64,000 bases of DNA from Arcobacteraceae bacterium. Lineage in GTDB: Bacteria; Campylobacterota; Campylobacteria; Campylobacterales; Arcobacteraceae. Location: positions 62,001 through 126,000 of the forward strand of contig JAGLOP010000001.1 of the NCBI GenBank assembly GCA_023138835.1. Direction: 5' to 3'. Positions 1 to 64,000 of this stretch are shown piece after piece (the first letter of the stretch is position 1; the number at the start of each line of letters is the position of its first letter). The translations under genes and the position numbers were made by a program. The notes beneath the pieces were generated by a model, which was not told where the DNA came from, searched no databases, and saw nothing but the letters and a program-made list of their open reading frames with translations.

Positions 1-201
1 AGTCGTAGGCGTTCTTCCACTACTTATATGCTCTTGAGCTAGATACCCCTCATCTCCTAATTTCTTAAAATAACCACGAATTGTAGCTGGAGAATAAGAT
101 ATATCATACATAGATTTTAACTGGCTTGAACCAATTGGTTCTAAGTTTTCTATGTAAGCTTTAATAATAGAATGTAATAAAAACTCTTTCTTATCAATCA
201 T
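1..201 (-). CDS. hrcA: HrcA heat-shock repressor, N-terminal part (runs off the window)
   Basis: The 67 visible residues begin MIDKKEFLLHSIIKAYIENL and continue with EPIGS, SPATIRG and GYL...SSGRTPT, the winged-helix DNA-binding start of HrcA, the repressor that binds CIRCE operators and is titrated by GroEL. The ATG is at 201-199. The rest of the gene, including the dimerisation and GAF-like parts, lies left of the window. It reads leftwards, in the usual direction for an hrcA-grpE-dnaK operon, although the later genes are not visible. A CIRCE-like operator lies directly upstream, so autoregulation is expected. Confidence 0.9.
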   Translation of the reverse strand, partial: MIDKKEFLLHSIIKAYIENLEPIGSSQLKSMYDISYSPATIRGYFKKLGDEGYLAQEHISSGRTPTT

Positions 202-223
202 CTTTTACCATTTTTTATTTAAT

Positions 224-250
224 TTGGCACTCTATCATAAGAAGTGCTAA
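224..250 (-). promoter_or_regulatory. CIRCE-like HrcA operator upstream of hrcA
   Basis: The sequence reads TTGGCACTC-N9-AAGTGCTAA. The CIRCE consensus is TTAGCACTC-N9-GAGTGCTAA, so there are two mismatches and the spacer has the exact length. It lies between a minus-strand TATAAT (254-259) and the hrcA start codon, so bound HrcA would sit over the transcription start. The stronger CIRCE copy in this window is at groES. Confidence 0.85.
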
Positions 251-253
251 AGA

Positions 254-259
254 ATTATA
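254..259 (-). promoter_or_regulatory. -10 element for hrcA
   Basis: Reading the minus strand, TATAAT occurs a few bases upstream of the CIRCE-like inverted repeat and about 53 bases from the hrcA ATG. No good -35 hexamer is seen at the right distance. This is common for Campylobacterota sigma-70 promoters. Confidence 0.5.
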
Positions 260-309
260 GCAGTAGTTGTTTAATTTTTACTTAAACTGGCAATATAATA
301 GTTTGAGTG

Positions 310-1533
310 CTAATACAATATAAATCTATTTATTCCATCTTTATATTCATATATAAGTTTATAATCATTTGCATCTAAAATATGTTTTATAATATAAAGT
401 CCCAATCCAAAACTCTGATTTGATTTTATATCATCACCTTTAAAAAATGGTTCAAAATAATTCTCAAGGGGATATTTTAATTTATTACCCAAATTTTCAA
501 ATATAATTTTTGCATCTTCTGTTTTGATTATAACTTGTTTATTGGTTGAATGTTTTATACCATTATCAAGTAAATTTTTTATAGCAATAGAAAATAGTTT
601 AAAATCAATCTTTATTTTTATATTTTCAAACTCTTCAATCACCTCATCCTTATCGCACATTAAAATATCAATTGCATTATCAATCACATCTGCTAAATAA
701 TACTCTTTTTTATCTAATGTTTTTTTACTGCTTATTAATTCTTCAACAGAAGCAAACTCACTAATCAATGATTCAAGTCTATAAAAAACTTTTTGCATTT
801 TATCAGTATTTTCATTTGTTTGCGGAAGTTGTGTTAAAAACTTTCCTTTGGTAATTGGAGTTTTAAGCTCATGCATAATATTTCGAATAAAAACGTTTCT
901 TGATTCTTTTATCATTTTTAATTTTTTAGCAGATTTGTCAAATTCATTTGCAAGTTGAGATATCTCATCATTTTTTGTAGTAGCACAATCTAAATCAAAC
1001 TCTTCATCTGCTAAATTCTTTACTTTATCTTTTAAAGTTTTTAGAGGTTTTAACTTTTTTATTGTAGTAGTATACAAAATAATAAATGCAAATAATATCA
1101 CTAAAAATATGGCTAAAATTCTATTTTGATAATTTACTGTCTTGTAATTATCTATTAATATCATATTATGTCTTGGAGTGTGAATATATACTAAATGTTT
1201 ATCACCAAGTTTTAAATACTGCATAACCACTCTTCTGTTCTTTTTGGTCCATTTTAGTATTAAATTTTTATCTTGTAATATTTTATTTTGCTCTATTGCT
1301 TTAGTTTTAATAGAAAAATTTATTTGTGATAGATGTTCTTCTAACTCTTTTGATAAGCCGTTATGCATACATTCTCTTAATACCATTTTAGAAACATCCA
1401 TACTTCTTTTATTAATAAAGTTATTTTCTCTTTGCACACTGCTGTTATAAAGCACAGTAAAACTTACCATTATTAAAATAATAGATATTATAAAAGTTAT
1501 TGTTATTGTAAAAAATATTGAATTTTTGCTCAT
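310..1533 (-). CDS. Sensor histidine kinase, ArsS/CpxA-like
   Basis: 407-residue inner-membrane kinase. A first membrane helix lies at about 8-28 and a second at about 137-157, enclosing a periplasmic loop of roughly 105 residues. A HAMP-like linker follows, then the DHp helix with the phospho-acceptor motif HELKTP near residue 217, an N-box (NLLDNGIKHS) and a G-box (FGLGLYIIKHI). It overlaps the response regulator gene upstream by 4 bases (regulator stop 1530, kinase start 1533), so the two are translationally coupled partners. The neighbouring CpxP-like gene points to sensing of the periplasm. The Campylobacterota ArsRS acid-response pair is the closest named family I recognise. The signal is not shown by the sequence. 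Confidence 0.85.
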   Translation of the reverse strand: MSKNSIFFTITITFIISIILIMVSFTVLYNSSVQRENNFINKRSMDVSKMVLRECMHNGLSKELEEHLSQINFSIKTKAIEQNKILQDKNLILKWTKKNRRVVMQYLKLGDKHLVYIHTPRHNMILIDNYKTVNYQNRILAIFLVILFAFIILYTTTIKKLKPLKTLKDKVKNLADEEFDLDCATTKNDEISQLANEFDKSAKKLKMIKESRNVFIRNIMHELKTPITKGKFLTQLPQTNENTDKMQKVFYRLESLISEFASVEELISSKKTLDKKEYYLADVIDNAIDILMCDKDEVIEEFENIKIKIDFKLFSIAIKNLLDNGIKHSTNKQVIIKTEDAKIIFENLGNKLKYPLENYFEPFFKGDDIKSNQSFGLGLYIIKHILDANDYKLIYEYKDGINRFILY

Positions 1534-2210
1534 TCTACTAATTTATACCCCATACCTCTAATTGTGAGAAAATACTTTGGTTTTTTAGGATCATCTTCAA
1601 TCTTTGCTCTAATCCTGTTAATAATCACAGCAATACTGCCACCCTCCTCATCACTGTTTAAGAAATCACCGTTATCTAAAATATCATATCGTGATACAAC
1701 AAAACCTTTCCTTTGACACATCAAAGCCATTATTTGATACTCAGCGGGTGTGAATTTTATAAAAGTACCATTTTTTGTTATCTCTTTTTTTTCTTCATTT
1801 AAAATAAATATCTCTTGTTTTTGGGTTATAGTTGAGGATTGTATCTCTTTATTATATCTTCGTAAAATTGTTTTAATTCTAACTTCAAGTTCTCTAGGGT
1901 CATAAGGCTTTGGCAAGTAGTCATCAGCACCTAACTCAAGAGCTGTTACTTTATCGGTAATATCACTTCTTGCACTGGAAATAATAATTGGCATTTTATA
2001 TTTAGCAACTAACTCTTTACAAACTTCTAAACCATCAAGACCAGGAAGAGTAAGATCTAATATTATTAAATCATACTCATTCAATCCTATAGCACTTAAT
2101 GCTATAAACGGGTCTTCATAGTTTGTTACTACAATGTTAAATTTTGCTAAGTACTGGGTTAAAACTTCCGCTAACTCAGTATCATCTTCTACCATTGCAA
2201 TTTTTACCAT
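1530..2210 (-). CDS. OmpR-family response regulator
   Basis: 226 residues. An N-terminal receiver has the acidic pocket at D9/D10, the phospho-acceptor D52 in LILDLTLPGLDG and the conserved lysine in LPKPYDP near residue 102. A C-terminal OmpR/PhoB winged helix follows, with FTPAEYQIMALM and a recognition region ending in TIRGMGYKLVE. Its start codon lies inside the 3' end of the CpxP-like gene (29-base overlap), and its stop overlaps the kinase start, so all three genes are one operon. It is expected to be phosphorylated by the kinase encoded next to it and to act as a transcription factor, probably on its own operon. Confidence 0.9.
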   Translation of the reverse strand: MVKIAMVEDDTELAEVLTQYLAKFNIVVTNYEDPFIALSAIGLNEYDLIILDLTLPGLDGLEVCKELVAKYKMPIIISSARSDITDKVTALELGADDYLPKPYDPRELEVRIKTILRRYNKEIQSSTITQKQEIFILNEEKKEITKNGTFIKFTPAEYQIMALMCQRKGFVVSRYDILDNGDFLNSDEEGGSIAVIINRIRAKIEDDPKKPKYFLTIRGMGYKLVE

Positions 2211-2673
2211 TACAATCTCCCTTTGTCATAATTCTTTTTTGTTTCATATCTTTCATATTAAGTATTGTTTTTAAATCTTGCTTTTGAGAAGAGTTAATTA
2301 CTTTATAAATTTTTTCCACTAAATCTGCTTTACGCTCAATTACACCGTATTTCTTTTGTTTTGCTAACTTAATAAACATCTCTTTATCAAATGTACTTTG
2401 AGTAAATGCATCATGAGGATTAGGCATATTCTTTTTACTATTTGCCATAATACCTTGAATTTGAACTCTTTGCTTATCAGTTAAATCAAGCATCATAATC
2501 ATTCTCATCATTTTAGCATCTTTTTTACCATGATTACCTTTTTTCATCATCATTTGTTGTTGATTTGTTCCTTGTTTACAACCTTTCTTCATACTACCTT
2601 GAGGACCATATGCAAATAAAGACGATGTTAAAAGTGCCGCTGCACCTAAACTTAAAATTATTTTCTTGTTCAT
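2182..2673 (-). CDS. Spy/CpxP-like periplasmic protein
   Basis: 163 residues with a clear signal peptide (cleavage near residue 21, after LFA). The mature part is rich in Met, Lys and Gln and contains a single LTDKQ motif (LTxxQ type) in a helical region, as in the CpxP/Spy family of periplasmic chaperone-like regulators. The C-terminus has two Cys in a CNGKNC arrangement and is basic. It is the first gene of the operon with the regulator and kinase. In the Cpx system the equivalent protein dampens the sensor kinase. A metal-binding role through the Met/Cys/His-rich segments is possible but only inferred. Confidence 0.75.
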   Translation of the reverse strand: MNKKIILSLGAAALLTSSLFAYGPQGSMKKGCKQGTNQQQMMMKKGNHGKKDAKMMRMIMMLDLTDKQRVQIQGIMANSKKNMPNPHDAFTQSTFDKEMFIKLAKQKKYGVIERKADLVEKIYKVINSSQKQDLKTILNMKDMKQKRIMTKGDCNGKNCNGRR

Positions 2674-2783
2674 TTTGAACTCCTTTTATATTTTAGATAC
2701 TGAAATTATAATATAGAAGGATTAACAGTTATTAAATTAAAGTTTAATGAAATGTTAACAACAATATTATTGTAAAAATGGAT

Positions 2784-3296
2784 TTATTTTAAATTAGATT
2801 TATGCAGCTTTAATATAACATCTTCAGCGATTCGTATCATAGATATATTTAAAGCTTTATATTCATCATTTGTAAGATTTAAAAGTAATTTATCATAAAT
2901 ATTACCATAAGGATAAATAGTAAAATATATAAATATTTTTGACTGATTTTCATATCTAAATTCAGCAAACCAAGTAGTAAGCAAAGAAAAACACAACATA
3001 GCAGGGTTAAAGCGCTGCCCTGGAGATAAATGTGCAGAGATAGATCTATTTATATATTCATATGATTTTAAAATTGATCTTATTCTAGTATTTCTAGAGT
3101 TATCTATATAATATTGTTGTGGTTGTACTATTTGATTTATAGCTTTTTGTAATTGTATAATGGTATCATTTACATAAACTTTTATTTCATCATCTATATT
3201 AAAAATATTATCATCACTTTGTGCATAAGCATCTATTAAATCTCTACAAAATAAAAGTAAAGCTTCTGTTTTTATTTTTGATACATTTAAAATCAT
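2784..3296 (-). CDS. Hypothetical protein, probably co-transcribed with the gene upstream
   Basis: 170 residues that I do not recognise. There is no signal peptide and no convincing membrane helix. The sequence is mostly helical with an aromatic-rich middle part (FRYENQSKIFIYFTIYPYGN). It starts 10 bases after the stop of the equally unknown 95-residue gene, so the two form a pair. The ATG choice is supported only by that close spacing. No catalytic motif is visible. Confidence 0.6.
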   Translation of the reverse strand: MILNVSKIKTEALLLFCRDLIDAYAQSDDNIFNIDDEIKVYVNDTIIQLQKAINQIVQPQQYYIDNSRNTRIRSILKSYEYINRSISAHLSPGQRFNPAMLCFSLLTTWFAEFRYENQSKIFIYFTIYPYGNIYDKLLLNLTNDEYKALNISMIRIAEDVILKLHKSNLK

Positions 3297-3305
3297 AAAT
3301 TATTT

Positions 3306-3593
3306 CTAGTAATAAAGGCTTATTAAAAAAGAAATAAACTCTTTTTTGGTATTTTTATCATCAATAGTTTCATTGTGTTGAGTAGATCTATCAATTAGAA
3401 TTGACATGCTAGCTACAAGAAATTCAGCTTTATTTTGAGTAAGCTTATTTATATTAGTGACCATTTTAGTTTTTACATCCATAGGATCTAGTCGTTCTTT
3501 TATAGCAATACCGTGAGCCATATTATCCAATGTACCAACAATGTCAAGAGGTAAGGAATCATAAATATTATTTAAACTTTGTTCTGCTAACAA
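3306..3593 (-). CDS. Hypothetical small protein
   Basis: 95 residues without recognisable domain, signal peptide or membrane helix. It contains a central helical stretch (KTKMVTNINKLTQNKAEFLV) and ends in aromatic residues (FLISLYY). It precedes the 170-residue unknown gene by 10 bases, and the 120-base gap to mqnD on the other strand must hold the promoters of both directions. No function can be assigned. Confidence 0.55.
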   Translation of the reverse strand: MLAEQSLNNIYDSLPLDIVGTLDNMAHGIAIKERLDPMDVKTKMVTNINKLTQNKAEFLVASMSILIDRSTQHNETIDDKNTKKEFISFLISLYY

Positions 3594-3673
3594 TTTTTGT
3601 TGAAGTAAATGGTTGTGTAAAATGATAAACCCCTATAAATTTATCCAATATTATATCCAAAGTTTGATAATGA

Positions 3674-3679
3674 TATAAT
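3674..3679 (+). promoter_or_regulatory. -10 element for mqnD
   Basis: TATAAT lies 37 bases upstream of the mqnD TTG start, with an AAAGGTAAAGA ribosome-binding region in between. No strong -35 is present. Confidence 0.5.
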
Positions 3680-3716
3680 CAAATTTATAAAAAATAATAA
3701 TTTTAAAGGTAAAGAA

Positions 3717-4580
3717 TTGAATAAAATAGTAGTAGCCCATTCACCAGATGCAGATGATATTTTTATGTACTATGCGATTAAATTTGGCTGGGTTAATTTA
3801 GAAGGGACAGAGTTTGACAATCTTGCACTTGATATAGAAACATTAAATCAAGCAACTCTAAAAGGGGAATATGATATTTGTGCAATTAGTTTTGCTTTGT
3901 ATCCTTTTGTAAAAAATGACTTTGCTTTGCTAAAAACTGCTGTAAGTTTTGGAGATGGTTATGGTCCAAAACTGGTAAAACTTAAAGATAAAAAATTAAA
4001 AAGAAATTTCAAAGTTGCACTTAGTGGAAAATATACTACAAACGCCCTGCTTTTTAAAATAAAATATCCAGAGGCTAGAATCACATATATGAACTTTTTA
4101 GATATAGAAGGTGCTGTTTTAGATGGAACGGTTGATGCGGGAGTTTTAATTCATGAATCTATTTTAACATATGATAAAAAACTTGAAGTTGAAAATGAAC
4201 TTTGGGATATTTGGCAAGAATTAGCTGGAAAAGATTTACCACTTCCGCTTGGAGGAATGTGTTTAAGAAGAAGCATCCCTTTAAACAAAGCAATTGATTA
4301 TGAAAATACTTTAATCAATGCGGTTAAAGTAGCCAATGACAATAAACTTTTATTATCTAAAATGTTAATTGAAAGAGATTTAATTAGAGTTGACCACGAT
4401 ACTTTACAAACATATCTTGGACTTTATGCAAATGATGATTCAATAGAATTGTCAGAGCTACAATTTAAAGCACTAAATAAACTTTATAGTTTAGGTTTTG
4501 AACATGGTTTTTATGACGATTTGATTAACGCTGAGGATTATTTAATACCTAGTGAGTATGAAGAGTTGAGAAACTCTTAA
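3717..4580 (+). CDS. mqnD: 1,4-dihydroxy-6-naphthoate synthase (menaquinone, futalosine pathway)
   Basis: 287 residues of the MqnD/periplasmic-binding-like fold. The family start HSPDADDIFMYYA is intact, with later conserved stretches ISFALYPF, GDGYGPKLV and LPLPLGGMCLRR. The enzyme converts cyclic de-hypoxanthine futalosine to 1,4-dihydroxy-6-naphthoate in the cytoplasm, which is a step of menaquinone synthesis in Campylobacterota. The start is TTG at 3717, supported by AAAGG upstream and by the reading frame beginning directly before the conserved HSPD segment. It stands alone on the plus strand. Confidence 0.93.
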   Translation: MNKIVVAHSPDADDIFMYYAIKFGWVNLEGTEFDNLALDIETLNQATLKGEYDICAISFALYPFVKNDFALLKTAVSFGDGYGPKLVKLKDKKLKRNFKVALSGKYTTNALLFKIKYPEARITYMNFLDIEGAVLDGTVDAGVLIHESILTYDKKLEVENELWDIWQELAGKDLPLPLGGMCLRRSIPLNKAIDYENTLINAVKVANDNKLLLSKMLIERDLIRVDHDTLQTYLGLYANDDSIELSELQFKALNKLYSLGFEHGFYDDLINAEDYLIPSEYEELRNS

Positions 4581-4611
4581 TACTACTCTTGGGAACAAGT
4601 TCAATCCAAAT

Positions 4612-5121
4612 CTACCTCGCAAACCCAATCTTCCCACTAGTCTTACTTTTATCATCTGCAATTAATTGACTAAGTACATCTAGTATCTGCTTATCTACTG
4701 TTTCACCTTTGGATACTCTATTTTCAAGTTCATTTATTTTTTTAGCCAAATCTTCATGAGTAAGTGCATATCTTCTAATTTCTACAAATGTTCGCATTAT
4801 TTGAATACTAATATTAACTGCTATTTTACTTTTTAAAACAGCACTTAACATTGATATACCTTGTTCTGTAAAAGCATAAGGTAAACTACCACCTAAATGT
4901 TGTTTTGAAGGTATCGCATTTTGCGACACCATAAATTCTACTTCAATATCTGTAAGTTGAAACATAAAATCTGACGGAAATCTTTCAATATTTCTTTTAA
5001 CTTGCTCCTTTAATCTTCTTGTTTCCACTCCATATAATATTGCTAAATCTCTATCTAACATCACTTTAATGTCCCTAATAGTATAAATTTTACTATTAAC
5101 ATCTTGTACAGTTAATTGCAT
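4612..5121 (-). CDS. ORF6N-domain DNA-binding protein
   Basis: 169 residues. The first 110 match the ORF6N domain (IYTIRDIKVMLDRDLAILYG, LKEQVKRN, RFPSDFMFQLT, YAFTEQGISMLSAVL), a fold related to phage antirepressors and KilA-N-type proteins. The C-terminus is a short coiled coil followed by a polar tail. A good ribosome-binding site (AAAGGGG) precedes the ATG. Such genes occur both in prophages and as single chromosomal genes, and no other phage gene is nearby. It is probably accessory, with unknown target DNA. Confidence 0.8.
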   Translation of the reverse strand: MQLTVQDVNSKIYTIRDIKVMLDRDLAILYGVETRRLKEQVKRNIERFPSDFMFQLTDIEVEFMVSQNAIPSKQHLGGSLPYAFTEQGISMLSAVLKSKIAVNISIQIMRTFVEIRRYALTHEDLAKKINELENRVSKGETVDKQILDVLSQLIADDKSKTSGKIGFAR

Positions 5122-5183
5122 AATATCCCCTTTATTTTAAAACTATATCAAAAAAAATTAAACTTCTTAAAAAATATGACAAA

Positions 5184-5210
5184 TTGACATACTCTTCAAT
5201 AAAATATAAT
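5184..5210 (+). promoter_or_regulatory. Candidate murB promoter
   Basis: TTGACA at 5184-5189 is followed by TATAAT at 5205-5210 (15-base spacer), and a second TATAAT lies at 5213-5218. The murB ATG is at 5224, only 5-13 bases from these -10 boxes, so the transcript would have almost no leader. Confidence 0.55.
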
Positions 5211-5223
5211 GATATAATACTCC

Positions 5224-5994
5224 ATGACAAAAACAATAGACTTTAAAAAATATACATCTATTAATATTGGGGGGAAACACCAAGTAAAAGTTATCAATAA
5301 TATTGGTAACTTTTCAAAATACACAATTATTGGTCGTGGAAATAATCTCCTAATTTCTGATAATCCACCACCTCTGGCAGTGCTGGGAGATGAGTTTGAT
5401 TATATTATCCAAAAAGGTGATAAACTAATAGTCGGTGCTTCAACTTCAAGTGGTAAGCTTTTAACATATTGTAGAAAACATGATATTGCCAACTTTGAAC
5501 TTCTTGCAAAACTTCCCGGAAATATTGGTGGTTTAGTTAAGATGAATGCAGGGTTAAAACAGTGGGAGATATTTAATCATCTTCACTCAATTAAAACACA
5601 AGATGGCAATATTTTAAAAAAAGATATCCCACATACTTATAGACATACTAATATTAAAGGTATTATTTATGAAGTAACTTTTGATATTGAACAAGGATTT
5701 AATAAAGAGCAACAAAATATGTTTGTTCAAATGAGAGATAATCAACCAAATCTACCCAGTGCTGGGAGTTGTTTTAAAAATCCCAAAGAACATAGTGCCG
5801 GATATTTAATTGAAAAAGTTGGGCTTAAAGGTTATGTATCAGGCGGTATGGCATTTAGCTCTATTCATGCAAACTTCTTAGTTAATATGGGTAGCGGTAC
5901 ATATGATGAAGCTATAAAACTTATAAATCTGGCAAAACAAAAAGTCAAAGAAGAGTTCAATATTGATTTAGAAGAAGAGATTATCGTTCTTTAG
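5224..5994 (+). CDS. murB: UDP-N-acetylenolpyruvoylglucosamine reductase
   Basis: 256 residues, the short MurB form seen in Campylobacterota. FAD-binding motifs GRGNNLLISD and LAKLPGNIGGLVKMNAG are present, with the catalytic-serine loop PSAGSCFKNP and a C-terminal acidic stretch. MurB reduces UDP-GlcNAc-enolpyruvate to UDP-MurNAc in peptidoglycan synthesis. The ATG at 5224 has no Shine-Dalgarno sequence and directly follows the promoter, yet the protein N-terminus (TIDFKKYTSINIGG) fits the family. The 3' end overlaps the thioredoxin-fold gene on the other strand by 14 bases. Confidence 0.93.
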   Translation: MTKTIDFKKYTSINIGGKHQVKVINNIGNFSKYTIIGRGNNLLISDNPPPLAVLGDEFDYIIQKGDKLIVGASTSSGKLLTYCRKHDIANFELLAKLPGNIGGLVKMNAGLKQWEIFNHLHSIKTQDGNILKKDIPHTYRHTNIKGIIYEVTFDIEQGFNKEQQNMFVQMRDNQPNLPSAGSCFKNPKEHSAGYLIEKVGLKGYVSGGMAFSSIHANFLVNMGSGTYDEAIKLINLAKQKVKEEFNIDLEEEIIVL

Positions 5995-6379
5995 ATTTTT
6001 GAATCTCTTTTAAAATTTCAATTAGTTGTCTTCGTGCAATTTCACCTGTAATTCGTTTATACAGTTTTTTACCCTTGTGAGTTAAAAAATACATTGATGG
6101 TGCAGATAAAACTTTTATACCTCGAGGCAATTTATCTTTTTCAATAACCAACCTCACTGCTATATAATCTTTATTTATATATTTAACCACATTCTCATAT
6201 TTAAAAACATCTTCTTCCATATATTCACAAAATGGATTATCAACAGAAGAGATAAAAAGAAAAACATCTTTATTTGCTTTTTTAGCTTTCTGTCTTGACA
6301 TATGATAATTATTAGACCATTGTATCTGCGAAGCAAAAAGAGAAATAGTTAAAAATATATTAACTAAAACTATCTTCAT
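5981..6379 (-). CDS. Periplasmic thioredoxin-fold protein without a CxxC pair
   Basis: 132 residues with a signal peptide (about 1-16, LFAS). The body resembles the thioredoxin_7/SoxW-like fold: KKANKDVFLFISSVDNPFCEYM, AVRLVIEK, and SAPSMYFLTHKGKKL with the cis-Pro-like SAPS turn. The usual CxxC site reads NPFCEYM, so only one Cys remains. It is the last gene of the pyrC-ankyrin-dsbD operon, with its start (6379) touching the dsbD stop (6379). A partnership with DsbD, as an acceptor or a mono-thiol reductase or chaperone, is inference from position. Confidence 0.7.
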   Translation of the reverse strand: MKIVLVNIFLTISLFASQIQWSNNYHMSRQKAKKANKDVFLFISSVDNPFCEYMEEDVFKYENVVKYINKDYIAVRLVIEKDKLPRGIKVLSAPSMYFLTHKGKKLYKRITGEIARRQLIEILKEIQKSKER

Positions 6380-8019
6380 TATTTTACTATTTCTAGGAAT
6401 TCTTCGGCATTTTTAAAGCCTATAACTCTTTTTAGTTTTTCTTCTTTTCCATTATTATAAAAAATTAATGCAGGTGGTCCAAATAAATTAAACTTTTTCA
6501 TCAATGCTGTATCGTCAGATGTATTTTTTGTTACATCAACTTTAAGTAATAAATATTTTGATAACTCTGATTTAACTGCATCATCAGCAAAAGTGACTTT
6601 ATCAAATTCTATACAACTCACACACCAAGTAGCCCAAAAATCTACCATAATCGGTTTTTTTGAAGTGCTAACTATTTTTTCTAACTCTTGAACAGTTTTT
6701 ACATATTTAAAATGTAATTTATCTGCTTGATTATCATTTAGAGTATTATAAGATAAAAGCATAGAAAGAACTACTAAAATAACAGCAACTATTTTACCAA
6801 ATTTGTTTCCATTTTTTACTAAATAAAATGCACTACCTAATAGCAATATCATAAATAAACCAGCTGTTACTATTTCCGGCACAATTTTATCCAACATCCA
6901 AATAGCAACACCTAACATAACTACACCAAATATTTTTGATACTGTAGTCATCCAACCTCCAGGTTTAGGCATATATTTTCCAGACCCGGCTCCTATTACT
7001 AAAAGTGGCATACCCATACCTAAACTCATAACAAATAAAGCTAGCCCACCTAAAAGGGCATCTCCTGTTTGTCCTATATAAACTAAAGCACCGGCTAATG
7101 GTGGAGCGACACAAGGACCTACAATTAAAGCAGATAAAAATCCCATAACAGCGATTCCTGCAATCCCGTCACCCTTGCTGCTCTCTTCACTAGTTTTATT
7201 TAATTTTGTTTGCCAGCTTTGAGGAAGAGCTATCTCATAATATCCAAACATAGAAAATGCAAGAGCTACAAATACTAATGCAAATCCACTAATTACAAAT
7301 GGATTTTGAAGCATAGCTTGAATATTTGCTCCAAACAACCCTGCTAAAACACCTGCTACTGTGTATGCAACACTCATAGAAAGTACATAAACCAAAGATA
7401 GGAAAAATCCTCTTGAAGTGGACATTTTTCCTTCATTTTTCTTTGTATGATGTACAATAATACTTGATAAAATAGGTATCATAGGAAAGATACATGGTGT
7501 CAGTGCAAGCAATAATCCAAATCCAAAAAATGTAATAAGAACTAAAAATACACTTCCGGTTTTTAAAGTTTGCGTTATGGTATCAGTTTCATTTACTTTT
7601 GGCTTAGATTTTTCATTTACTTTTTGAATTGGTTTGGCTTTTATAAAATTAAATATTTTTTCCATAGGAGTATAGCAAAGTCCGGCAGTTGAACAACCTT
7701 GATATTCTAAAGTTATAGTATCTGTTATTAATTTTCGGGGAATATCTATAGCAACTGTATCAAAATGAACTATAAAACCATGAAATTCTACTGGTTTTTT
7801 AAAAGATAACTTTTTTGTAATATCCTCTTTACCATTTAAAACTTTTAAAAATTCATCGTATACATAAATATCATTTGCAAGTTTTAACTCAATAGTTACT
7901 TTTTCTTTATACTCTTGACTACCAACTTTAAAAGCTTCACTTGGTTCTATAAAATTCTGCTCTATCCCAAATAATGAACTTATAAATAAAGCTGACAATA
8001 ATATCTTTTTATACATCAA
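6379..8019 (-). CDS. dsbD: Thiol:disulfide interchange protein DsbD
   Basis: 546 residues with the three DsbD modules. After a signal peptide, the periplasmic alpha domain has the Cys pair C109/C115 (GCSTAGLC). The membrane beta domain has about eight helices and two membrane cysteines (LALTPCIFP and VGPCVAPPLAG). The C-terminal thioredoxin-like gamma domain has WCVSC. The protein passes electrons from cytoplasmic thioredoxin to periplasmic substrates. The gene overlaps the ankyrin gene upstream by 11 bases and is followed immediately by the thioredoxin-fold gene. All six redox cysteines are present, so it should be active. Confidence 0.93.
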   Translation of the reverse strand: MMYKKILLSALFISSLFGIEQNFIEPSEAFKVGSQEYKEKVTIELKLANDIYVYDEFLKVLNGKEDITKKLSFKKPVEFHGFIVHFDTVAIDIPRKLITDTITLEYQGCSTAGLCYTPMEKIFNFIKAKPIQKVNEKSKPKVNETDTITQTLKTGSVFLVLITFFGFGLLLALTPCIFPMIPILSSIIVHHTKKNEGKMSTSRGFFLSLVYVLSMSVAYTVAGVLAGLFGANIQAMLQNPFVISGFALVFVALAFSMFGYYEIALPQSWQTKLNKTSEESSKGDGIAGIAVMGFLSALIVGPCVAPPLAGALVYIGQTGDALLGGLALFVMSLGMGMPLLVIGAGSGKYMPKPGGWMTTVSKIFGVVMLGVAIWMLDKIVPEIVTAGLFMILLLGSAFYLVKNGNKFGKIVAVILVVLSMLLSYNTLNDNQADKLHFKYVKTVQELEKIVSTSKKPIMVDFWATWCVSCIEFDKVTFADDAVKSELSKYLLLKVDVTKNTSDDTALMKKFNLFGPPALIFYNNGKEEKLKRVIGFKNAEEFLEIVK

Positions 8020-9937
8020 AATCCTTTTTTATTTGATTGACAACAATATCAATTTTTCTTAAATCATCGCTATTTTCAATACCAATACTTAATTTATCCA
8101 AATTAGGCAGTAGTTTACTAAATGTTTCTTTAGCTTGTGCTGTAATCTTTTTATTACTTGTAATATGTGAATTTAAATTTATCATTTCTAAAAGCATTTG
8201 AGTTTTGCCCATTAAAGCTGCATAAGTAATAGGCAACATACCTATATCATCTGGAATATTTATCACTTCGTTATCTATCTCGTCAATAATTTTCAACACC
8301 TTTATATTGCCTCCAACAACACAAGAATGGATCAACGTTTTACCTATCTTGTCTTGTATTTTATAATTAAATCGTATAACACTGACTAAAGTTTTAAATA
8401 ACTCCTCATTGCAAGATCGCAATAAGATATGAGAGATAATTGTTTTTCCATTTGATAATTGTTTATTTACATTGACTTTGATACTAGACAATAACAATAA
8501 AACATTTCTAAAAGTATCAATTTTTACATTATTTTTAAAACTACTTATAACATACTCGTGAAAAATTGTCATATTATTTTCATTTGGTTTATTTGAGTCT
8601 ATTCCATATTTGATATAAAGTTTAAATAATTCTATATTACCACTTAAAAGTGATTTAAAATATATTGGGGCACCTGTAGAATCAATATAATTTAAATCAA
8701 TATTTTTTGTATTTTCAAGTATGGTTTTTAAAACAATTATATAATTACCTTTACTCAGATTTATTTGTGACAATAAACTATGATGACTTAATAAACGATT
8801 ATTTGATATATGAAGAACGACATCATTTAGTATCTCAATAATAGTTTTTAAGTTTTGTATTTTTATCATCATAGTTGCTTTATATTTTAAAAGCAGCAAA
8901 ATCACATCTATAGAATCAATACCATTGATAATAGATATAGATAATGCCGTTTCTTGTTCTTTATTTGTATGATTTACATCCATCCCGTTTTCTAATAAAA
9001 AAGTTACTGCTTCTTTTTCATTTTTTCGTACAGCATCAAATAAAATAGTTTCTCCAAAACTGTTTATAGCATTTATATTTATGCCATGGTCTAAAAGTTT
9101 TTTTGCCATAGCCATTAAGCCGTCTGTTTTATTTTTTTCTTCACTTGGTAGTTTTATCAAATTGAACATAAGCTCCATAAGTATTGAGTTATTATCTCGT
9201 ACCTTACTATTAAGATCACATCCTTGTTTAATGGCAAAATCCATTAAGTCCATACCATCTTCACCTCGCAAAGCAGTATGAAATAAAAAACTTTTTCCGG
9301 TATCATCAGTGATAGTTGGATTTGCTTTGTGTTTCAATAATATTTTTGCTAAATTATCATTTTCTAAAACCAATTTTTTATGTAAAATTGTTTCTCCACT
9401 TATATCTTTATTATTTACATTAAGCTCATCAATTGATAATACTTTCTTTATAATTTTATCTTCCCCGTAATCAACTGCATCAAATAATAAATTTCTGTGT
9501 TTGTTATCCAAAGCATTTATATTTGGTGATTTTTTTAAAAGTTCATTAAGAATATCCAGCTTTCCTGCTATAATAGCATCTTGTAAAAGAGTTCTACCAT
9601 TTTTATCTGTCTCTTCACAATCAATATCAGCTCTTTCTAACAGTAATCTTACAATTTTTACATTACTTTGCTGTATGGCTAGCTGCAGTACTGATAGATG
9701 TTGTTTATTTCTAATACTAATACTGCAATTGTTTTCAAGAAGCCATCTTGTTGCACTTATTTTATTATTTTGAATAGCTATATTTAAAAAAGTATCATTA
9801 TTGTCATCACAAGAATTTATATCTATTCCTGATTCTAAAAGGCTGCTTAATATATCGGTGCGAAAATTTTCCCTTAAAAGTTCTGATATAAACTTATCTT
9901 TAGTTGGATTGATTTTTGATAAAAACTTTTGAAGCAT
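8009..9937 (-). CDS. Large ankyrin-repeat protein, copy 1
   Basis: 642 residues, almost entirely ankyrin-like repeats of about 33 residues (for example NGRTLLQDAIIAGKLDILNELL, GETILFDAVRKNEKEAVTFLL). There is no signal peptide or membrane helix. The middle, about 360-400, is less repeat-like. It is a full-length paralogue of the gene upstream, with matching N-termini (SKINPTKDKFI against CKINPTTDKFL) and C-termini (KLLPNLDKL ... DDLRKI). It lies in the pyrC to dsbD operon and overlaps dsbD. Ankyrin stacks bind other proteins; the partner here is unknown. It is more diverged in base choice and wording than copy 2. Confidence 0.8.
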   Translation of the reverse strand: MLQKFLSKINPTKDKFISELLRENFRTDILSSLLESGIDINSCDDNNDTFLNIAIQNNKISATRWLLENNCSISIRNKQHLSVLQLAIQQSNVKIVRLLLERADIDCEETDKNGRTLLQDAIIAGKLDILNELLKKSPNINALDNKHRNLLFDAVDYGEDKIIKKVLSIDELNVNNKDISGETILHKKLVLENDNLAKILLKHKANPTITDDTGKSFLFHTALRGEDGMDLMDFAIKQGCDLNSKVRDNNSILMELMFNLIKLPSEEKNKTDGLMAMAKKLLDHGININAINSFGETILFDAVRKNEKEAVTFLLENGMDVNHTNKEQETALSISIINGIDSIDVILLLLKYKATMMIKIQNLKTIIEILNDVVLHISNNRLLSHHSLLSQINLSKGNYIIVLKTILENTKNIDLNYIDSTGAPIYFKSLLSGNIELFKLYIKYGIDSNKPNENNMTIFHEYVISSFKNNVKIDTFRNVLLLLSSIKVNVNKQLSNGKTIISHILLRSCNEELFKTLVSVIRFNYKIQDKIGKTLIHSCVVGGNIKVLKIIDEIDNEVINIPDDIGMLPITYAALMGKTQMLLEMINLNSHITSNKKITAQAKETFSKLLPNLDKLSIGIENSDDLRKIDIVVNQIKKDFDV

Positions 9938-9985
9938 TAAATAGCAATACCAAAATTTAAAATTTGTCTTGTGTATATTGCTATT

Positions 9986-11911
9986 TTATGCATTAAAATC
10001 ACTTTTTATCTGATTTATTAAAATACCAATCTTCCTTAAATCATCAAGGTCATAAACCTCAGCTGTTAATTTATCCAAATTAGGCAACAGTTTAGAAAAT
10101 TTTTCTACTGCTTGTAATGTAATCTTTTTTTTACTTATAATATGTGAATTCAAATTTATCATTCTTAAAACAAATTGGGTATTGCCCATCAAAGCAGCAT
10201 AAGTAAGCGGCAACATTCCAAAGTGGTCAGGAATATTAATTACATCATAATCTTGATTATTAATAACTGTTAATAATTCAATATTATTTCCTGTAACACA
10301 TGAATGAACCAATGTTCTACCCATACTATCTTGTATTTTATAATTAAATCTCATAACATTAACTAACACTTTAAATAATTCTACATCGCATTTTTTTAAT
10401 AATATATGAGAGAGTATTGTTTTTCCATCTTTTAATTGTGCATTTGCATCAATTTTAATATTTGATAATAATAATAAAGTCTCTTTAAAATTATCAGCAT
10501 TTATTTTATTTTTAAAACTGTAAATAACATACTCATGAAAAAGTGTTCTACCTTTAGAATTTCGTTTATTTGTATCAACACCATATTTAATATACAACCT
10601 GAATAAGTTAATATTACCATGTAATAAAGCTTTAAAATATATGGGATTACCTGCGAAGTCATTATAATCCAATTTTATTCTAAGTTTACTCAGTATATCT
10701 CTTAATACAATAAGATATTGACCATCATCTATATCAATTTGAGCAAGTAAATTCTGATTTTCCATTGGATGATTTCCATGAGTATGTAATACTATATCGT
10801 TTAATACTTCAAGAATAGTTTTAAGATCTTTAACTTTAATTGTTACATCAGCACCATAATCCATAAGTAATAAAATCACATCTAAAGCTTCTATCCCTTT
10901 AAGTACAGCAATTGATAAAGCTGTTTCAAATCTCTTATTTCTTTTATTTACATCAACTCCGTCTTCTAGTAAAAATGCTGTTGCTTCCACATCATTTTTT
11001 CTAACTGCATCAAATAAAACTGTTTCACCTTGATTGTTAATAGCATTTATATCAATACCGTTTTGTACAAACTTTTTTGCCATCTCCATCAACCCGGATC
11101 TTCTTTCTTTTTCTGCATCTGAAATACTCGCAAAAGCAAACATAATTTCCATTAAAATAGAGTTGTCATTTCTAATTCTTCCGTTAAGGTTACACCCTTT
11201 CTCGATTGCAATATCAAGAAGTTCCATACCCTCTTCACCTCTTAAAGCCGTGTGAAATAAAAAGTTCTTCCCCTCTTTATCATTAATAGTGGGATCTGCA
11301 CCATAATGTAAAAGTTTTTTTGCCAATTCATCATTTTCTAATACCTGATGATTATGTAAAACTGTATGTCCATTACTGTCAGCAGTATTTATATCCAGTT
11401 CTCCTGTTGATAAAATCTTTGATATTAATTTATCTTCACCAAAAGCAATTGCATCGAATAAAACATTCCTATTGTGTTTATCCACTATATTAACATCTGC
11501 TGAATGCTTAATAAGTTCATTTACTATTTCTGTTTCACCGTTAATTACAGCATCGTGTAATATTGTTCTACCTTCCGTATTAGTTTCATTTACATTAATA
11601 GTCTTCATAGATAATAAAGCTTTTACTATTTTAAGATTAGCTTGTTTTACGGCAAGTTCAATTGCCGATTGACCTTTTTTATTTTTAATTCTAGGGTTAC
11701 ATTCTTTACTAATAAGCCATAAAGAAGCTTTAATTCGTTTTTTATTAATACATAAATTTAAAAAATTATCCCCATTATCATCACAATAGTTTATATCAAT
11801 ACCTGACTTTAAAAGACTATCAAGAACCTCTTGATCAAAATCTCTTTTTAATAATTCATCTAAAAATTTATCCGTAGTTGGATTTATTTTACATAAAAGT
11901 CTACTAATCAT
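9986..11911 (-). CDS. Large ankyrin-repeat protein, copy 2
   Basis: 641 residues of ankyrin-like repeats with repeat cores such as GRTILHDAVINGETEIVNEL, GHTVLHNH and GETVLFDAVRKNDVEATAFL. It is collinear with copy 1 over the whole length, so the pair arose by tandem duplication. The ATG at 11911 directly abuts the pyrC stop codon, and the gap to copy 1 is 48 bases. No secretion signal is seen, which suggests a cytoplasmic protein, in contrast to the periplasmic DsbD system encoded downstream. Function unknown. Confidence 0.8.
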   Translation of the reverse strand: MISRLLCKINPTTDKFLDELLKRDFDQEVLDSLLKSGIDINYCDDNGDNFLNLCINKKRIKASLWLISKECNPRIKNKKGQSAIELAVKQANLKIVKALLSMKTINVNETNTEGRTILHDAVINGETEIVNELIKHSADVNIVDKHNRNVLFDAIAFGEDKLISKILSTGELDINTADSNGHTVLHNHQVLENDELAKKLLHYGADPTINDKEGKNFLFHTALRGEEGMELLDIAIEKGCNLNGRIRNDNSILMEIMFAFASISDAEKERRSGLMEMAKKFVQNGIDINAINNQGETVLFDAVRKNDVEATAFLLEDGVDVNKRNKRFETALSIAVLKGIEALDVILLLMDYGADVTIKVKDLKTILEVLNDIVLHTHGNHPMENQNLLAQIDIDDGQYLIVLRDILSKLRIKLDYNDFAGNPIYFKALLHGNINLFRLYIKYGVDTNKRNSKGRTLFHEYVIYSFKNKINADNFKETLLLLSNIKIDANAQLKDGKTILSHILLKKCDVELFKVLVNVMRFNYKIQDSMGRTLVHSCVTGNNIELLTVINNQDYDVINIPDHFGMLPLTYAALMGNTQFVLRMINLNSHIISKKKITLQAVEKFSKLLPNLDKLTAEVYDLDDLRKIGILINQIKSDFNA

Positions 11912-12922
11912 TTACATGATACTCCAAGTCAAAGTTTGTCCAGCGTACATAGGTACAACTATCTCTTTGGAGGTATTATAATTCATAGGAACTTTAAAAT
12001 TTCTTTTTTCCAATCTAATCTCTTTTTTATTTGGTGTAAATTCATAAATAGCCTGAGCATTATCACTTACAAATTTCTGAAGATTTTCTAATTTCCCATT
12101 TTCATCAAATAGCTGTGTTAAAACTTGTAAAGCAATTGGCGATGTAAACACTCCAGCAGCACACCCGCAATTTTCTTTAGCATGTTTAGGATGCGGTGCA
12201 CTGTCACTTCCAAACATAATTTTGGCATTGCCGCTTGTGGCAATTTTTACTAAAGCTTCTCTATCCTCATATCTTTTTGCAATAGGTTTACAAAACAGAT
12301 GCGGTTGAAGCATTCCTCCTGCTACATCATCAAGTGTAATAAGAAGATGCTGAACAGTAATAGTAGCATAAAGATTATCATATTTTTGTACCATATCCAC
12401 AGCATCTTTAGTTGTAATATGCTCCATAATAATTTTTAATTTTGGAAAAGCAATTGCAAGTTTTTCATAAACAGGAATAAATTCAGATTCCCTGTCCATA
12501 ACAAAACCATTTGTTTCTCCGTGAATACAAAGAGGAATATTAAGATCTGCCATTGCATTTAGCGTAGGGGCTAAAGCAACTGTATCTATACTTTCAACTC
12601 CACCTTCACTGTTTGTTGTAATTCCAGCAGGATATAGTTTAATAGCACTTATTTCATCTTTTACATCACTTAAAAATTCTTTAGTATATGGTTTGAAAAA
12701 CAAGGTCATCATAGGATTAAAATCATCATCACCGACTGCTTCTTTAATTCTTTGTTTATAAGCAATTACAGCTTCTTTAGTATCAACAGGAGGTACTAGA
12801 TTTGGCATTATAATAGCACCGGAAAAAGTAGCCGAACTAAGTGGCGCTACCAGTTTTAGCATCTCATCATCTCTTAAATGTAAGTGCATATCTAAAGGCG
12901 AATTTAAAGTAATCGTTTGCAT
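11912..12922 (-). CDS. pyrC: Dihydroorotase (pyrimidine biosynthesis)
   Basis: 336 residues, the class II PyrC type. The zinc motif DMHLHLRDD (H13, H15) is followed by IKLYPAGITTNS, the candidate carboxylated lysine, then IMEHITTKDAV and a metal aspartate in MFGSDSAPH. It closes N-carbamoyl-aspartate to dihydroorotate. It is the first gene of the operon that continues into the two ankyrin genes with no gap. A ribosome-binding site (AGGATATTTT) lies before the ATG at 12922. Confidence 0.93.
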   Translation of the reverse strand: MQTITLNSPLDMHLHLRDDEMLKLVAPLSSATFSGAIIMPNLVPPVDTKEAVIAYKQRIKEAVGDDDFNPMMTLFFKPYTKEFLSDVKDEISAIKLYPAGITTNSEGGVESIDTVALAPTLNAMADLNIPLCIHGETNGFVMDRESEFIPVYEKLAIAFPKLKIIMEHITTKDAVDMVQKYDNLYATITVQHLLITLDDVAGGMLQPHLFCKPIAKRYEDREALVKIATSGNAKIMFGSDSAPHPKHAKENCGCAAGVFTSPIALQVLTQLFDENGKLENLQKFVSDNAQAIYEFTPNKKEIRLEKRNFKVPMNYNTSKEIVVPMYAGQTLTWSIM

Positions 12923-12961
12923 AAAATATCCTAAGCTTATTTAAAGTTTATATGTTACTAT

Positions 12962-12967
12962 TATAAT
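12962..12967 (+). promoter_or_regulatory. -10 element for msrB
   Basis: TATAAT lies 25 bases before the GTG start of msrB, leaving room for a short leader with AAAGG at 12982-12986. No -35 is evident. Confidence 0.45.
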
Positions 12968-12992
12968 TAAATTAGGCTTTTAAAGGTATGAA

Positions 12993-13442
12993 GTGAAATT
13001 ACTTATAATTATATCCATTTTATTAACTACTTTTCTATCAAGTTCAATATTAAAATATGCAAACACAGATAATGAGGTAAATATGAAATATAATGATTTA
13101 ACACAAGAGGAACAAAGAGTTATTTTACATAAAGGTACACAAATGCCTTTTGTTGGTAAATATGATAAACATAAAGAAGTAGGAGTTTATCTATGTAAAC
13201 AGTGTAATGCTCCACTTTATAAATCAAAAGACAAATTTGACAGCGGTTGTGGCTGGCCAAGTTTTGATGATGAAATTCAAGGAGCAGTTAAAAGAGTTCT
13301 TGATGCAGATGGAAGAAGAATAGAGATTGTTTGTGCTAATTGCGGCGGACATCTAGGACATGTATTTGAAGGGGAATATTTAACTACTAAAAATACAAGA
13401 CATTGTGTAAATTCAATATCTTTAAAATTTAAAGGGGAATAA
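12993..13442 (+). CDS. msrB: Peptide-methionine (R)-S-oxide reductase with signal peptide
   Basis: 149 residues. Zinc site C68xxC71 and C114xxC117, substrate loop GCGWPSF, GHVFEG, and the catalytic C138 in RHCVNS are all present. The first about 22 residues form a hydrophobic signal peptide, so the enzyme is probably exported to the periplasm. A downstream ATG (residue 31) would give a cytoplasmic form. The GTG at 12993 is chosen because AAAGG is correctly spaced before it. It forms a two-gene operon with msrA, one base apart. Confidence 0.92.
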
Positions 13443-13443
13443 G

Positions 13444-13941
13444 GTGGGTGCATTAATACTTACAGCATATTTTGCTGGTGGTTGTTTTTGGGGAGTTGAG
13501 TATCATTTTGCTAAACTTGATGGTGTGATAAGTGCTACAAGTGGTTATATGGGTGGAACTATGCCAAATCCCAATTATCGTTCTATTTGTACTGGAACTA
13601 CTGGGCACTTGGAAGTTGTGGCTGTTAAATATGATAGTAGTAAAGTTAGTTTTGAACAATTAACAAAACTATTTTTTGAGATACATGATTTTACACAAAC
13701 TAATGGGCAGGGTCCAGATATAGGAAGTCAATATTTAAGTGCGATTTTTTATAATAACCAAGAGGAAAAAAAGGTAGCTGAAAATATTATCAATACACTT
13801 GAAACAAAAGGTTATAAAGTTGCTACAAAATTGATATCAAATTTAAATACGCCTTTCTTTGAAGCTGAAGATTATCATCAAGATTATTATGAAAGAACCG
13901 GTAAATTTCCATATTGTCATACCTATAAAAAGATTTTCTAA
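13444..13941 (+). CDS. msrA: Peptide-methionine (S)-S-oxide reductase
   Basis: 165 residues. The active-site motif GGCFWG (catalytic C14) stands near the N-terminus, followed by the conserved GYMGG, TGHLEVV, FFEIHD, DIGSQY and EDYHQDYY segments. It reduces methionine-S-sulfoxide and complements MsrB, which handles the R form. The start is GTG at 13444, one base after the msrB stop, with a ribosome-binding site (AAGGGGAAT) inside the msrB 3' end. No signal peptide is obvious, although the N-terminal GALILTAYFAGG is hydrophobic. The stop precedes a bidirectional terminator. Confidence 0.93.
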   Translation: MGALILTAYFAGGCFWGVEYHFAKLDGVISATSGYMGGTMPNPNYRSICTGTTGHLEVVAVKYDSSKVSFEQLTKLFFEIHDFTQTNGQGPDIGSQYLSAIFYNNQEEKKVAENIINTLETKGYKVATKLISNLNTPFFEAEDYHQDYYERTGKFPYCHTYKKIF

Positions 13942-13951
13942 TCAATAAAAA

Positions 13952-13982
13952 AAAGGTATAGTTCAATTTGAACTATACCTTT
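13952..13982. terminator. Bidirectional terminator between msrA and the PII gene
   Basis: Near-perfect inverted repeat: arms of about 14 bases (AAAGGTATAGTTCA and its complement) around a 3-base loop, flanked by A-runs on one side and T/A-rich sequence on the other. It lies between convergent genes and can serve both. Confidence 0.85.
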
Positions 13983-14004
13983 AAAATATCAATAAAACTA
14001 CAAA

Positions 14005-14367
<363 letters not shown>

Positions 14368-14373
14368 TTATTT

Positions 14374-15561
14374 CTAAAAAGCTCTTTTGAACTCTGGATA
14401 TGCCTCAAGCCCACATTCATTTACATCAAGACCTTCCATCTCTTCATCATTTTTAACTTTTAATGGTACAAATTTATTAATGATGAATAATACAATATAA
14501 CTACTTACAAAAGCAAATACAGCTACCACTATCACACCTTTTAATTGTCCCATAAATGTAATACCATTTGCCACATCACTAGCAAAAATACCAACTGCCA
14601 ATGTACCCCAAATACCATTTACCAAGTGAACAGACAGAGCACCTACAGGATCATCAAGTTGAAGTTTATCAAAAAACGGTACAGCAAATACTACTAAAAT
14701 ACCACCAATAGCACCTATTAAAATAGGTTGATAAATATTATATAAATCAGGCCCTGCGGTAATAGCAACCAAGCCACCTAATGCACCATTTAAAATCATA
14801 GTAATATCAAGTTTTTTATATTTTAATTGCATAAAAATACCGGTAATAATAGCACCTGCCAATCCTGCTGTATTTGTATTTAAAATAGTTAAAGCAACTG
14901 CATTGGCACTCTCAACAGAAGAGATACTTCCTACACTTCCACCATTAAACCCAAACCAACCAATCCATAAAAGAAAAGCACCTAATGTTACAAGTGGAAT
15001 ATTTGAAGCAGGTATTACTCTAATTCCACCGGTTTTAGTATATCTTCCTTTTCTAGCACCTATTATAAGTATAGCAGCAAGTAAAGCCCAACCACCAGTT
15101 GAGTGAATAACTGTACTACCGGCTAAATCATACATAGTTAAATCCAACAAAGTACCATCAAGCATATCACTTCCCCAAGCCCAATTTACAACCGTAGGAT
15201 ATATAAGTGCTGACATAATAATCGCAAAAATAGCAAGTGGAATAATTCTAGCTCTTTCACTAACGCCGCCACTCATAATATTTATAACCTTACCGACAAA
15301 TGCCATTTGAAAAAGAAAAGCAGCCCATTGACTCATACCATCACTGCCAAAACTACCAAACGCAACACTATAACCAACTAATAAAAATGCCATTGATGCT
15401 ACTGCGTAAATCATTGTATTCATCATCAATACAGCACTAACATTTTTAGTTCTAACCAAACCGGCTTCCAACATGGCAAAACCCGGTACCATAAATATAA
15501 TCAATACAAATGCAAATATTGCAAAAAATGTATCAATTACATAAGAAATTTCTGGTGTCAT
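14374..15561 (-). CDS. amtB: Ammonium transporter AmtB
   Basis: About 395 residues with 11 membrane helices. Family motifs include the first helix FMVPGFAMLEAGLVRTKN, the conserved Asp region DLAGSTVIHSTGGWALLAA with the pore histidine, and the second pore histidine in SVHLVNGIWGTLAVG. I start at the ATG at 15561, which has GGAG 6 bases upstream; a TTG at 15573 would add four residues. It imports ammonium and is paired with the PII gene downstream. A 19-base inverted repeat lies upstream of its promoter. Confidence 0.92.
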   Translation of the reverse strand: MTPEISYVIDTFFAIFAFVLIIFMVPGFAMLEAGLVRTKNVSAVLMMNTMIYAVASMAFLLVGYSVAFGSFGSDGMSQWAAFLFQMAFVGKVINIMSGGVSERARIIPLAIFAIIMSALIYPTVVNWAWGSDMLDGTLLDLTMYDLAGSTVIHSTGGWALLAAILIIGARKGRYTKTGGIRVIPASNIPLVTLGAFLLWIGWFGFNGGSVGSISSVESANAVALTILNTNTAGLAGAIITGIFMQLKYKKLDITMILNGALGGLVAITAGPDLYNIYQPILIGAIGGILVVFAVPFFDKLQLDDPVGALSVHLVNGIWGTLAVGIFASDVANGITFMGQLKGVIVVAVFAFVSSYIVLFIINKFVPLKVKNDEEMEGLDVNECGLEAYPEFKRAF

Positions 15562-15592
15562 AATTTTCTCCAATTCTTTATTTTAAAAGTTT

Positions 15593-15598
15593 ATTATA
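15593..15598 (-). promoter_or_regulatory. -10 element for amtB
   Basis: On the minus strand TATAAT lies 32 bases before the amtB ATG. A palindrome at 15624-15642 is placed just upstream of where RNA polymerase would contact the -35 region. Confidence 0.45.
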
Positions 15599-15623
15599 AT
15601 TTTTTAATAAAAAAGTTAATTGT

Positions 15624-15642
15624 TTGTATAAAAACTATACAA
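15624..15642. promoter_or_regulatory. Palindrome upstream of amtB, candidate regulator site
   Basis: Perfect 7-base inverted repeat TTGTATA-N5-TATACAA. It is centred about 37 bases upstream of the amtB -10 box, the position expected for an activator or a repressor. The protein that binds it is unknown. Confidence 0.45.
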
Positions 15643-15662
15643 TTATCAAATTTAATGTATAA

Positions 15663-15697
15663 AAAAAGGCTGATAGGAAAAACCTACCAGCCTTTTT
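15663..15697 (-). terminator. Terminator after rplQ
   Basis: A 15-base-pair stem (AAAAAGGCTGGTAGG on the minus strand, with one G-U pair) and a 5-base loop, followed by T residues. It ends the rpmJ to rplQ operon. On the plus strand the same stem carries an A-C mismatch, so it works best for the minus strand. Confidence 0.88.
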
Positions 15698-15717
15698 AAT
15701 AGAAAATTATCTATTTA

Positions 15718-16068
15718 TTATACAAATGAAATGTATGCCATTAATGTAGCATCACCTCTTCTAATTCTAGTTTTAACAATAGATGTATATCCACCATTTC
15801 TACCTTCATATTTAGGAGCAATTTCATTAATTAATTTTTTAGTTGTTTCTTTGTCTTGCAAATATGAAAATACCTGTCTATGTGTATTTAAATCTGCATT
15901 TCTAGCTTTTGTAACTAATTTTTCAATATATCTTCTAAGTTCTTTTGCTTTTGGAACAGTTGTTTCAATCTTTTCTCTTGTAATTAAAGCAATTGCTAAG
16001 TTTTTTAACAACGCTTTTCTATGAGAAGATGTTCTATTAAGCTTTCTATATCCGTGCTTATGTCTCAT
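15718..16068 (-). CDS. rplQ: Ribosomal protein L17
   Basis: 116 residues, standard L17 start [20 protein letters not shown] and end [14 protein letters not shown]. It is a 50S subunit protein near the peptide exit tunnel. It is the last gene of the alpha operon, 12 bases after rpoA, and is followed by a strong terminator. Confidence 0.97.
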
Positions 16069-16080
16069 GTACGACCCTTT

Positions 16081-17085
16081 CTACGATTTTAATTGTTCAA
16101 GTTTTTTTCTTAAAGCTGAAGCTGTATCTTCATCTAAAGAACCATCGATTGGAAAACCTAACTCATGAAATTTATCTGAAATTTCATCAAGTGATTTTTT
16201 ACCAAGGTTCTTAATACTTTTAACTTCTACTTCACTCATAAGTGCTATATCACCTACATATTTCATACCAGCTTTATCTAAAGAATTAAAACTTCTAGCA
16301 CTTAAATTTAATTCATCAATTTTAATAATTAAATCTTTTAAATCAATACTACTATCATCTAATTTGTTTTCTACCATTTTTACTTCAGATAAGTCAAATA
16401 CTTTATTAAATACTGACATCTGAGAATACATAACAGAAATAGCTTCTTTAAAAGCATCAATTGGAGTAATTTGTCCATCTGTCTCAATATTAAATATTAC
16501 TTTTTCAAAATTAGGATTGTCTTCAACCAGCATCTTTTCAATATCATAAGTTACTTTTTTTACCGGTGTAAAGAATGCATCCATTGGAAGATATTCTTTT
16601 TCAACCATATCTCTGATATCTTCACTTGGTACATATCCTATACCTCTTTGAATAATAATAGAAAAAGTTAAAGTACAATCGCTGTTTATAGTTGCTACAT
16701 GAGCATCACCATTTACAACTTCTAAATCATCATTAGATAAGTCAGAACCTTTAATCTCTTTAGAATTACTGAAAGTATATTTAACCTCAAGTTGCTCTTG
16801 ATCACCTTTTATTTTAAATCTAATATTTTTAAGATTAATCATAAATAAAGCGATATCTTCTAACATCCCTCTAATTGAATCAAACTCATGCTTAGCACCT
16901 TCAATTTTCACAGCAATTGGAGCATATCCAACTGAGCTACTCATTAAAAGTCTTCTAAGTGGGTGTGCCAATGTAATAGCATAACCACTCTCAAAAGGAG
17001 AAGCTGTAATTCTTGCTTTGCTATCCGTAATTTGTTCTATTTCTACCTCTGTTGGTAAAAATGGTGCATCTACAAATTTTGTCAT
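16081..17085 (-). CDS. rpoA: RNA polymerase alpha subunit
   Basis: 334 residues. The N-terminal dimerisation domain shows GYAITLAHPLRRLLMSS and VGYAPIAVKIEG. The C-terminal domain, which contacts DNA and activators, shows ELNLSARSFNSLDKAGMKYVGD and IKNLGKKSLDEI. The two are joined by an acidic linker near residue 240. It nucleates core polymerase assembly. It lies between rpsD and rplQ, as in most bacteria. Confidence 0.97.
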   Translation of the reverse strand: MTKFVDAPFLPTEVEIEQITDSKARITASPFESGYAITLAHPLRRLLMSSSVGYAPIAVKIEGAKHEFDSIRGMLEDIALFMINLKNIRFKIKGDQEQLEVKYTFSNSKEIKGSDLSNDDLEVVNGDAHVATINSDCTLTFSIIIQRGIGYVPSEDIRDMVEKEYLPMDAFFTPVKKVTYDIEKMLVEDNPNFEKVIFNIETDGQITPIDAFKEAISVMYSQMSVFNKVFDLSEVKMVENKLDDSSIDLKDLIIKIDELNLSARSFNSLDKAGMKYVGDIALMSEVEVKSIKNLGKKSLDEISDKFHELGFPIDGSLDEDTASALRKKLEQLKS

Positions 17086-17099
17086 ATAATTATCCTTTA

Positions 17100-17726
17100 T
17101 TATTTAGAATATAATTCTACAATTAGTCTTTCTTCAACTGGAATAACCACTTCTTCTCTTGCTGGAATTCTTGTAAAGATTCCAAATACTTTATTAGTAT
17201 CTACATCAACCCATTCAACCATTCCTGTTTGATTTGTAAGTTCTAATGCTCTTACAATTTGAGTATTTGTTTTAGATTTTTCTCTAATTTCAATTTTTTG
17301 TCCTGCTTTTACGATAAAAGAAGGAATATCAACTTTTTTACCATCAACTAAAATGTGACCATGTGTTACAAATTGTCTAGCACTTGCTCTTGTTGTAGCA
17401 AATCCCATTCTAAAAACAACATTGTCTAATCTAGTTTCAATTAAAGTAATTAAGTTCGCACCTGTATTACCATCTTGTCTTGCTGCTTCTTTAAAGTATT
17501 TTCTGAATTGTTTTTCAGATACACCGTAAAGAATTTTAGCTTTTTGCTTCTCTTGTAACTGTAGTCCATACTCAGAAAGTTTAGTTCTACTTTGTCCATG
17601 TTGTCCAGGAGCAAAAGGTCTTTTTTCTAAAGCAGATTTACCGTTTAGTCTTCTTTCACCTTTAAGTCCAAGGTCAGCATTAAGTCTTCTTTCTAGTTTT
17701 TCAACTGGTCCTCTATATCTTGCCAT
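17100..17726 (-). CDS. rpsD: Ribosomal protein S4
   Basis: 208 residues. It starts [20 protein letters not shown] and lacks the N-terminal zinc cysteines of some S4 forms. The S4 RNA-binding domain is at about 98-160 ([20 protein letters not shown]). It is a primary 16S rRNA-binding protein and, in other bacteria, the autoregulator of the alpha operon. It lies 14 bases upstream of rpoA. Confidence 0.97.
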
Positions 17727-17735
17727 ACCTTATCC

Positions 17736-18128
17736 TTACACTCTTCTTCGTTTAGGAGGTCTACAACCATTATGTGGTAAAGGAGTTACATCTTTAAACC
17801 ACTTAACTGATAAACCTTCAATTAAACCAAGTGCCTTAACCGCAGTATCTCTACCAGATCCAGGTCCTTGAATTTTTACACCAACATTTTTAATCCCATG
17901 GTCCATAGCTTTTGCAATCGCATCTTCAACCGCTGCTGTTGCTGCGAATGGAGTTGATTTTTTACTACCTCTGAAACCTAAATTACCGGCACTTGACCAT
18001 GCAATTGCATTTCCAGCGTTATCTGTTACAGTTACCATAGTGTTGTTAAATGTTGCAGCGATGTGAACCACACCGTCAGCAATATTCTTTTTTACAACTT
18101 TTTTTCTAGTTACTTTTCTTTTTGCCAT
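17736..18128 (-). CDS. rpsK: Ribosomal protein S11
   Basis: 130 residues, with the conserved [35 protein letters not shown] and the C-terminal [15 protein letters not shown], whose NG pair is the known isoaspartate site in E. coli S11. It is part of the 30S platform. It lies 10 bases after rpsM and before rpsD. Confidence 0.97.
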
Positions 18129-18138
18129 CTAGTTATCC

Positions 18139-18507
18139 TTACTTAGCCGCTGCGCCAACAGTTTTCTTTTTACCTTTTCTTGTTCGAGCATTAGTTTTAG
18201 TCTTTTGCCCTCTACACGGTAAACCTCTTCTGTGTCTTAAACCTCTATATGAACCTAAATCCATTAAAGATTTTATATCCATTGCAACTTTCTTTCTTAA
18301 ATCACCTTCAACCATATAGTTGTTGTGTAATTCTTGTCTAATTGTTGCCGCTTCCTCTTCTGTTAATTCGTGAGCTCTTTTATCAGGGTCAATTCCTGTA
18401 GCTTTTAAAATCAATCTTGAACTATGTAAACCTATACCGTAAATATATGTTAAAGCATATTCCATTCTCTTTTTGTTTGGTAAGTCTGTACCTGCAATAC
18501 GAGCCAT
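18139..18507 (-). CDS. rpsM: Ribosomal protein S13
   Basis: 122 residues. [20 protein letters not shown] at the start and [20 protein letters not shown] near the end are diagnostic. It sits in the head of the 30S subunit and bridges to the 50S. It follows rpmJ by three bases. Confidence 0.97.
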
Positions 18508-18510
18508 CTC

Positions 18511-18624
18511 TTATCCTTGTCTTTGCTTGTGTTTTTTAGTTTCGCAGATTACTCTAACGATACCTTTTCTTTTGACAATTTTACATTTGTCACACATTTT
18601 TTTAACTGAAGCTCTTACTTTCAT
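18511..18624 (-). CDS. rpmJ: Ribosomal protein L36
   Basis: 37 residues: [20 protein letters not shown], then a C-terminal [12 protein letters not shown]. Its zinc ligands are C11, C14, C27 and H32, the zinc-binding (C+) form of L36. Start ATG at 18624-18622, stop TAA at 18513-18511. It is the first gene of the rpmJ to rplQ block. Its usual neighbour infA is not here but 6.8 kb away at 25.45 kb. Confidence 0.95.
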
Positions 18625-18905
18625 AATCAGCCGTCCTTTGTGTATATTTCATCTTTGTATGGTTTAGATTTATGTTGTCTAACCAACTCTTTATAAAACT
18701 CTAAAAAAAGAAATTTTATAAAAACTTCCTAATGTCTACAAAGTGAGATGCGATTATGCCCAAAGATTACTTAATATTAGTTGAAGCGTTAAAGTAAAAG
18801 TTTCTAAAAAATTACAATAAAGTGTCAAATATTATAAAATATATGATATAGTTTTATTAAACAATAATAAAAGATTAAAGTCTAAAATTACCGGAGATTT
18901 GAATA

Positions 18906-19838
18906 ATGAGAATAAAATTAAAAAAGCTTTATGATATAAGCAAAGATCTAAACATCTTATTTGTAGAAGATGAAGTTAAATTAAGAGACCAATATGCAAA
19001 ATTTCTTAAAAACATATTTAAAACAGTTGATACTGCCAGTAACGGTGAAGAGGGATTGACTAAATACAGGAATTTTCATGAACAAAAAGGTAAATATTAC
19101 GATTTAGTTATTAGTGATATTATGATGCCAAAAATGAATGGTATTGAACTTAGCAAAAATATATTAAAAGACAATGAGGAGCAGCAAATATTAATAGTAT
19201 CAGCTTATAATGACTCTAATAAATTGCAAAGCCTGATGGATTTAGGCATACACTTCTTTATTCATAAACCGATGACACTTGATAATATGACTCTAGTTTT
19301 AAGTAAAGTATGCAGCTATATAAACCATCAAAAAGAATACTACCTCAATGCCAATAATATGAAACAAACTATAGATACACTGAAAAATGACTTTAATCAA
19401 GCAGTTAAAGAGAAAAAAGACTTTCAAGATGATGTCTTTGGTCTATATTCTTTACTAGAACATTATGCTATTACTTCCTTAACAGACAAAGAGGGAAGAA
19501 TATTGGATGTTAACAGTGATTTTGAAGAAATCTCAGGATACTGCAGCACTGAAATTACCGGAGAGTATTTTGACATAGTAAGAGACGATGATACTTGCAA
19601 GGATATTCGTAATAGTATGAAAAGAGGTGCTATTTACAGATCTGAAACAAAAAATATAAAAAAGTGTGAAAGAAAAGGGGCATGTGATGAGTATTTTTGG
19701 ACAGACTTAATCGTAATTCCAATGATAAAAAACAATGAAATATATGGATTTAAATTCATAGAAGAAGATATTTCAGAACAAAAAAAGGCATATGCAATTT
19801 TTGATGATATTTTTACTGAAGAAAATAATTTATTTTAA
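18906..19838 (+). CDS. Response regulator with a C-terminal PAS domain
   Basis: 310 residues. The receiver domain occupies about 12-130, with E21/D22 in the pocket, phospho-acceptor D71 in VISDIMMPKMNG and the conserved lysine in FIHKPM. A helical linker at about 135-175 leads to a PAS domain (ITSLTDKEGRILDVNSDFEEISGY) that ends in ISEQKKAYAIF. There is no DNA-binding, GGDEF or kinase output, so it likely signals by protein contact, perhaps as an intermediate in a phosphorelay. A ribosome-binding site (CCGGAGA) precedes the ATG. It is convergent with the large histidine kinase, and the stop codons overlap by 9 bases, which suggests they belong together functionally. Confidence 0.85.
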   Translation: MRIKLKKLYDISKDLNILFVEDEVKLRDQYAKFLKNIFKTVDTASNGEEGLTKYRNFHEQKGKYYDLVISDIMMPKMNGIELSKNILKDNEEQQILIVSAYNDSNKLQSLMDLGIHFFIHKPMTLDNMTLVLSKVCSYINHQKEYYLNANNMKQTIDTLKNDFNQAVKEKKDFQDDVFGLYSLLEHYAITSLTDKEGRILDVNSDFEEISGYCSTEITGEYFDIVRDDDTCKDIRNSMKRGAIYRSETKNIKKCERKGACDEYFWTDLIVIPMIKNNEIYGFKFIEEDISEQKKAYAIFDDIFTEENNLF

Positions 19839-22800
19839 TATACAAGGTAATTCAATTTCAAAACAAGCACCGCCATCCTTGTTATATGTTATTAGAGTTC
19901 CATTTAAATGCTTTTCAACTATTGTTTTACTCATATAAAGTCCAAGACCGGTTCCGCCCTTTTCATCCTTGGTACTAAAATAAGGTTCAAATATCTTTTC
20001 TTTTATATTCTCACTTATTCCCCCTGCATTATCACATATCCTAATAACTACTGTTCCTAAACCTTCTTCTACTGATATAAAAATCTTTTTGTGTACATTA
20101 TTATTATTTTGTCTGCAAGCAGAATTCTGCTCCTCGGTATCAATCAATGCCTCTTTTGAATTTTTAAATATATTTATTAAAACCTGCATCAACTCTCTTG
20201 AATATGTTTGAATCTTTTTATTATTGTTAAATAATCGAATAACTTCAATATCATTATTTTCCAAAGATTTCCCGATTACACTAAAAGCATCTTCAACAAC
20301 ATCAATTACCAATACCTCTTCAATCATTTTTATTGGTTTAAAAAAGTTTCTAAAATCATCAATTGTTTTTGAAAGCTCCAAAGTTTGATTTACAATCTCA
20401 TTTGCATATTGTTGTAACATTTCATTATTTAGATTATCAAATTCAATATCTACTAAAATATTATTTGCTCCCATAGCAATAATAGATATTGGCTGTCTCC
20501 ACTGATGAGCAATCATACTTATCATCTCTCCCATAGCAGCATGGCGGGATTGTGTCAGCATCAATTCTTCTTTACTTTTTAGCTCAGCTTCCAACTTCTT
20601 TTGTTCAGTTATATCACGCATAATTCCTATTCCATGCCATTGATTCTTAATCTGAACACTATTTAGTGATAGTGAGACAGGGAACTCTATACCACCTTTT
20701 CTAACAGCTTCAACATCCATCCTTTTACCAATAGCATCTCCTTTACCACTGCTGGCAAATTTGGAATATGCTTTTTTATAGGCTTCATAATAAACCTTGG
20801 GTACTACAATTTCGTGAAAATCTTTTCCTTTAAACTCCTCTTCATCATATCCAAGCATCTCTTTGGCTTTAGGATTCCAAAATACAAGTTTCCCTTTACT
20901 ATCAAGCATAATAATAGCATCTTGCATCGAGGAGGTAATAGCCAAAAGCTTCTCTTCATTCTCCAAAAGAGTTTTATTAATCTGAGACAACTGCTCCCCC
21001 AAGTTTTTTAATTCGCTGATATCAGTTTTATATCCAATCATACGAACTGCTTTCCCGTTTTGATCAAAAATAGTCTGACCACGATCCAATACCCAAATCC
21101 AATACCCGCCCTTATGGCGCAAGCGATGAATATTTTGATATGGAATATCTGGTTTAGCATTACTTGCATGAATATCTTCATAAGCTTGCTTTAGGTCATC
21201 TGGATGTACTCGGTCAGACCATTCATGCAACTCATTTGTAATCTCATCATCTTCATAACCAAGCATTCTTTTCCACGGTGCTGCAAAATAGACCTCATCA
21301 GTTTCCAGATTCCAATCCCATAAGCCATCTTTTGCACCGTTAATAGCATATTCAAGCTGCTCTTTAACCTCTTCAATCTCGGTAACATCAGTAAAAGTTA
21401 CCACGCTGCGACGCACATCTTCCATATCCAGTAATTTTGCCCGAACAATAAAACGATACTTCTTGCCGCCACGCATCATACATACGTGATGCAGTTTAGT
21501 TGGTTTTGAAAGGATATACTCCAGCCACCTAATACCTTTCATATCCGGGTTAAGACACTTTTTCTCTTTCTCAAAAAAATCACAAATACACTGATGCTTA
21601 CGCTTAAAAGCTTCAAGTGTTTTAAAGCCTGTAAATTCCAGCATTGCATTATTAGCTTCAATAATCTCCCCACCATCAGTTGTAATCATAATATTGGGGC
21701 TCATATCAAAGATACTTTGAAGATAATTTCTATTTAATTCTAATTCATTTTGCAGTTGTCTCTGCTCTGTGATATCCTGCACCGTCCCTATTGAAACCAA
21801 TGCCTTGCCGTCAGCATCAAAAGTCGTCCCACAACGTTCCTGCACAAACTTGATACGACCGTCTTTCATCAATATACGATACACTAAATTATATAGTGTC
21901 TTGTTTTTCAAAGAGTTACTGTATCCTAATTTTACCATCTTACGATCATCTGGGTGAATTAAATCCAGAAATATCTCATAGTCAACAGCAAACTTTTCAG
22001 GATCTATTTCAAATATACGATAGCTCTCATTCGACCAAAATATCATATTAGATACGATATCATGCTTCCAACTACCGACATGAGTAATTCGCTGCGAATC
22101 TGCAAGCAGATGTTCACTCTCATTGAGCTGTTTCATCTGCTCATCGTAAAGATGCTTAATATTATTTTCATAAATACTGATACGTCGATAAACAAACCAT
22201 GCCAGCAAAGCAAGTGAGATCAATATTAAAACTAATTGTACAGCTAACAATAACCACTCTAATGTCCATATTTCTAAAATGTCGTGAAAAATAAGAATTT
22301 TGATTTTTGGCTGACCTTGAAAACCGTTTAATGTAAAAATATGTATCTGATACTGTTTATCATTTGCCAACAGCGTCACATCATGTTCTTGATAATTTAG
22401 AGTTGTCAGCATAGTACTAATAACTTTCAGTTTTCCTACAGGCTTAGATTGCAATCTATATCCATCAATAACCAAATCAATGGGGTTGCTAAAGAACTTC
22501 AATTTATCATCTTTAATAAATATCAGCCCATTCATATCATTTATCTCATTAAGTTCACGGATTATAAAGTTTAGATTTAATCCTAATTCTATTGCCCCTA
22601 TGTATGTTTGATTTGCATCAAAAATTGGTGTGATTATCCGATATAAAGAACCATATTTTCCTGTTTCATAACCACTTATTTGTTTATGTGAATAGTGAAT
22701 CTCTTTTATCATGGGTCTAATATGTATAAGATTATCACCAAATATTTCAGGCTTATGCATACGCAAAAAAGAGCTTCCATCTTTAAGATGAAAATGCATA

Positions 22801-23132
22801 ACTGCAAGATACGGCTCCTCTTCAGTCATTAAATCCCATTTAGGTTTGAATAGTTTGTAAATTCCTTCACGATCTCTTTTCTTAAGTAGTTCTGTAAGGG
22901 CAGTGGTTTTTATAAATCGTTTTGTAATATATGTATATTCTTTATTATAATGAGTAATGACCTGTTTAATACTATTATTAACTTGAGTAGTATGTTTTCG
23001 TTCATGCTGCTCATGACTATACCTATTAACTAAATCTGTTATTGCAATTATTATAACAATTAGAATAAATATTGTCATAACAATGGAAAAAGTTACACTT
23101 TTACGAAGTGATGATGTGTCTAGCTGTTCCAT
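19830..23132 (-). CDS. Multi-PAS membrane histidine kinase
   Basis: 1100 residues. Membrane helix 1 at about 14-33; a periplasmic double-sensor (Cache-like) domain at about 40-285; helix 2 at about 293-318; four PAS/PAC units at about 345-460, 465-590, 595-715 and 725-860; a phospho-acceptor helix with AHQWRQPIS near 890; and a HATPase domain with NIFKNSKEAL, DNAGGI and GTGLGLYMSKTI. The HQWRQPL-type H-box is common in Campylobacterota kinases. It has no receiver of its own; the PAS response regulator encoded convergently is the obvious candidate partner, by inference. It lies inside the split between the two ribosomal gene blocks. Confidence 0.9.
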   Translation of the reverse strand: MEQLDTSSLRKSVTFSIVMTIFILIVIIIAITDLVNRYSHEQHERKHTTQVNNSIKQVITHYNKEYTYITKRFIKTTALTELLKKRDREGIYKLFKPKWDLMTEEEPYLAVMHFHLKDGSSFLRMHKPEIFGDNLIHIRPMIKEIHYSHKQISGYETGKYGSLYRIITPIFDANQTYIGAIELGLNLNFIIRELNEINDMNGLIFIKDDKLKFFSNPIDLVIDGYRLQSKPVGKLKVISTMLTTLNYQEHDVTLLANDKQYQIHIFTLNGFQGQPKIKILIFHDILEIWTLEWLLLAVQLVLILISLALLAWFVYRRISIYENNIKHLYDEQMKQLNESEHLLADSQRITHVGSWKHDIVSNMIFWSNESYRIFEIDPEKFAVDYEIFLDLIHPDDRKMVKLGYSNSLKNKTLYNLVYRILMKDGRIKFVQERCGTTFDADGKALVSIGTVQDITEQRQLQNELELNRNYLQSIFDMSPNIMITTDGGEIIEANNAMLEFTGFKTLEAFKRKHQCICDFFEKEKKCLNPDMKGIRWLEYILSKPTKLHHVCMMRGGKKYRFIVRAKLLDMEDVRRSVVTFTDVTEIEEVKEQLEYAINGAKDGLWDWNLETDEVYFAAPWKRMLGYEDDEITNELHEWSDRVHPDDLKQAYEDIHASNAKPDIPYQNIHRLRHKGGYWIWVLDRGQTIFDQNGKAVRMIGYKTDISELKNLGEQLSQINKTLLENEEKLLAITSSMQDAIIMLDSKGKLVFWNPKAKEMLGYDEEEFKGKDFHEIVVPKVYYEAYKKAYSKFASSGKGDAIGKRMDVEAVRKGGIEFPVSLSLNSVQIKNQWHGIGIMRDITEQKKLEAELKSKEELMLTQSRHAAMGEMISMIAHQWRQPISIIAMGANNILVDIEFDNLNNEMLQQYANEIVNQTLELSKTIDDFRNFFKPIKMIEEVLVIDVVEDAFSVIGKSLENNDIEVIRLFNNNKKIQTYSRELMQVLINIFKNSKEALIDTEEQNSACRQNNNNVHKKIFISVEEGLGTVVIRICDNAGGISENIKEKIFEPYFSTKDEKGGTGLGLYMSKTIVEKHLNGTLITYNKDGGACFEIELPCILK

Positions 23133-23209
23133 AAATTTTCCTTAAAAAATCCTACTTATTTACAACTTAAACTATACTTAGAATATATTACATTATTGTT
23201 ACATTTTTT

Positions 23210-24301
23210 TTAAAATATTGTTTTAAATGCATACTTTGTAGTAGAAAAAAGAGTAACAGGATATTCTATTTGATTTTTATTTAATTTTATATTCTCAAAA
23301 CTACTAACATCTTTGCTGATTAAATATTCAATACCTATTGTTGTAGAATAATTAACCCAATTATATACTAAGTCATTACCAAGTATGGCATTATATTCTT
23401 CTATTGTTTTATTTGTTTTCCCAATTGAATTAGCAATAATCATATCTCTTCTATCTCCAACTTGTGTTAAAGATAATAACAATGGTGTATAGTTTAATTG
23501 AGTTGATAATATTTTATTAAGATTTATTTCATTAGCATTAATTTGAGATAAAATAATTGAAGTTTTTACAATAGGCATATTCACTATTAATGTAGAATTT
23601 GTTAATTGCCCTTTTTTTCTACTTAAAAATCTAGAATATTCTGCATTTTCATCATCAATCTCTTTTTGATATATTAAGTTTATATCTTTTGTATTTATTA
23701 TTTTCGCTAATCTGGTACCTAATTTGGAATTATCGTGAAATTCAACTAGCTTTATATTTGAATATTTTAAAATTTCCTCACATTGCTTAGAGTAATCAAT
23801 TGACCCATATACTACAGAGTCAATATTTAAATTTAAATCATCTTTATATATTAAAGGCAAATATATATCATAAGAATCAATATCTTTAATTTGCTTTAAA
23901 TTACTTGCTCCATTGTGAGTAAATAAAACTAATACTTTTGAAATACCGTTATTTGATATTTGTTCAAATATACTTTGAATGGAATTTATATCTTCATTTG
24001 CTACATCAAATACTTTTAAATTAAAATTTTGATTTTTATATATAAGATAACTCATAGCAGAGTTTGTAGCATTTATTGCATAGTTCCCTATAACTTTTGA
24101 CGAAAATACTATTGCAATATCAGATGATATTGTTGTTATATTATCATCTGATTTTAAAGGTATTTTTTCCACAATCACAGAAGTTTTTTTACTAACTTCA
24201 GGTATCTGTTTTTCTAATTCTGCCTGGGGCACTTCAATACTTTTAGTACAACCTGTAAATAACAGTATTATTAAACCAATGCTTAGAAAATATATTTTCA
24301 T
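23210..24301 (-). CDS. Lipoprotein resembling LpoA / periplasmic binding fold
   Basis: 363 residues with a lipoprotein signal peptide (lipobox LLFTGC, Cys18) followed by a short linker. The body alternates beta strands and helices (IAIVFSSKVIGNYAINATNSA, KVLVLFTHNGASNLKQI, VVYGSIDY, TLIVNMPIV, TPLLLSLTQVGDRRDMI) like a type I periplasmic-binding or LpoA-type protein. The start overlaps the stop of the glycosylase-like gene upstream by 4 bases. A role in activating penicillin-binding proteins is possible but not shown by the sequence. Confidence 0.6.
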   Translation of the reverse strand: MKIYFLSIGLIILLFTGCTKSIEVPQAELEKQIPEVSKKTSVIVEKIPLKSDDNITTISSDIAIVFSSKVIGNYAINATNSAMSYLIYKNQNFNLKVFDVANEDINSIQSIFEQISNNGISKVLVLFTHNGASNLKQIKDIDSYDIYLPLIYKDDLNLNIDSVVYGSIDYSKQCEEILKYSNIKLVEFHDNSKLGTRLAKIINTKDINLIYQKEIDDENAEYSRFLSRKKGQLTNSTLIVNMPIVKTSIILSQINANEINLNKILSTQLNYTPLLLSLTQVGDRRDMIIANSIGKTNKTIEEYNAILGNDLVYNWVNYSTTIGIEYLISKDVSSFENIKLNKNQIEYPVTLFSTTKYAFKTIF

Positions 24302-24963
24302 AACAACTCCATAATAGATTTAGCTTTCTGTAAGTCTTCAAATACATCTTTTTTACAAGATGGATTTCTTAATATATATGTAGGATGAAAAGTTGAAATT
24401 ACTTTTATGCCATTATATTCTTGTGTTTCTTGTCTCAATTGTACCAATGATTTATTACAATTAGCCAAATAATTATAACTGTCTCCAAATGCTACTATTA
24501 ACTTTGGGTTTATTATATCTAGTTGTTTTTGAATGTATGGTCTACAAGTATTTATTTCAGTTGCACAATCTTCAATATTTTTTGAAGGAATACATTTAAG
24601 AATATTTACTATATACACATCATCAATTGGTATACCTAAAACATTAAGACAAATTTTCGATAACATTTTGGCACTGTTTCCTGTAAAAATATTTTTATTT
24701 TCTGACTGGAGAGAGGAAGAATAAAGATTTAAAAAGACTATATTAGAATCTTTTTTACCCTCACCAAATAAAATATTTTTATTATTTTGCGAAAAATTAC
24801 ATAGACTACAATTGGTTACTATATTTTCAAGTGTATCTAAAGAAGCAGGTAAATCATATTGTGTATCATCATAATTGTCAAATTTAATATCTGTATATTC
24901 AAAACCAATATATTTTAATGTTTGTAAATTTTTAAGAACTACATTTTTTACTTTTTGTTTCAT
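24298..24963 (-). CDS. Family-4-type uracil-DNA glycosylase-like protein, atypical active site
   Basis: 221 residues from the ATG at 24963 (a TTG at 24978 would add five). The fold features of Fe-S uracil-DNA glycosylases are present: CSLC near the N-terminus, two later cysteines (ILKCIPS and INTCRPY) that could complete a 4Fe-4S cluster, LIVAFGDSYNYL, and the C-terminal motif HPTYILRNP. Motif 1, usually GEGPGxxED followed by GRPFVGRAG, reads GEGKKDSN ... ENKNIFTGNS, so the usual catalytic acid positions are changed. It may have a different base specificity or no glycosylase activity. It is divergent from a small HTH gene and runs into the lipoprotein gene. Confidence 0.7.
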   Translation of the reverse strand: MKQKVKNVVLKNLQTLKYIGFEYTDIKFDNYDDTQYDLPASLDTLENIVTNCSLCNFSQNNKNILFGEGKKDSNIVFLNLYSSSLQSENKNIFTGNSAKMLSKICLNVLGIPIDDVYIVNILKCIPSKNIEDCATEINTCRPYIQKQLDIINPKLIVAFGDSYNYLANCNKSLVQLRQETQEYNGIKVISTFHPTYILRNPSCKKDVFEDLQKAKSIMELL

Positions 24964-25044
24964 GTTGGAATTGTACAAAATTAGCCCTTTGGATTTGTTT
25001 TTTTAAAAGACTTTTTGTACAAACTAATGAATATTTATTGATTC

Positions 25045-25063
25045 TGTTCCAATTATTGGAACA
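25045..25063. promoter_or_regulatory. Perfect 19-base palindrome, candidate operator of the small HTH protein
   Basis: TGTTCCAAT-T-ATTGGAACA, 9-base arms around one central base, in the divergent region between the glycosylase and HTH genes. A related half-site, TGTTCCAAT at 25087-25095, recurs inside the HTH gene's promoter, with the two centres about 42 bases (four helical turns) apart. Confidence 0.6.
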
Positions 25064-25078
25064 ATTTATTAGAAATAC

Positions 25079-25107
25079 TTGACTTTTGTTCCAATATATT
25101 GTACAAT
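25079..25107 (+). promoter_or_regulatory. Sigma-70-type promoter of the small HTH gene
   Basis: TTGACT at 25079-25084, a 17-base spacer, and TACAAT at 25102-25107. The spacer holds a TGTTCCAAT...TTGTACA imperfect repeat, so a protein bound there would block polymerase. Confidence 0.75.
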
Positions 25108-25133
25108 TCCGGATAAATAAAAAGGATATATGT

Positions 25134-25346
25134 ATGGATGGACCAAGTTTAAGAAAATTAGAATCTGATTTAGAAGTAAATAAAACTACATTGCACAATT
25201 GGAAATCAAATAGACCAAAGTTATATGAATTTATTATTGATTCTTATAAGGATAGGGAAACTTTAAAACAAAATTTAACTTATTTAATTGATCAAAAAAA
25301 ACAAATTGAAAATGAAATTGATTTTACAAGACAGAGAGTCTCATAA
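25134..25346 (+). CDS. Small helix-turn-helix protein with C-terminal coiled coil
   Basis: 70 residues. MDGPSLRKLESDLEVNKTTL reads as a CI-like helix-turn-helix, continuing with HNWKSNRPKLYEFI, where TTLHNWK would be the recognition helix. The remainder (ETLKQNLTYLIDQKKQIENE) is a heptad-like coiled coil that could dimerise. The start is the ATG at 25134, with AAAGGA 7 bases upstream; an upstream in-frame ATG at 25086 lies inside the promoter and is rejected. Palindromes over the promoter suggest that it represses itself and perhaps the divergent glycosylase gene. Confidence 0.7.
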   Translation: MDGPSLRKLESDLEVNKTTLHNWKSNRPKLYEFIIDSYKDRETLKQNLTYLIDQKKQIENEIDFTRQRVS

Positions 25347-25363
25347 TTTGTGAAAATATTTAA

Positions 25364-25426
25364 ATCTATGAAGCTTTAGTTTATGTGACTCTTATTGCGC
25401 TAAGAGGAAACTATTGCTTCATAGAT
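25364..25426. other. Long three-part hairpin between the HTH gene and infA
   Basis: An 11-base-pair outer stem (ATCTATGAAGC with GCTTCATAGAT), a 5-pair middle stem (AGTTT with AAACT) and a 6-pair inner stem (CTCTTA with TAAGAG, loop TTGCGC) are nested with small internal loops. No T-run follows on either strand. It lies between convergent genes, 18 bases after the HTH stop and 28 bases before the infA stop, so it may protect or end both transcripts. It could also be part of a small RNA. Confidence 0.55.
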
Positions 25427-25453
25427 ATGAATATATAATATTAGAAAACTATA

Positions 25454-25672
25454 TTATTTATAACGGTGTGTTATTCTACCTTTATCTAAAGAATATGGAG
25501 TAATTTCTACTCTAACTTTATCACTTAAAAGTATTTTTATATAGTGCATTCTCATCTTACCGGATATGTGACATAAAACTATATGTCCATTATCAAGTTC
25601 AACTCTAAAAGTAGCATTAGGTAAAACCTCAATTACTTTTCCATCTACAATGATTACATCATCTTTAGCCAT
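25454..25672 (-). CDS. infA: Translation initiation factor IF-1
   Basis: 72 residues of a single S1-like OB fold: [35 protein letters not shown] and [20 protein letters not shown]. It binds the A site of the 30S subunit during initiation. It is the last gene of the S10/spc block, 9 bases after map. Normally rpmJ would come next; here it is separated from infA by 6.8 kb of unrelated genes. Confidence 0.97.
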
Positions 25673-25681
25673 TTTTCTTCC

Positions 25682-26449
25682 TCAATTCTTAAGTTGTGTT
25701 AATATTTCAGCTTTGCCATTTACCATAGCAACTTGGTGTTCATAGTGACTTGTTCGTAAACCATCAGTACTTGTTACTGACCATTTATCTTTTTCGTTCA
25801 CTATTGGTGTTTCATTTTTTTGACATATCATAGGTTCAATACAAAAAATCATTCCATTTTTAATTTTTGGACCTTGTTTAGAATTTTTACCCTCTAAATA
25901 ATTAGGTACTTCCGGATCACAATGAGGCTCTCGCCCTATTCCATGACCACAAAACTTTACCAATGGTACAAAACCTCTACCTAAAATAAATTCTTCTAAA
26001 GCAAGACTTAATTCTTTAAATCTCATTCCTTGTTTGATAATATCAATTGCATAATATAAAGCATCTTTACTACAGGCAATTAACTCTTCATCGGCTTCAC
26101 ATATTTTACCTATAGGCATAGTAATGGCAGCATCTCCATACCAACCATCAATCTCACTACCTATATCAATTCCTAAAATATCACCGTCTTTTAAAACTGT
26201 ATTATCAGGTACTCCATGAATTATAACTTCATTAAGTGAAGTACATACTGCATTTGGAAAACCGTAAAGTCCTTTAAATGCAGGACGAGCTCCCAGACCT
26301 CTTAAAAAGTCTTCACCCATCTTATCTACTTCTAATAAAGTCATACCTGATTTTACATTTTGTTCTAAATGTTGAAGAGTCTTCGCAACAGCAAGTCCTG
26401 CTGTGCGAAGTTTTTCTATATCACGAGCTTTTCTTAATGGAATGGCCAT
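25682..26449 (-). CDS. map: Methionine aminopeptidase type I
   Basis: 255 residues. Metal ligands are in GIDIGSEIDGWYGDAA, CGHGIGREPHCDP, FCIEPM and the last Glu in SHYEHQVAMV. It removes the initiator methionine from nascent proteins in the cytoplasm. It lies between secY (7 bases upstream) and infA, the common order in this cluster. No N-terminal extension is present. Confidence 0.96.
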   Translation of the reverse strand: MAIPLRKARDIEKLRTAGLAVAKTLQHLEQNVKSGMTLLEVDKMGEDFLRGLGARPAFKGLYGFPNAVCTSLNEVIIHGVPDNTVLKDGDILGIDIGSEIDGWYGDAAITMPIGKICEADEELIACSKDALYYAIDIIKQGMRFKELSLALEEFILGRGFVPLVKFCGHGIGREPHCDPEVPNYLEGKNSKQGPKIKNGMIFCIEPMICQKNETPIVNEKDKWSVTSTDGLRTSHYEHQVAMVNGKAEILTQLKN

Positions 26450-26456
26450 AAATTAA

Positions 26457-27719
26457 TTATAGACCAGTCGCACTAAGTGTTTCATACTTATTTGAATATT
26501 GCTGAGCTTCTATTTTTCTCATAGTATCAATTGCAACTTGAACTACAATTAAAACTGCAACCCCTCCAAAATAAAATGGAACACCCATAGCTTGAACTAT
26601 AAGTAAAGGAACAGTTGCAACGAAACCTAAATACATAGAACCCCAAAATGTTAATCTTGATGCTGTTTCATTTAAAAAAGCAGATGTACTTCCTCCAGGA
26701 CGAACACCTGGTATAAATCCACCTTGTCTTTTTAAATTCTCTGCAATATCTTTTGCATTAAATGTAATTGATGCATAAAAATAAGAAAAGAAAACAACAA
26801 ATAAAAACATAACAAGATTAAATGTATAACTTGTCGGATTTAAAAAATCTGCAATCATCAACATATATTCATTTTGACTACTACTAAGAATAGTTGCTGG
26901 AAACATTAAAATAGCAGAAGCAAAAATAACTGGAATAACCCCACTTAAATTTAATTTAATAGGAATATAATTCATAATTTTTTTATTCTGATTTTGCATC
27001 ATAACTTTTCTACTATATGAAACAGGTACTCTTCTCTCTCCTAGTTCAACATAGATAATTCCACCAACTGTTGCTAGAATTATTGCTAAAATTAAAATAA
27101 TAATTAGAAAACTAATTTGACCATTATTAACTAAATCAACTGTACCGCCGATTGCACTTGGAATTGCAGAAACAATACCGGCAAAGATAATTAATGATAT
27201 ACCGTTACCAATACCTCTTTGTGTGATTTGTTCACCAATCCACATAAGCATCATAGTACCAGCTAACATAGAAATAGCTGCAACTGCAACAAATGTATCC
27301 ATATCTATCATAATAGCACTTTGACCAGCTGAACCTGATAATGAATTTAATCCCATTGATACACCAATAGCTTGAACTAATGTAATAACGATTGTAGCAT
27401 AACGAATTATTTGCATATATTTTTGCATACCGTCACGTTCTTTTTTCATTTTACCAAGAGCGGGAAATGTTGCGGCTAAAAGTTCCATAATAATAGATGC
27501 TGTAATATAAGGCATAATACCAAGTGAAATAATACTCAGTCTTTCAACTGCATTACCACTAAACATATTTGCCATACCTAAAGCACTATTTGTACTAGTA
27601 TCAAAAAACTCTTTTACAACACTAATATCAACTCCAGGTACTGGGACATAAGCCAGTACTCTGTATATTAAAATAAAACCTAATGTGATTAAGATTTTAT
27701 TTAATAAGTCTTTATTCAT
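26457..27719 (-). CDS. secY: Protein translocase subunit SecY
   Basis: 420 residues with ten membrane helices. SecY motifs include YRVLAYVPVPGVD in the first helix region, the plug-domain region after it, GISLIIFAGIVSAIP, VELGERRVPVSYSRK on the cytoplasmic loop and FVPGxRPG-type GGFIPGVRPGGSTSAFL. It is the channel of general protein export. It follows rplO by two bases in the spc part of the ribosomal cluster. Confidence 0.97.
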   Translation of the reverse strand: MNKDLLNKILITLGFILIYRVLAYVPVPGVDISVVKEFFDTSTNSALGMANMFSGNAVERLSIISLGIMPYITASIIMELLAATFPALGKMKKERDGMQKYMQIIRYATIVITLVQAIGVSMGLNSLSGSAGQSAIMIDMDTFVAVAAISMLAGTMMLMWIGEQITQRGIGNGISLIIFAGIVSAIPSAIGGTVDLVNNGQISFLIIILILAIILATVGGIIYVELGERRVPVSYSRKVMMQNQNKKIMNYIPIKLNLSGVIPVIFASAILMFPATILSSSQNEYMLMIADFLNPTSYTFNLVMFLFVVFFSYFYASITFNAKDIAENLKRQGGFIPGVRPGGSTSAFLNETASRLTFWGSMYLGFVATVPLLIVQAMGVPFYFGGVAVLIVVQVAIDTMRKIEAQQYSNKYETLSATGL

Positions 27720-27721
27720 AA

Positions 27722-28123
27722 TTACTTACCAGTAGTTGTGATATTTTCGTCTTTGATTTTAGAAGCTAACGCTTTAGCATCTGAACCAATTAATTTAACT
27801 TTTGTAATCTCTTTAGATAATTTGTAAACACTTTTAATTGTTTCAAGTGTAATCTCTTCAAGATTAGCTACTTGTTTAACTTTGTTTACATTAATTGAAT
27901 AAGGTTTAACTACCCTAGATGTAAAACCTACTTTTGGAAGTCTTCTATGAATTGGCTGTTGACCACCTTCAAAACCTCTTTTGATTTTATATCCAGATCT
28001 ACTCTTTTGACCTTTATTACCACGAGTTGCAGTCTTACCCATTCCTGAGCCTTGACCACGACCAACTCTTTTTCTATTTTTAGTACTTCCATCAGCTGGA
28101 CTTAATTGTTCTAAAATTGACAT
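27722..28123 (-). CDS. rplO: Ribosomal protein L15
   Basis: 133 residues. The glycine/arginine-rich start ([20 protein letters not shown]) and [18 protein letters not shown] are typical of L15, with the C-terminal [21 protein letters not shown] late-assembling 50S protein. It lies between rpsE and secY. Confidence 0.96.
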
Positions 28124-28127
28124 AATT

Positions 28128-28568
28128 CTATCCTTTAATTTTAGCTAATGCTTGTACAGTAGCTTGAACAAGGTTGTTAGGATTATTAGAACCTAAACTT
28201 TTTGCAATAATATCAGTAATACCTGCAAGCTCAAGAACTGGTCTAGCTGCACCACCGGCAATTAGTCCTGTACCCGCACTTGCTGGTTTTAATAATATTC
28301 TACTTGCATTATATTTATGCTCAATATCATGGTTGATAGTTGTACCATTTAAATTAACTGTAACAAGGCTTTTGAAAGCATCATCTAAAGCTTTTTTGAT
28401 AGCATCTGGAACTTCTTTTGCTTTTCCAGTACCCATACCAATAGTACCTTTTTTATCACCAACAACAACTAAAGCAGTAAATCTAAATCTTCTACCACCT
28501 TTTACAACTTTTGTAACACGACCTATATTTACAATCGCTTCTTCAAAATCATCTCTATTAATTGCCAT
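28128..28568 (-). CDS. rpsE: Ribosomal protein S5
   Basis: 146 residues. The double-stranded-RNA-binding-type N-terminal domain shows [21 protein letters not shown] and [17 protein letters not shown]; the C-terminal part shows [25 protein letters not shown]. It is involved in decoding accuracy and mRNA unwinding on the 30S subunit. It follows rplR by two bases. Confidence 0.97.
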
Positions 28569-28570
28569 AA

Positions 28571-28930
28571 TTATACCTTAATTCCGTTATCTCTTAATGC
28601 AGATGCAAAAGCTGCAACTACACCATGATACAAGTAACCATTTCTATCTAAAACAATTGTTTCAATTTTTTTAGATTTTAAGTTTTCTGCCATTGCAGCA
28701 GCAACCTGTGCCATATTTTCTTTATTTACAGTTAATTTCATTGCTCTGCTATCAACTGCAGCTAGTGTATTACCAGTAACATCATCAATTGCTTGTGCAT
28801 AAAAATATTTGTTTGACTTAAATACAGATAGTCTAGGCATATCTGCACATCCACTAATCTTACCTCTAATTCTTCTTTTTCTTCTTAGTCTAAGAGAATT
28901 CTTTTTTGATAAATCTTTTGCTCTACTCAT
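28571..28930 (-). CDS. rplR: Ribosomal protein L18
   Basis: 119 residues. [32 protein letters not shown] and the terminal FDR-like [21 protein letters not shown] are conserved. L18 binds 5S rRNA with L5 and L25. It lies between rplF and rpsE. Confidence 0.97.
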
Positions 28931-28941
28931 ATTTTTATCCC

Positions 28942-29475
28942 CTAACTAGCTGTTTTACCGGCTTTTCTAACGATATGCTCGTCAGTGTACTTAACACCTT
29001 TACCTTTGTACGGTTCTGGTTTTCTGTAGCCTCTAATAATTGCCGCAGTTTGTCCAACTTGTTGTTTACTGCTACCTTTTACATGGATAATATTCTTATC
29101 AACTGTAATTTCTAAACCTTCTGGAATATCATAATTAATTGGGTGTGAATAACCTAATTGTAATTCTAATACTTTACCTTTAACAGCAGCTCTATAACCA
29201 ACACCATTAATCTCTAAAGATTTAGCAAAACCTTTATTAAGACCTTCAATAGCATTATTAGTTAAAGCTCTGTATGTTCCCCAGTAAGCTTTACTTTGTG
29301 CAGTATCACCAACTACAGTAAATGTTACATTACCATCAGTTATCTCTACACCAACTCTATTATGAGTATCTACATCAATTGCCTTTGAGCCTTTTTTTAC
29401 AGATACTATACCATTATTAAAAGTTACTTCAATTCCAGCAGGAATAGTAACAGGTTTTTTTCCAATTCTAGACAT
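28942..29475 (-). CDS. rplF: Ribosomal protein L6
   Basis: 177 residues, two repeated domains. [17 protein letters not shown] at the start and the C-terminal [19 protein letters not shown] are diagnostic. It lies at the base of the L7/L12 stalk in the 50S subunit. It follows rpsH by 9 bases. Confidence 0.97.
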
Positions 29476-29484
29476 AAAACACTC

Positions 29485-29883
29485 CTACCAAACAGAACAA
29501 AGTATTTCACCACCAACATTTAGTTTATAAGCTTCATCATTACTTATAATACCTTTGTTAGTACTTACTACTATTGTTCCGTATCCACTTTTAAAGTTTT
29601 TTAACTCAGAAGCGTTTTTATAAACTCTTCTTCCTGACTTAGAAAGTCTTTTAATTTCATTAATTACACTATTTTCATTATCATCATATTTTAATGTAAC
29701 TTTAATGCTCTTTTTATTGTGCTCACCTTCAACTATGCTAAAACTTTCAACATACTCTTTTTGTTGTAATACATTTACAACACCTTCTACAGTGTTTGAA
29801 TGAATCAGAGTTGTTGTATCAAGTTTTCTCATACTTGCATTTCTAATTCTAGTCAAAGCGTCTGCGATTAAATCATTCATCAT
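29485..29883 (-). CDS. rpsH: Ribosomal protein S8
   Basis: 132 residues. [18 protein letters not shown] at the start, and [20 protein letters not shown] followed by GGEILCSVW at the end. The gene begins with two ATGs in a row, and either could be used. S8 is a primary 16S rRNA binder and the spc autoregulator in E. coli. It lies between rpsN and rplF. Confidence 0.97.
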
Positions 29884-29895
29884 GGGCTTTTTCTC

Positions 29896-30081
29896 CTACC
29901 AGCTTGCTTTTCTAACGCCAGGTAATAAACCTTCGTTAGCCATTTTTCTTAAACATATTCTACATACACCAAAATCTCTATATACAGACTTTGGTCTTCC
30001 ACAAATTGAACATCTTGTATAAGCTCTACTTGAAAACTTAGGTGTTCTTTTTGCTTTTGCGATCATTGACTTCTTTGCCAT
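29896..30081 (-). CDS. rpsN: Ribosomal protein S14, zinc-binding (type Z)
   Basis: 61 residues, the short S14 form with a zinc ribbon: CSIC at 21-24 and CRIC later, then [18 protein letters not shown]. It abuts rplE (shared boundary at 30081) and precedes rpsH. A second, zinc-independent copy is not seen in this window. Confidence 0.96.
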
Positions 30082-30629
30082 TATGCTCTCCCTTTAGTAA
30101 ATGGAACTCCAACAAGTTCTAATAATTTGAACGCTTGTTCGTCACTATTTGTTGTTGTTGCAATTGAAATATTCATACCGTGAGTTTTAATAATATTATC
30201 AAACTCAACTTCTGGGAACATTAATTGTTCATCTAAACCAAAGTTAAAGTTACCGTGACCATCAAAACCATTTCTGTTAAGTCCTCTAAAATCCTTAACT
30301 CTTGGAAGTGCAATAGAACATAACTTATCAACAAATGTATACATTTGCTCGCCTCTTAAAGTTACTTTAATTCCAACAGGTGTATTTTCTCGCACCTTAA
30401 ATCCAGCAACAGACTTTTTAGACATTACAGTTAATGCTTTTTGACCGGCAATTAAAGAGATAGTATCACACATATTTTGCATTAACTTACTATCTTTCAT
30501 AGCTTCACCTGCCCCTACAGAAATTGTTACTTTTTCTAAAGCTGCTGTTAACATTGTATTTTGTTTAAACTCAGCTTCTAAAGCCGGTTTAATTTCACTT
30601 TTATATCTTTCAAATAATCTAGCTGCCAT
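30081..30629 (-). CDS. rplE: Ribosomal protein L5
   Basis: About 182 residues. Conserved parts include [35 protein letters not shown] and [20 protein letters not shown]. It binds 5S rRNA. I choose the ATG at 30629, which has an AGAAGGTG ribosome-binding site inside the rplX 3' end. A GTG three codons earlier (30638) would overlap rplX and is less well placed. Confidence 0.95.
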
Positions 30630-30630
30630 C

Positions 30631-30870
30631 TTATTCACCTTCTACTTTTGTTACATTAGAGATATCAATTGGCATCTCTTTGTTTACAAAACCACCATCT
30701 GGGTTTTTATCTTGGTCAGGCTTAATTGTTTTTTTAGCTATTTTACAATCTTTAACGATAACTTTACCTTCAGTTGGTAATACAGCTAAAACTTCACCAG
30801 TTTTACCTTTATCATCTCCAGCTAAAATTCTTACAGTATCACCTGTTTTAATTTTTAATTTAGTTGCCAT
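30631..30870 (-). CDS. rplX: Ribosomal protein L24
   Basis: 79 residues. A KOW motif begins the protein ([25 protein letters not shown]), followed by [19 protein letters not shown] and the C-terminal PIDISNV. It is an assembly initiator of the 50S subunit. Its start and the rplN stop share base 30870. Confidence 0.96.
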
Positions 30871-31241
30871 TATAATACCTCCGGAGCAAGTGAAACGATT
30901 TTCATAAAACCAGAATATCTTACTTCTCTTGCAACTGGTCCAAAGATTCTTGTCCCAATTGGTTCTTTTTTAGCATCAAGTATAACTGCAGCATTGTCAT
31001 CAAATCTAATTAAAGACCCGTTTTCTCTTTGAACCTCTTTATGAGTTCTTACTACAACAGCTTTTACTACTTGACCTTTTTTAACTTTTCCACCATGTGG
31101 AATAGCTTTTTTTACAGATGCTACGATAACATCTCCAACAGATGCATATCTTCTCTTAGATCCACCAAGAACTTTGATACACATGATCTCTTTTGCACCA
31201 CTATTGTCTGCAACTTTAAGTCTTGTAAAACCTTGTATCAT
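30870..31241 (-). CDS. rplN: Ribosomal protein L14
   Basis: 123 residues. [20 protein letters not shown] at the start and [13 protein letters not shown] near the end are highly conserved. It forms part of the inter-subunit bridge B8. It overlaps rpsQ and rplX by one base each. Confidence 0.97.
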
Positions 31242-31495
31242 TAATTAACTCCTCTAGAAACTATCGTTTTTAATCTAAAAGATTTAGTTTTTGATAATGG
31301 TCTACATTCAATAGCAATAACTGTATCACCTTCATTTACTTCATTTTTTTCATCATGAATTAAATACTTTTTAAATCTTCTTACAGTTTTGTGGTATCTT
31401 GGGTGTAAAACTCTTCTTTCAACTAAAACTGAAACTGTTTTATCACCACTTCTTTTTACCACAACACCTTGGATTTCTCTTTTGTGTGTACTCAT
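31241..31495 (-). CDS. rpsQ: Ribosomal protein S17
   Basis: 84 residues. [20 protein letters not shown], the S17 signature [20 protein letters not shown], and an OB fold. A 16S rRNA 5'-domain binder. It lies between rpmC and rplN. Confidence 0.97.
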
Positions 31496-31504
31496 TTGTA
31501 ATCC

Positions 31505-31696
31505 TTACTTCGCACTAGCTGCTGTAATAGCAGTTTGAATTCTTGCGATATCTTTTTTAGTCGTTCTTAATTCAGTAGTGTTAGTTAATTGCATTGTTTT
31601 AAGCTTAGTTTTAAGCTCAAAAAGTAGCACCTTTTTCTCTTTTAACATCTCATTTAACTCTTGTGAGCTTTTAGTATTAATATCAGTATATTTCAT
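31505..31696 (-). CDS. rpmC: Ribosomal protein L29
   Basis: 63 residues from the ATG at 31696 (a GTG two codons upstream is less likely). [20 protein letters not shown] and [10 protein letters not shown] are typical of the two-helix L29. It sits at the exit tunnel next to L23. The start lies inside the 3' end of rplP. Confidence 0.94.
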
Positions 31697-32108
31697 TTTC
31701 ACTCTCTCTAGTTACAATTTTTGTTTTAAATGGAAGTTTATGTTTAGCTAAAGTTAAAGCTTCTCTAGCTAAATCTTCATCTACTCCACCCATCTCAAAA
31801 CAAATTCTACCTGGCTTAATATTCATAACCCATTTATCAACAGATCCCTTACCTTTACCCATTCTAGTTTCTAGCGGTTTTGCAGTAAGTGGTTTAGCTG
31901 GGAATACCATGATCCATACTTTACCTTGTCTATTAATTTTTCTTGTCATTGCAACTCTTGAAGCTTCGATTTGTCTAGAATCAATTCTACCATGCTCTAT
32001 CGCTTTAAGCCCAATGCTACCATAAGCTAATGTATTGGCTTTAGCAGATTTACCTCTGTTTCGCCCTTTCATTACTTTTCTATATTTTGTTCTTTTAGGC
32101 ATTAACAT
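31683..32108 (-). CDS. rplP: Ribosomal protein L16
   Basis: 141 residues. [20 protein letters not shown] at the start, then [21 protein letters not shown] and the C-terminal [13 protein letters not shown]. It organises the A-site region of the 50S subunit. The first ATG (32108) is kept because the GAGG in the rpsC 3' end is 9 bases upstream; the ATG two codons later is possible. It overlaps rpmC. Confidence 0.96.
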
Positions 32109-32110
32109 AA

Positions 32111-32806
32111 TTATTTACCTCTTCTCTTTGATGGTCTTTTTTTGCTATCATCATCTGTTCTTTCAACTGGAACACCTTTTGCAAGTACTTCACCTTTGAA
32201 AATCCAAACTTTAATACCGATACAACCATAAGTTGTATGACCTTCAGCAAAACCATAATCAATTCTAGCTCTTAAAGTATGTAAAGGAACTCTACCTTCT
32301 AAATACCACTCAGTTCTAGCCATTTCAGCTCCACCAAGTCTACCAGAAACAGACACTTTAATACCTTTAGCTCCACCTTTGATTGCATTTTGCATAACTC
32401 TTTTCATAGCTCTTCTAAATGCAACTCTTCTCTCTAATTGTTGAGCTACATTTTCAGCAGCTAACTGAGCAGAGATGAAAGGTTTTCTTTCCTCTTTAAT
32501 GTTAACAGCAACTTCTCTACCTACTAAATTAGCAAGATTAGTTTTAAGCTTCTCAACATCAGCACCTTTTTTACCAATAATGATACCAGGTCTTGCAGCA
32601 ACAACAGTAACTCTAACTTTCTTAGCAGTTCTCTCAATTATTGTTTGTGCGATTCCAGCATAGTAAAGTTCTTTTTTAACGAACTTTCTAATTTTATCAT
32701 CTTCAGCAACATTAGCTGGCATTTTATTAAAACTTGGAAACCATCTTGATTCCCAATTTCTATTGATACCAAGTCTTAGTCCAATTGGATTTACTTTTTG
32801 ACCCAT
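32111..32806 (-). CDS. rpsC: Ribosomal protein S3
   Basis: 231 residues. The N-terminal KH domain ([20 protein letters not shown]) and the C-terminal domain ([40 protein letters not shown]) are both complete. It forms part of the mRNA entry channel and helicase site. It shares its start base with the rplV stop. Confidence 0.97.
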
Positions 32807-33135
32807 TACTTGTCTCCTTCTATAGCATTTACTTCAACCATAATATGAGCCATTGGCTTATGTTTTGGAGATGCGCTACCTCTAGCTCTTGGAGTAAATC
32901 TTTTAAGCACAGGCCCACGATCAACTCTACAACTTGTAACAATTGCACCTTCTGGCTCTAAACCTGAATTTGCAACAGCAGATGCGATTACTTTTGAAAT
33001 AATTCCAGCTGCTTTATTTGGTGTGAATTCTAAAGATGCAATTGCAACTTCTGCGTTCATACCCTGTACTTCTCTTGCTATCAATCTTGCTTTTAATGGC
33101 GCGATTCTAACAAATTTTAATACTGCTTTACCCAT
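32806..33135 (-). CDS. rplV: Ribosomal protein L22
   Basis: 109 residues. [20 protein letters not shown] and the hairpin end [19 protein letters not shown]-like segment ([18 protein letters not shown]) fit L22, whose beta hairpin lines the exit tunnel. It overlaps rpsS and rpsC by one base each. Confidence 0.96.
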
Positions 33136-33413
33136 TATCCAACCTTTCTTTGTACAGAACCTTTATGTCCTCTGAAAGTTCTAGTAGGAGCAAATTCACC
33201 TAATTTATAACCAATATGGTTTTCAGTGATATTTACAGGTACGAAATTTCTTCCATTATGTACAGTAAAAGTTAAACCGATCATATCAGGTAAAACCATA
33301 CTTCTTCTTGACCAAGTTTTGATTGGTTTTTTATCACCAGACTCAATTGCTTTAGCAACTTTTTTTGCTAAATGAGCATCAACAAATGGACCTTTTTTTA
33401 TACTTCTAGCCAT
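33135..33413 (-). CDS. rpsS: Ribosomal protein S19
   Basis: 92 residues. [36 protein letters not shown] and [11 protein letters not shown]-type [16 protein letters not shown] are conserved. It sits in the 30S head with S13. It lies between rplB and rplV. Confidence 0.97.
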
Positions 33414-33423
33414 GTTTTACCCC

Positions 33424-34251
33424 TTACTTCTTTCTTCTTGATATGATTAATTTATCACTAGCTTTTTTCTTTCTAGTTTTATAACCTTTAGTTGGCATAC
33501 CCCAAGGAGTAACTGGATGTCTTCCTGAGTTAGTTTTACCTTCACCACCACCATGAGGGTGATCAATAGGGTTCATTGCTGACCCTCTAGTTTGAGGTCT
33601 TTTACCCATATGTCTTTGTCTACCAGCTTTACCGATTACAGTATTACTAAAGTCTTCATTTCCAACTATACCAATAGTAGCAATACAAACACCAAGGATT
33701 TTTCTCATTTCACCACTTGGAAGTCTCATAATTACATACTTGTCTTCTCTACCCATAACTTGAGCATAACCACCAGCACTTCTAGCGATTTGTCCACCTT
33801 TACCAGGCTTCATCTCAATATTATGTACCATAGTACCAACAGGGATATTAACTAATCTCATTGCATTACCAGGTAAAATATCAAGTCCAGATTCTGCAGC
33901 TTGTACAGAAGCACCTACTTGTAATCCACTTGGTTGTAAGATATATCTTTTATCACCATCAGCATAAGTAACTAAACAAATTCTACAGTTTCTGTATGGG
34001 TCATACTCAATTGTTGATACAACACCTGGTATACCGAATTTATTTCTTTTAAAATCAATAATTCTATATTGTTTTGGAGCACCTGCTTGTCTATGTCTAG
34101 ACGTAATTCTACCGTGATTATTTCTACCAGCAGTTGATTTAACTTTTACTAAAAGTGATCTAACTGTTGCTTTAGAAGTAATATCACCAGAATCCATCAC
34201 TGCCATAAATCTTCTAGCAGGAGTTATCGGTCTAAATTTTTTAATTGCCAT
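33424..34251 (-). CDS. rplB: Ribosomal protein L2
   Basis: 275 residues. [28 protein letters not shown]-like [20 protein letters not shown], and the C-terminal [20 protein letters not shown] containing the histidine region implicated in peptidyl transfer. It is a core 50S protein, between rplW and rpsS. Confidence 0.97.
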
Positions 34252-34261
34252 TCATTCCCCC

Positions 34262-34543
34262 TTATGCCGAAAGGTTCGCTATTTCAGCGCCCTCTGGTAA
34301 AGTAACATAGAATTTTTTGAAATCTGGTCTTCGACCTTGAATTCCTTTAAATCTTTTAGCTTTACCCTCTTGTCTTAAAGAGTTAACTTTTTTAGGAGTA
34401 ACACCAAAGTATTCTCTAAAAACCTCTTTTAAACTGTTCTTAGTCATTCTAGGACTTGTTTGTACTACAATAACACCATTTTCTTGAAGCTCAATTGTCT
34501 TCTCAGTATAAATGATTGATTTTATATCAGTAATATCTGCCAT
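34262..34543 (-). CDS. rplW: Ribosomal protein L23
   Basis: 93 residues. [20 protein letters not shown] at the start, [20 protein letters not shown] in the middle. It is the docking site for trigger factor and SRP at the exit tunnel. It lies between rplD and rplB. Confidence 0.96.
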
Positions 34544-34553
34544 TTTTATACCC

Positions 34554-35156
34554 TTATACTAGTGCATCTATAACTGCTTTTTCAATCAATACTGATCTAT
34601 AAGCTGCTACTAAATATGCATTTAATTCTGATTTTTCAATCATATAACAATTTTTAACATTTCTGAAAGCTAAGTATGTTTTTTCATCAAATGAATCAAC
34701 TACTATTAAAGTATCTCTTTGCCCTACTTTGTTAAAAATCGCAACCGCGTCTTTTGTTTTACCAGATTCAACTTTAATAGAATCTGTAATAAATAATTTT
34801 TCAGCTTTTGCTTGCTCATTAAGAGCATATTTTAAAGCTAAAACTTTTTGTTTTTTGTTAATCTTTTGAACATAGTTTCGTTTAGATGGACCAAATACTT
34901 GACCCCCACCAACAAATAAAGGAGATCTTAATGTTCCCCATCTAGCTCCACCAGAACCTTTTTGAGCTTTTGGTTTTTTACCACCACCACTTACAGCAGA
35001 TCTATTTTTAACTCTAGCTGTGTTTGCTCTTAAAGATGCAAGGTGAGACTTAACATATAAATGTAAGTTGTGAGAATTGATCTCATCAAACTTTTCTGGT
35101 AAATCATAACTTGTTTTACTTTTAGCAAAACTTTTTGTTAATACTACTGCGCTCAT
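34554..35156 (-). CDS. rplD: Ribosomal protein L4
   Basis: 200 residues. The extended tunnel loop [20 protein letters not shown] followed by [20 protein letters not shown] is diagnostic. In E. coli L4 also regulates the S10 operon; the short leader here gives no clear sign of that. It starts at the base where rplC stops. Confidence 0.96.
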
Positions 35157-35731
35157 TATGCTATCCTTACTCTACCAAGTGTTCCATTTGCACCAGCAAC
35201 TGAACCCTTTAATACTAAAATTCCAGTTTCTGCATCAAATGATACAATATCATTTTTATGAGTTGTTGTTGCACAACCATAATGACCTGGCATTTTCTTA
35301 CCTCTCATAACTCTACCTGGCCACTCAGCATTACCAATAGAACCAGTTGTTCTACCCATTCTATGACCATGTGATGCTCTACCACCTGCAAAGTTCCATC
35401 TTTTTACAACACCAGCAAAACCTCTACCTTTTGTTTTAAAAGTAGATTTAACTGTAACACCTTCTACTAATGCAGACACATCTTGGTCTCCAGCTTCAGT
35501 ATTTGAAGATTGAACTGTTGCAAATCTATTAAATTCTTTGCTTAAGTTATATTTATTTTGTTGACCTTCAATAGTTTTATTGAATTTCTTTCCTGATGCA
35601 TAAGATACAATTGCTGTACCGTCTTCTGCTACTTCACAAACTTTAGTATCAAGTACTTTTACAAGTGTAACAGGTATAGCTGGTACAGTAATAGTTCTAC
35701 TCATACCGATTTTTTCTACGATAAATTCCAT
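35156..35731 (-). CDS. rplC: Ribosomal protein L3
   Basis: 191 residues. GMSRTI at the start and [20 protein letters not shown], with [13 protein letters not shown], are typical. It is an early-assembly 50S protein close to the peptidyl-transferase centre. It is shorter than the E. coli form at the N-terminal side. It lies between rpsJ and rplD. Confidence 0.96.
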
Positions 35732-35744
35732 CTATATTCCTTTC

Positions 35745-36059
35745 TTACTCTTGACCCATTGATCTAACTTCAACATCAACTTCAGGAGCTAAGTCTAGTT
35801 TCATTAATGAATCTACAGTATCAGGTGTACTTGACACGATATCTATAATTCTTGAATGAATTCTAATCTCAAATTGCTCTCTGGCATCTTTGTTAACATG
35901 TGGAGACTTAAGAACTGTGTATCTTCTGATCTTAGTTGGCATTGGAATTGGCCCAATAAGTTCAGCACCTGTTCTTTTAACAGCTTCTGTGATAGAAGCA
36001 ACAGAACGATCTAGTACTCTATGATCGTATGCTTTTAGTTTTAATCTAATCTTTTCCAT
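35745..36059 (-). CDS. rpsJ: Ribosomal protein S10
   Basis: 104 residues. [40 protein letters not shown] and [20 protein letters not shown] are conserved. It is part of the 30S head and also the NusE antitermination factor. It is the first gene of the cluster, with a ribosome-binding site (AAAGGAAAAAA) upstream and a consensus promoter about 77 bases before the ATG. Confidence 0.97.
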
Positions 36060-36136
36060 TTTTTTCCTTTAAAGAACTCGTTAGCCCCATTGTCTATCTT
36101 CTGATAAACGCAACTCTAACTAATGTATGGACGCGG

Positions 36137-36165
36137 ATTATATCCAAAGTAAACTAAGTTGTCAA
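36137..36165 (-). promoter_or_regulatory. Consensus promoter of the S10 ribosomal operon
   Basis: On the minus strand TTGACA (36165-36160), a 17-base spacer and TATAAT (36142-36137), an exact sigma-70 consensus. The expected leader before rpsJ is about 70 bases. It would drive all genes down to infA. Confidence 0.9.
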
Positions 36166-36257
36166 TGATATAGTATGAATTTATAAAAATATTGTAATTT
36201 TATTTCCTTTTAAAAAGGAATAGTATATAATTTTACATAACAATTAGAAAGGTACTC

Positions 36258-37343
36258 TTGCAAAATATTTTAGATAAGCTATATGAGGTAAATTTTGAAA
36301 AAGTTTTTCCACTTCAGCGAAAAGTAGAAATAACTTATCCATATACTATAATTAAAGGTTCTCCTAAAAGTGGAAAGAGTTATTTGATATTTGATTATTT
36401 AAAGCAATATAAAAATGAACAATACTTATATATAGATTTAAACGATATGAGAATAGATAAAAATACAATCTTTTACAATCTTGATAGATTTTTATTACAA
36501 AATAGAGATATTGAAATACTGGTACTTGACAATATAATAAGTTTGCCAAATGATTTTTTTAAACATTTAAGCATTTTAAAAAGTTTAATTATATCAACTT
36601 CATATGATATATCTTACAAAAATTTTAAAACTGTTCTTTTACAGCCTCTTGACTTTGAAGAGTTTATTTTATTTGACACAAAGCATCACAATACTACTAA
36701 TAAATTTAACAGTTTTTTAAAATACGGAAACTTTCCGGAAATTGTACAATTTAATGAAACAAAACAACTTCATAGAAATCAAGAGATTCTACAATTAATC
36801 ACTCAAAATAAAATTGAATTAGAAATTTTAAAACTTTTAATAAAATCAAGTGGTGAATTAAAATCAATATTTCAACTTTTTAATACTTTAAAAAAATCAT
36901 ATAAAATATCTAAAGATATGTTCTATAAAACATCTAAACAATTTGAATTAAATTTTATAATATTTTTTTGTCAAAAATATGAACAACCTAAAGCAACTAA
37001 AAGAATCTATTGTTATAACCATGCTTTAATTGATGCTGTTAATATTAATAAAAAATTTCAAAATATATTTTCAAATATGATTTTTCTTGAATTAAACAAA
37101 ATTTATAAAAATATTTACTATCTTGATAACATTGATTTTTATATAGAAGAAAACCACTCTATAATATTAAGTATTCCTTTTTTTGCCGATCATATTTCAT
37201 TGTCAGCAAAAATATTACCAAGCTTAGAACAATATGATATAACAAATATCACTATCATTACTATAAGTACAGAAAAAACTGTCTTTATAGATGATATAGA
37301 GTGTGAAGTGATACCTTTTTATGAATGGGCATTAGGGTTATAA
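36258..37343 (+). CDS. Orphan P-loop ATPase (AAA-type, DUF4143-like)
   Basis: 361 residues. Walker A is GSPKSGKS at 34-41 and a Walker-B-like strand is EILVLDNII near 85. The second half includes a stretch that looks like a winged helix (LLIKSSGELKSIFQLFNTLK) and a C-terminal nuclease-like beta region (FYIEENHSIILSIPFF, EYDITNIT-like). The overall plan matches the ATPases with a C-terminal DUF4143/nuclease-like domain found singly in many bacteria. The start is TTG at 36258, with GAAAGG 7 bases upstream. It stands alone between the S10 promoter region and a convergent BON gene. Function unknown. Confidence 0.65.
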   Translation: MQNILDKLYEVNFEKVFPLQRKVEITYPYTIIKGSPKSGKSYLIFDYLKQYKNEQYLYIDLNDMRIDKNTIFYNLDRFLLQNRDIEILVLDNIISLPNDFFKHLSILKSLIISTSYDISYKNFKTVLLQPLDFEEFILFDTKHHNTTNKFNSFLKYGNFPEIVQFNETKQLHRNQEILQLITQNKIELEILKLLIKSSGELKSIFQLFNTLKKSYKISKDMFYKTSKQFELNFIIFFCQKYEQPKATKRIYCYNHALIDAVNINKKFQNIFSNMIFLELNKIYKNIYYLDNIDFYIEENHSIILSIPFFADHISLSAKILPSLEQYDITNITIITISTEKTVFIDDIECEVIPFYEWALGL

Positions 37344-37348
37344 AACCC

Positions 37349-37906
37349 TTATTTCTTTGATTTTAAGAAAGATTTAACTGACTTAACACCCTCTACACTT
37401 CTCGCATATTGAATTGATTTTGTAATCTCTGCTTGTGTTCCAACAGTTCCCCAAAGTACTACTTGACATTGTATTGTAGAGATATGAATATTTGTTGACC
37501 ATATTGATTTATCTCCAACAAGTTTAGCTTTTACATCTACAGTAATACCTAAATTCTTTTTTGTATCACAAGGATCATCTTTCTTTGCACGAATTAAATA
37601 TGATTTAACAGATTTAACACCTTCAACTTTTTTTGCTGAACCAATAAATCTATTTTTTTGTGAATTATTCTCATATTCACCAACTAAAAAGACATCACCC
37701 TCATAACTTGTAACACTTACGGCTACTAAATCTGAAGATTCTTCATCGCTTAGATTCTTTAATATTTTAAATTCTATTGCAGTATCATTTGCTATTGTTT
37801 TTACATTTCTTTCATCCACGGCTGCAGAGTATATTGTTCCAAAACATCCGGTATTTGTCAAAACTATGAACCCCAATGTTAACAACATTATAATTAATTT
37901 TTTCAT
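37349..37906 (-). CDS. BON-domain outer-membrane lipoprotein
   Basis: 185 residues with a lipoprotein signal (lipobox near NTGC, Cys21). Two BON-type units follow: VAVSVTSYEGDVFLVGEYEN ... VEGVKSVKSYL and IQCQVVLWGTVGTQAEIT ... VEGVKSVKSFL, each ending in the same GVKSVKS motif. The family includes YraP/DolP and OsmY, which bind phospholipids and help envelope integrity. The gene is alone and converges with the ATPase, with only 5 bases between the two stops. Confidence 0.85.
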   Translation of the reverse strand: MKKLIIMLLTLGFIVLTNTGCFGTIYSAAVDERNVKTIANDTAIEFKILKNLSDEESSDLVAVSVTSYEGDVFLVGEYENNSQKNRFIGSAKKVEGVKSVKSYLIRAKKDDPCDTKKNLGITVDVKAKLVGDKSIWSTNIHISTIQCQVVLWGTVGTQAEITKSIQYARSVEGVKSVKSFLKSKK

Positions 37907-38022
37907 CTCAATTCCTTGTGTGATTTTTTCAATTATATCTTAGATTACAGTTAATTGTCAATCATTTTAATTAAGCTAAGATTAAACTTTGTAGTGATAA
38001 CATACCGAACAATTATATTTTA

Positions 38023-38028
38023 TATAAT
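38023..38028 (+). promoter_or_regulatory. -10 element for the riboswitch transcript
   Basis: TATAAT ends 6 bases before A33/G34 of the aptamer (38033-38034), so transcription would begin at the first paired bases of the aptamer. The -35 region is poor. Confidence 0.5.
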
Positions 38029-38032
38029 TTTT

Positions 38033-38100
38033 AGCCAAACTTATCGTGAGGTAAGGACGGAAAGCTACGGGTCTTGATTTTAAGATAGCCGAGTTGCAAT
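38033..38100 (+). ncRNA. Candidate cyclic-di-GMP-I (GEMM) riboswitch aptamer
   Basis: Elements of the GEMM motif occur in order: AGCCAAAC on the 5' side; a stem CTTATC/GGTAAG closed by a GTGA (GNRA) tetraloop; GGACGGAAAGCTACGGGTCTT; a short loop; and AAGATAGCCGAGTTGC on the 3' side, which can pair back with the 5' side to close P1. In GEMM the GNRA loop docks into the second stem. The consensus GACGCAAAGC reads GACGGAAAGC here, one base off. It sits 66 bases upstream of a 59-residue reading frame. A variant recognising a related cyclic dinucleotide cannot be excluded. Confidence 0.75.
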
Positions 38101-38133
38101 AACTACACATAAGTCCTGCAACTTGATTTTTTT
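38092..38133 (+). terminator. Terminator competing with the riboswitch aptamer
   Basis: AGTTGCA (38092-38098) pairs with TGCAACT (38117-38123), and T residues follow at 38127-38133. The left arm is the 3' strand of aptamer stem P1, so terminator and ligand-bound aptamer exclude each other. This predicts that ligand turns the gene on. Confidence 0.65.
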
Positions 38134-38166
38134 AAGATAATTACCTATATTTTAGGAGTTACTATT

Positions 38167-38346
38167 ATGCAAACAATTAATAATGATATTTCAAATTCTT
38201 CATTTAAACCTTATATCTATTCTCATAGAGATGAAACTAAATGGAATTGGAGTTTTAATAAAAAAGAAACAAGTGGTAATAATAATATACTTCTTTTAAT
38301 ATCTTTATGTTCAGTTATCTTATTATTTTTACTAATAAAGTATTAA
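38167..38346 (+). CDS. Small single-pass membrane protein downstream of the riboswitch
   Basis: 59 residues: MQTINNDISNSSFKPYIYSH, then RDETKWNWSFNKKETSGNNN, then a single hydrophobic helix ILLLISLCSVILLFLLIKY that ends the protein. Start ATG at 38167 with AGGAG 8 bases upstream; stop TAA at 38344-38346. The N-terminus is polar with three aromatic Trp/Phe residues, so the topology is probably N-in or tail-anchored. It has no recognisable family. Its position directly behind a cyclic-di-GMP-type riboswitch suggests a role in surface lifestyle or motility, by inference. rnhB follows 64 bases later. Confidence 0.7.
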   Translation: MQTINNDISNSSFKPYIYSHRDETKWNWSFNKKETSGNNNILLLISLCSVILLFLLIKY

Positions 38347-38410
38347 TAAGCTAAAATACGCCTACCATAACTGAAAATATAAATCATACAGTTAAGGCAA
38401 GGACAATTAG

Positions 38411-38977
38411 TTGTACAAAAAAACAAAAAATTTATGCGGAATAGATGAAGCTGGTCGAGGTCCGCTTGCCGGTCCTTTAGTGGTTGCCGGTGTTATTTTA
38501 AAAAAAGACATTGATGGATTAAATGATTCTAAGAAGTTGACCCAAATAAAAAGAGAAGCTTTATTTGATACTATAAAAGAAAAATCTTTTTATCATATAG
38601 TTTTTACAGATAACAAAACTTTAGATGAAATTGGATTAAGCAAAGCAATTAAAAATTCTATCCGAGAAATTATGCAAACATTGGAAGCTGCAACTTTTCT
38701 TATGGATGGAAACACCTCTTTTGGAATTGAAAATCTTGAACACAAAATAAAAGCAGATGCTTCTGTTGTTGAAGTTAGTGCTGCTTCTATTTTAGCAAAA
38801 GTCAGTCGTGACAGATTTATGAATAAAATAGCTGATAAATATCCTAAATATAACTTTGAAAGACATAAAGGTTACGGGACAAAAGCTCATGTTGAAGCTA
38901 TGAGGGAGTTTGGATTATGTGAACTTCACAGAGTAAGTTTTAAAGTTAAATCCTTAGAGCAGCCGTCATTGTTCTAA
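38411..38977 (+). CDS. rnhB: Ribonuclease HII
   Basis: 188 residues. The catalytic motifs are CGIDEAGRGPLAGPLVVAG (Asp/Glu pair), the second acidic site in ATFLMDGN, and the DASVVEVSAASILAKVSRDR region, with the final FERHKGYGTKAHVEAMREFG. It cleaves RNA in RNA:DNA hybrids and removes single ribonucleotides from DNA. The start is a TTG at 38411 placed after AAGGACAATTAG. It might be co-transcribed with the small membrane protein upstream. Confidence 0.93.
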   Translation: MYKKTKNLCGIDEAGRGPLAGPLVVAGVILKKDIDGLNDSKKLTQIKREALFDTIKEKSFYHIVFTDNKTLDEIGLSKAIKNSIREIMQTLEAATFLMDGNTSFGIENLEHKIKADASVVEVSAASILAKVSRDRFMNKIADKYPKYNFERHKGYGTKAHVEAMREFGLCELHRVSFKVKSLEQPSLF

Positions 38978-38979
38978 AC

Positions 38980-39363
38980 TTAACTTAACTCTTCACACCA
39001 CACTTCCATAAAATCACTGGCATCCGGATTTGGAGCTTCTACAAATTCTAAAGTAAATTTATCTTCTAATTCACAAATTGCTATACTTCTTGGTCTTAAA
39101 GCAACTACTTTTGTCATTTTTATACTTCTTCCAAAACAAAATATCACACTTCTTGCATCTTTGATATCTTCATTTATCTCACCGTCTAAACTTTTTGTAT
39201 GATCATAATTATTAAAAACAGCGATAAATTGGGCTGATTTATGCTCATCAATTCTTTGCTTCAAATATAAAGCTATCTCATCTAAATTTTTATACTTAAC
39301 ATCTTTTTTATATATACTTTTTGTACGAATTGGATATTTTTCCATAACTATAACTTTTTCCAT
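38980..39363 (-). CDS. Conserved hypothetical protein
   Basis: 127 residues, soluble. It starts MEKVIVMEKYPIRTKSIYKK, and contains FIAVFNNYDHTKSLDGEINE, RSVIFCFGRSI and FVEAPNPDASDFMEVWCEEL. I recall similar small proteins as an uncharacterised family in Campylobacterota, but cannot assign a function. There are three Cys spread through the sequence with no metal-binding spacing. It converges with rnhB (2-base gap between the stops). Confidence 0.65.
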   Translation of the reverse strand: MEKVIVMEKYPIRTKSIYKKDVKYKNLDEIALYLKQRIDEHKSAQFIAVFNNYDHTKSLDGEINEDIKDARSVIFCFGRSIKMTKVVALRPRSIAICELEDKFTLEFVEAPNPDASDFMEVWCEELS

Positions 39364-39402
39364 TTACATAAAGCCTTTTATTTTAAATTTTATTAATTGC
39401 GA

Positions 39403-39408
39403 TATAAT
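39403..39408 (+). promoter_or_regulatory. -10 element for the cyclophilin gene
   Basis: TATAAT 28 bases before the ATG at 39437, with ACAAGGAAA as ribosome-binding site in between. No -35 match is evident. Confidence 0.45.
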
Positions 39409-39436
39409 ACCAAAAAAATTACACAAGGAAACTAAA

Positions 39437-39970
39437 ATGAAGAAACTACTTTTTTCAATATTTGTTATCACAAATTTATTTGGAGCCAATCCAATTGCGG
39501 TATTAGAAACAACTCAAGGAACTATTGAGTTAGAATTAAGACCGGACTTGGCACCAAAAACAGTTGAAAATTTTACAACACATATTAAAAATGGTTATTA
39601 TAATGGAATAATTTTTCACAGAATTATTAAAGACTTTATGATTCAAGGTGGAGATCCTACAGGAACCGGTCGAGGTGGTCAATCAATTTGGGGTAAACAA
39701 TTCAAAGATGAATTTAGTCATAAAGCAACATTTAGCAAAGCAGGTATTTTAGCTATGGCAAATGCCGGACCAAACACAAATGGCAGTCAATTTTTTATCA
39801 CAACTGTTGCAACACCTCATCTTAATGGAAGACATACAATTTTTGGTGCTATTAAAGGTAAAGAAAGTTTTAAAGTGTTAAAAAAACTTGAAAATGTAAA
39901 AACAAATGGAAGATATGGTGGAGACAAACCTGTAAAAGAACAAAAAATAATAAAAGCATATTTAAAATAA
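39437..39970 (+). CDS. Periplasmic peptidyl-prolyl cis-trans isomerase (cyclophilin)
   Basis: 177 residues. A signal peptide covers about 1-16. The cyclophilin fold follows with YNGIIFHRIIKDFMIQGGDP, TGRGGQSIWGKQFKDEF, LAMANAGPNTNGSQFFIT and HLNGRHTIFG, including the catalytic Arg of FHRI. It helps fold exported proteins. It stands alone, with its own promoter and a hairpin at its 3' end. Confidence 0.92.
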   Translation: MKKLLFSIFVITNLFGANPIAVLETTQGTIELELRPDLAPKTVENFTTHIKNGYYNGIIFHRIIKDFMIQGGDPTGTGRGGQSIWGKQFKDEFSHKATFSKAGILAMANAGPNTNGSQFFITTVATPHLNGRHTIFGAIKGKESFKVLKKLENVKTNGRYGGDKPVKEQKIIKAYLK

Positions 39971-39971
39971 A

Positions 39972-40000
39972 AGATAGGGGAGCGTTTAAAATCCCCATCT
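39972..40000. terminator. Hairpin between the cyclophilin gene and the convergent SH3b gene
   Basis: AGAT-A-GGGGA pairs with TCCCC-ATCT (one bulged A) around a 10-base loop. It overlaps the stop codon of the convergent gene. There is no long T-run, so it is a weak candidate for a bidirectional terminator. Confidence 0.4.
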
Positions 40001-41158
40001 AATACCAAAACTAAGATTGCTGTAATTATCTCTTATAAGCTCAGATTTAGCATTACTAGATTCTAACGATGTTAGATGTTTAGCTTTTATATATTGGTAC
40101 TGTGTAAAAAAATTAAAACTTTTATACAATTCCTTTTCAAATCCAGTTTGAAATCCTATCGCAAATCTTTGTCCTGTTTTATCTGTCAGTTGTGAATTTA
40201 TATGTGATTTAGTTAGTTCTATATAACTAATACCGCCTACTATCCCTAAGTAAGGTTTATATCTTATATCATTAAAGACTTTATTATAACTTGCTAAATA
40301 GTTGTGCAGTTTTATATCATTATATTTAATTAAAGAGTAAGATACTGTACTAAAATAATTTGAATTATATTTATATCCTAATTCTAGATTTAGATTCAAT
40401 CCTTTTTCGTCCGGTTGTGTTCCCAAACTTAGACTTCCAACTTTATCATTTTGTATAACTTTCATTTGAGAATAACCGGCACTTACTCCTATAAAATATT
40501 TTTCTGAAGTATCTGGATTATGTGTAACTTTTATCACTGGTACATTTATATTTTCTTTTTTTACCGGTTCTATTTCAATTTTTGGCTCAATGATTTGTTT
40601 TTCTATTACTATTGCTTCTTCTGTTTGTTCAACTATTTGTTCAACTATTTGTTTTTCTATTATCTCTTTTTCTATTTTATCTTGAAATGCAATTTCTTCT
40701 AAATATTGTGCATATACAAATCCATCTTTAGTTTCAATCCATAATTTATTATCTTCATCTTTATGAAATGCCAGAGCTTGAATTATAGTATTTTTTTTAT
40801 ACTTTCCCATTATTTGAGTATGTAGTAAAGGATATTTTCTTATCATAAGTGCTGTGGCTGTTATTTTATATCTTGTATAACTATTTTTTATTTTTCTATA
40901 ATCTAAATCTTTAAAACCAAGAAGTTCTGAAGATATAAATCCTTTATTGGTTTTATACCAGGTACCATCATTTTTAGTATATACTTTTTTAAAAACATTT
41001 ACTTTTTCATTTTTATATAAAATAATGATTTTTTGAGAAGTTAAAGATGGCAGTTCTCTTAAATTTGCTGTTTGTTTTAATGTTCCTGTCGAAGAATATA
41101 AAGAAGTAACTATTGATATTGATAATATTGGAGTTTTTATTAATTTATTGTTTATCAT
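39986..41158 (-). CDS. SH3b-domain outer-membrane beta-barrel protein
   Basis: 390 residues. A signal-peptide-like start (MINNKLIKTPILSISIVTSL) is followed by two SH3b-type units at about 24-85 (TANLRELPSLTSQKIIILYK) and 95-160 (ALMIRKYPLLHTQIMGKYKK). A linker at about 160-210 is rich in Glu, Ile, Lys and Val (EKEIIEKQIVEQIVEQ). The C-terminal half, from about 217, shows alternating amphipathic strands (YFIGVSAGYSQMKV ... LNLELGYKYNSNYFSTVSYS) and ends in a final aromatic (FGIRWGF), as outer-membrane barrels do. It probably inserts in the outer membrane with peptidoglycan-facing SH3b domains. Function unknown. Confidence 0.75.
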   Translation of the reverse strand: MINNKLIKTPILSISIVTSLYSSTGTLKQTANLRELPSLTSQKIIILYKNEKVNVFKKVYTKNDGTWYKTNKGFISSELLGFKDLDYRKIKNSYTRYKITATALMIRKYPLLHTQIMGKYKKNTIIQALAFHKDEDNKLWIETKDGFVYAQYLEEIAFQDKIEKEIIEKQIVEQIVEQTEEAIVIEKQIIEPKIEIEPVKKENINVPVIKVTHNPDTSEKYFIGVSAGYSQMKVIQNDKVGSLSLGTQPDEKGLNLNLELGYKYNSNYFSTVSYSLIKYNDIKLHNYLASYNKVFNDIRYKPYLGIVGGISYIELTKSHINSQLTDKTGQRFAIGFQTGFEKELYKSFNFFTQYQYIKAKHLTSLESSNAKSELIRDNYSNLSFGIRWGF

Positions 41159-41250
41159 AACCTACCCGCTATATTAGTATTCGACTAATTATGACACAAA
41201 TAATATTAAATTCTAAAATAAATTTTTTAACGAAAAAGTTTTCAATACTG

Positions 41251-41340
41251 TGGAGGAGAAGAAGGGATTTGAACCCTCGATAGAATTTCTCCTATATACG
41301 CTTTCCAAGCGTACGCCTTAAACCGCTCGGCCACTTCTCC
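41251..41340 (-). tRNA. tRNA-Ser (anticodon GGA)
   Basis: 90 bases including an encoded CCA. The acceptor stem GGAGAAG/CTTCTCC, the D-arm GGCCGAGCGG, anticodon loop CTTGGAAAG with GGA, a long variable arm and T-arm GTTCAAAT are all present. The base before CCA (position 73) reads U, where G is usual in tRNA-Ser. Confidence 0.93.
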
Positions 41341-41353
41341 AATATTTTATTTA

Positions 41354-41428
41354 TGGTGGTCACGATTAGAGTTGAACTAACGGCTTCTACAATGTCAATG
41401 TAGCACTCTACCACTGAGTTACGCGACC
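41354..41428 (-). tRNA. tRNA-Val (anticodon GAC)
   Basis: 75 bases. The acceptor GGTCGCG/CGTGACC, anticodon loop TTGACAT with GAC, T-arm GTTCAACTC and an encoded CCA. It lies 13 bases upstream of tRNA-Ser and is probably co-transcribed with it. A possible promoter (TTGACA at 41511-41506 and TATATT at 41486-41481 on the minus strand) lies upstream. Confidence 0.93.
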
Positions 41429-41529
41429 ATGAAACCCCGCAAAACGAGATCAAAAACGAATTGTAACTTTTAGTTACTTAAATATAATGAAAAAAATGCT
41501 ATTTATGTCAAAATTTAGTAAATATTATT

Positions 41530-42339
41530 TTAGAGTCCTTTAACTTTCTTCTTATTTTCATACATTCTTTCATCAGCTAATTCTATAATATTATCGAAAT
41601 TATCATCTTTATTAAACATTGCCAAACCATATGAGAAACTAAATTGTATTTTTTCAACTTGTTTTGACTTAAGTGTTTTAGTGGATAAGTCTTTTTGTAT
41701 TTTATCCATTTTTTCTTCTAAGGATTTCGTATCAGGGAAAGCTTTATCAAATATTATCATAAACTCATCACCTGCATATCTTACTACATTAGCCCATTCA
41801 AAAGGCAGTGATTTTTTTAAATAATCAGCTAAATATCTTAACACTTGATCCCCTAAAATATGTCCATAATTATCATTAATAATTTTAAAATCATTTAGAT
41901 CAATAAAAGCCAAACATCCATGATTTGGACATTTATTATCAATTAAATAAAAATCGTTAAACCATCTTCTATTTTTAGCTTTTGTTAATGTATCAGTAAA
42001 TAATTCAGTTTGTAAAAATGCAATTTGTCCCTGCATCTTAATCATATCTTGTTCTATATCATTTAGAGTTTTTGTATCTTTATTTATAATTGCAGTTTGC
42101 GCAGTTTGCGCACTAGAACCCAACTGTATAAGATTTTTATTGGTTTCTTTTACAATTGCATTAATTTTATTTTCTTCATAGTTTAGTTCATTTAAAATAA
42201 CATCTTTTTTTTCAAAATTCACACCATTTTGTTTTGCATTTTTTTCAAAAACTTTAGAATAGTCACTTGGTAATACAATATCCTGAGCTTTTAGTTGTTT
42301 TTTAGTTGTATATGTAGTTTTCATTAATGCGTTAGACAT
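41530..42339 (-). CDS. Diguanylate cyclase (GGDEF), soluble
   Basis: 269 residues. An N-terminal helical part of about 115 residues (EENKINAIVKETNKNLIQLG) precedes the GGDEF domain: TDTLTKAKNRRWFNDF, GCLAFIDLNDFKIINDNYGH and RYAGDEFMIIF. The signature is AGDEF, which is an accepted active variant, with the metal aspartate in FIDLNDFK intact. It likely makes cyclic di-GMP in the cytoplasm. There is no membrane helix or I-site RxxD at the usual place. It is a single gene upstream of the Val/Ser tRNA pair. Confidence 0.88.
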   Translation of the reverse strand: MSNALMKTTYTTKKQLKAQDIVLPSDYSKVFEKNAKQNGVNFEKKDVILNELNYEENKINAIVKETNKNLIQLGSSAQTAQTAIINKDTKTLNDIEQDMIKMQGQIAFLQTELFTDTLTKAKNRRWFNDFYLIDNKCPNHGCLAFIDLNDFKIINDNYGHILGDQVLRYLADYLKKSLPFEWANVVRYAGDEFMIIFDKAFPDTKSLEEKMDKIQKDLSTKTLKSKQVEKIQFSFSYGLAMFNKDDNFDNIIELADERMYENKKKVKGL

Positions 42340-42563
42340 TTTCAGAACCTTTTAGAATATAATTTTTGAAATTATATTTAATTTTTATAAGATTTAGCTT
42401 AAATCCATATAACGAGATAAAAAGAGTTTTAGATATAAAATTCAGTTTGAAGAATAAGCTTGATGAATTAATTTATTGACAGCGTAACATATTAGAATGA
42501 AACCTTAAAGCAATTTGTAAAAGTAAATATTGATTGTATGTGCGATAAACGCTATAAAAAAAG

Positions 42564-42640
42564 TGGCGCGGTGAACGAGACTCGAACTCGCGACCTCCTG
42601 CGTGACAGGCAGGCATTCTAACCAACTAAACTACCACCGC
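42564..42640 (-). tRNA. tRNA-Asp (anticodon GTC)
   Basis: 77 bases including CCA. The acceptor GCGGTGG with CACCGC, D-arm, anticodon loop CTGTCAC with GTC, T-arm GTTCGAGTC. It is the last tRNA of a Lys-Val-Glu-Asp run transcribed leftward. Confidence 0.95.
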
Positions 42641-42662
42641 TTCTTTTTATATATATTATATA

Positions 42663-42737
42663 TGGTGATCCCTAGGGGATTCGAACCCCTATGGTTGGAA
42701 TGAAAATCCAAAATCCTAACCATTAGATGAAGGGACC
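42663..42737 (-). tRNA. tRNA-Glu (anticodon TTC)
   Basis: 75 bases including CCA. The acceptor GGTCCCT/AGGGATC, anticodon loop TTTTCAT with TTC, T-arm GTTCGAATC. It is 18 bases after tRNA-Val and 22 before tRNA-Asp. Confidence 0.95.
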
Positions 42738-42755
42738 ATTTTTATATAATTTTTA

Positions 42756-42831
42756 TGGTGGTCGATGCAAGACTCGAACTTGCGACGTCTACCTTGTAAG
42801 GGTAGCGCTCTACCAACTGAGCTAATCGACC
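42756..42831 (-). tRNA. tRNA-Val (anticodon TAC)
   Basis: 76 bases including CCA. The acceptor GGTCGAT/ATCGACC, anticodon loop CTTACAA with TAC, T-arm GTTCGAGTC. A second Val tRNA, GAC, lies 1.3 kb away in this window. Confidence 0.95.
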
Positions 42832-42858
42832 ATAAATTTAAATAACTTGACAATAAAA

Positions 42859-42934
42859 TGGTGACCCGTGTTGGATTCGAACCAACGGCCACCTCCTTAA
42901 AAGGGAGATGCTCTACCGGCTGAGCTAACAGGTC
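42859..42934 (-). tRNA. tRNA-Lys (anticodon TTT)
   Basis: 76 bases including CCA. The acceptor GACCTGT/ACGGGTC, anticodon loop CTTTTAA with TTT, T-arm GTTCGAATC. It is the first gene of the tRNA run, about 90 bases downstream of a consensus promoter. Confidence 0.95.
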
Positions 42935-43021
42935 ATTTTTTTGTCTTAAAACAACTTCATTTGGTTATTAATAAAGAAACATTTTTCTTCGTAAAACCGC
43001 TTTCGCTTGTTTTGGAGTGGA

Positions 43022-43050
43022 AGTATATAGAAAAACTTTTTATTTGTCAA
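43022..43050 (-). promoter_or_regulatory. Promoter of the Lys-Val-Glu-Asp tRNA operon
   Basis: On the minus strand TTGACA (43050-43045), a 17-base spacer and TATACT (43027-43022). The -35 overlaps the stop codon of the upstream amidase gene. Confidence 0.88.
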
Positions 43051-43547
43051 GAGTTTTTCAAAAGAATTTCAAAATTTCTTTTTAATGCCGTTTTTGCGGC
43101 TTGAATCTGCACATCTTTTCTAGATCCTTTAAAATTATAAACTCTAATATCTTCTTTTTTATCAATTCCCATTACACCGATAACTACCATGCCTACAGGT
43201 TTATCTTTTGTACCGCCTGATGGTCCTGCAACCCCGCTTACCGCCATTGCAAAATCTGCATTGAATTTTTTTAAAACTCCTTGCAGCATCTCCCTTACCA
43301 CTTCAATACTAACCACTCCAAAATCAATCATTGTTTGTTTTTTTACATTTAGTTCCTGCTCCTTAATCTCATTACAATATGTAACAACAGAACCTTTAAA
43401 AATTGATGATGAACCAGAAACTTCTGTTATATATGAAGCTATTAATCCACCAGTACAACTTTCGGCACAAGTAACAGTTTGTTTTTTTTCTTTTAATATT
43501 GTTTGGAACTTTATCATATCATTTTGACTAAATATTTCACCGTACAC
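43047..43547 (-). CDS. pncC: Nicotinamide-nucleotide amidohydrolase (CinA C-terminal family)
   Basis: 166 residues, one CinA C-terminal domain. TCAESCTGGLIASYITEVSG, FKGSVVTYCNEIKEQEL, and AMAVSGVAGPSGGTKDKPVG are the family motifs. It hydrolyses NMN to nicotinate mononucleotide and ammonia in pyridine-nucleotide recycling. The N-terminal molybdopterin-like part of full CinA is absent, as in many short forms. It is divergent from ileS, with about 70 bases between starts. Confidence 0.88.
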   Translation of the reverse strand: MYGEIFSQNDMIKFQTILKEKKQTVTCAESCTGGLIASYITEVSGSSSIFKGSVVTYCNEIKEQELNVKKQTMIDFGVVSIEVVREMLQGVLKKFNADFAMAVSGVAGPSGGTKDKPVGMVVIGVMGIDKKEDIRVYNFKGSRKDVQIQAAKTALKRNFEILLKNS

Positions 43548-43615
43548 TTTTAACTGCCTTTAATCTTTATTTAGATACACTCTACCTTATTTTATGTTAT
43601 AGGATTATTATACAG

Positions 43616-46348
43616 ATGATTGAATACAAAGACACGCTATTATTACCAAAAACTTCTTTCCCAATGAGAGGGAATTTACCACAAAACGAACCAAAACAGT
43701 ACAAACTTTGGGATGAACAAAAAGTTTATGATAAAATGAAAGTTAATCGAAAAGATTGTGAAAGCTTTACTTTACATGATGGACCTCCTTATGCAAACGG
43801 GCATATTCATATTGGTCATGCTTTAAATAAAATTTTAAAAGATATTATTGTCAAGTACCACTATTTTGATGGAAAATCTGTACGGTATGTTCCGGGTTGG
43901 GATTGTCACGGTCTTCCAATTGAACAAAAAGTTGAAGAGAAAATTGGCGGTAAAAAGAAAAAAGAATTACCAAAATCAAAGCTGAGAGAATTATGTAGAA
44001 ATCATGCTTCTAAATTTATAGATATTCAAAGAACAGAATTCAAAGAACTTGGTATCATGGCTGATTGGGAAAACCCGTATTTAACTATGGACTTTAAATT
44101 TGAAGCTAATATATATAGAGAGTTAATAGCTATTGCAAAACAAGGTCTTTTAATCCAAAGAAGCAAACCGGTTTATTGGTCTTGGGCTGCTCAAACTGCT
44201 CTTGCAGAAGCAGAGGTTGAATATGAAGATAAGGTATCTCCATCTATTTATGTTGCTTTTAAATTAAAAGAATTAGATGCAAGTGTAATTATCTGGACAA
44301 CTACACCTTGGACTTTACCTGCAAATACCGGAATTAGTTTAAATGGTGAAGAGGAATATGTTTTAACATCTGATAACTTTATAGTTGCTAAAAAACTTTA
44401 CAATACTTTAATTGCGGATGAAGTGATTTCTGGTGATGTTGTAAAAGATATTGACCCTGTTACATTAGAAAATACATTCGCAATAAATCCTTTAAACGGA
44501 AAAGATTCTAAGATTATTTTAGGTGACCATGTAATGATGGATGCAGGTACCGGTGCAGTACATACAGCTCCAGGACACGGTGAAGATGATTATAAAGTTG
44601 GTCTTAAATATGGTCTTGATGTAGTTATGCCTGTAGGTGCTAACGGTGCTTATGACAATACCATTGTAAGAGAAAATCTTTTACCAAACCCTGAAGAGTT
44701 TTTAAATATGAATGTATTTAAAGCAAATGAGCCTATTTTAGAACTTCTAGGAAGTGCTCTTCTTAAAAGAGTTGATATCACTCACTCATATCCTCATTGT
44801 TGGAGAACTCATAAGCCTGTTATCTTTAGAGCAACAAAACAATGGTTTATTGCAATAGATAAAGAATATGGAAAAGATGGAAATACTTTAAGACAAAACG
44901 CACTTAACTCACTAGAAGATATTAATTTTTATCCCCAACATGGAGAAAACAGATTAAGATCAATGATTGAGAATAGACCTGATTGGTGTATTTCAAGACA
45001 AAGAGATTGGGGTGTTCCAATTGCATTTTTTAGAAATAAACTAACAGATGAAATAGTTTATGATGAGCAAGTATTAAATTATATTGCTATGATATTCGAA
45101 CAAAAAGGTGCTGATGCTTGGTATGATATGGAAATTAAAGATTTATTATATCCAGGATGTGGACTAAATCCTGATGATTTAGAAAAAACTATGGATATTT
45201 TAGATGTATGGTTTGATTCAGGTTCAACTCAAAATGCAGTTTTAAGAAGTAGAAATTATGATGCAGGAACTTATCCTGCTGATATGTATCTTGAAGGAAG
45301 TGATCAACATAGAGGTTGGTTCCAATCTTCACTTTTAACATCTTTTGCTTCAAGTGAAATCGCACCTTACAAATCAATTTTGACTCATGGATTCACTGTA
45401 GATTCAAAAGGTGAAAAGATGTCTAAATCTAAAGGAAATGTTGTAGCTCCTGATAAAGTACTTAAACAATTTGGTTCTGAAATCCTTAGACTTTGGGTTG
45501 CTATGAGTGATTATCAAAGTGATTTAAAAATCTCTGATGAGATACTTAAACAAATGGCTGAACAATATAGAAAGATTAGAAATACTTTAAGATTTTTACT
45601 TTCTAATATCAATGATTTAGATGCTATAGTTGAAGTTGATAAAATGGGAGCTATGGACAAATGGATATTAAATAGAGCAAAAACAGTATTTGATGGTATT
45701 GATAATGACTTTAAAGAATATGATTATTCAAGAGGAATTAATAAGCTAAATAACTTTTTAGTAGCAGACCTGTCAAATATCTATCTTGATATCTGTAAAG
45801 ATAAACTTTATTGTGATGGTGAAGATTCAATTGAAAGAAGATCATCTCAAAGTGCTATGGCTATGATTGCCAAAACTCTAATAGGAACTTTAGCACCAAT
45901 TTTAACTTATACTATGAATGAATTAATTTCTTATGCACCTGCTGTTATTAAAGAGGGTGTTGATGATATTTTTGATTTTGCCAAATATAAACTGCCTGAT
46001 GTAGAATTAAGTGTAAATGAAACACATCTACTTGAAGCAAAAGAAAAATTCAATGAATCAATTGAAGGGCTTAAAAAAGATAAAACTATTAAATCAACTT
46101 TAGAATTGGTAATTTATACTAATAGTGAAGAGTTCGATAAGTTAACATCAACAGAAGCTGAAGACTGGTTTGTAGTAAGTAAAGTTATTCATCATACAGA
46201 AGAAGAGATTTTAGCTAAGTTTAATGTAGATGGAAGACAGTTTGAAGTTTATAAAGCTAATAAAGCTAAATGTCCTAGATGTTGGAAATATAGAGCTAAA
46301 AATGAAGAGTCTTTATGTCCAAGATGTGATGGTGTAGTAAATAAATAA
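43616..46348 (+). CDS. ileS: Isoleucyl-tRNA synthetase
   Basis: 910 residues, class I synthetase. HIGH site in PPYANGHIHIGHALNKILKD; editing domain with TTTPWTLPANTGI; KMSKS in GEKMSKSKGNVV; and a C-terminal zinc ribbon CPRCWKYR ... CPRCDG. Charges tRNA-Ile with isoleucine and edits valine. Length is normal. Its stop codon overlaps the ATG of a small membrane protein (TAATG), so the two are coupled. Confidence 0.97.
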   Translation: MIEYKDTLLLPKTSFPMRGNLPQNEPKQYKLWDEQKVYDKMKVNRKDCESFTLHDGPPYANGHIHIGHALNKILKDIIVKYHYFDGKSVRYVPGWDCHGLPIEQKVEEKIGGKKKKELPKSKLRELCRNHASKFIDIQRTEFKELGIMADWENPYLTMDFKFEANIYRELIAIAKQGLLIQRSKPVYWSWAAQTALAEAEVEYEDKVSPSIYVAFKLKELDASVIIWTTTPWTLPANTGISLNGEEEYVLTSDNFIVAKKLYNTLIADEVISGDVVKDIDPVTLENTFAINPLNGKDSKIILGDHVMMDAGTGAVHTAPGHGEDDYKVGLKYGLDVVMPVGANGAYDNTIVRENLLPNPEEFLNMNVFKANEPILELLGSALLKRVDITHSYPHCWRTHKPVIFRATKQWFIAIDKEYGKDGNTLRQNALNSLEDINFYPQHGENRLRSMIENRPDWCISRQRDWGVPIAFFRNKLTDEIVYDEQVLNYIAMIFEQKGADAWYDMEIKDLLYPGCGLNPDDLEKTMDILDVWFDSGSTQNAVLRSRNYDAGTYPADMYLEGSDQHRGWFQSSLLTSFASSEIAPYKSILTHGFTVDSKGEKMSKSKGNVVAPDKVLKQFGSEILRLWVAMSDYQSDLKISDEILKQMAEQYRKIRNTLRFLLSNINDLDAIVEVDKMGAMDKWILNRAKTVFDGIDNDFKEYDYSRGINKLNNFLVADLSNIYLDICKDKLYCDGEDSIERRSSQSAMAMIAKTLIGTLAPILTYTMNELISYAPAVIKEGVDDIFDFAKYKLPDVELSVNETHLLEAKEKFNESIEGLKKDKTIKSTLELVIYTNSEEFDKLTSTEAEDWFVVSKVIHHTEEEILAKFNVDGRQFEVYKANKAKCPRCWKYRAKNEESLCPRCDGVVNK

Positions 46349-46458
46349 TGACTGAACCTGTTACATTAACATTTATATTTCAAACTATAGCAGTAGTTTT
46401 ATGTTTTACTGTTATAGGAATAATATTGGTAAAAATTAAAGCACACATCACGAAGTGA
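46348..46458 (+). CDS. 36-residue membrane protein coupled to ileS
   Basis: MTEPVTLTFIFQTIAVVLCF then TVIGIILVKIKAHITK. There is one hydrophobic helix at about 7-29, with a basic C-terminus. The ATG shares a base with the ileS stop codon (TAATG), which supports real translation. It is too short to assign to a family, and could be a chance frame. No close homologue is recalled. Confidence 0.4.
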   Translation: MTEPVTLTFIFQTIAVVLCFTVIGIILVKIKAHITK

Positions 46459-46492
46459 TTTGATTTATAAAAAAAATACAAGGAAACAAATA

Positions 46493-46774
46493 ATGAGTAT
46501 GCCGTTTACAGATGAAGATTTACAAGAACCCGTAGCTAAATTAATTGAAACTAAAATTGCCCCGATGATGGCACAAGATGGTGGAGCAATTGAGTTAATG
46601 CAAATAAAAGACGGGAGAGTATTTGTTCAACTTAAGGGTAACTGTAATGGATGTGCAGCAAGTGGGAGTACTTTAAAATATATTGTTGAAAAAAATTTAA
46701 AAGAATTTATTCACCCGGAACTTTCAGTAGTTAATGTGTTACCTGGTATGGAGGATGAGATATTAAATGGTTAA
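46493..46774 (+). CDS. NifU C-terminal-domain Fe-S scaffold protein
   Basis: 93 residues from the ATG at 46493, which has AGGA 8 bases upstream; an in-frame codon at 46460 overlaps nothing useful and is rejected. The Nfu domain shows DGGAIELMQIKDGRVFVQLK and GNCNGCAASGSTLKYIVE, with the CxxC that binds a Fe-S cluster between two monomers. It delivers clusters to apo-proteins. It overlaps the TPR-like gene downstream by 8 bases. Confidence 0.9.
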   Translation: MSMPFTDEDLQEPVAKLIETKIAPMMAQDGGAIELMQIKDGRVFVQLKGNCNGCAASGSTLKYIVEKNLKEFIHPELSVVNVLPGMEDEILNG

Positions 46775-47360
46775 TGTTCAAGAAACTTTAAAACAAGCCC
46801 ACAGCCTTTTTACATCTAAGCAATATGATAAAGCTATATTTTTATATTCTCAAGTTTTATCATTAGAGCCGACAAACAGCGAATATCAACTGTATCCTAT
46901 ATTTTGTGATATCGCAAGTGAGAATGATGAAAAAGGTCAATCTTTATTTGATTATTTTACAGTTGTAAGATCTGAAAGTATTGACAAGGCAATTAAAGAA
47001 GTTTTGGAAATTATTGCTGCTTATGACGGCAACAATGAACAGATGATGAAACTTTTAGAAAACTTTTCAAATCAAACTGTAGAAGCACTTGATGCAATAA
47101 ATTATCGAGATTTTGAAACTCTAATAGAGCAAAGAGGTTCCTTTAAAGTTGCATTTCAAGATATTATGTTTAGTACAAAAGTAGCAATTACTTCAAAAGA
47201 TGAATTTTATAATTTTGTAAATCAACTAATAGAAAATAATTTTGAAAAAACTGCATACTCTTATTTAGATGGATTTAATGAATATTTTAAATATGATAAA
47301 CAAGTTATGGAATTATATGATAAACTAGGAAGCAAAACTATTGAACTTAACAATAAATAA
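46767..47360 (+). CDS. TPR-like helical protein
   Basis: 197 residues. The first 50 match a tetratricopeptide repeat (AHSLFTSKQYDKAIFLYSQV LSLEP); the rest is helical (ETLIEQRGSFKVAFQDIM, FEKTAYSYLDGFNEYF) without a catalytic motif. No signal peptide. It lies between the Nfu gene and murE, overlapping both. A role as an adaptor is suggested by the repeats, but the partner is unknown. Confidence 0.7.
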   Translation: MVNVQETLKQAHSLFTSKQYDKAIFLYSQVLSLEPTNSEYQLYPIFCDIASENDEKGQSLFDYFTVVRSESIDKAIKEVLEIIAAYDGNNEQMMKLLENFSNQTVEALDAINYRDFETLIEQRGSFKVAFQDIMFSTKVAITSKDEFYNFVNQLIENNFEKTAYSYLDGFNEYFKYDKQVMELYDKLGSKTIELNNK

Positions 47361-48636
47361 TCGCACATTTACAGATAATTCTAAAGAGGTAGATTCAAAT
47401 TCTACTTTTGTAACATCAAAACAAAATGAGAGATTTATCTCCAATGCAAAAGAAAATGGTTGTAAAAACTTTATAACTTCAAGAGAACTAAAAAATTATT
47501 TTGATTTTAGCTCAATACAAATTATCGGCATTACAGGAACAAACGGTAAAACGACAACAGCTGCTGCGATATATTCAATTTTACTGGATTTAGGTTTTAA
47601 AGTTGCTCTTCAAGGTACTCGTGGATTTTTTATTAACGATAAAAAAATAGAAGAATATAGTCTGACTACTCCGGTTCAGCTTGGTAATTTTGCCCATATT
47701 CAAAAAGCTTGTGAAGAAAATTGCGATTTTTTTGTGATGGAAGTCAGCTCACATTCACTTGCCCAAAATAGAATTGAGGGATTAGAGTTTGCTCTTAAAA
47801 TTCACACAAATATAACACAAGATCATCTAGATTATCATAAAACAATGGAAGAATATATCAAAGTTAAAAACTCATTTTTTCAAGACAACACTCCTAAACT
47901 TATAAATAAAGATGACAAAAATATAAAATTTAAAATGAAGAATGCTTTTGCCTACAGTCTTGATAACAGTGCAACATATAAAGTTCTTGCATTTAGTTTA
48001 AAAGATGGGATAAACTGTGCAATTGGACATTTTGGAGAAATAGTAAATTTTTCATCTTCAATGCGAGGGATGTTTAATGTTTATAATTTAACTGCTGCTA
48101 TTTCAGCTGTGCATATTTTAACTAAAAAACCATTGCAGGATATTTGTGATGTAGTTGAAAATTTTGCGGGGGTAAGTGGACGAATGGAAGTGGTTAATGA
48201 CAATCCACTTATAATAGTCGATTTTGCACACACTCCTGATGGTATGAAAAAAGTTTTTGATTCATTTATGGATAATGATATTATTGTAGTCTTTGGTGCA
48301 GGCGGCGACAGAGATAAAACAAAACGACCTATTATGGGAAAAGTTGCTGAGGATTACGCAAAACATATCATAGTAACATCTGATAATCCAAGATTTGAAG
48401 ACCCGGATTTAATTACTGAAAATATAGTTTCAGGTATAAATGACAAAAATAAACTTGAAATTGATTTAAATAGAAAATCAGCAATTTCAAAAGCTATAAA
48501 AAAATCAAAAGATTTTGAAAATCCAGTTATTTTAGTTTTGGGAAAAGGTGATGAAGAAAATCAAATTATATATGATAAAAAACTTCCGTTCAATGATAAA
48601 ATAATTATAGAAGGGTTATTAAATGGGCACAAATAA
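47341..48636 (+). CDS. murE: UDP-MurNAc-tripeptide synthetase
   Basis: 431 residues. P-loop GITGTNGKTTTAAAIYSILL, EVSSHSLAQNRIEGL, HTNITQDHLDYH and the specificity motif DNPRFEDP, which in MurE selects meso-diaminopimelate. Cytoplasmic ligase of peptidoglycan synthesis, adding the third amino acid. The start is a TTG at 47341 inside the TPR-like gene, and its stop overlaps the next gene by 14 bases. It is shorter than the E. coli enzyme at the N-terminal domain, as in other Campylobacterota. Confidence 0.93.
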   Translation: MNLTINNRTFTDNSKEVDSNSTFVTSKQNERFISNAKENGCKNFITSRELKNYFDFSSIQIIGITGTNGKTTTAAAIYSILLDLGFKVALQGTRGFFINDKKIEEYSLTTPVQLGNFAHIQKACEENCDFFVMEVSSHSLAQNRIEGLEFALKIHTNITQDHLDYHKTMEEYIKVKNSFFQDNTPKLINKDDKNIKFKMKNAFAYSLDNSATYKVLAFSLKDGINCAIGHFGEIVNFSSSMRGMFNVYNLTAAISAVHILTKKPLQDICDVVENFAGVSGRMEVVNDNPLIIVDFAHTPDGMKKVFDSFMDNDIIVVFGAGGDRDKTKRPIMGKVAEDYAKHIIVTSDNPRFEDPDLITENIVSGINDKNKLEIDLNRKSAISKAIKKSKDFENPVILVLGKGDEENQIIYDKKLPFNDKIIIEGLLNGHK

Positions 48637-50338
48637 AAAAGTTCTAAGCATAGTTGTCTCAATGTTATTAACAGTATCACTAGTCAGTATAGCTATATTT
48701 ACCTATAATTTTAAATCATTTAGTATCAAAACCACTACAGATAAAGCAATTAGTATTGCTCAAAATGTTAGGGACGGCTTAACAGCACATATGGTAAACG
48801 GTACAATGGAAAAAAGAGACCTGTTTCTAAATAATATTGCACAAAATCAAAATATAGAAAACTTTCATCTTTTAAGAGCTCCATCTGTTATAAAACAATA
48901 CGGTAATGGACTGTACGGGGAATCAAGAGCTAATGATATAGAAAAAAGAGTTGTAAAAAGTGCAAAAATACAAAGCAAACTAATTGAAACATCTAATAAT
49001 GCTGTTTTAAAAATAGGCATTCCATATATTGCCACATCTACGACAAATCCTGATTGTATGTTATGTCATGAAGCAAAAGAGGGTGATGTATTAGGTGTAA
49101 TAAGTATGGATATTGATATCAGCTCAATAAGAATGGAAGGTTTATTTATAGCTTCTAAAATCTTAATTACAGTTTTAATTCTTTTGCTTATTGCGATTTG
49201 GATAGCAAACTATTATATTAAACCTTATGTAAAACTTTTTGATGACTTGGAAAATGGAATTTCACAAGCATATAAAGGTGATTTCTCTTATCAAATAGAT
49301 ACAACACTTACAAATGAAGCAGGTGAAGTTGCTGATAGGTTAAATGAATTATCTGAAATTTATAAATTCAAAAAAACTATCGAACTAGACGAAAATAAAG
49401 AGGTTATTTATCATCGTATTGTACATATAATACAAACAAAATTTCAAATAAATAAATTTATGCTATTTGAAATAGACAGTGTAAATAAAGTTAGAGAAAT
49501 TATATTTGATTCTACAGATACAGATTTAAAGAATTTTGATTATAGTGCAAATATATGTAGAGCTTTTAGAACATCATCAAATGTTTTTTCAACAGATTTT
49601 GATGATATTTGTCTTAACTGTATTCAACAGGCAAGCCAATATATATGTTTAAGTTATATTATTGATGAAGATTACTCTTTAGTATTACATATACAAGCTT
49701 CCAAGATAGAAGAGATAAGCAGAATAAAAGAATATATCCCTGTTATTAATAACTATTTTGATATGGCTAAACCTGTTATTGAAAGTAAGATTCTAATGGG
49801 TATTTTAAAAGAAACAACTCTAAGAGATCCAATGACAACACTATATAATAGAAGATTTTTAGATGAATTATTTGATTCAAATGTTTCTTCTAGGGTAAAA
49901 GATGGTTTTGTACATGCCATTTTGATGATAGATATTGATTTTTTCAAAAAAGTAAATGATACTTATGGACATGATATTGGTGATGTTGTTATTAAAAAGC
50001 TGGCTGTTATTATGAAAGACTCTATAAGAAATTCTGATATGTCTGTAAGATTTGGAGGGGAAGAGTTTATTATCTTTTTAACAAATACTACACAAGAAAA
50101 AACTTTAAAAATAGCAGAAAAAGTCAAAGAAACATTTGGACAAGAAACTTTTAGTTCAACTATAGAAGTTTTTTCTAAAACATTGAGTATAGGGATAGCA
50201 TATTATCCCCAAGACGCTGATTCATTATGGAAAACTCTTAAGTATGCTGATGAAGCACTTTATGTAGCAAAAGATACAGGTAGAAATAAAATTGTAGAGT
50301 TTATGCCAGATATGCATAAAGATGGTGATGATTTTTAA
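48623..50338 (+). CDS. Membrane diguanylate cyclase with a periplasmic heme-c sensor domain
   Basis: 571 residues. Membrane helix 1 at about 8-28; a periplasmic domain of the Tll0287/DUF3365 type at about 30-172, carrying a c-type heme motif CMLCH (C145, C148, H149); helix 2 at about 175-196; a HAMP-like stretch and a GAF-like helical region at about 230-390 with several cysteines (SANICRAF, DICLNCIQQASQYICL); and a GGDEF domain (RDPMTTLYNRRFLDE, HAILMIDIDFFKKVNDTYGH, RFGGEEFIIF). It probably turns redox or gas binding at the heme into cyclic-di-GMP synthesis. It is coupled to murE by overlapping codons. Confidence 0.85.
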   Translation: MGTNKKVLSIVVSMLLTVSLVSIAIFTYNFKSFSIKTTTDKAISIAQNVRDGLTAHMVNGTMEKRDLFLNNIAQNQNIENFHLLRAPSVIKQYGNGLYGESRANDIEKRVVKSAKIQSKLIETSNNAVLKIGIPYIATSTTNPDCMLCHEAKEGDVLGVISMDIDISSIRMEGLFIASKILITVLILLLIAIWIANYYIKPYVKLFDDLENGISQAYKGDFSYQIDTTLTNEAGEVADRLNELSEIYKFKKTIELDENKEVIYHRIVHIIQTKFQINKFMLFEIDSVNKVREIIFDSTDTDLKNFDYSANICRAFRTSSNVFSTDFDDICLNCIQQASQYICLSYIIDEDYSLVLHIQASKIEEISRIKEYIPVINNYFDMAKPVIESKILMGILKETTLRDPMTTLYNRRFLDELFDSNVSSRVKDGFVHAILMIDIDFFKKVNDTYGHDIGDVVIKKLAVIMKDSIRNSDMSVRFGGEEFIIFLTNTTQEKTLKIAEKVKETFGQETFSSTIEVFSKTLSIGIAYYPQDADSLWKTLKYADEALYVAKDTGRNKIVEFMPDMHKDGDDF

Positions 50339-50416
50339 AACTTTAAATAGCTATCAGCTACTTTTAAGTAATCTAAGATAAAATTCGCGAAAATTAAAAT
50401 TAAACAAGGAAAATTT

Positions 50417-50776
50417 ATGGAAATGCCAGCAATGCCGCAACCAACATTTTATATATTTAAATGTGAACAATCTTCACCTCCAGGTATGCCAAAACCTTCA
50501 TGTGTAAGTGAACAAACAAGGGAACTTTTTAATCATATGGCTCAAAGACTTATGGAAAAAGGACTTATGGGTCCAGTACAACCAATCAGAACCAGCTGTC
50601 TTGGTCGTTGTCAAATGGGTCCTGTTATGATAATGGAACCTGGACATCATATGTATGTACAACTTACTAAGGAAAAAATTGATAGAATTATAGATGAACA
50701 TATACTTGGTGGAAAACCGGTAGAAGAATATATTATCCCTGAAGAATTCTGGGGTGAAGCGCAAGCTTTAAGTTAA
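50417..50776 (+). CDS. Thioredoxin-like [2Fe-2S] ferredoxin
   Basis: 119 residues. C16, C29, C61 and C65 are spaced as in the thioredoxin-like ferredoxin family (FYIFKCEQ ... KPSCV ... TSCLGRCQMGPVMIMEPG), which binds one 2Fe-2S cluster. The C-terminus has KIDRIIDEHILGGKPVEEYI, also typical. It likely carries electrons for a reductase or hydrogenase; no such enzyme is in the window. It is followed by panD 18 bases later. Confidence 0.85.
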   Translation: MEMPAMPQPTFYIFKCEQSSPPGMPKPSCVSEQTRELFNHMAQRLMEKGLMGPVQPIRTSCLGRCQMGPVMIMEPGHHMYVQLTKEKIDRIIDEHILGGKPVEEYIIPEEFWGEAQALS

Positions 50777-50794
50777 TTAGTAGGATTGTAAAAA

Positions 50795-51175
50795 ATGACA
50801 TTTGATATGTTGTATAGTAAAATTCATAGAGCTACAGTAACAGATGCAAATCTAAACTATGTAGGTTCTATTACAGTAGATGAAGATTTACTTGATGCGT
50901 CAGCTTTAAGAGTTGGGCAAAAAGTAGAAATTGTAAATATAAATAATGGTGAAAGATTTTCAACTTATGTTATAAAAGGCAAAAGAGGCTCAAAAGAGAT
51001 GTGTCTAAATGGTGCAGCGGCAAGAAAAGTTGAAATTGGTGATAAGATTATCGTGATAGCTTATGCTTCATTTAATCAAGATGAGTTAGAAACTTATAAA
51101 CCAATCGTTGTTCATGTAGATGATGAAAATAATATCATTGAAATAACAAATGAATTAATAGGAAGCGATAACTAA
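50795..51175 (+). CDS. panD: Aspartate 1-decarboxylase (pantothenate pathway)
   Basis: 126 residues. The self-cleavage site G24-S25 ([13 protein letters not shown]), the catalytic Lys in SKIHRATVT, and the conserved [16 protein letters not shown] are present, so maturation to the pyruvoyl form is expected. It produces beta-alanine for coenzyme A. It shares one base with the downstream ybaB start. Confidence 0.95.
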
Positions 51176-51492
51176 TGTTTGAAGGTATTGATTTAAGCAA
51201 AATAAATCTTGGTGAAATGATGAATCAAGTTCAGGATATGGCAGCCAAAGCCAAAGAAGATGGTGCCTCTAAAGTATTTTCTTCTAAAGTTGGCGGTGGC
51301 ATGATCGAATTATCTATTAATGGAAACAGTGAAGTTATTGATTTACAAATTGATGATTCACTTTTAGAAGATAAAGACTCACTGCAAATTTTATTGATAT
51401 CTGCTATGAATGATGTAATTAAACAAAGTGATGATAATAAAAAAGCGCAGGCTTTAAATATGATGGGTGGGATGAATCCCTTTGCAAAATAA
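51175..51492 (+). CDS. YbaB/EbfC-family nucleoid-associated protein
   Basis: 105 residues. LGEMMNQVQDMAAKAKEDGA and VGGGMIELSINGNSEVIDLQ and the C-terminal MMGGMNPF tail are the family hallmarks. It binds DNA as a dimer and influences chromosome structure. Its 3' end overlaps the polyprenyl synthase start by 11 bases. Confidence 0.9.
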   Translation: MFEGIDLSKINLGEMMNQVQDMAAKAKEDGASKVFSSKVGGGMIELSINGNSEVIDLQIDDSLLEDKDSLQILLISAMNDVIKQSDDNKKAQALNMMGGMNPFAK

Positions 51493-52348
51493 AGAGCTAT
51501 TAAAACTTTTCGAAGATTATTTAAATAATAATCTTCCAACTTCACAAACTTTTCATCCTATATTTGAAGAAGCACTTCAAGATATGTTAAAAGCCGGTGG
51601 AAAAAGATTCCGACCTATGCTTTTACTTTCAATTGTATCAGCTCTTCAACCTCTTTTAGTTAAAAATGCCTTAAGTGTTGCTCTTGGTATTGAACTGCTG
51701 CATACTTATTCTTTAATACATGATGATTTACCTGCAATGGATAATGCCGATTTACGAAGAGGTCATCCAACACTTCATAAATCTTTTGATGAAGTTACAG
51801 CCATTTTAGTAGGAGATGCACTTAATACTCACTCATTTAATTTAATAGCAAATGCACCGTTAAGTAATGATACAAAAATAGAGTTGATTAAAACTTTAAG
51901 CAATGACGGCGGGATTGACGGGATGATAATTGGTCAAGCTATTGATTGTTATTTTGAAAATAAAAAGTTAAAACTTAATCAATTAGAATTTTTACATATT
52001 CATAAAACAGCCAAACTAATCGCAGGAAGTTTAAGAATGGGTGCTATTATAAGCGGGCTTGATTTAGAACAACAAAATAAACTTTATAATTTTGGGATTG
52101 ATATTGGACTGTTATTTCAAATTCAAGATGATATTATAGATGAAACTGCCACAGAAGAAGAAGCTGGAAAAACAACTGCAAATGATGAAGCAAAAAACTC
52201 ATTTGTAAATTTACTGGGTCTTGACGGTGCAATTAAAAGTGCAGATGAATTAGCACAAAAATGTGAAGAAACTCTAAATAATTTTGACTCTAAAATAAAA
52301 GATAATTTAAATTTACTTTTATCTCATTATTTATATAGACATAAATAA
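51482..52348 (+). CDS. ispA: Polyprenyl (farnesyl-type) diphosphate synthase
   Basis: 288 residues. First Asp-rich motif DDLPAMDNADLRRG, second Asp-rich motif QIQDDIIDE, and the KAGGKRFRP start region; the catalytic GQAIDCY replaces the usual GQ(A/V)xD. It condenses IPP with DMAPP/GPP. The residues before the first Asp-rich motif (YSLIH) point to a medium-chain product, likely farnesyl. The start is a TTG at 51482 within ybaB. Confidence 0.88.
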   Translation: MQNKELLKLFEDYLNNNLPTSQTFHPIFEEALQDMLKAGGKRFRPMLLLSIVSALQPLLVKNALSVALGIELLHTYSLIHDDLPAMDNADLRRGHPTLHKSFDEVTAILVGDALNTHSFNLIANAPLSNDTKIELIKTLSNDGGIDGMIIGQAIDCYFENKKLKLNQLEFLHIHKTAKLIAGSLRMGAIISGLDLEQQNKLYNFGIDIGLLFQIQDDIIDETATEEEAGKTTANDEAKNSFVNLLGLDGAIKSADELAQKCEETLNNFDSKIKDNLNLLLSHYLYRHK

Positions 52349-52388
52349 TAATATCTTTAATAAGATTCAATATTTTTCATCAAATTAC

Positions 52389-52417
52389 TTGACAAAAATA
52401 CGAAAATCTTATATAAT
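52389..52417 (+). promoter_or_regulatory. Consensus promoter of groESL
   Basis: TTGACA at 52389-52394, a 17-base spacer, TATAAT at 52412-52417. The CIRCE begins two bases after the -10, so HrcA would occupy the start point. Confidence 0.95.
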
Positions 52418-52418
52418 T

Positions 52419-52445
52419 CTAGCACTCAAAACAATTGAGTGCTAA
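52419..52445 (+). promoter_or_regulatory. CIRCE operator of groESL
   Basis: CTAGCACTC-N9-GAGTGCTAA, only one mismatch to the consensus. It lies between the -10 box and the groES start, in the transcribed leader. Confidence 0.96.
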
Positions 52446-52480
52446 TTTTTATATCTAAACAATTAATAAAGGAACAAATA

Positions 52481-52747
52481 ATGAACTTTCAACCATTAGG
52501 TGATAGAGTACTTATAAAAGTAAAAGAACAGCAAACACAAACAGCAAGCGGAATTTATATTCCGGATAATGCAACACAAGAGAAACCGACACAAGCTGAA
52601 ATCATAGCTATTGGCAGTGATGTTAAAGATGTAAAAGTAGGTGACCAAGTGGTATTTACAAAATTTGCAAGAAGTGCAACAGTAACATTAGAAGATATTG
52701 AATACTTAGTAATGGAAACAACAGAAATTTTGGGAGTATTATCGTAA
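52481..52747 (+). CDS. groES: Co-chaperonin GroES
   Basis: 88 residues from the ATG at 52481 (AAAGGAAC 8 bases upstream). MNFQPLGDRVLIKVKEQQTQ and the mobile loop ASGIYIPDN, then KVGDQVVFTKFA and EYLVMETTEILGVL. The ring caps GroEL. An in-frame codon at 52439 lies within the CIRCE and is rejected. It is followed by a 181-base structured gap before groEL. Confidence 0.97.
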   Translation: MNFQPLGDRVLIKVKEQQTQTASGIYIPDNATQEKPTQAEIIAIGSDVKDVKVGDQVVFTKFARSATVTLEDIEYLVMETTEILGVLS

Positions 52748-52928
52748 AGAAAAAGACAATTTCTTGTCTTTTTTAGATAATACTGACTTTTTCTTGTATG
52801 CTAAGAGCATACGAAAAAGGCTGAGGTGAACTAGGAACTTTAGTTCCGTATCAATCATAGTGAGTAAAACGAACTAGATTGTTGTGAGATAAATAAAAAA
52901 TAAATATATATAAGGTAGGAAAAATTAA
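52748..52928 (+). promoter_or_regulatory. Structured groES-groEL intergenic RNA
   Basis: Three hairpins in a row: 52751-52774 (AAAAGACAA/TTGTCTTTT plus T-run, terminator-like), 52787-52819 (CTTTTTC..GTATGC pairing with GCATAC..GAAAAAG, loop TAAGA), and 52834-52847 (GGAAC/GTTCC). GAACTAG is repeated directly at 52828 and 52871. The run of hairpins could reduce groEL relative to groES, stabilise a processed mRNA, or attenuate. Confidence 0.6.
52751..52774 (+). terminator. Terminator-like hairpin between groES and groEL
   Basis: Nine base pairs (AAAAGACAA with TTGTCTTTT), a 4-base loop, then T residues. It would end some groES transcripts before groEL if it works in vivo. Confidence 0.65.
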
Positions 52929-54569
<1,641 letters not shown>

Positions 54570-54594
54570 AGAATATATATTCTCTCATCTCTCT

Positions 54595-54629
54595 AGAGTT
54601 GAAGAAATAACTATTTTTTCTTTAACTCT
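54595..54629. terminator. Hairpin between groEL and the DUF1538 gene
   Basis: AGAGTT-G-AAGAAA pairs with TTTCTT-T-AACTCT (13 pairs with one G-U) around a 9-base loop. It overlaps the 3' end of the convergent DUF1538 gene. It could end the groESL transcript. Confidence 0.45.
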
Positions 54630-56572
54630 TCAACTTCTTTTTCAAAAAGATCTTCTTGTCTTAAACTAATACCTTTCATATGTGTAATAGGTACACAAAA
54701 AGCAATTCCATCACCGCTGCTTGTAATATGCAGTTTCTTTATAATTTCTTTTATAATACCGTCTACTATCATATTTGGAACTATAAACAACAATAATGTA
54801 TCAGTTTCTTCATGTGTATGTCTAAATATATTATCAAGTTCTTTTAGCCCCATTCCGCTTGCATTCATAATAGTAACACCACTGGCACCTGCTTCCCTAG
54901 CGGCATGCAAGGCATCATCTTTTTTATCTTTTGGTACTATTATAACAACAGCAGAAAAATCTAGAGATAAAGAGTGTCTTAAATTGGTTGCATCAAGATT
55001 AATAGTTGATAAACGCATATCATCAACACCCTCTAACGAACCATGAATTTTAAATGTATCATTTTGTTCATCAAGAGCTGCAATTTCAGTATCACTTTTT
55101 ATATGAAGTTTATCTACTAAAATACCATAGGCCATAACCGATATCATTGGGAACAATGATGCAAAAGCTATAAGTCCAAATCCATCAATAAGAGCACTTC
55201 TACCATCAATATTTGAGGCTAATCCAATTCCTAAAGCAGCAACTAAAGGTACAGTTACCGTTGAAGTAGTTACCCCTCCACTGTCATAAGCAATTGGAAT
55301 AATATGTTTTGGTGCTATAAATGTCAATGCAACAACAATTGCATAACCTACAATAATATAATAATGTATATGTCCGCCGTCTACAATTCTAAAAGCACCA
55401 AGAGCAATACCAAAAGCCACACCAAAAGCTACAAATAATCTTAAAGTTAAATCATTGATTTTACCATCGCTGATCTCTTTTGATTTTTTAGCAATAGCCA
55501 TAAGTGCCGGTTCTGCCATAGTTGTTGAAAATCCAATAGCAAAAGCAAATGCATATATTAACCAGACATTTCCCATTGTTGTCAATTGATATGCCATTGA
55601 CTCACCAAGAGCAAATAATCCCATCTCTAACCCAAGAATAAATGCATAAAGACCTAATATTACAAGTGTAAAACCAATTATTACAAGTTTCAAGTTTTCA
55701 ATTTGTTTTTTTAATATTCCATATTGAAAGAACAAAATAATTGCCAAAATAGGTAATACATCTTGGATAACAGCTAACATACCATTTATTACTGAATCAA
55801 CTGTTATGGTTGTAGAAACCGAAACCTTTGCTTCAACAAGAACCTGTGCCACATCTTTAACTTCTACAAAATTATAAACAAATATTCCATATATTTGCAC
55901 AAAAATCATAGGAGTAAGAGAAGCAAATGCTATAAGACCAAAACCATCGATTATAGGATTTCTACCTTTAATAGTAGAAGCTAGACCAATACCAAGAGCA
56001 GCAACAAGAGGAACTGTAACAGTAGAAGTAGTAACTCCTCCAAGATCATATGCAAGTCCTATTATCTGGGTTGGTGCTGCGAAAGTTACAGTTACAACAG
56101 CTATATATCCACTTATTATATAGTAGTGTATCGGATGACCCTTAATGATTCTGTAAACACCAAGTAATATAGCAAATCCAACAGATAACGCTACAACATA
56201 TCTTAATGTATTAGCATCAATTCTACCACTACTAATAGCAGCTGCTTTTTCAGCAATAACTACAAGTGCCGGTTCTGCAATCGTAGTACCGAAACCTATC
56301 ATAAATCCAAAAATAAGAATCCACATAGTAGATCCACTTTTTGCAAAATCTCTTGCTAAATTTTCACCTACAGGGAATATCCCTATTTCCAGACCCTGTA
56401 AAAAGATTGCAAGACCAACTCCTACAATAATCATACCCATTGTAGTAGGCATCCAATCAGATGGAATAGTTTGTAAAATAGCCAATTGAAAAAATAGTAT
56501 AACTAAAACTATTGGTATCAAATCTCTAAAAGACTCTTTTAAAAGCCTAAGAAAGAAATAAACTTGTGTCAT
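54611..56572 (-). CDS. DUF1538 membrane protein fused to a PII-like domain
   Basis: 653 residues. Two homologous membrane halves of about six helices each, at about 20-235 and 265-475. The core YDLGGVTTSTVTVPLVAALG in the first half recurs as YDSGGVTTSTVTVPLVAALG in the second, and PALVVIAEKAAAISSGRID recurs as PALMAIAKKSKEISDGKIND. After about residue 525 comes a soluble domain (VVIIVPKDKKDDALHAAREA ... GASGVTIMNASGMGLKELDN ... LLLFIVPNMIVDGIIKEIIK) that resembles a PII-type ferredoxin-like fold. The membrane part belongs to an uncharacterised transporter-like family. The PII-like tail suggests control by a nucleotide or metabolite. Confidence 0.85.
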   Translation of the reverse strand: MTQVYFFLRLLKESFRDLIPIVLVILFFQLAILQTIPSDWMPTTMGMIIVGVGLAIFLQGLEIGIFPVGENLARDFAKSGSTMWILIFGFMIGFGTTIAEPALVVIAEKAAAISSGRIDANTLRYVVALSVGFAILLGVYRIIKGHPIHYYIISGYIAVVTVTFAAPTQIIGLAYDLGGVTTSTVTVPLVAALGIGLASTIKGRNPIIDGFGLIAFASLTPMIFVQIYGIFVYNFVEVKDVAQVLVEAKVSVSTTITVDSVINGMLAVIQDVLPILAIILFFQYGILKKQIENLKLVIIGFTLVILGLYAFILGLEMGLFALGESMAYQLTTMGNVWLIYAFAFAIGFSTTMAEPALMAIAKKSKEISDGKINDLTLRLFVAFGVAFGIALGAFRIVDGGHIHYYIIVGYAIVVALTFIAPKHIIPIAYDSGGVTTSTVTVPLVAALGIGLASNIDGRSALIDGFGLIAFASLFPMISVMAYGILVDKLHIKSDTEIAALDEQNDTFKIHGSLEGVDDMRLSTINLDATNLRHSLSLDFSAVVIIVPKDKKDDALHAAREAGASGVTIMNASGMGLKELDNIFRHTHEETDTLLLFIVPNMIVDGIIKEIIKKLHITSSGDGIAFCVPITHMKGISLRQEDLFEKEVEELKKK

Positions 56573-56648
56573 TATTAACCTTCATATTTGTATTTTTGTG
56601 GATTGTATCACACATTATCTTTATATAATTTAATTTATAAATTTTATG

Positions 56649-57350
56649 TTAAATAATATGATGAATCTCTTTTTTAAATCTTTTTAAGTTCTCAGATTGA
56701 CCTAAAACAACAAGGGTATCATCTGCATCTATTTTATGATTTATCCCTGTAGAAAAGAAAATAAACTTATCACTTATCTCTTTATCTTGAATACCAAGAA
56801 TTATAATGTCTTCTCTATTAATAATCTTTAAATCTCTTAAATAAATACCATCAAAAATAGAACCTTTTTTTATAGTAATCTCTGCAACTTCTATATCAGA
56901 TTTACTAAACAAAATATTATCTAAAACATCTAAAATCAAAGGTTTATGAAGTAACCTGAATATTCTCAAAGCTCCTATCTCATAAGGGTTTATAATCTTA
57001 TTTGCACCTGCTAAAAGCATCGTTTTATTACCTTCTTTTGTAGAAGATACTGATATTATTTTTATATTCTTATTTATATTCCTTACACTTAATGTTATAA
57101 ATAAGTTTGTATTTTTATCATCACCTAAACAAAAAAATGCCTTAATATCATCATTGTTAATACCAATTCCAATTATATTCTCATCATCTAGTAAAGAAGT
57201 ATTTTTTACTTCATATCCTAACAATTTTGCTTTATTGATTAAATCTTCATCTTCTTCAATGATAACTATATGATAATCTTTTTCATTTAAAACTTTTGCA
57301 ACTTGAACTGCTAGTGAGCTAAAACTATAAATAAGTATTTTATTTCTCAC
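56649..57350 (-). CDS. TrkA/RCK-domain K+ uptake regulator-like protein
   Basis: 233 residues: a TrkA-N Rossmann domain (KILIYSFSSLAVQVAKVLNE, VIIEEDEDLINKAKLLGYEV) and a TrkA-C domain (AEITIKKGSIFDGIYLRDLK ... DDTLVVLGQSENLKRFKKEI). The usual GxGxxG turn is replaced by SFSSLA, so NAD binding may be weak. It overlaps the K+ channel gene upstream by 4 bases, and is probably a partner ring subunit of that channel. Confidence 0.8.
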   Translation of the reverse strand: MRNKILIYSFSSLAVQVAKVLNEKDYHIVIIEEDEDLINKAKLLGYEVKNTSLLDDENIIGIGINNDDIKAFFCLGDDKNTNLFITLSVRNINKNIKIISVSSTKEGNKTMLLAGANKIINPYEIGALRIFRLLHKPLILDVLDNILFSKSDIEVAEITIKKGSIFDGIYLRDLKIINREDIIILGIQDKEISDKFIFFSTGINHKIDADDTLVVLGQSENLKRFKKEIHHII

Positions 57351-58933
57351 TTTTCACCCTTTTTTTTAATTGCTAATTTATTTTTAGATTTTTTTGACAA
57401 TAAATCTATTTTAAAGTTCACAATAGCTTCTTTATATCCAATCACTATTAATATATCTTTTTCTTTTAAAATATATTGATCTTTTTTTGGATTAAATTTA
57501 AACTGATTAGTATTAGCAGTTTCCATAATTCCAATTAAAGTTAAATTAAAATTACTAAAATTTATAGTTTCAAGTTTATACCCTATAAATGGTGAATTTG
57601 CAAAAAGCTCAACTTCGTCCATAATTGCATTTTCAGAATTTAATAAAATATCATCAATAGCTTCAAACGCAATTGGCTGTCCTATATATTCTGTTGCTAC
57701 AAGTGCTGCTATATCATTTGCAGCTATCACTTCATTTGCACCTGCTATTAATAATTTATCTTTTATATTTGAATTATTTGCCCGTGCTATTATATTTATA
57801 TTTGGATTTTGAGATCGTGCGGTTAGAATAATAGATAAATTCACTGCATCATTATTTGTTAAAGCAACAATCGTACTAGCACCTTTATTTATACCAATAC
57901 TTGTTAAAAATGTAGGATCTGTAGCATCTCCTTTAATAGAGAGTATTTGTTGTGAAGAGGCATGTACCAACATCTCATTATCGTGGTCAATTACAATAAA
58001 CTTTTGTTTTATTTTTCTAAACTCATCTGCTAATACTTTTCCCATCTGCCCATAACCACAAATTAAAATGAAATCTTTTAAGGCATTTGCCTCACCAATT
58101 ACTTTTTCCTCTTTTAGTGCAACCAATCTTGCACTAAGTGCTGTTGTTACAATCGAGGTAAAAAATGCAATTACTGATAACCCACCAACAACTAAAAATA
58201 AAGTAGCAACTCTACCTTCAACAGTTACAGGAGTAATGTCCCCAAAACCAACAGTTGAGATTGTAATAATCGACCAATAAACTGCATCAAAAAAACTGGT
58301 AATATTTGGATTTACTCCGGCACCTTCATATATAAATATAATAGTTGAACCAAATGAAATTGCCATAAAAAACATAATAGCAAGTGTAAAAAATTCAAAT
58401 CTTTTTTCTACAAATACATCACTGAATTGTTTAATTGAATTTGCATATCTAAGCAATTTAAAAAGTCGAAAAAGCATAAGAATTCTTAGAATTCTTAGAG
58501 GTCTATAAGATGGTAAAATAGCCAGTAAATCTATAATTGACATAGGAGAAAAAATAAAACTTAATTTCTCTGTCATAATCTTTTTGAATGATAAACCTAA
58601 ATTAAAAGGTTGATTTATCAACTGTGATTTTTCATAATCTTTTATAATTTGTTTATGTGAATGTGAAATTACCCACAATCTTCCTAACCATTCACATATA
58701 AATATAAAGATTGCGACTGTTTCATAAGTATTCAGCCATGCTATTGGCTTATGATTTACTTCAAATATTAAAATCCCAACAGTACTTAAAACTAAAAATA
58801 TCATAACAAAATCAAAATATCTTTTCTTTTTAGAGGTAGTATCCTCTAAAAATTGATAAATAAAATGTTTTGCTGAATAATATCCTTGAGAAGCCTCAAG
58901 AAAATATGCAAATTTTAATATTAGATCTTTCAT
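57347..58933 (-). CDS. Potassium channel with RCK/TrkA cytoplasmic domain
   Basis: 528 residues. A voltage-sensor-like membrane domain (six helices; RPLRILRILMLFRLFKLLR as S4) with the K+ filter TISTVGFGDITPVT and the inner helix, followed by RCK (ILICGYGQMGKVLADEFRKI, IVIDHDNEMLVHASSQ) and TrkA-C (VELFANSPFIGYKLETINFS). Kch-like tetrameric K+ channel with ligand gating. It is the first gene of a pair with another RCK protein. Confidence 0.88.
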   Translation of the reverse strand: MKDLILKFAYFLEASQGYYSAKHFIYQFLEDTTSKKKRYFDFVMIFLVLSTVGILIFEVNHKPIAWLNTYETVAIFIFICEWLGRLWVISHSHKQIIKDYEKSQLINQPFNLGLSFKKIMTEKLSFIFSPMSIIDLLAILPSYRPLRILRILMLFRLFKLLRYANSIKQFSDVFVEKRFEFFTLAIMFFMAISFGSTIIFIYEGAGVNPNITSFFDAVYWSIITISTVGFGDITPVTVEGRVATLFLVVGGLSVIAFFTSIVTTALSARLVALKEEKVIGEANALKDFILICGYGQMGKVLADEFRKIKQKFIVIDHDNEMLVHASSQQILSIKGDATDPTFLTSIGINKGASTIVALTNNDAVNLSIILTARSQNPNINIIARANNSNIKDKLLIAGANEVIAANDIAALVATEYIGQPIAFEAIDDILLNSENAIMDEVELFANSPFIGYKLETINFSNFNLTLIGIMETANTNQFKFNPKKDQYILKEKDILIVIGYKEAIVNFKIDLLSKKSKNKLAIKKKGEK

Positions 58934-58955
58934 TTTATTAAGTATCTCCAGTAAA

Positions 58956-60506
58956 TTACACTTGGTGTGTCGTACCTTTTTTTAACATATCTTTCATAGA
59001 TAAATAGCTGTTTAAAGCTCCAACATAAGCCCTAGCACTTGCAATCATTGTATCTAAACTTAACCCATGCCCTATCATAGCTGGATTATCATCATTAAAG
59101 GTTACTTTACAAGTCACTTTTGCCAAAGCATCTTTACCCTCACTAACTGATTTTACCTTATAGTCTATAAGTGTACCTTGATAACCTGTGATTCTATCTA
59201 TGGTTTTAAAAATAGCATCCATAGCACCATCACCGATTCCAGCATCTGTAATCTCTTTATCATCATGTTTGATAGTTAAAACAGCACTTGGTACTCCATT
59301 TGAACAATCTGAAATCTGAACAGATATAATCTCATAAATTTTATCATGATTTAATTTTTCATCTGTCATAATCATTCTAATATCATCATCTAAAATATCT
59401 TTTTTCTTATCACATAATATTTTAAATCTTTCAAACGATGAATTTAACTCATCATCTTTAATATCACTAAATCCCAAATTAGATAATTTATCTTTAAAAG
59501 CTGCACGACCTGAATGTTTCCCTAATACAATAGTATTATTTTCTTCTATCCCTATATCTTCGGGCTTCATAATTTCATAAGTTTCAGCATTTTTCAACAT
59601 ACCGTCTTGATGTATACCGCTTTCATGTGCAAAAGCATTTTTACCAACAATTGCTTTGTTTGGCTGCGGTTCAATACCTGTAATAGTTGCCACCATTTTA
59701 GAAGTTCTAGATATCTCTTTGGTGTTGATATTTGTATCCATACCATTAAATAAATCTTTTCTTGTTTTTAATACCATTACCACTTCTTCCATAGCAGCAT
59801 TTCCAGCTCTCTCACCCAATCCGTTTATAGTACATTCAACTTGTCGCGCACCTGCTTGAATACCGGCTAAAGTATTTGCAACAGCCAAACCTAAATCGTT
59901 ATGATTATGTAAAGATATAATAGCTTTGCCATCTACAAAATCAACCATCTGTTTTACCATTTGGTTTATCTCATTTGGTAATCTATATCCAACAGTATCG
60001 GGCAAGTTTATAGTTGATGCACCGGCTTCTATAACAGCTTGTGTTATCTCTTTCATAAAAGTCATCTCACTTCTACCGGCATCTTCTAAGCTGAACTCCA
60101 CATCATCTGTCATCGTTCTTGCATAAGTCACTGCATTAACTGCTCTTTTTATTACCTCATCAGGGGTCATCTTTAACTTATATTGCATATGAATTGGGCT
60201 GGTTGCTATAAAAGTATGTATTCTTTTTAAATTTGCTTTAGCTATTGCTTCACCTGCTGCTTTTATATCACTGTCTACAGCTCTGGCTAAAGAACATATT
60301 GAACTATTTTTTACTATTTGTGATATTTGATAAATTGCATCAAAATCACCTGGACTTGCCGCTGCAAATCCGGCTTCAATAACATCAACTTGTAACTTTT
60401 CTAATTGTTGAGCTATTTGAATTTTTTCACTTGTATTCATAGAAGCCCCGGGGCTTTGCTCTCCATCTCTTAATGTTGTGTCAAATATTATTAATTTATT
60501 ATCCAT
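58956..60506 (-). CDS. leuA: 2-isopropylmalate synthase
   Basis: 516 residues. The DRE-TIM motifs [49 protein letters not shown], and a C-terminal regulatory domain ([18 protein letters not shown]) that mediates leucine feedback are all present. First step of leucine synthesis. It lies directly downstream of the phosphatidylserine-decarboxylase-like gene, one base after its stop. Confidence 0.96.
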
Positions 60507-60507
60507 T

Positions 60508-61101
60508 CTATTTTCCTATTATTGTCTGTCCTGCTCTTATTTTATCCCCTATTTTTACAGATAAATTTAAAGCTTTCTTTGTTTCAATTATAACTAGTCC
60601 ATTGAAAAACAGACCAATCCTTTCACCTTGTTTTGCCTCTGTTTTATTCTCATCTATGAGTATTTTATTATTACATACTCCAGAGAGGAGTTCAAGGTTG
60701 AAATTTTCAAACTCAATTAGTACTCGTTCATTTAAATATTTTGCTTTATAATTGTTTGCACTTAAATTTAATCCATTATAAAAAGATTTAATATCAAATT
60801 TACCATCTGATGGTGCTCTTAAAATATGAACATTGCATAAATTTACATCACAATAAATTCTTTGTTTTCCATCAACATAATCAATAGCCTGAATTACACC
60901 ATCAATAGGAGCTAAAATATTATTTTCACCATAAAATATACCTCTAAAAGGATTTCTATATATAAATATCATAAATAATGTCAATAAAATTCCAATATTA
61001 CCTAAAAAATCAGATATAAAAAATTTAATAACCAAAGCCATAACAAATGTTATAACAATAGGTTTGTATCCCTCTTCTAAAATTTTAAAATTACTCATCA
61101 T
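60508..61101 (-). CDS. Phosphatidylserine decarboxylase-like protein lacking the processing Gly-Ser
   Basis: 197 residues. Two membrane-helix-like segments at the N-terminus ([37 protein letters not shown]), then the Psd fold: [33 protein letters not shown], and [18 protein letters not shown] with [14 protein letters not shown]. The pyruvoyl-forming GS dipeptide, which in short Psd proteins sits in the segment GxxxFGSRV, reads FFNGLV. A serine for self-cleavage is missing. It overlaps ftsH by 11 bases. It may be inactive, or use another mechanism. Confidence 0.7.
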
Positions 61102-63088
61102 CTTTTTTTACTTTTTCTGTCTCTTCTTCTTTTTTTTCTTTTTTTTCAAATTCATCTAAATCTTCATTTTGATAAACAGCTCCACCATTTTTTTCAATAA
61201 TCTCTTGAACTCTTTTACCTGTCATCACCTCTTCTTTAAGTAACTCAGCGGTCATCTCTTCCATGGCTTCTTTTTGATCTCTTAAAGTCTGCAATACAAC
61301 TTTATATCTGCCATCTAAAGTATTTTTAATATGCTCATCTAAATTATGTGCCATCTCATCACTATAATCTTTACTGGTTTGTCCACCGCCTAAAAATTGA
61401 TTTGTTTGTTTACTAAGAACCATAAGTCCGGCAATATCCAAATCACTCATACCGTAAATTGTAGCCATTGATTTTATAATATCTGTTGCTCTTTCCAAGT
61501 CATTCCCTGCACCCGTACTGATCTCACCTATAAATACCTCTTCTGCTGCACGACCACCTAATAAAGTATCGACTTCTGCCATTAATTCATGCTTTTGCAT
61601 TAAATATTTATTCTCTTCTGGAGTATTTAAAGTATATCCAAGAGCTGCTAATCCACGAGGTACAATAGAAACTTTATTTACTTTTTTAGCACCTTTTGTA
61701 ACTTCTGCAATAAGAGCATGACCACTTTCATGATAAGCAACGATTTTTCTCTCTTTTGGAGATATTCTTTTACTTTTCTTTTCTAGACCTGCTATTTGTC
61801 TCTCAACTGCTTCTTTAAAATCTTCAGCTGTAACTTCAGATTTCTCAGCCCGCCCTGCAAGTAATGCTGCTTCATTAATAATATTTGCTAAATCAGCACC
61901 CGCTAAACCTGCTGTCATAACTGCAACTTCTCTTAAATCAACTGTTTTAGAAACCTTTACACCTTTGATATGTACATTTAAAATCTCAATTCTACCCTCT
62001 AAATCAGGTTTATCAACTAAAACTTGCCTGTCAAATCTACCGGGTCGCAACAATGCAGGATCTAAAATTTCAGGTCTATTTGTAGCTGCTAATATAATTA
62101 CAGGAGCTTCTCCATCACCTTTAAATCCATCCATCTCTGCTAATAGTTGATTTAAAGTTTGCTCTCTTTCATCATTTCCACCAATTCCACCGCTCGCTCG
62201 GCTTTTACCAATAGCATCAATCTCATCAATAAAAATAATCGCAGGTGCTACTTTTTTAGCTTGTTCAAACAAATCTCGTACCCTGCTTGCCCCTACTCCA
62301 ACAAACATCTCAATAAATGAAGAACCGGTCACACTTAAAAATTCAACATTTGCTTCACCTGCAACTGCTTTGGCTAATAAAGTTTTACCGGTACCTGGAG
62401 GTCCTACAAGTAAAACACCTTTTGGTATTTGAGCACCCAAATTTATATATTTATCAGGAGATTTAAGAAATTCAACTATCTCAGCAACTTCCTCTTTAGC
62501 TTCTTTATTTCCAGCCATATCTGCAAATGTTACATTTGGTTTTTCACTGTTTATCATCTTCTTAGCACCACCCATACCAAGAATTCCACCGGCACCGCCA
62601 CCCATAGATTTTGACATTCTTTTAGCTAAAAACATCCAAATACCAAAGAAAATAGCTAAAGGCAATATCCAGCCAAATAACATATCTGCAAATAAATTTT
62701 GTTCATTTACTCCACCATAAGCAATATCATTTGCTTCAAGCAAAGGGATTAATGTATCATCAGGAATTACCCTTAATGCTCTATAAGTTATTTGAGACCC
62801 GTGTGTTGCTTTAGATGTTGCTTTTATACCGGTATCACCAATACCAACATACTCAATTTGTCCATTTTTAATTAATTGTTTTAAATCAGAATACGAGACT
62901 TTTTTGTAACTGGTTTGTCCATAAGATGCCTGTCCGCCATTTGCATTCATATCATCTTGAGGAAAAAAACTTTTAAATGCCATAATGGTAACCAAAGAAA
63001 ATAGTACAAATACTATCATTGGATTATTTTCAAAAAAATTCTTATTCTTATTATCGTTATTGTTTTTATTATCGTTATTATTTCTCAT
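61091..63088 (-). CDS. ftsH: ATP-dependent zinc metalloprotease FtsH
   Basis: About 665 residues from the ATG at 63088, placed just after the prmA stop; an ATG at 63130 would add 14 and overlap prmA. A basic/Asn-rich N-terminus, membrane helices at about 25-45 and 140-160, Walker A GPPGTGKT, Walker [14 protein letters not shown] region [17 protein letters not shown] and the zinc site HESGH. It degrades membrane and short-lived proteins. The C-terminus is unusually rich in Glu and Lys. An Asn/Asp-rich repeat (NNNDNKN) occurs at the N-terminus. Confidence 0.96.
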
Positions 63089-63093
63089 ATTTT

Positions 63094-63927
63094 CTATTTG
63101 CTCCCATATTTTACTATTAAAGTAACCCATTCATTTTTTTGTATCTCTTCTATAAGTTCACAATCTTGGAACTTATTTAACACTTTATCTTTATACTTAT
63201 CCATTATCCCTGAAAGTATTATTATACCATTATTTTTAGTGACTTTTTTTAAATCTTTATTAATCATTATAAGTACATCTGCAACTATATTTGCTATTAC
63301 AACATCATAAGTTTTTATTGTGTCCTTACATGAACCTTCCCAAAAATTATCACAGCTAACACCATTAACTTCAAAGTTCTTAACAGCATCTTCAACTGCT
63401 ATAATATCTGTATCACAAATATCTACAACAGCTTCTAACTTTGCACTTGCAATTCCTAAAATACCACTTCCACAACCAACATCAATAACACTATCACCTT
63501 TTTGAACATATTTACTTATACTTTCTAAACAAGTACTTGTAGTTTCATGATGTCCGCTGCCAAATGTCAATGCAGGGTCTATTAAAATATTTTTTTTAGT
63601 ATCATTAGGCTCTGCCCAACTAGGATGAATATAAAAATCACCCACTTCAATAGCTTTTACAGAATCTTGATAAGCTTTAATCCAATCAATATTTTCTTTT
63701 TTTTCCAGTGTAGTTTTGCAACTAATCTCACTGTTGAATGCGCGAGTAAGCTCATTGGCAAACGCTATCATACCAGCTTCAATATCCACTAAATCATCTT
63801 CACTTCGAATAATTATAGTGCCATCAAGCTCTTCTATTGCTTCATCAACCAGACTAACAGCCAAATCCAAAAATAATTCATAGTACGATTCTGGTTGTAT
63901 TATAAGTTCATAATAAAATTTATTCAA
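63094..63927 (-). CDS. prmA: Ribosomal protein L11 methyltransferase
   Basis: 277 residues. The SAM-binding motif SVIDVGCGSGILGIASAKL, then DIDIIAVEDAVKN-like CDTDIIAVEDAVKNFEVN, and VVIANIVADVLI with the NPPF-like segment, and the upstream DPALTFGSGHHETT typical of PrmA. It methylates L11. The start is a TTG at 63927 with AAGGTAAAG upstream. It precedes ftsH, as in Campylobacter jejuni. Confidence 0.93.
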   Translation of the reverse strand: MNKFYYELIIQPESYYELFLDLAVSLVDEAIEELDGTIIIRSEDDLVDIEAGMIAFANELTRAFNSEISCKTTLEKKENIDWIKAYQDSVKAIEVGDFYIHPSWAEPNDTKKNILIDPALTFGSGHHETTSTCLESISKYVQKGDSVIDVGCGSGILGIASAKLEAVVDICDTDIIAVEDAVKNFEVNGVSCDNFWEGSCKDTIKTYDVVIANIVADVLIMINKDLKKVTKNNGIIILSGIMDKYKDKVLNKFQDCELIEEIQKNEWVTLIVKYGSK

Positions 63928-64000
63928 TTATCTTTACCTTTTATAAAATAAGGTAGATTGTATCTAAAGTTGGTGGGATATTTGCTGAAATATTATTTAA

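Follow-up and report, generated by a model that had tools for sequence, protein, structure and literature searches.

We analysed a stretch of 64,000 nucleotides from an Arcobacteraceae bacterium, referred to below as the window, and focused on an RNA element which precedes a gene for a 59-aa membrane protein. The rnhB gene lies behind it (Table 1). On the other side of the element there is a BON-domain lipoprotein gene (37349-37906), the promoter of which (37932-37961, minus strand) is a perfect 12/12 sigma-70 match (TTGACA, 18 nt, TATAAT) and stands back to back with the promoter predicted for the riboswitch. An AAA_14-domain ATPase gene (36258-37343, plus strand) is inserted beside the ribosomal-protein operon; another AAA ATPase was observed at locus L218, close to the riboswitch-linked small gene found there.

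Table 1. Features of the riboswitch locus, in window coordinates.
Feature	Position	Strand	Basis
-10-like TATAAT of the predicted promoter	38023..38028	+	sequence, hexamer scan
Aptamer core, G20 (38034) to C92 (38097)	38034..38097	+	RF03167 62.6 bits, RF01051 62.3 bits, fold
Core two-pair helix below the ligand site, C21-G46 (38035/38060) and C22-G45 (38036/38059)	38035..38060	+	alignment and pair counts
P2 hairpin, GUGA tetraloop 38046-38049	38040..38055	+	family alignment
A47-A48-A49, ligand pocket	38061..38063	+	invariant in 28 family copies; numbering after PMC3764141
P3 with tetraloop receptor, 3' strand 38081-38095	38063..38095	+	family alignment, fold
Intrinsic terminator, stem 38090-38098 with 38117-38125 (nine pairs), then A and U7 (38127-38133)	38090..38133	+	fold
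Shine-Dalgarno AGGAG	38154..38158	+	sequence
59-aa single-helix membrane protein, predicted controlled gene	38167..38346	+	translation, alignment, family searches
rnhB (ribonuclease HII), 64 bp downstream of the small gene	38411..38977	+	PF01351, 2.8e-35

The RNA was detected by Rfam covariance models at 38025-38102 (+). It scored 62.3 bits with the c-di-GMP-I model (RF01051), far above chance and above the curated cut-off of 35, and 62.6 bits with the c-di-GMP-I-GGC model (RF03167, cut-off 59; E = 2.1e-12 for the 64-kb window), so the two scores are within 0.3 bit of each other. None of the 14 control genomes gave a match in the aptamer search. An earlier, sequence-only reading of the locus had named GEMM-I elements, namely a P2 closed by the GNRA loop GUGA, the segments GGACG, AAAGC and ACGGG, and AAGATAGCCGAGTTGC, and we found all of them in place. 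The aptamer core, composed of P2, the core helix and P3, folds with -17.0 kcal/mol. Residues were numbered after PMC3764141 (G20 = 38034, C21-C22 = 38035-38036, C44 = 38058, G45-G46 = 38059-38060, A47-A49 = 38061-38063, G83 = 38088, C92 = 38097). The residues which recognise the ligand in c-di-GMP-I RNAs, G20, A47, A48 and C92 (PMC3764141), are all present in the window RNA, and so are the GNRA loop on P2, the contact between C44 and G83 and the P3 receptor, which are conserved in the family alignment. Judged by these models and residues, the window RNA is a genuine member of the class I c-di-GMP sensors, which are a well-known class.

Further, we looked at the occurrence of this RNA in related genomes. 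The host genome carries six c-di-GMP-I RNAs, 28 copies were present in 19 of 104 Arcobacteraceae genomes, and 43 of 397 genomes in the phylum sample gave matches; two genomes of the same genus (G051 and G052) were without the RNA. The alignment of the 28 copies contained 76 double-changed cells, compared with 32.6 +/- 4.8 in shuffled alignments and 8-32 in slid controls. Both sides were changed in 5 of the 6 pairs of P2 (99.4% of cells paired) and in 5 of the 13 pairs of P3 (96.1% of cells paired), and this pattern strongly supports the pairing of P2 and P3 in the family. The pairs of P2, P3 and the core covary across the 28 copies. G20 and A47-A49 were invariant and C92 was kept in 27 copies. 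Natural aptamers at L012, L075 and L110 retain G20 and A47 and have U in place of C92 (GUUGUC). Such aptamers amounted to 4 of the 101 copies inspected, and the one at L012 precedes a relative of the small protein of the window.

One core base had been described as off consensus. The G at position 46 (GACGG for GACGC) was indeed seen, but it is not a weakness, as the partner is swapped too (GCC for GGC) and C38035 pairs with G38060. The window thus carries a compensated swap of G21-C46 to C21-G46. The swapped pair is found in each of the 28 family copies. C22-G45 is kept in 27 of them, and in copy L001 it is changed to U-A, again with compensation. An exact-pattern scan for the C21-G46 form in the GTDB species set gave at least 114 stretches, and the matches listed came from Campylobacterota, Desulfobacterota, Gammaproteobacteria and others. 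Since the form is present in these other phyla and also in the solved cGAMP riboswitch, where the same pair is C15-G40 (PMC6274999), we rejected C21-G46 as a clade-specific novelty. On the alignments and the scan, it is a normal natural form of the aptamer.

Because G20, A47, A48 and C92 are all kept, c-di-GMP is the ligand that we would expect from the pocket. Two other assignments were weighed against this one. It is improbable that the RNA naturally senses 3',3'-cGAMP, alone or together with c-di-GMP. This reading draws on the C21-G46 pair next to the pocket and on G91-C92, which are arranged in the window as in the solved cGAMP riboswitch; in P2 of that RNA, C15-G40 and the junction residues A14 and A41 correspond to C21-G46, A20 and A47 in Vc2 numbering (PMC6274999), and point mutations in the lower part of P2 alter ligand selectivity (PMC9262584). 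However, the A at position 20 that is typical of GEMM-Ib is replaced by G in the window and in all 28 family copies, and the single change A20G is sufficient to turn a GEMM-Ib RNA into a c-di-GMP-selective one (PMC6456294). The letters GGC in the name of RF03167 we take to be positions 20, 47 and 92, that is G20, G47 and C92. That the RNA is a true member of this variant, with a different pocket, is very unlikely, even though RF03167 gave the top raw score, just above its cut-off, and the window RNA shares with it a short P1 and the 3' part ACGG...AGCCGGGYUGC. At the position of A47 the model has G, while A is found in the window (A38061, a mismatch in the cmscan alignment) and in all of its 28 relatives; the model also has G-C where the window has C21-G46, and RF01051 scored within the same 0.3 bit. 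Since the window has A47 where the GGC model has G, we regard the RNA as an ordinary c-di-GMP-I aptamer by its pocket, despite the tied scores. With RF01051 it shares the P2 GNRA loop, the P3 receptor, the G20/A47/A48/C92 pocket, C44 and G83, and it differs from that model in C21-G46 for G21-C46 and in a P1 that is hardly present.

Only U14-A93 and U11-A97 could be formed in P1 of the window RNA, the 5' end of which is only predicted. In the family, canonical P1 pairs were formed at 0.24-0.68, compared with 0.31-0.51 in shuffled sequences, and in other groups P1 pairing was only slightly above the shuffled rate. A canonical P1 helix is therefore not supported in this family, its pairing being at chance level. 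P1, the helix which joins the two ends, is seen in solved structures, but it is variable in the c-di-GMP-I class and contributes little to the covariance model; with the model as a whole, the window RNA exceeds the cut-off in any case. Stability of P1 was proposed to tune affinity (PMC9262584). As P1 is nearly missing here, affinity of the window aptamer for its ligand may be low.

We predict that transcription starts near the 5' end of the aptamer. A competing -10 candidate, TATATT, is present at 38014-38019 (+), and no -35 consensus was found for the riboswitch promoter. Across the copies, 21 -10-like hexamers were located within 15 nt of G20, while approximately 14 were expected. This enrichment is weak and not decisive, and a promoter position common to the copies was rejected. 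Copies L004, L005, L006, L009 and L014 carry a TATGTGACAATT-like motif, located 25-35 nt 5' of G20, which is possibly a shared promoter or regulator site.

The T-tailed hairpin at the end of the leader proved to be real. Alone it folds with -11.8 kcal/mol (z = -4.93; 0 of 200 shuffles as good), and p = 0.007 was obtained against shuffles in which the left arm was fixed. The sequence-only reading took the left arm for the 3' strand of P1 and assumed that ligand binding keeps P1. We found instead that the strand shared by both structures is the 3' strand of P3 together with G91, C92 and N93, and it is P3 and C92 that are in competition with the terminator; pairing of P1 is about as frequent in the family as expected by chance. 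Since the left arm consumes the P3 3' strand and C92, the terminator and the bound aptamer are mutually exclusive. The aptamer state has -17.0 and the terminator state -23.9 kcal/mol, a difference of 6.9 kcal/mol in favour of the terminator when no ligand is bound. When folded step by step, the RNA keeps the aptamer form until approximately 38120, which leaves a time window for the ligand.

We consider it highly probable that the RNA is a class I c-di-GMP (GEMM-I) riboswitch of the C21-G46 subtype which works as a transcriptional ON switch. The class, the expected ligand and an ON logic in which terminator and aptamer exclude each other, all put forward before, are backed by the scores of the covariance models, the covariation, the pocket residues and the folding. 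In the proposed mechanism RNA polymerase would first make P2 and P3, and the pocket (G20, A47, A48, C92) would be pre-formed. If c-di-GMP is bound before approximately 38120 is made, P3 and C92 would be locked and the gene read. With no ligand, the P3 3' strand and C92 would pair with 38117-38125, and U7 would end transcription near 38133. Transcription of the gene would thus most likely require the bound signal, and the output, made at high c-di-GMP, would be the 59-aa one-helix membrane protein, perhaps also the rnhB product. The ON design itself is not new, as it was already described for the pilM riboswitch of Geobacter metallireducens, a GEMM-Ib 3',3'-cGAMP riboswitch in which the terminator likewise excludes the aptamer and captures the residue equivalent to C92 (PMC9262584). 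The pair C21-G46 is also present in the solved cGAMP riboswitch of the pilM class (PMC6274999). Unlike pilM, the window RNA has G and not A at position 20 and is without a stable P1. The Cd1 riboswitch before flgB in Clostridioides difficile has an aptamer of the same class, but there the aptamer and the terminator can be present together and the switch is of the OFF type.

The terminator is not conserved: most other copies are without a clear U-tailed competitor, and a strong competitor of the P3 strand was seen only in the window, perhaps also in L009, L013 and L014. A terminator common to the copies was therefore rejected, and the switching direction is not transferable to them. At L012, which lies in genome G047 before the same protein family, the bound-like fold looks more like a start-site masker. 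An opposite or mixed output, in which the main effect of the bound form is to mask the ribosome-binding site (its AGGAG lying in a CCUA/UAGG hairpin) and c-di-GMP lowers expression, would agree with the drop in start-site openness in the bound-like fold (0.54 to 0.28 in the window, 0.46 to 0.13 in the relative from G047). We nevertheless regard such an output as unlikely in the window, where a strong U-tailed terminator excludes the bound aptamer and the local start-site hairpin has only about 4 bp. That the aptamer has decayed and persists by chance, the terminator being the only part still used, is extremely improbable: P1 is nearly absent and the same-genus genomes G051 and G052 are without the RNA, but all pocket and tetraloop-receptor residues are intact and the core pair is compensated.

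What is new here is mainly the unnamed small protein that the predicted ON switch would control. This 59-aa protein has one C-terminal hydrophobic helix, and its family shares the motif Y-x(8,9)-[NS]-W-S-F-x-K. Searches with Pfam and NCBIfam gave nothing over cut-off, only sub-threshold noise (Wap1, 18 bits vs 29.1). We built a profile from four proteins encoded behind c-di-GMP-I aptamers in three genera of Arcobacteraceae, two of which gave no significant pairwise score with the window protein and were linked to it by layout and the short motif WSF. The profile found its own four (E <= 5.4e-22) in 4 of the 104 family genomes, each directly behind a c-di-GMP-I aptamer; as they had been chosen for this position, what carries information is that the search detected no copy away from an aptamer, the best E in the other 100 genomes being not below 0.0015. 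In C. difficile, c-di-GMP-I aptamers also precede small 58-aa proteins (PMC11477304). No terminator was found between the small gene and rnhB, and the two are possibly co-transcribed. In G047 and G102 rnhB is not found beside the aptamer, so it is the small gene that is conserved as the target. There is some chance, which we rate as low, that a functional aptamer without P1 begins at or beside the ligand-contacting G20, with the pocket forming the 5' end of the mRNA, and that the protein is a dedicated c-di-GMP effector kept only under this RNA. Further study is best directed at this orphan protein and at the P1 helix, which is possibly absent. In other Arcobacteraceae genera the same aptamer precedes two further families of unnamed small membrane proteins (L020-L025 and L010, L015, L017), one with the motif FFxWSxP...KKEYHKxxL and the other with YxNxTG...xYWxxGKF.

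The five other copies of the aptamer in the host genome precede a flagellin (L001; PF00669, 2.6e-28), a Flp-like pilin with prepilin peptidase (L004; PF01478), an outer-membrane beta-barrel-like protein below the Pfam cut-off (L005) and, in tandem, a subtilase lipoprotein operon (L006 and L002; PF00082). We found nothing useful on c-di-GMP riboswitches in Campylobacterota or Arcobacter in the literature library searched. The host genome, in an assembly that is 86.6% complete, has 33 matches to GGDEF and none to PilZ at E <= 0.001, and it may use riboswitches as a main c-di-GMP read-out, with flagellin, Flp pilin, the outer-membrane protein and subtilase as putative targets. The analysis would place the window's small membrane protein, which has no named family, under direct control of c-di-GMP as the presumed ligand, and the protein would be expected to act when cells pass from swimming to an attached way of life. 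One GGDEF-domain protein (41530-42339, minus strand; PF00990, 4.7e-28) is encoded between two tRNA clusters, at a distance of 3.2 kb from the riboswitch. At locus L219 (G000:C18, 5382-5838) three c-di-GMP-I aptamers are present in 460 bp. One is directed toward flagellin, and the other two, in tandem, point in the opposite direction, to the genes for a protein of 133 aa and a subtilase lipoprotein of 1297 aa, which makes this locus a putative divergent c-di-GMP control point of swimming and surface genes.
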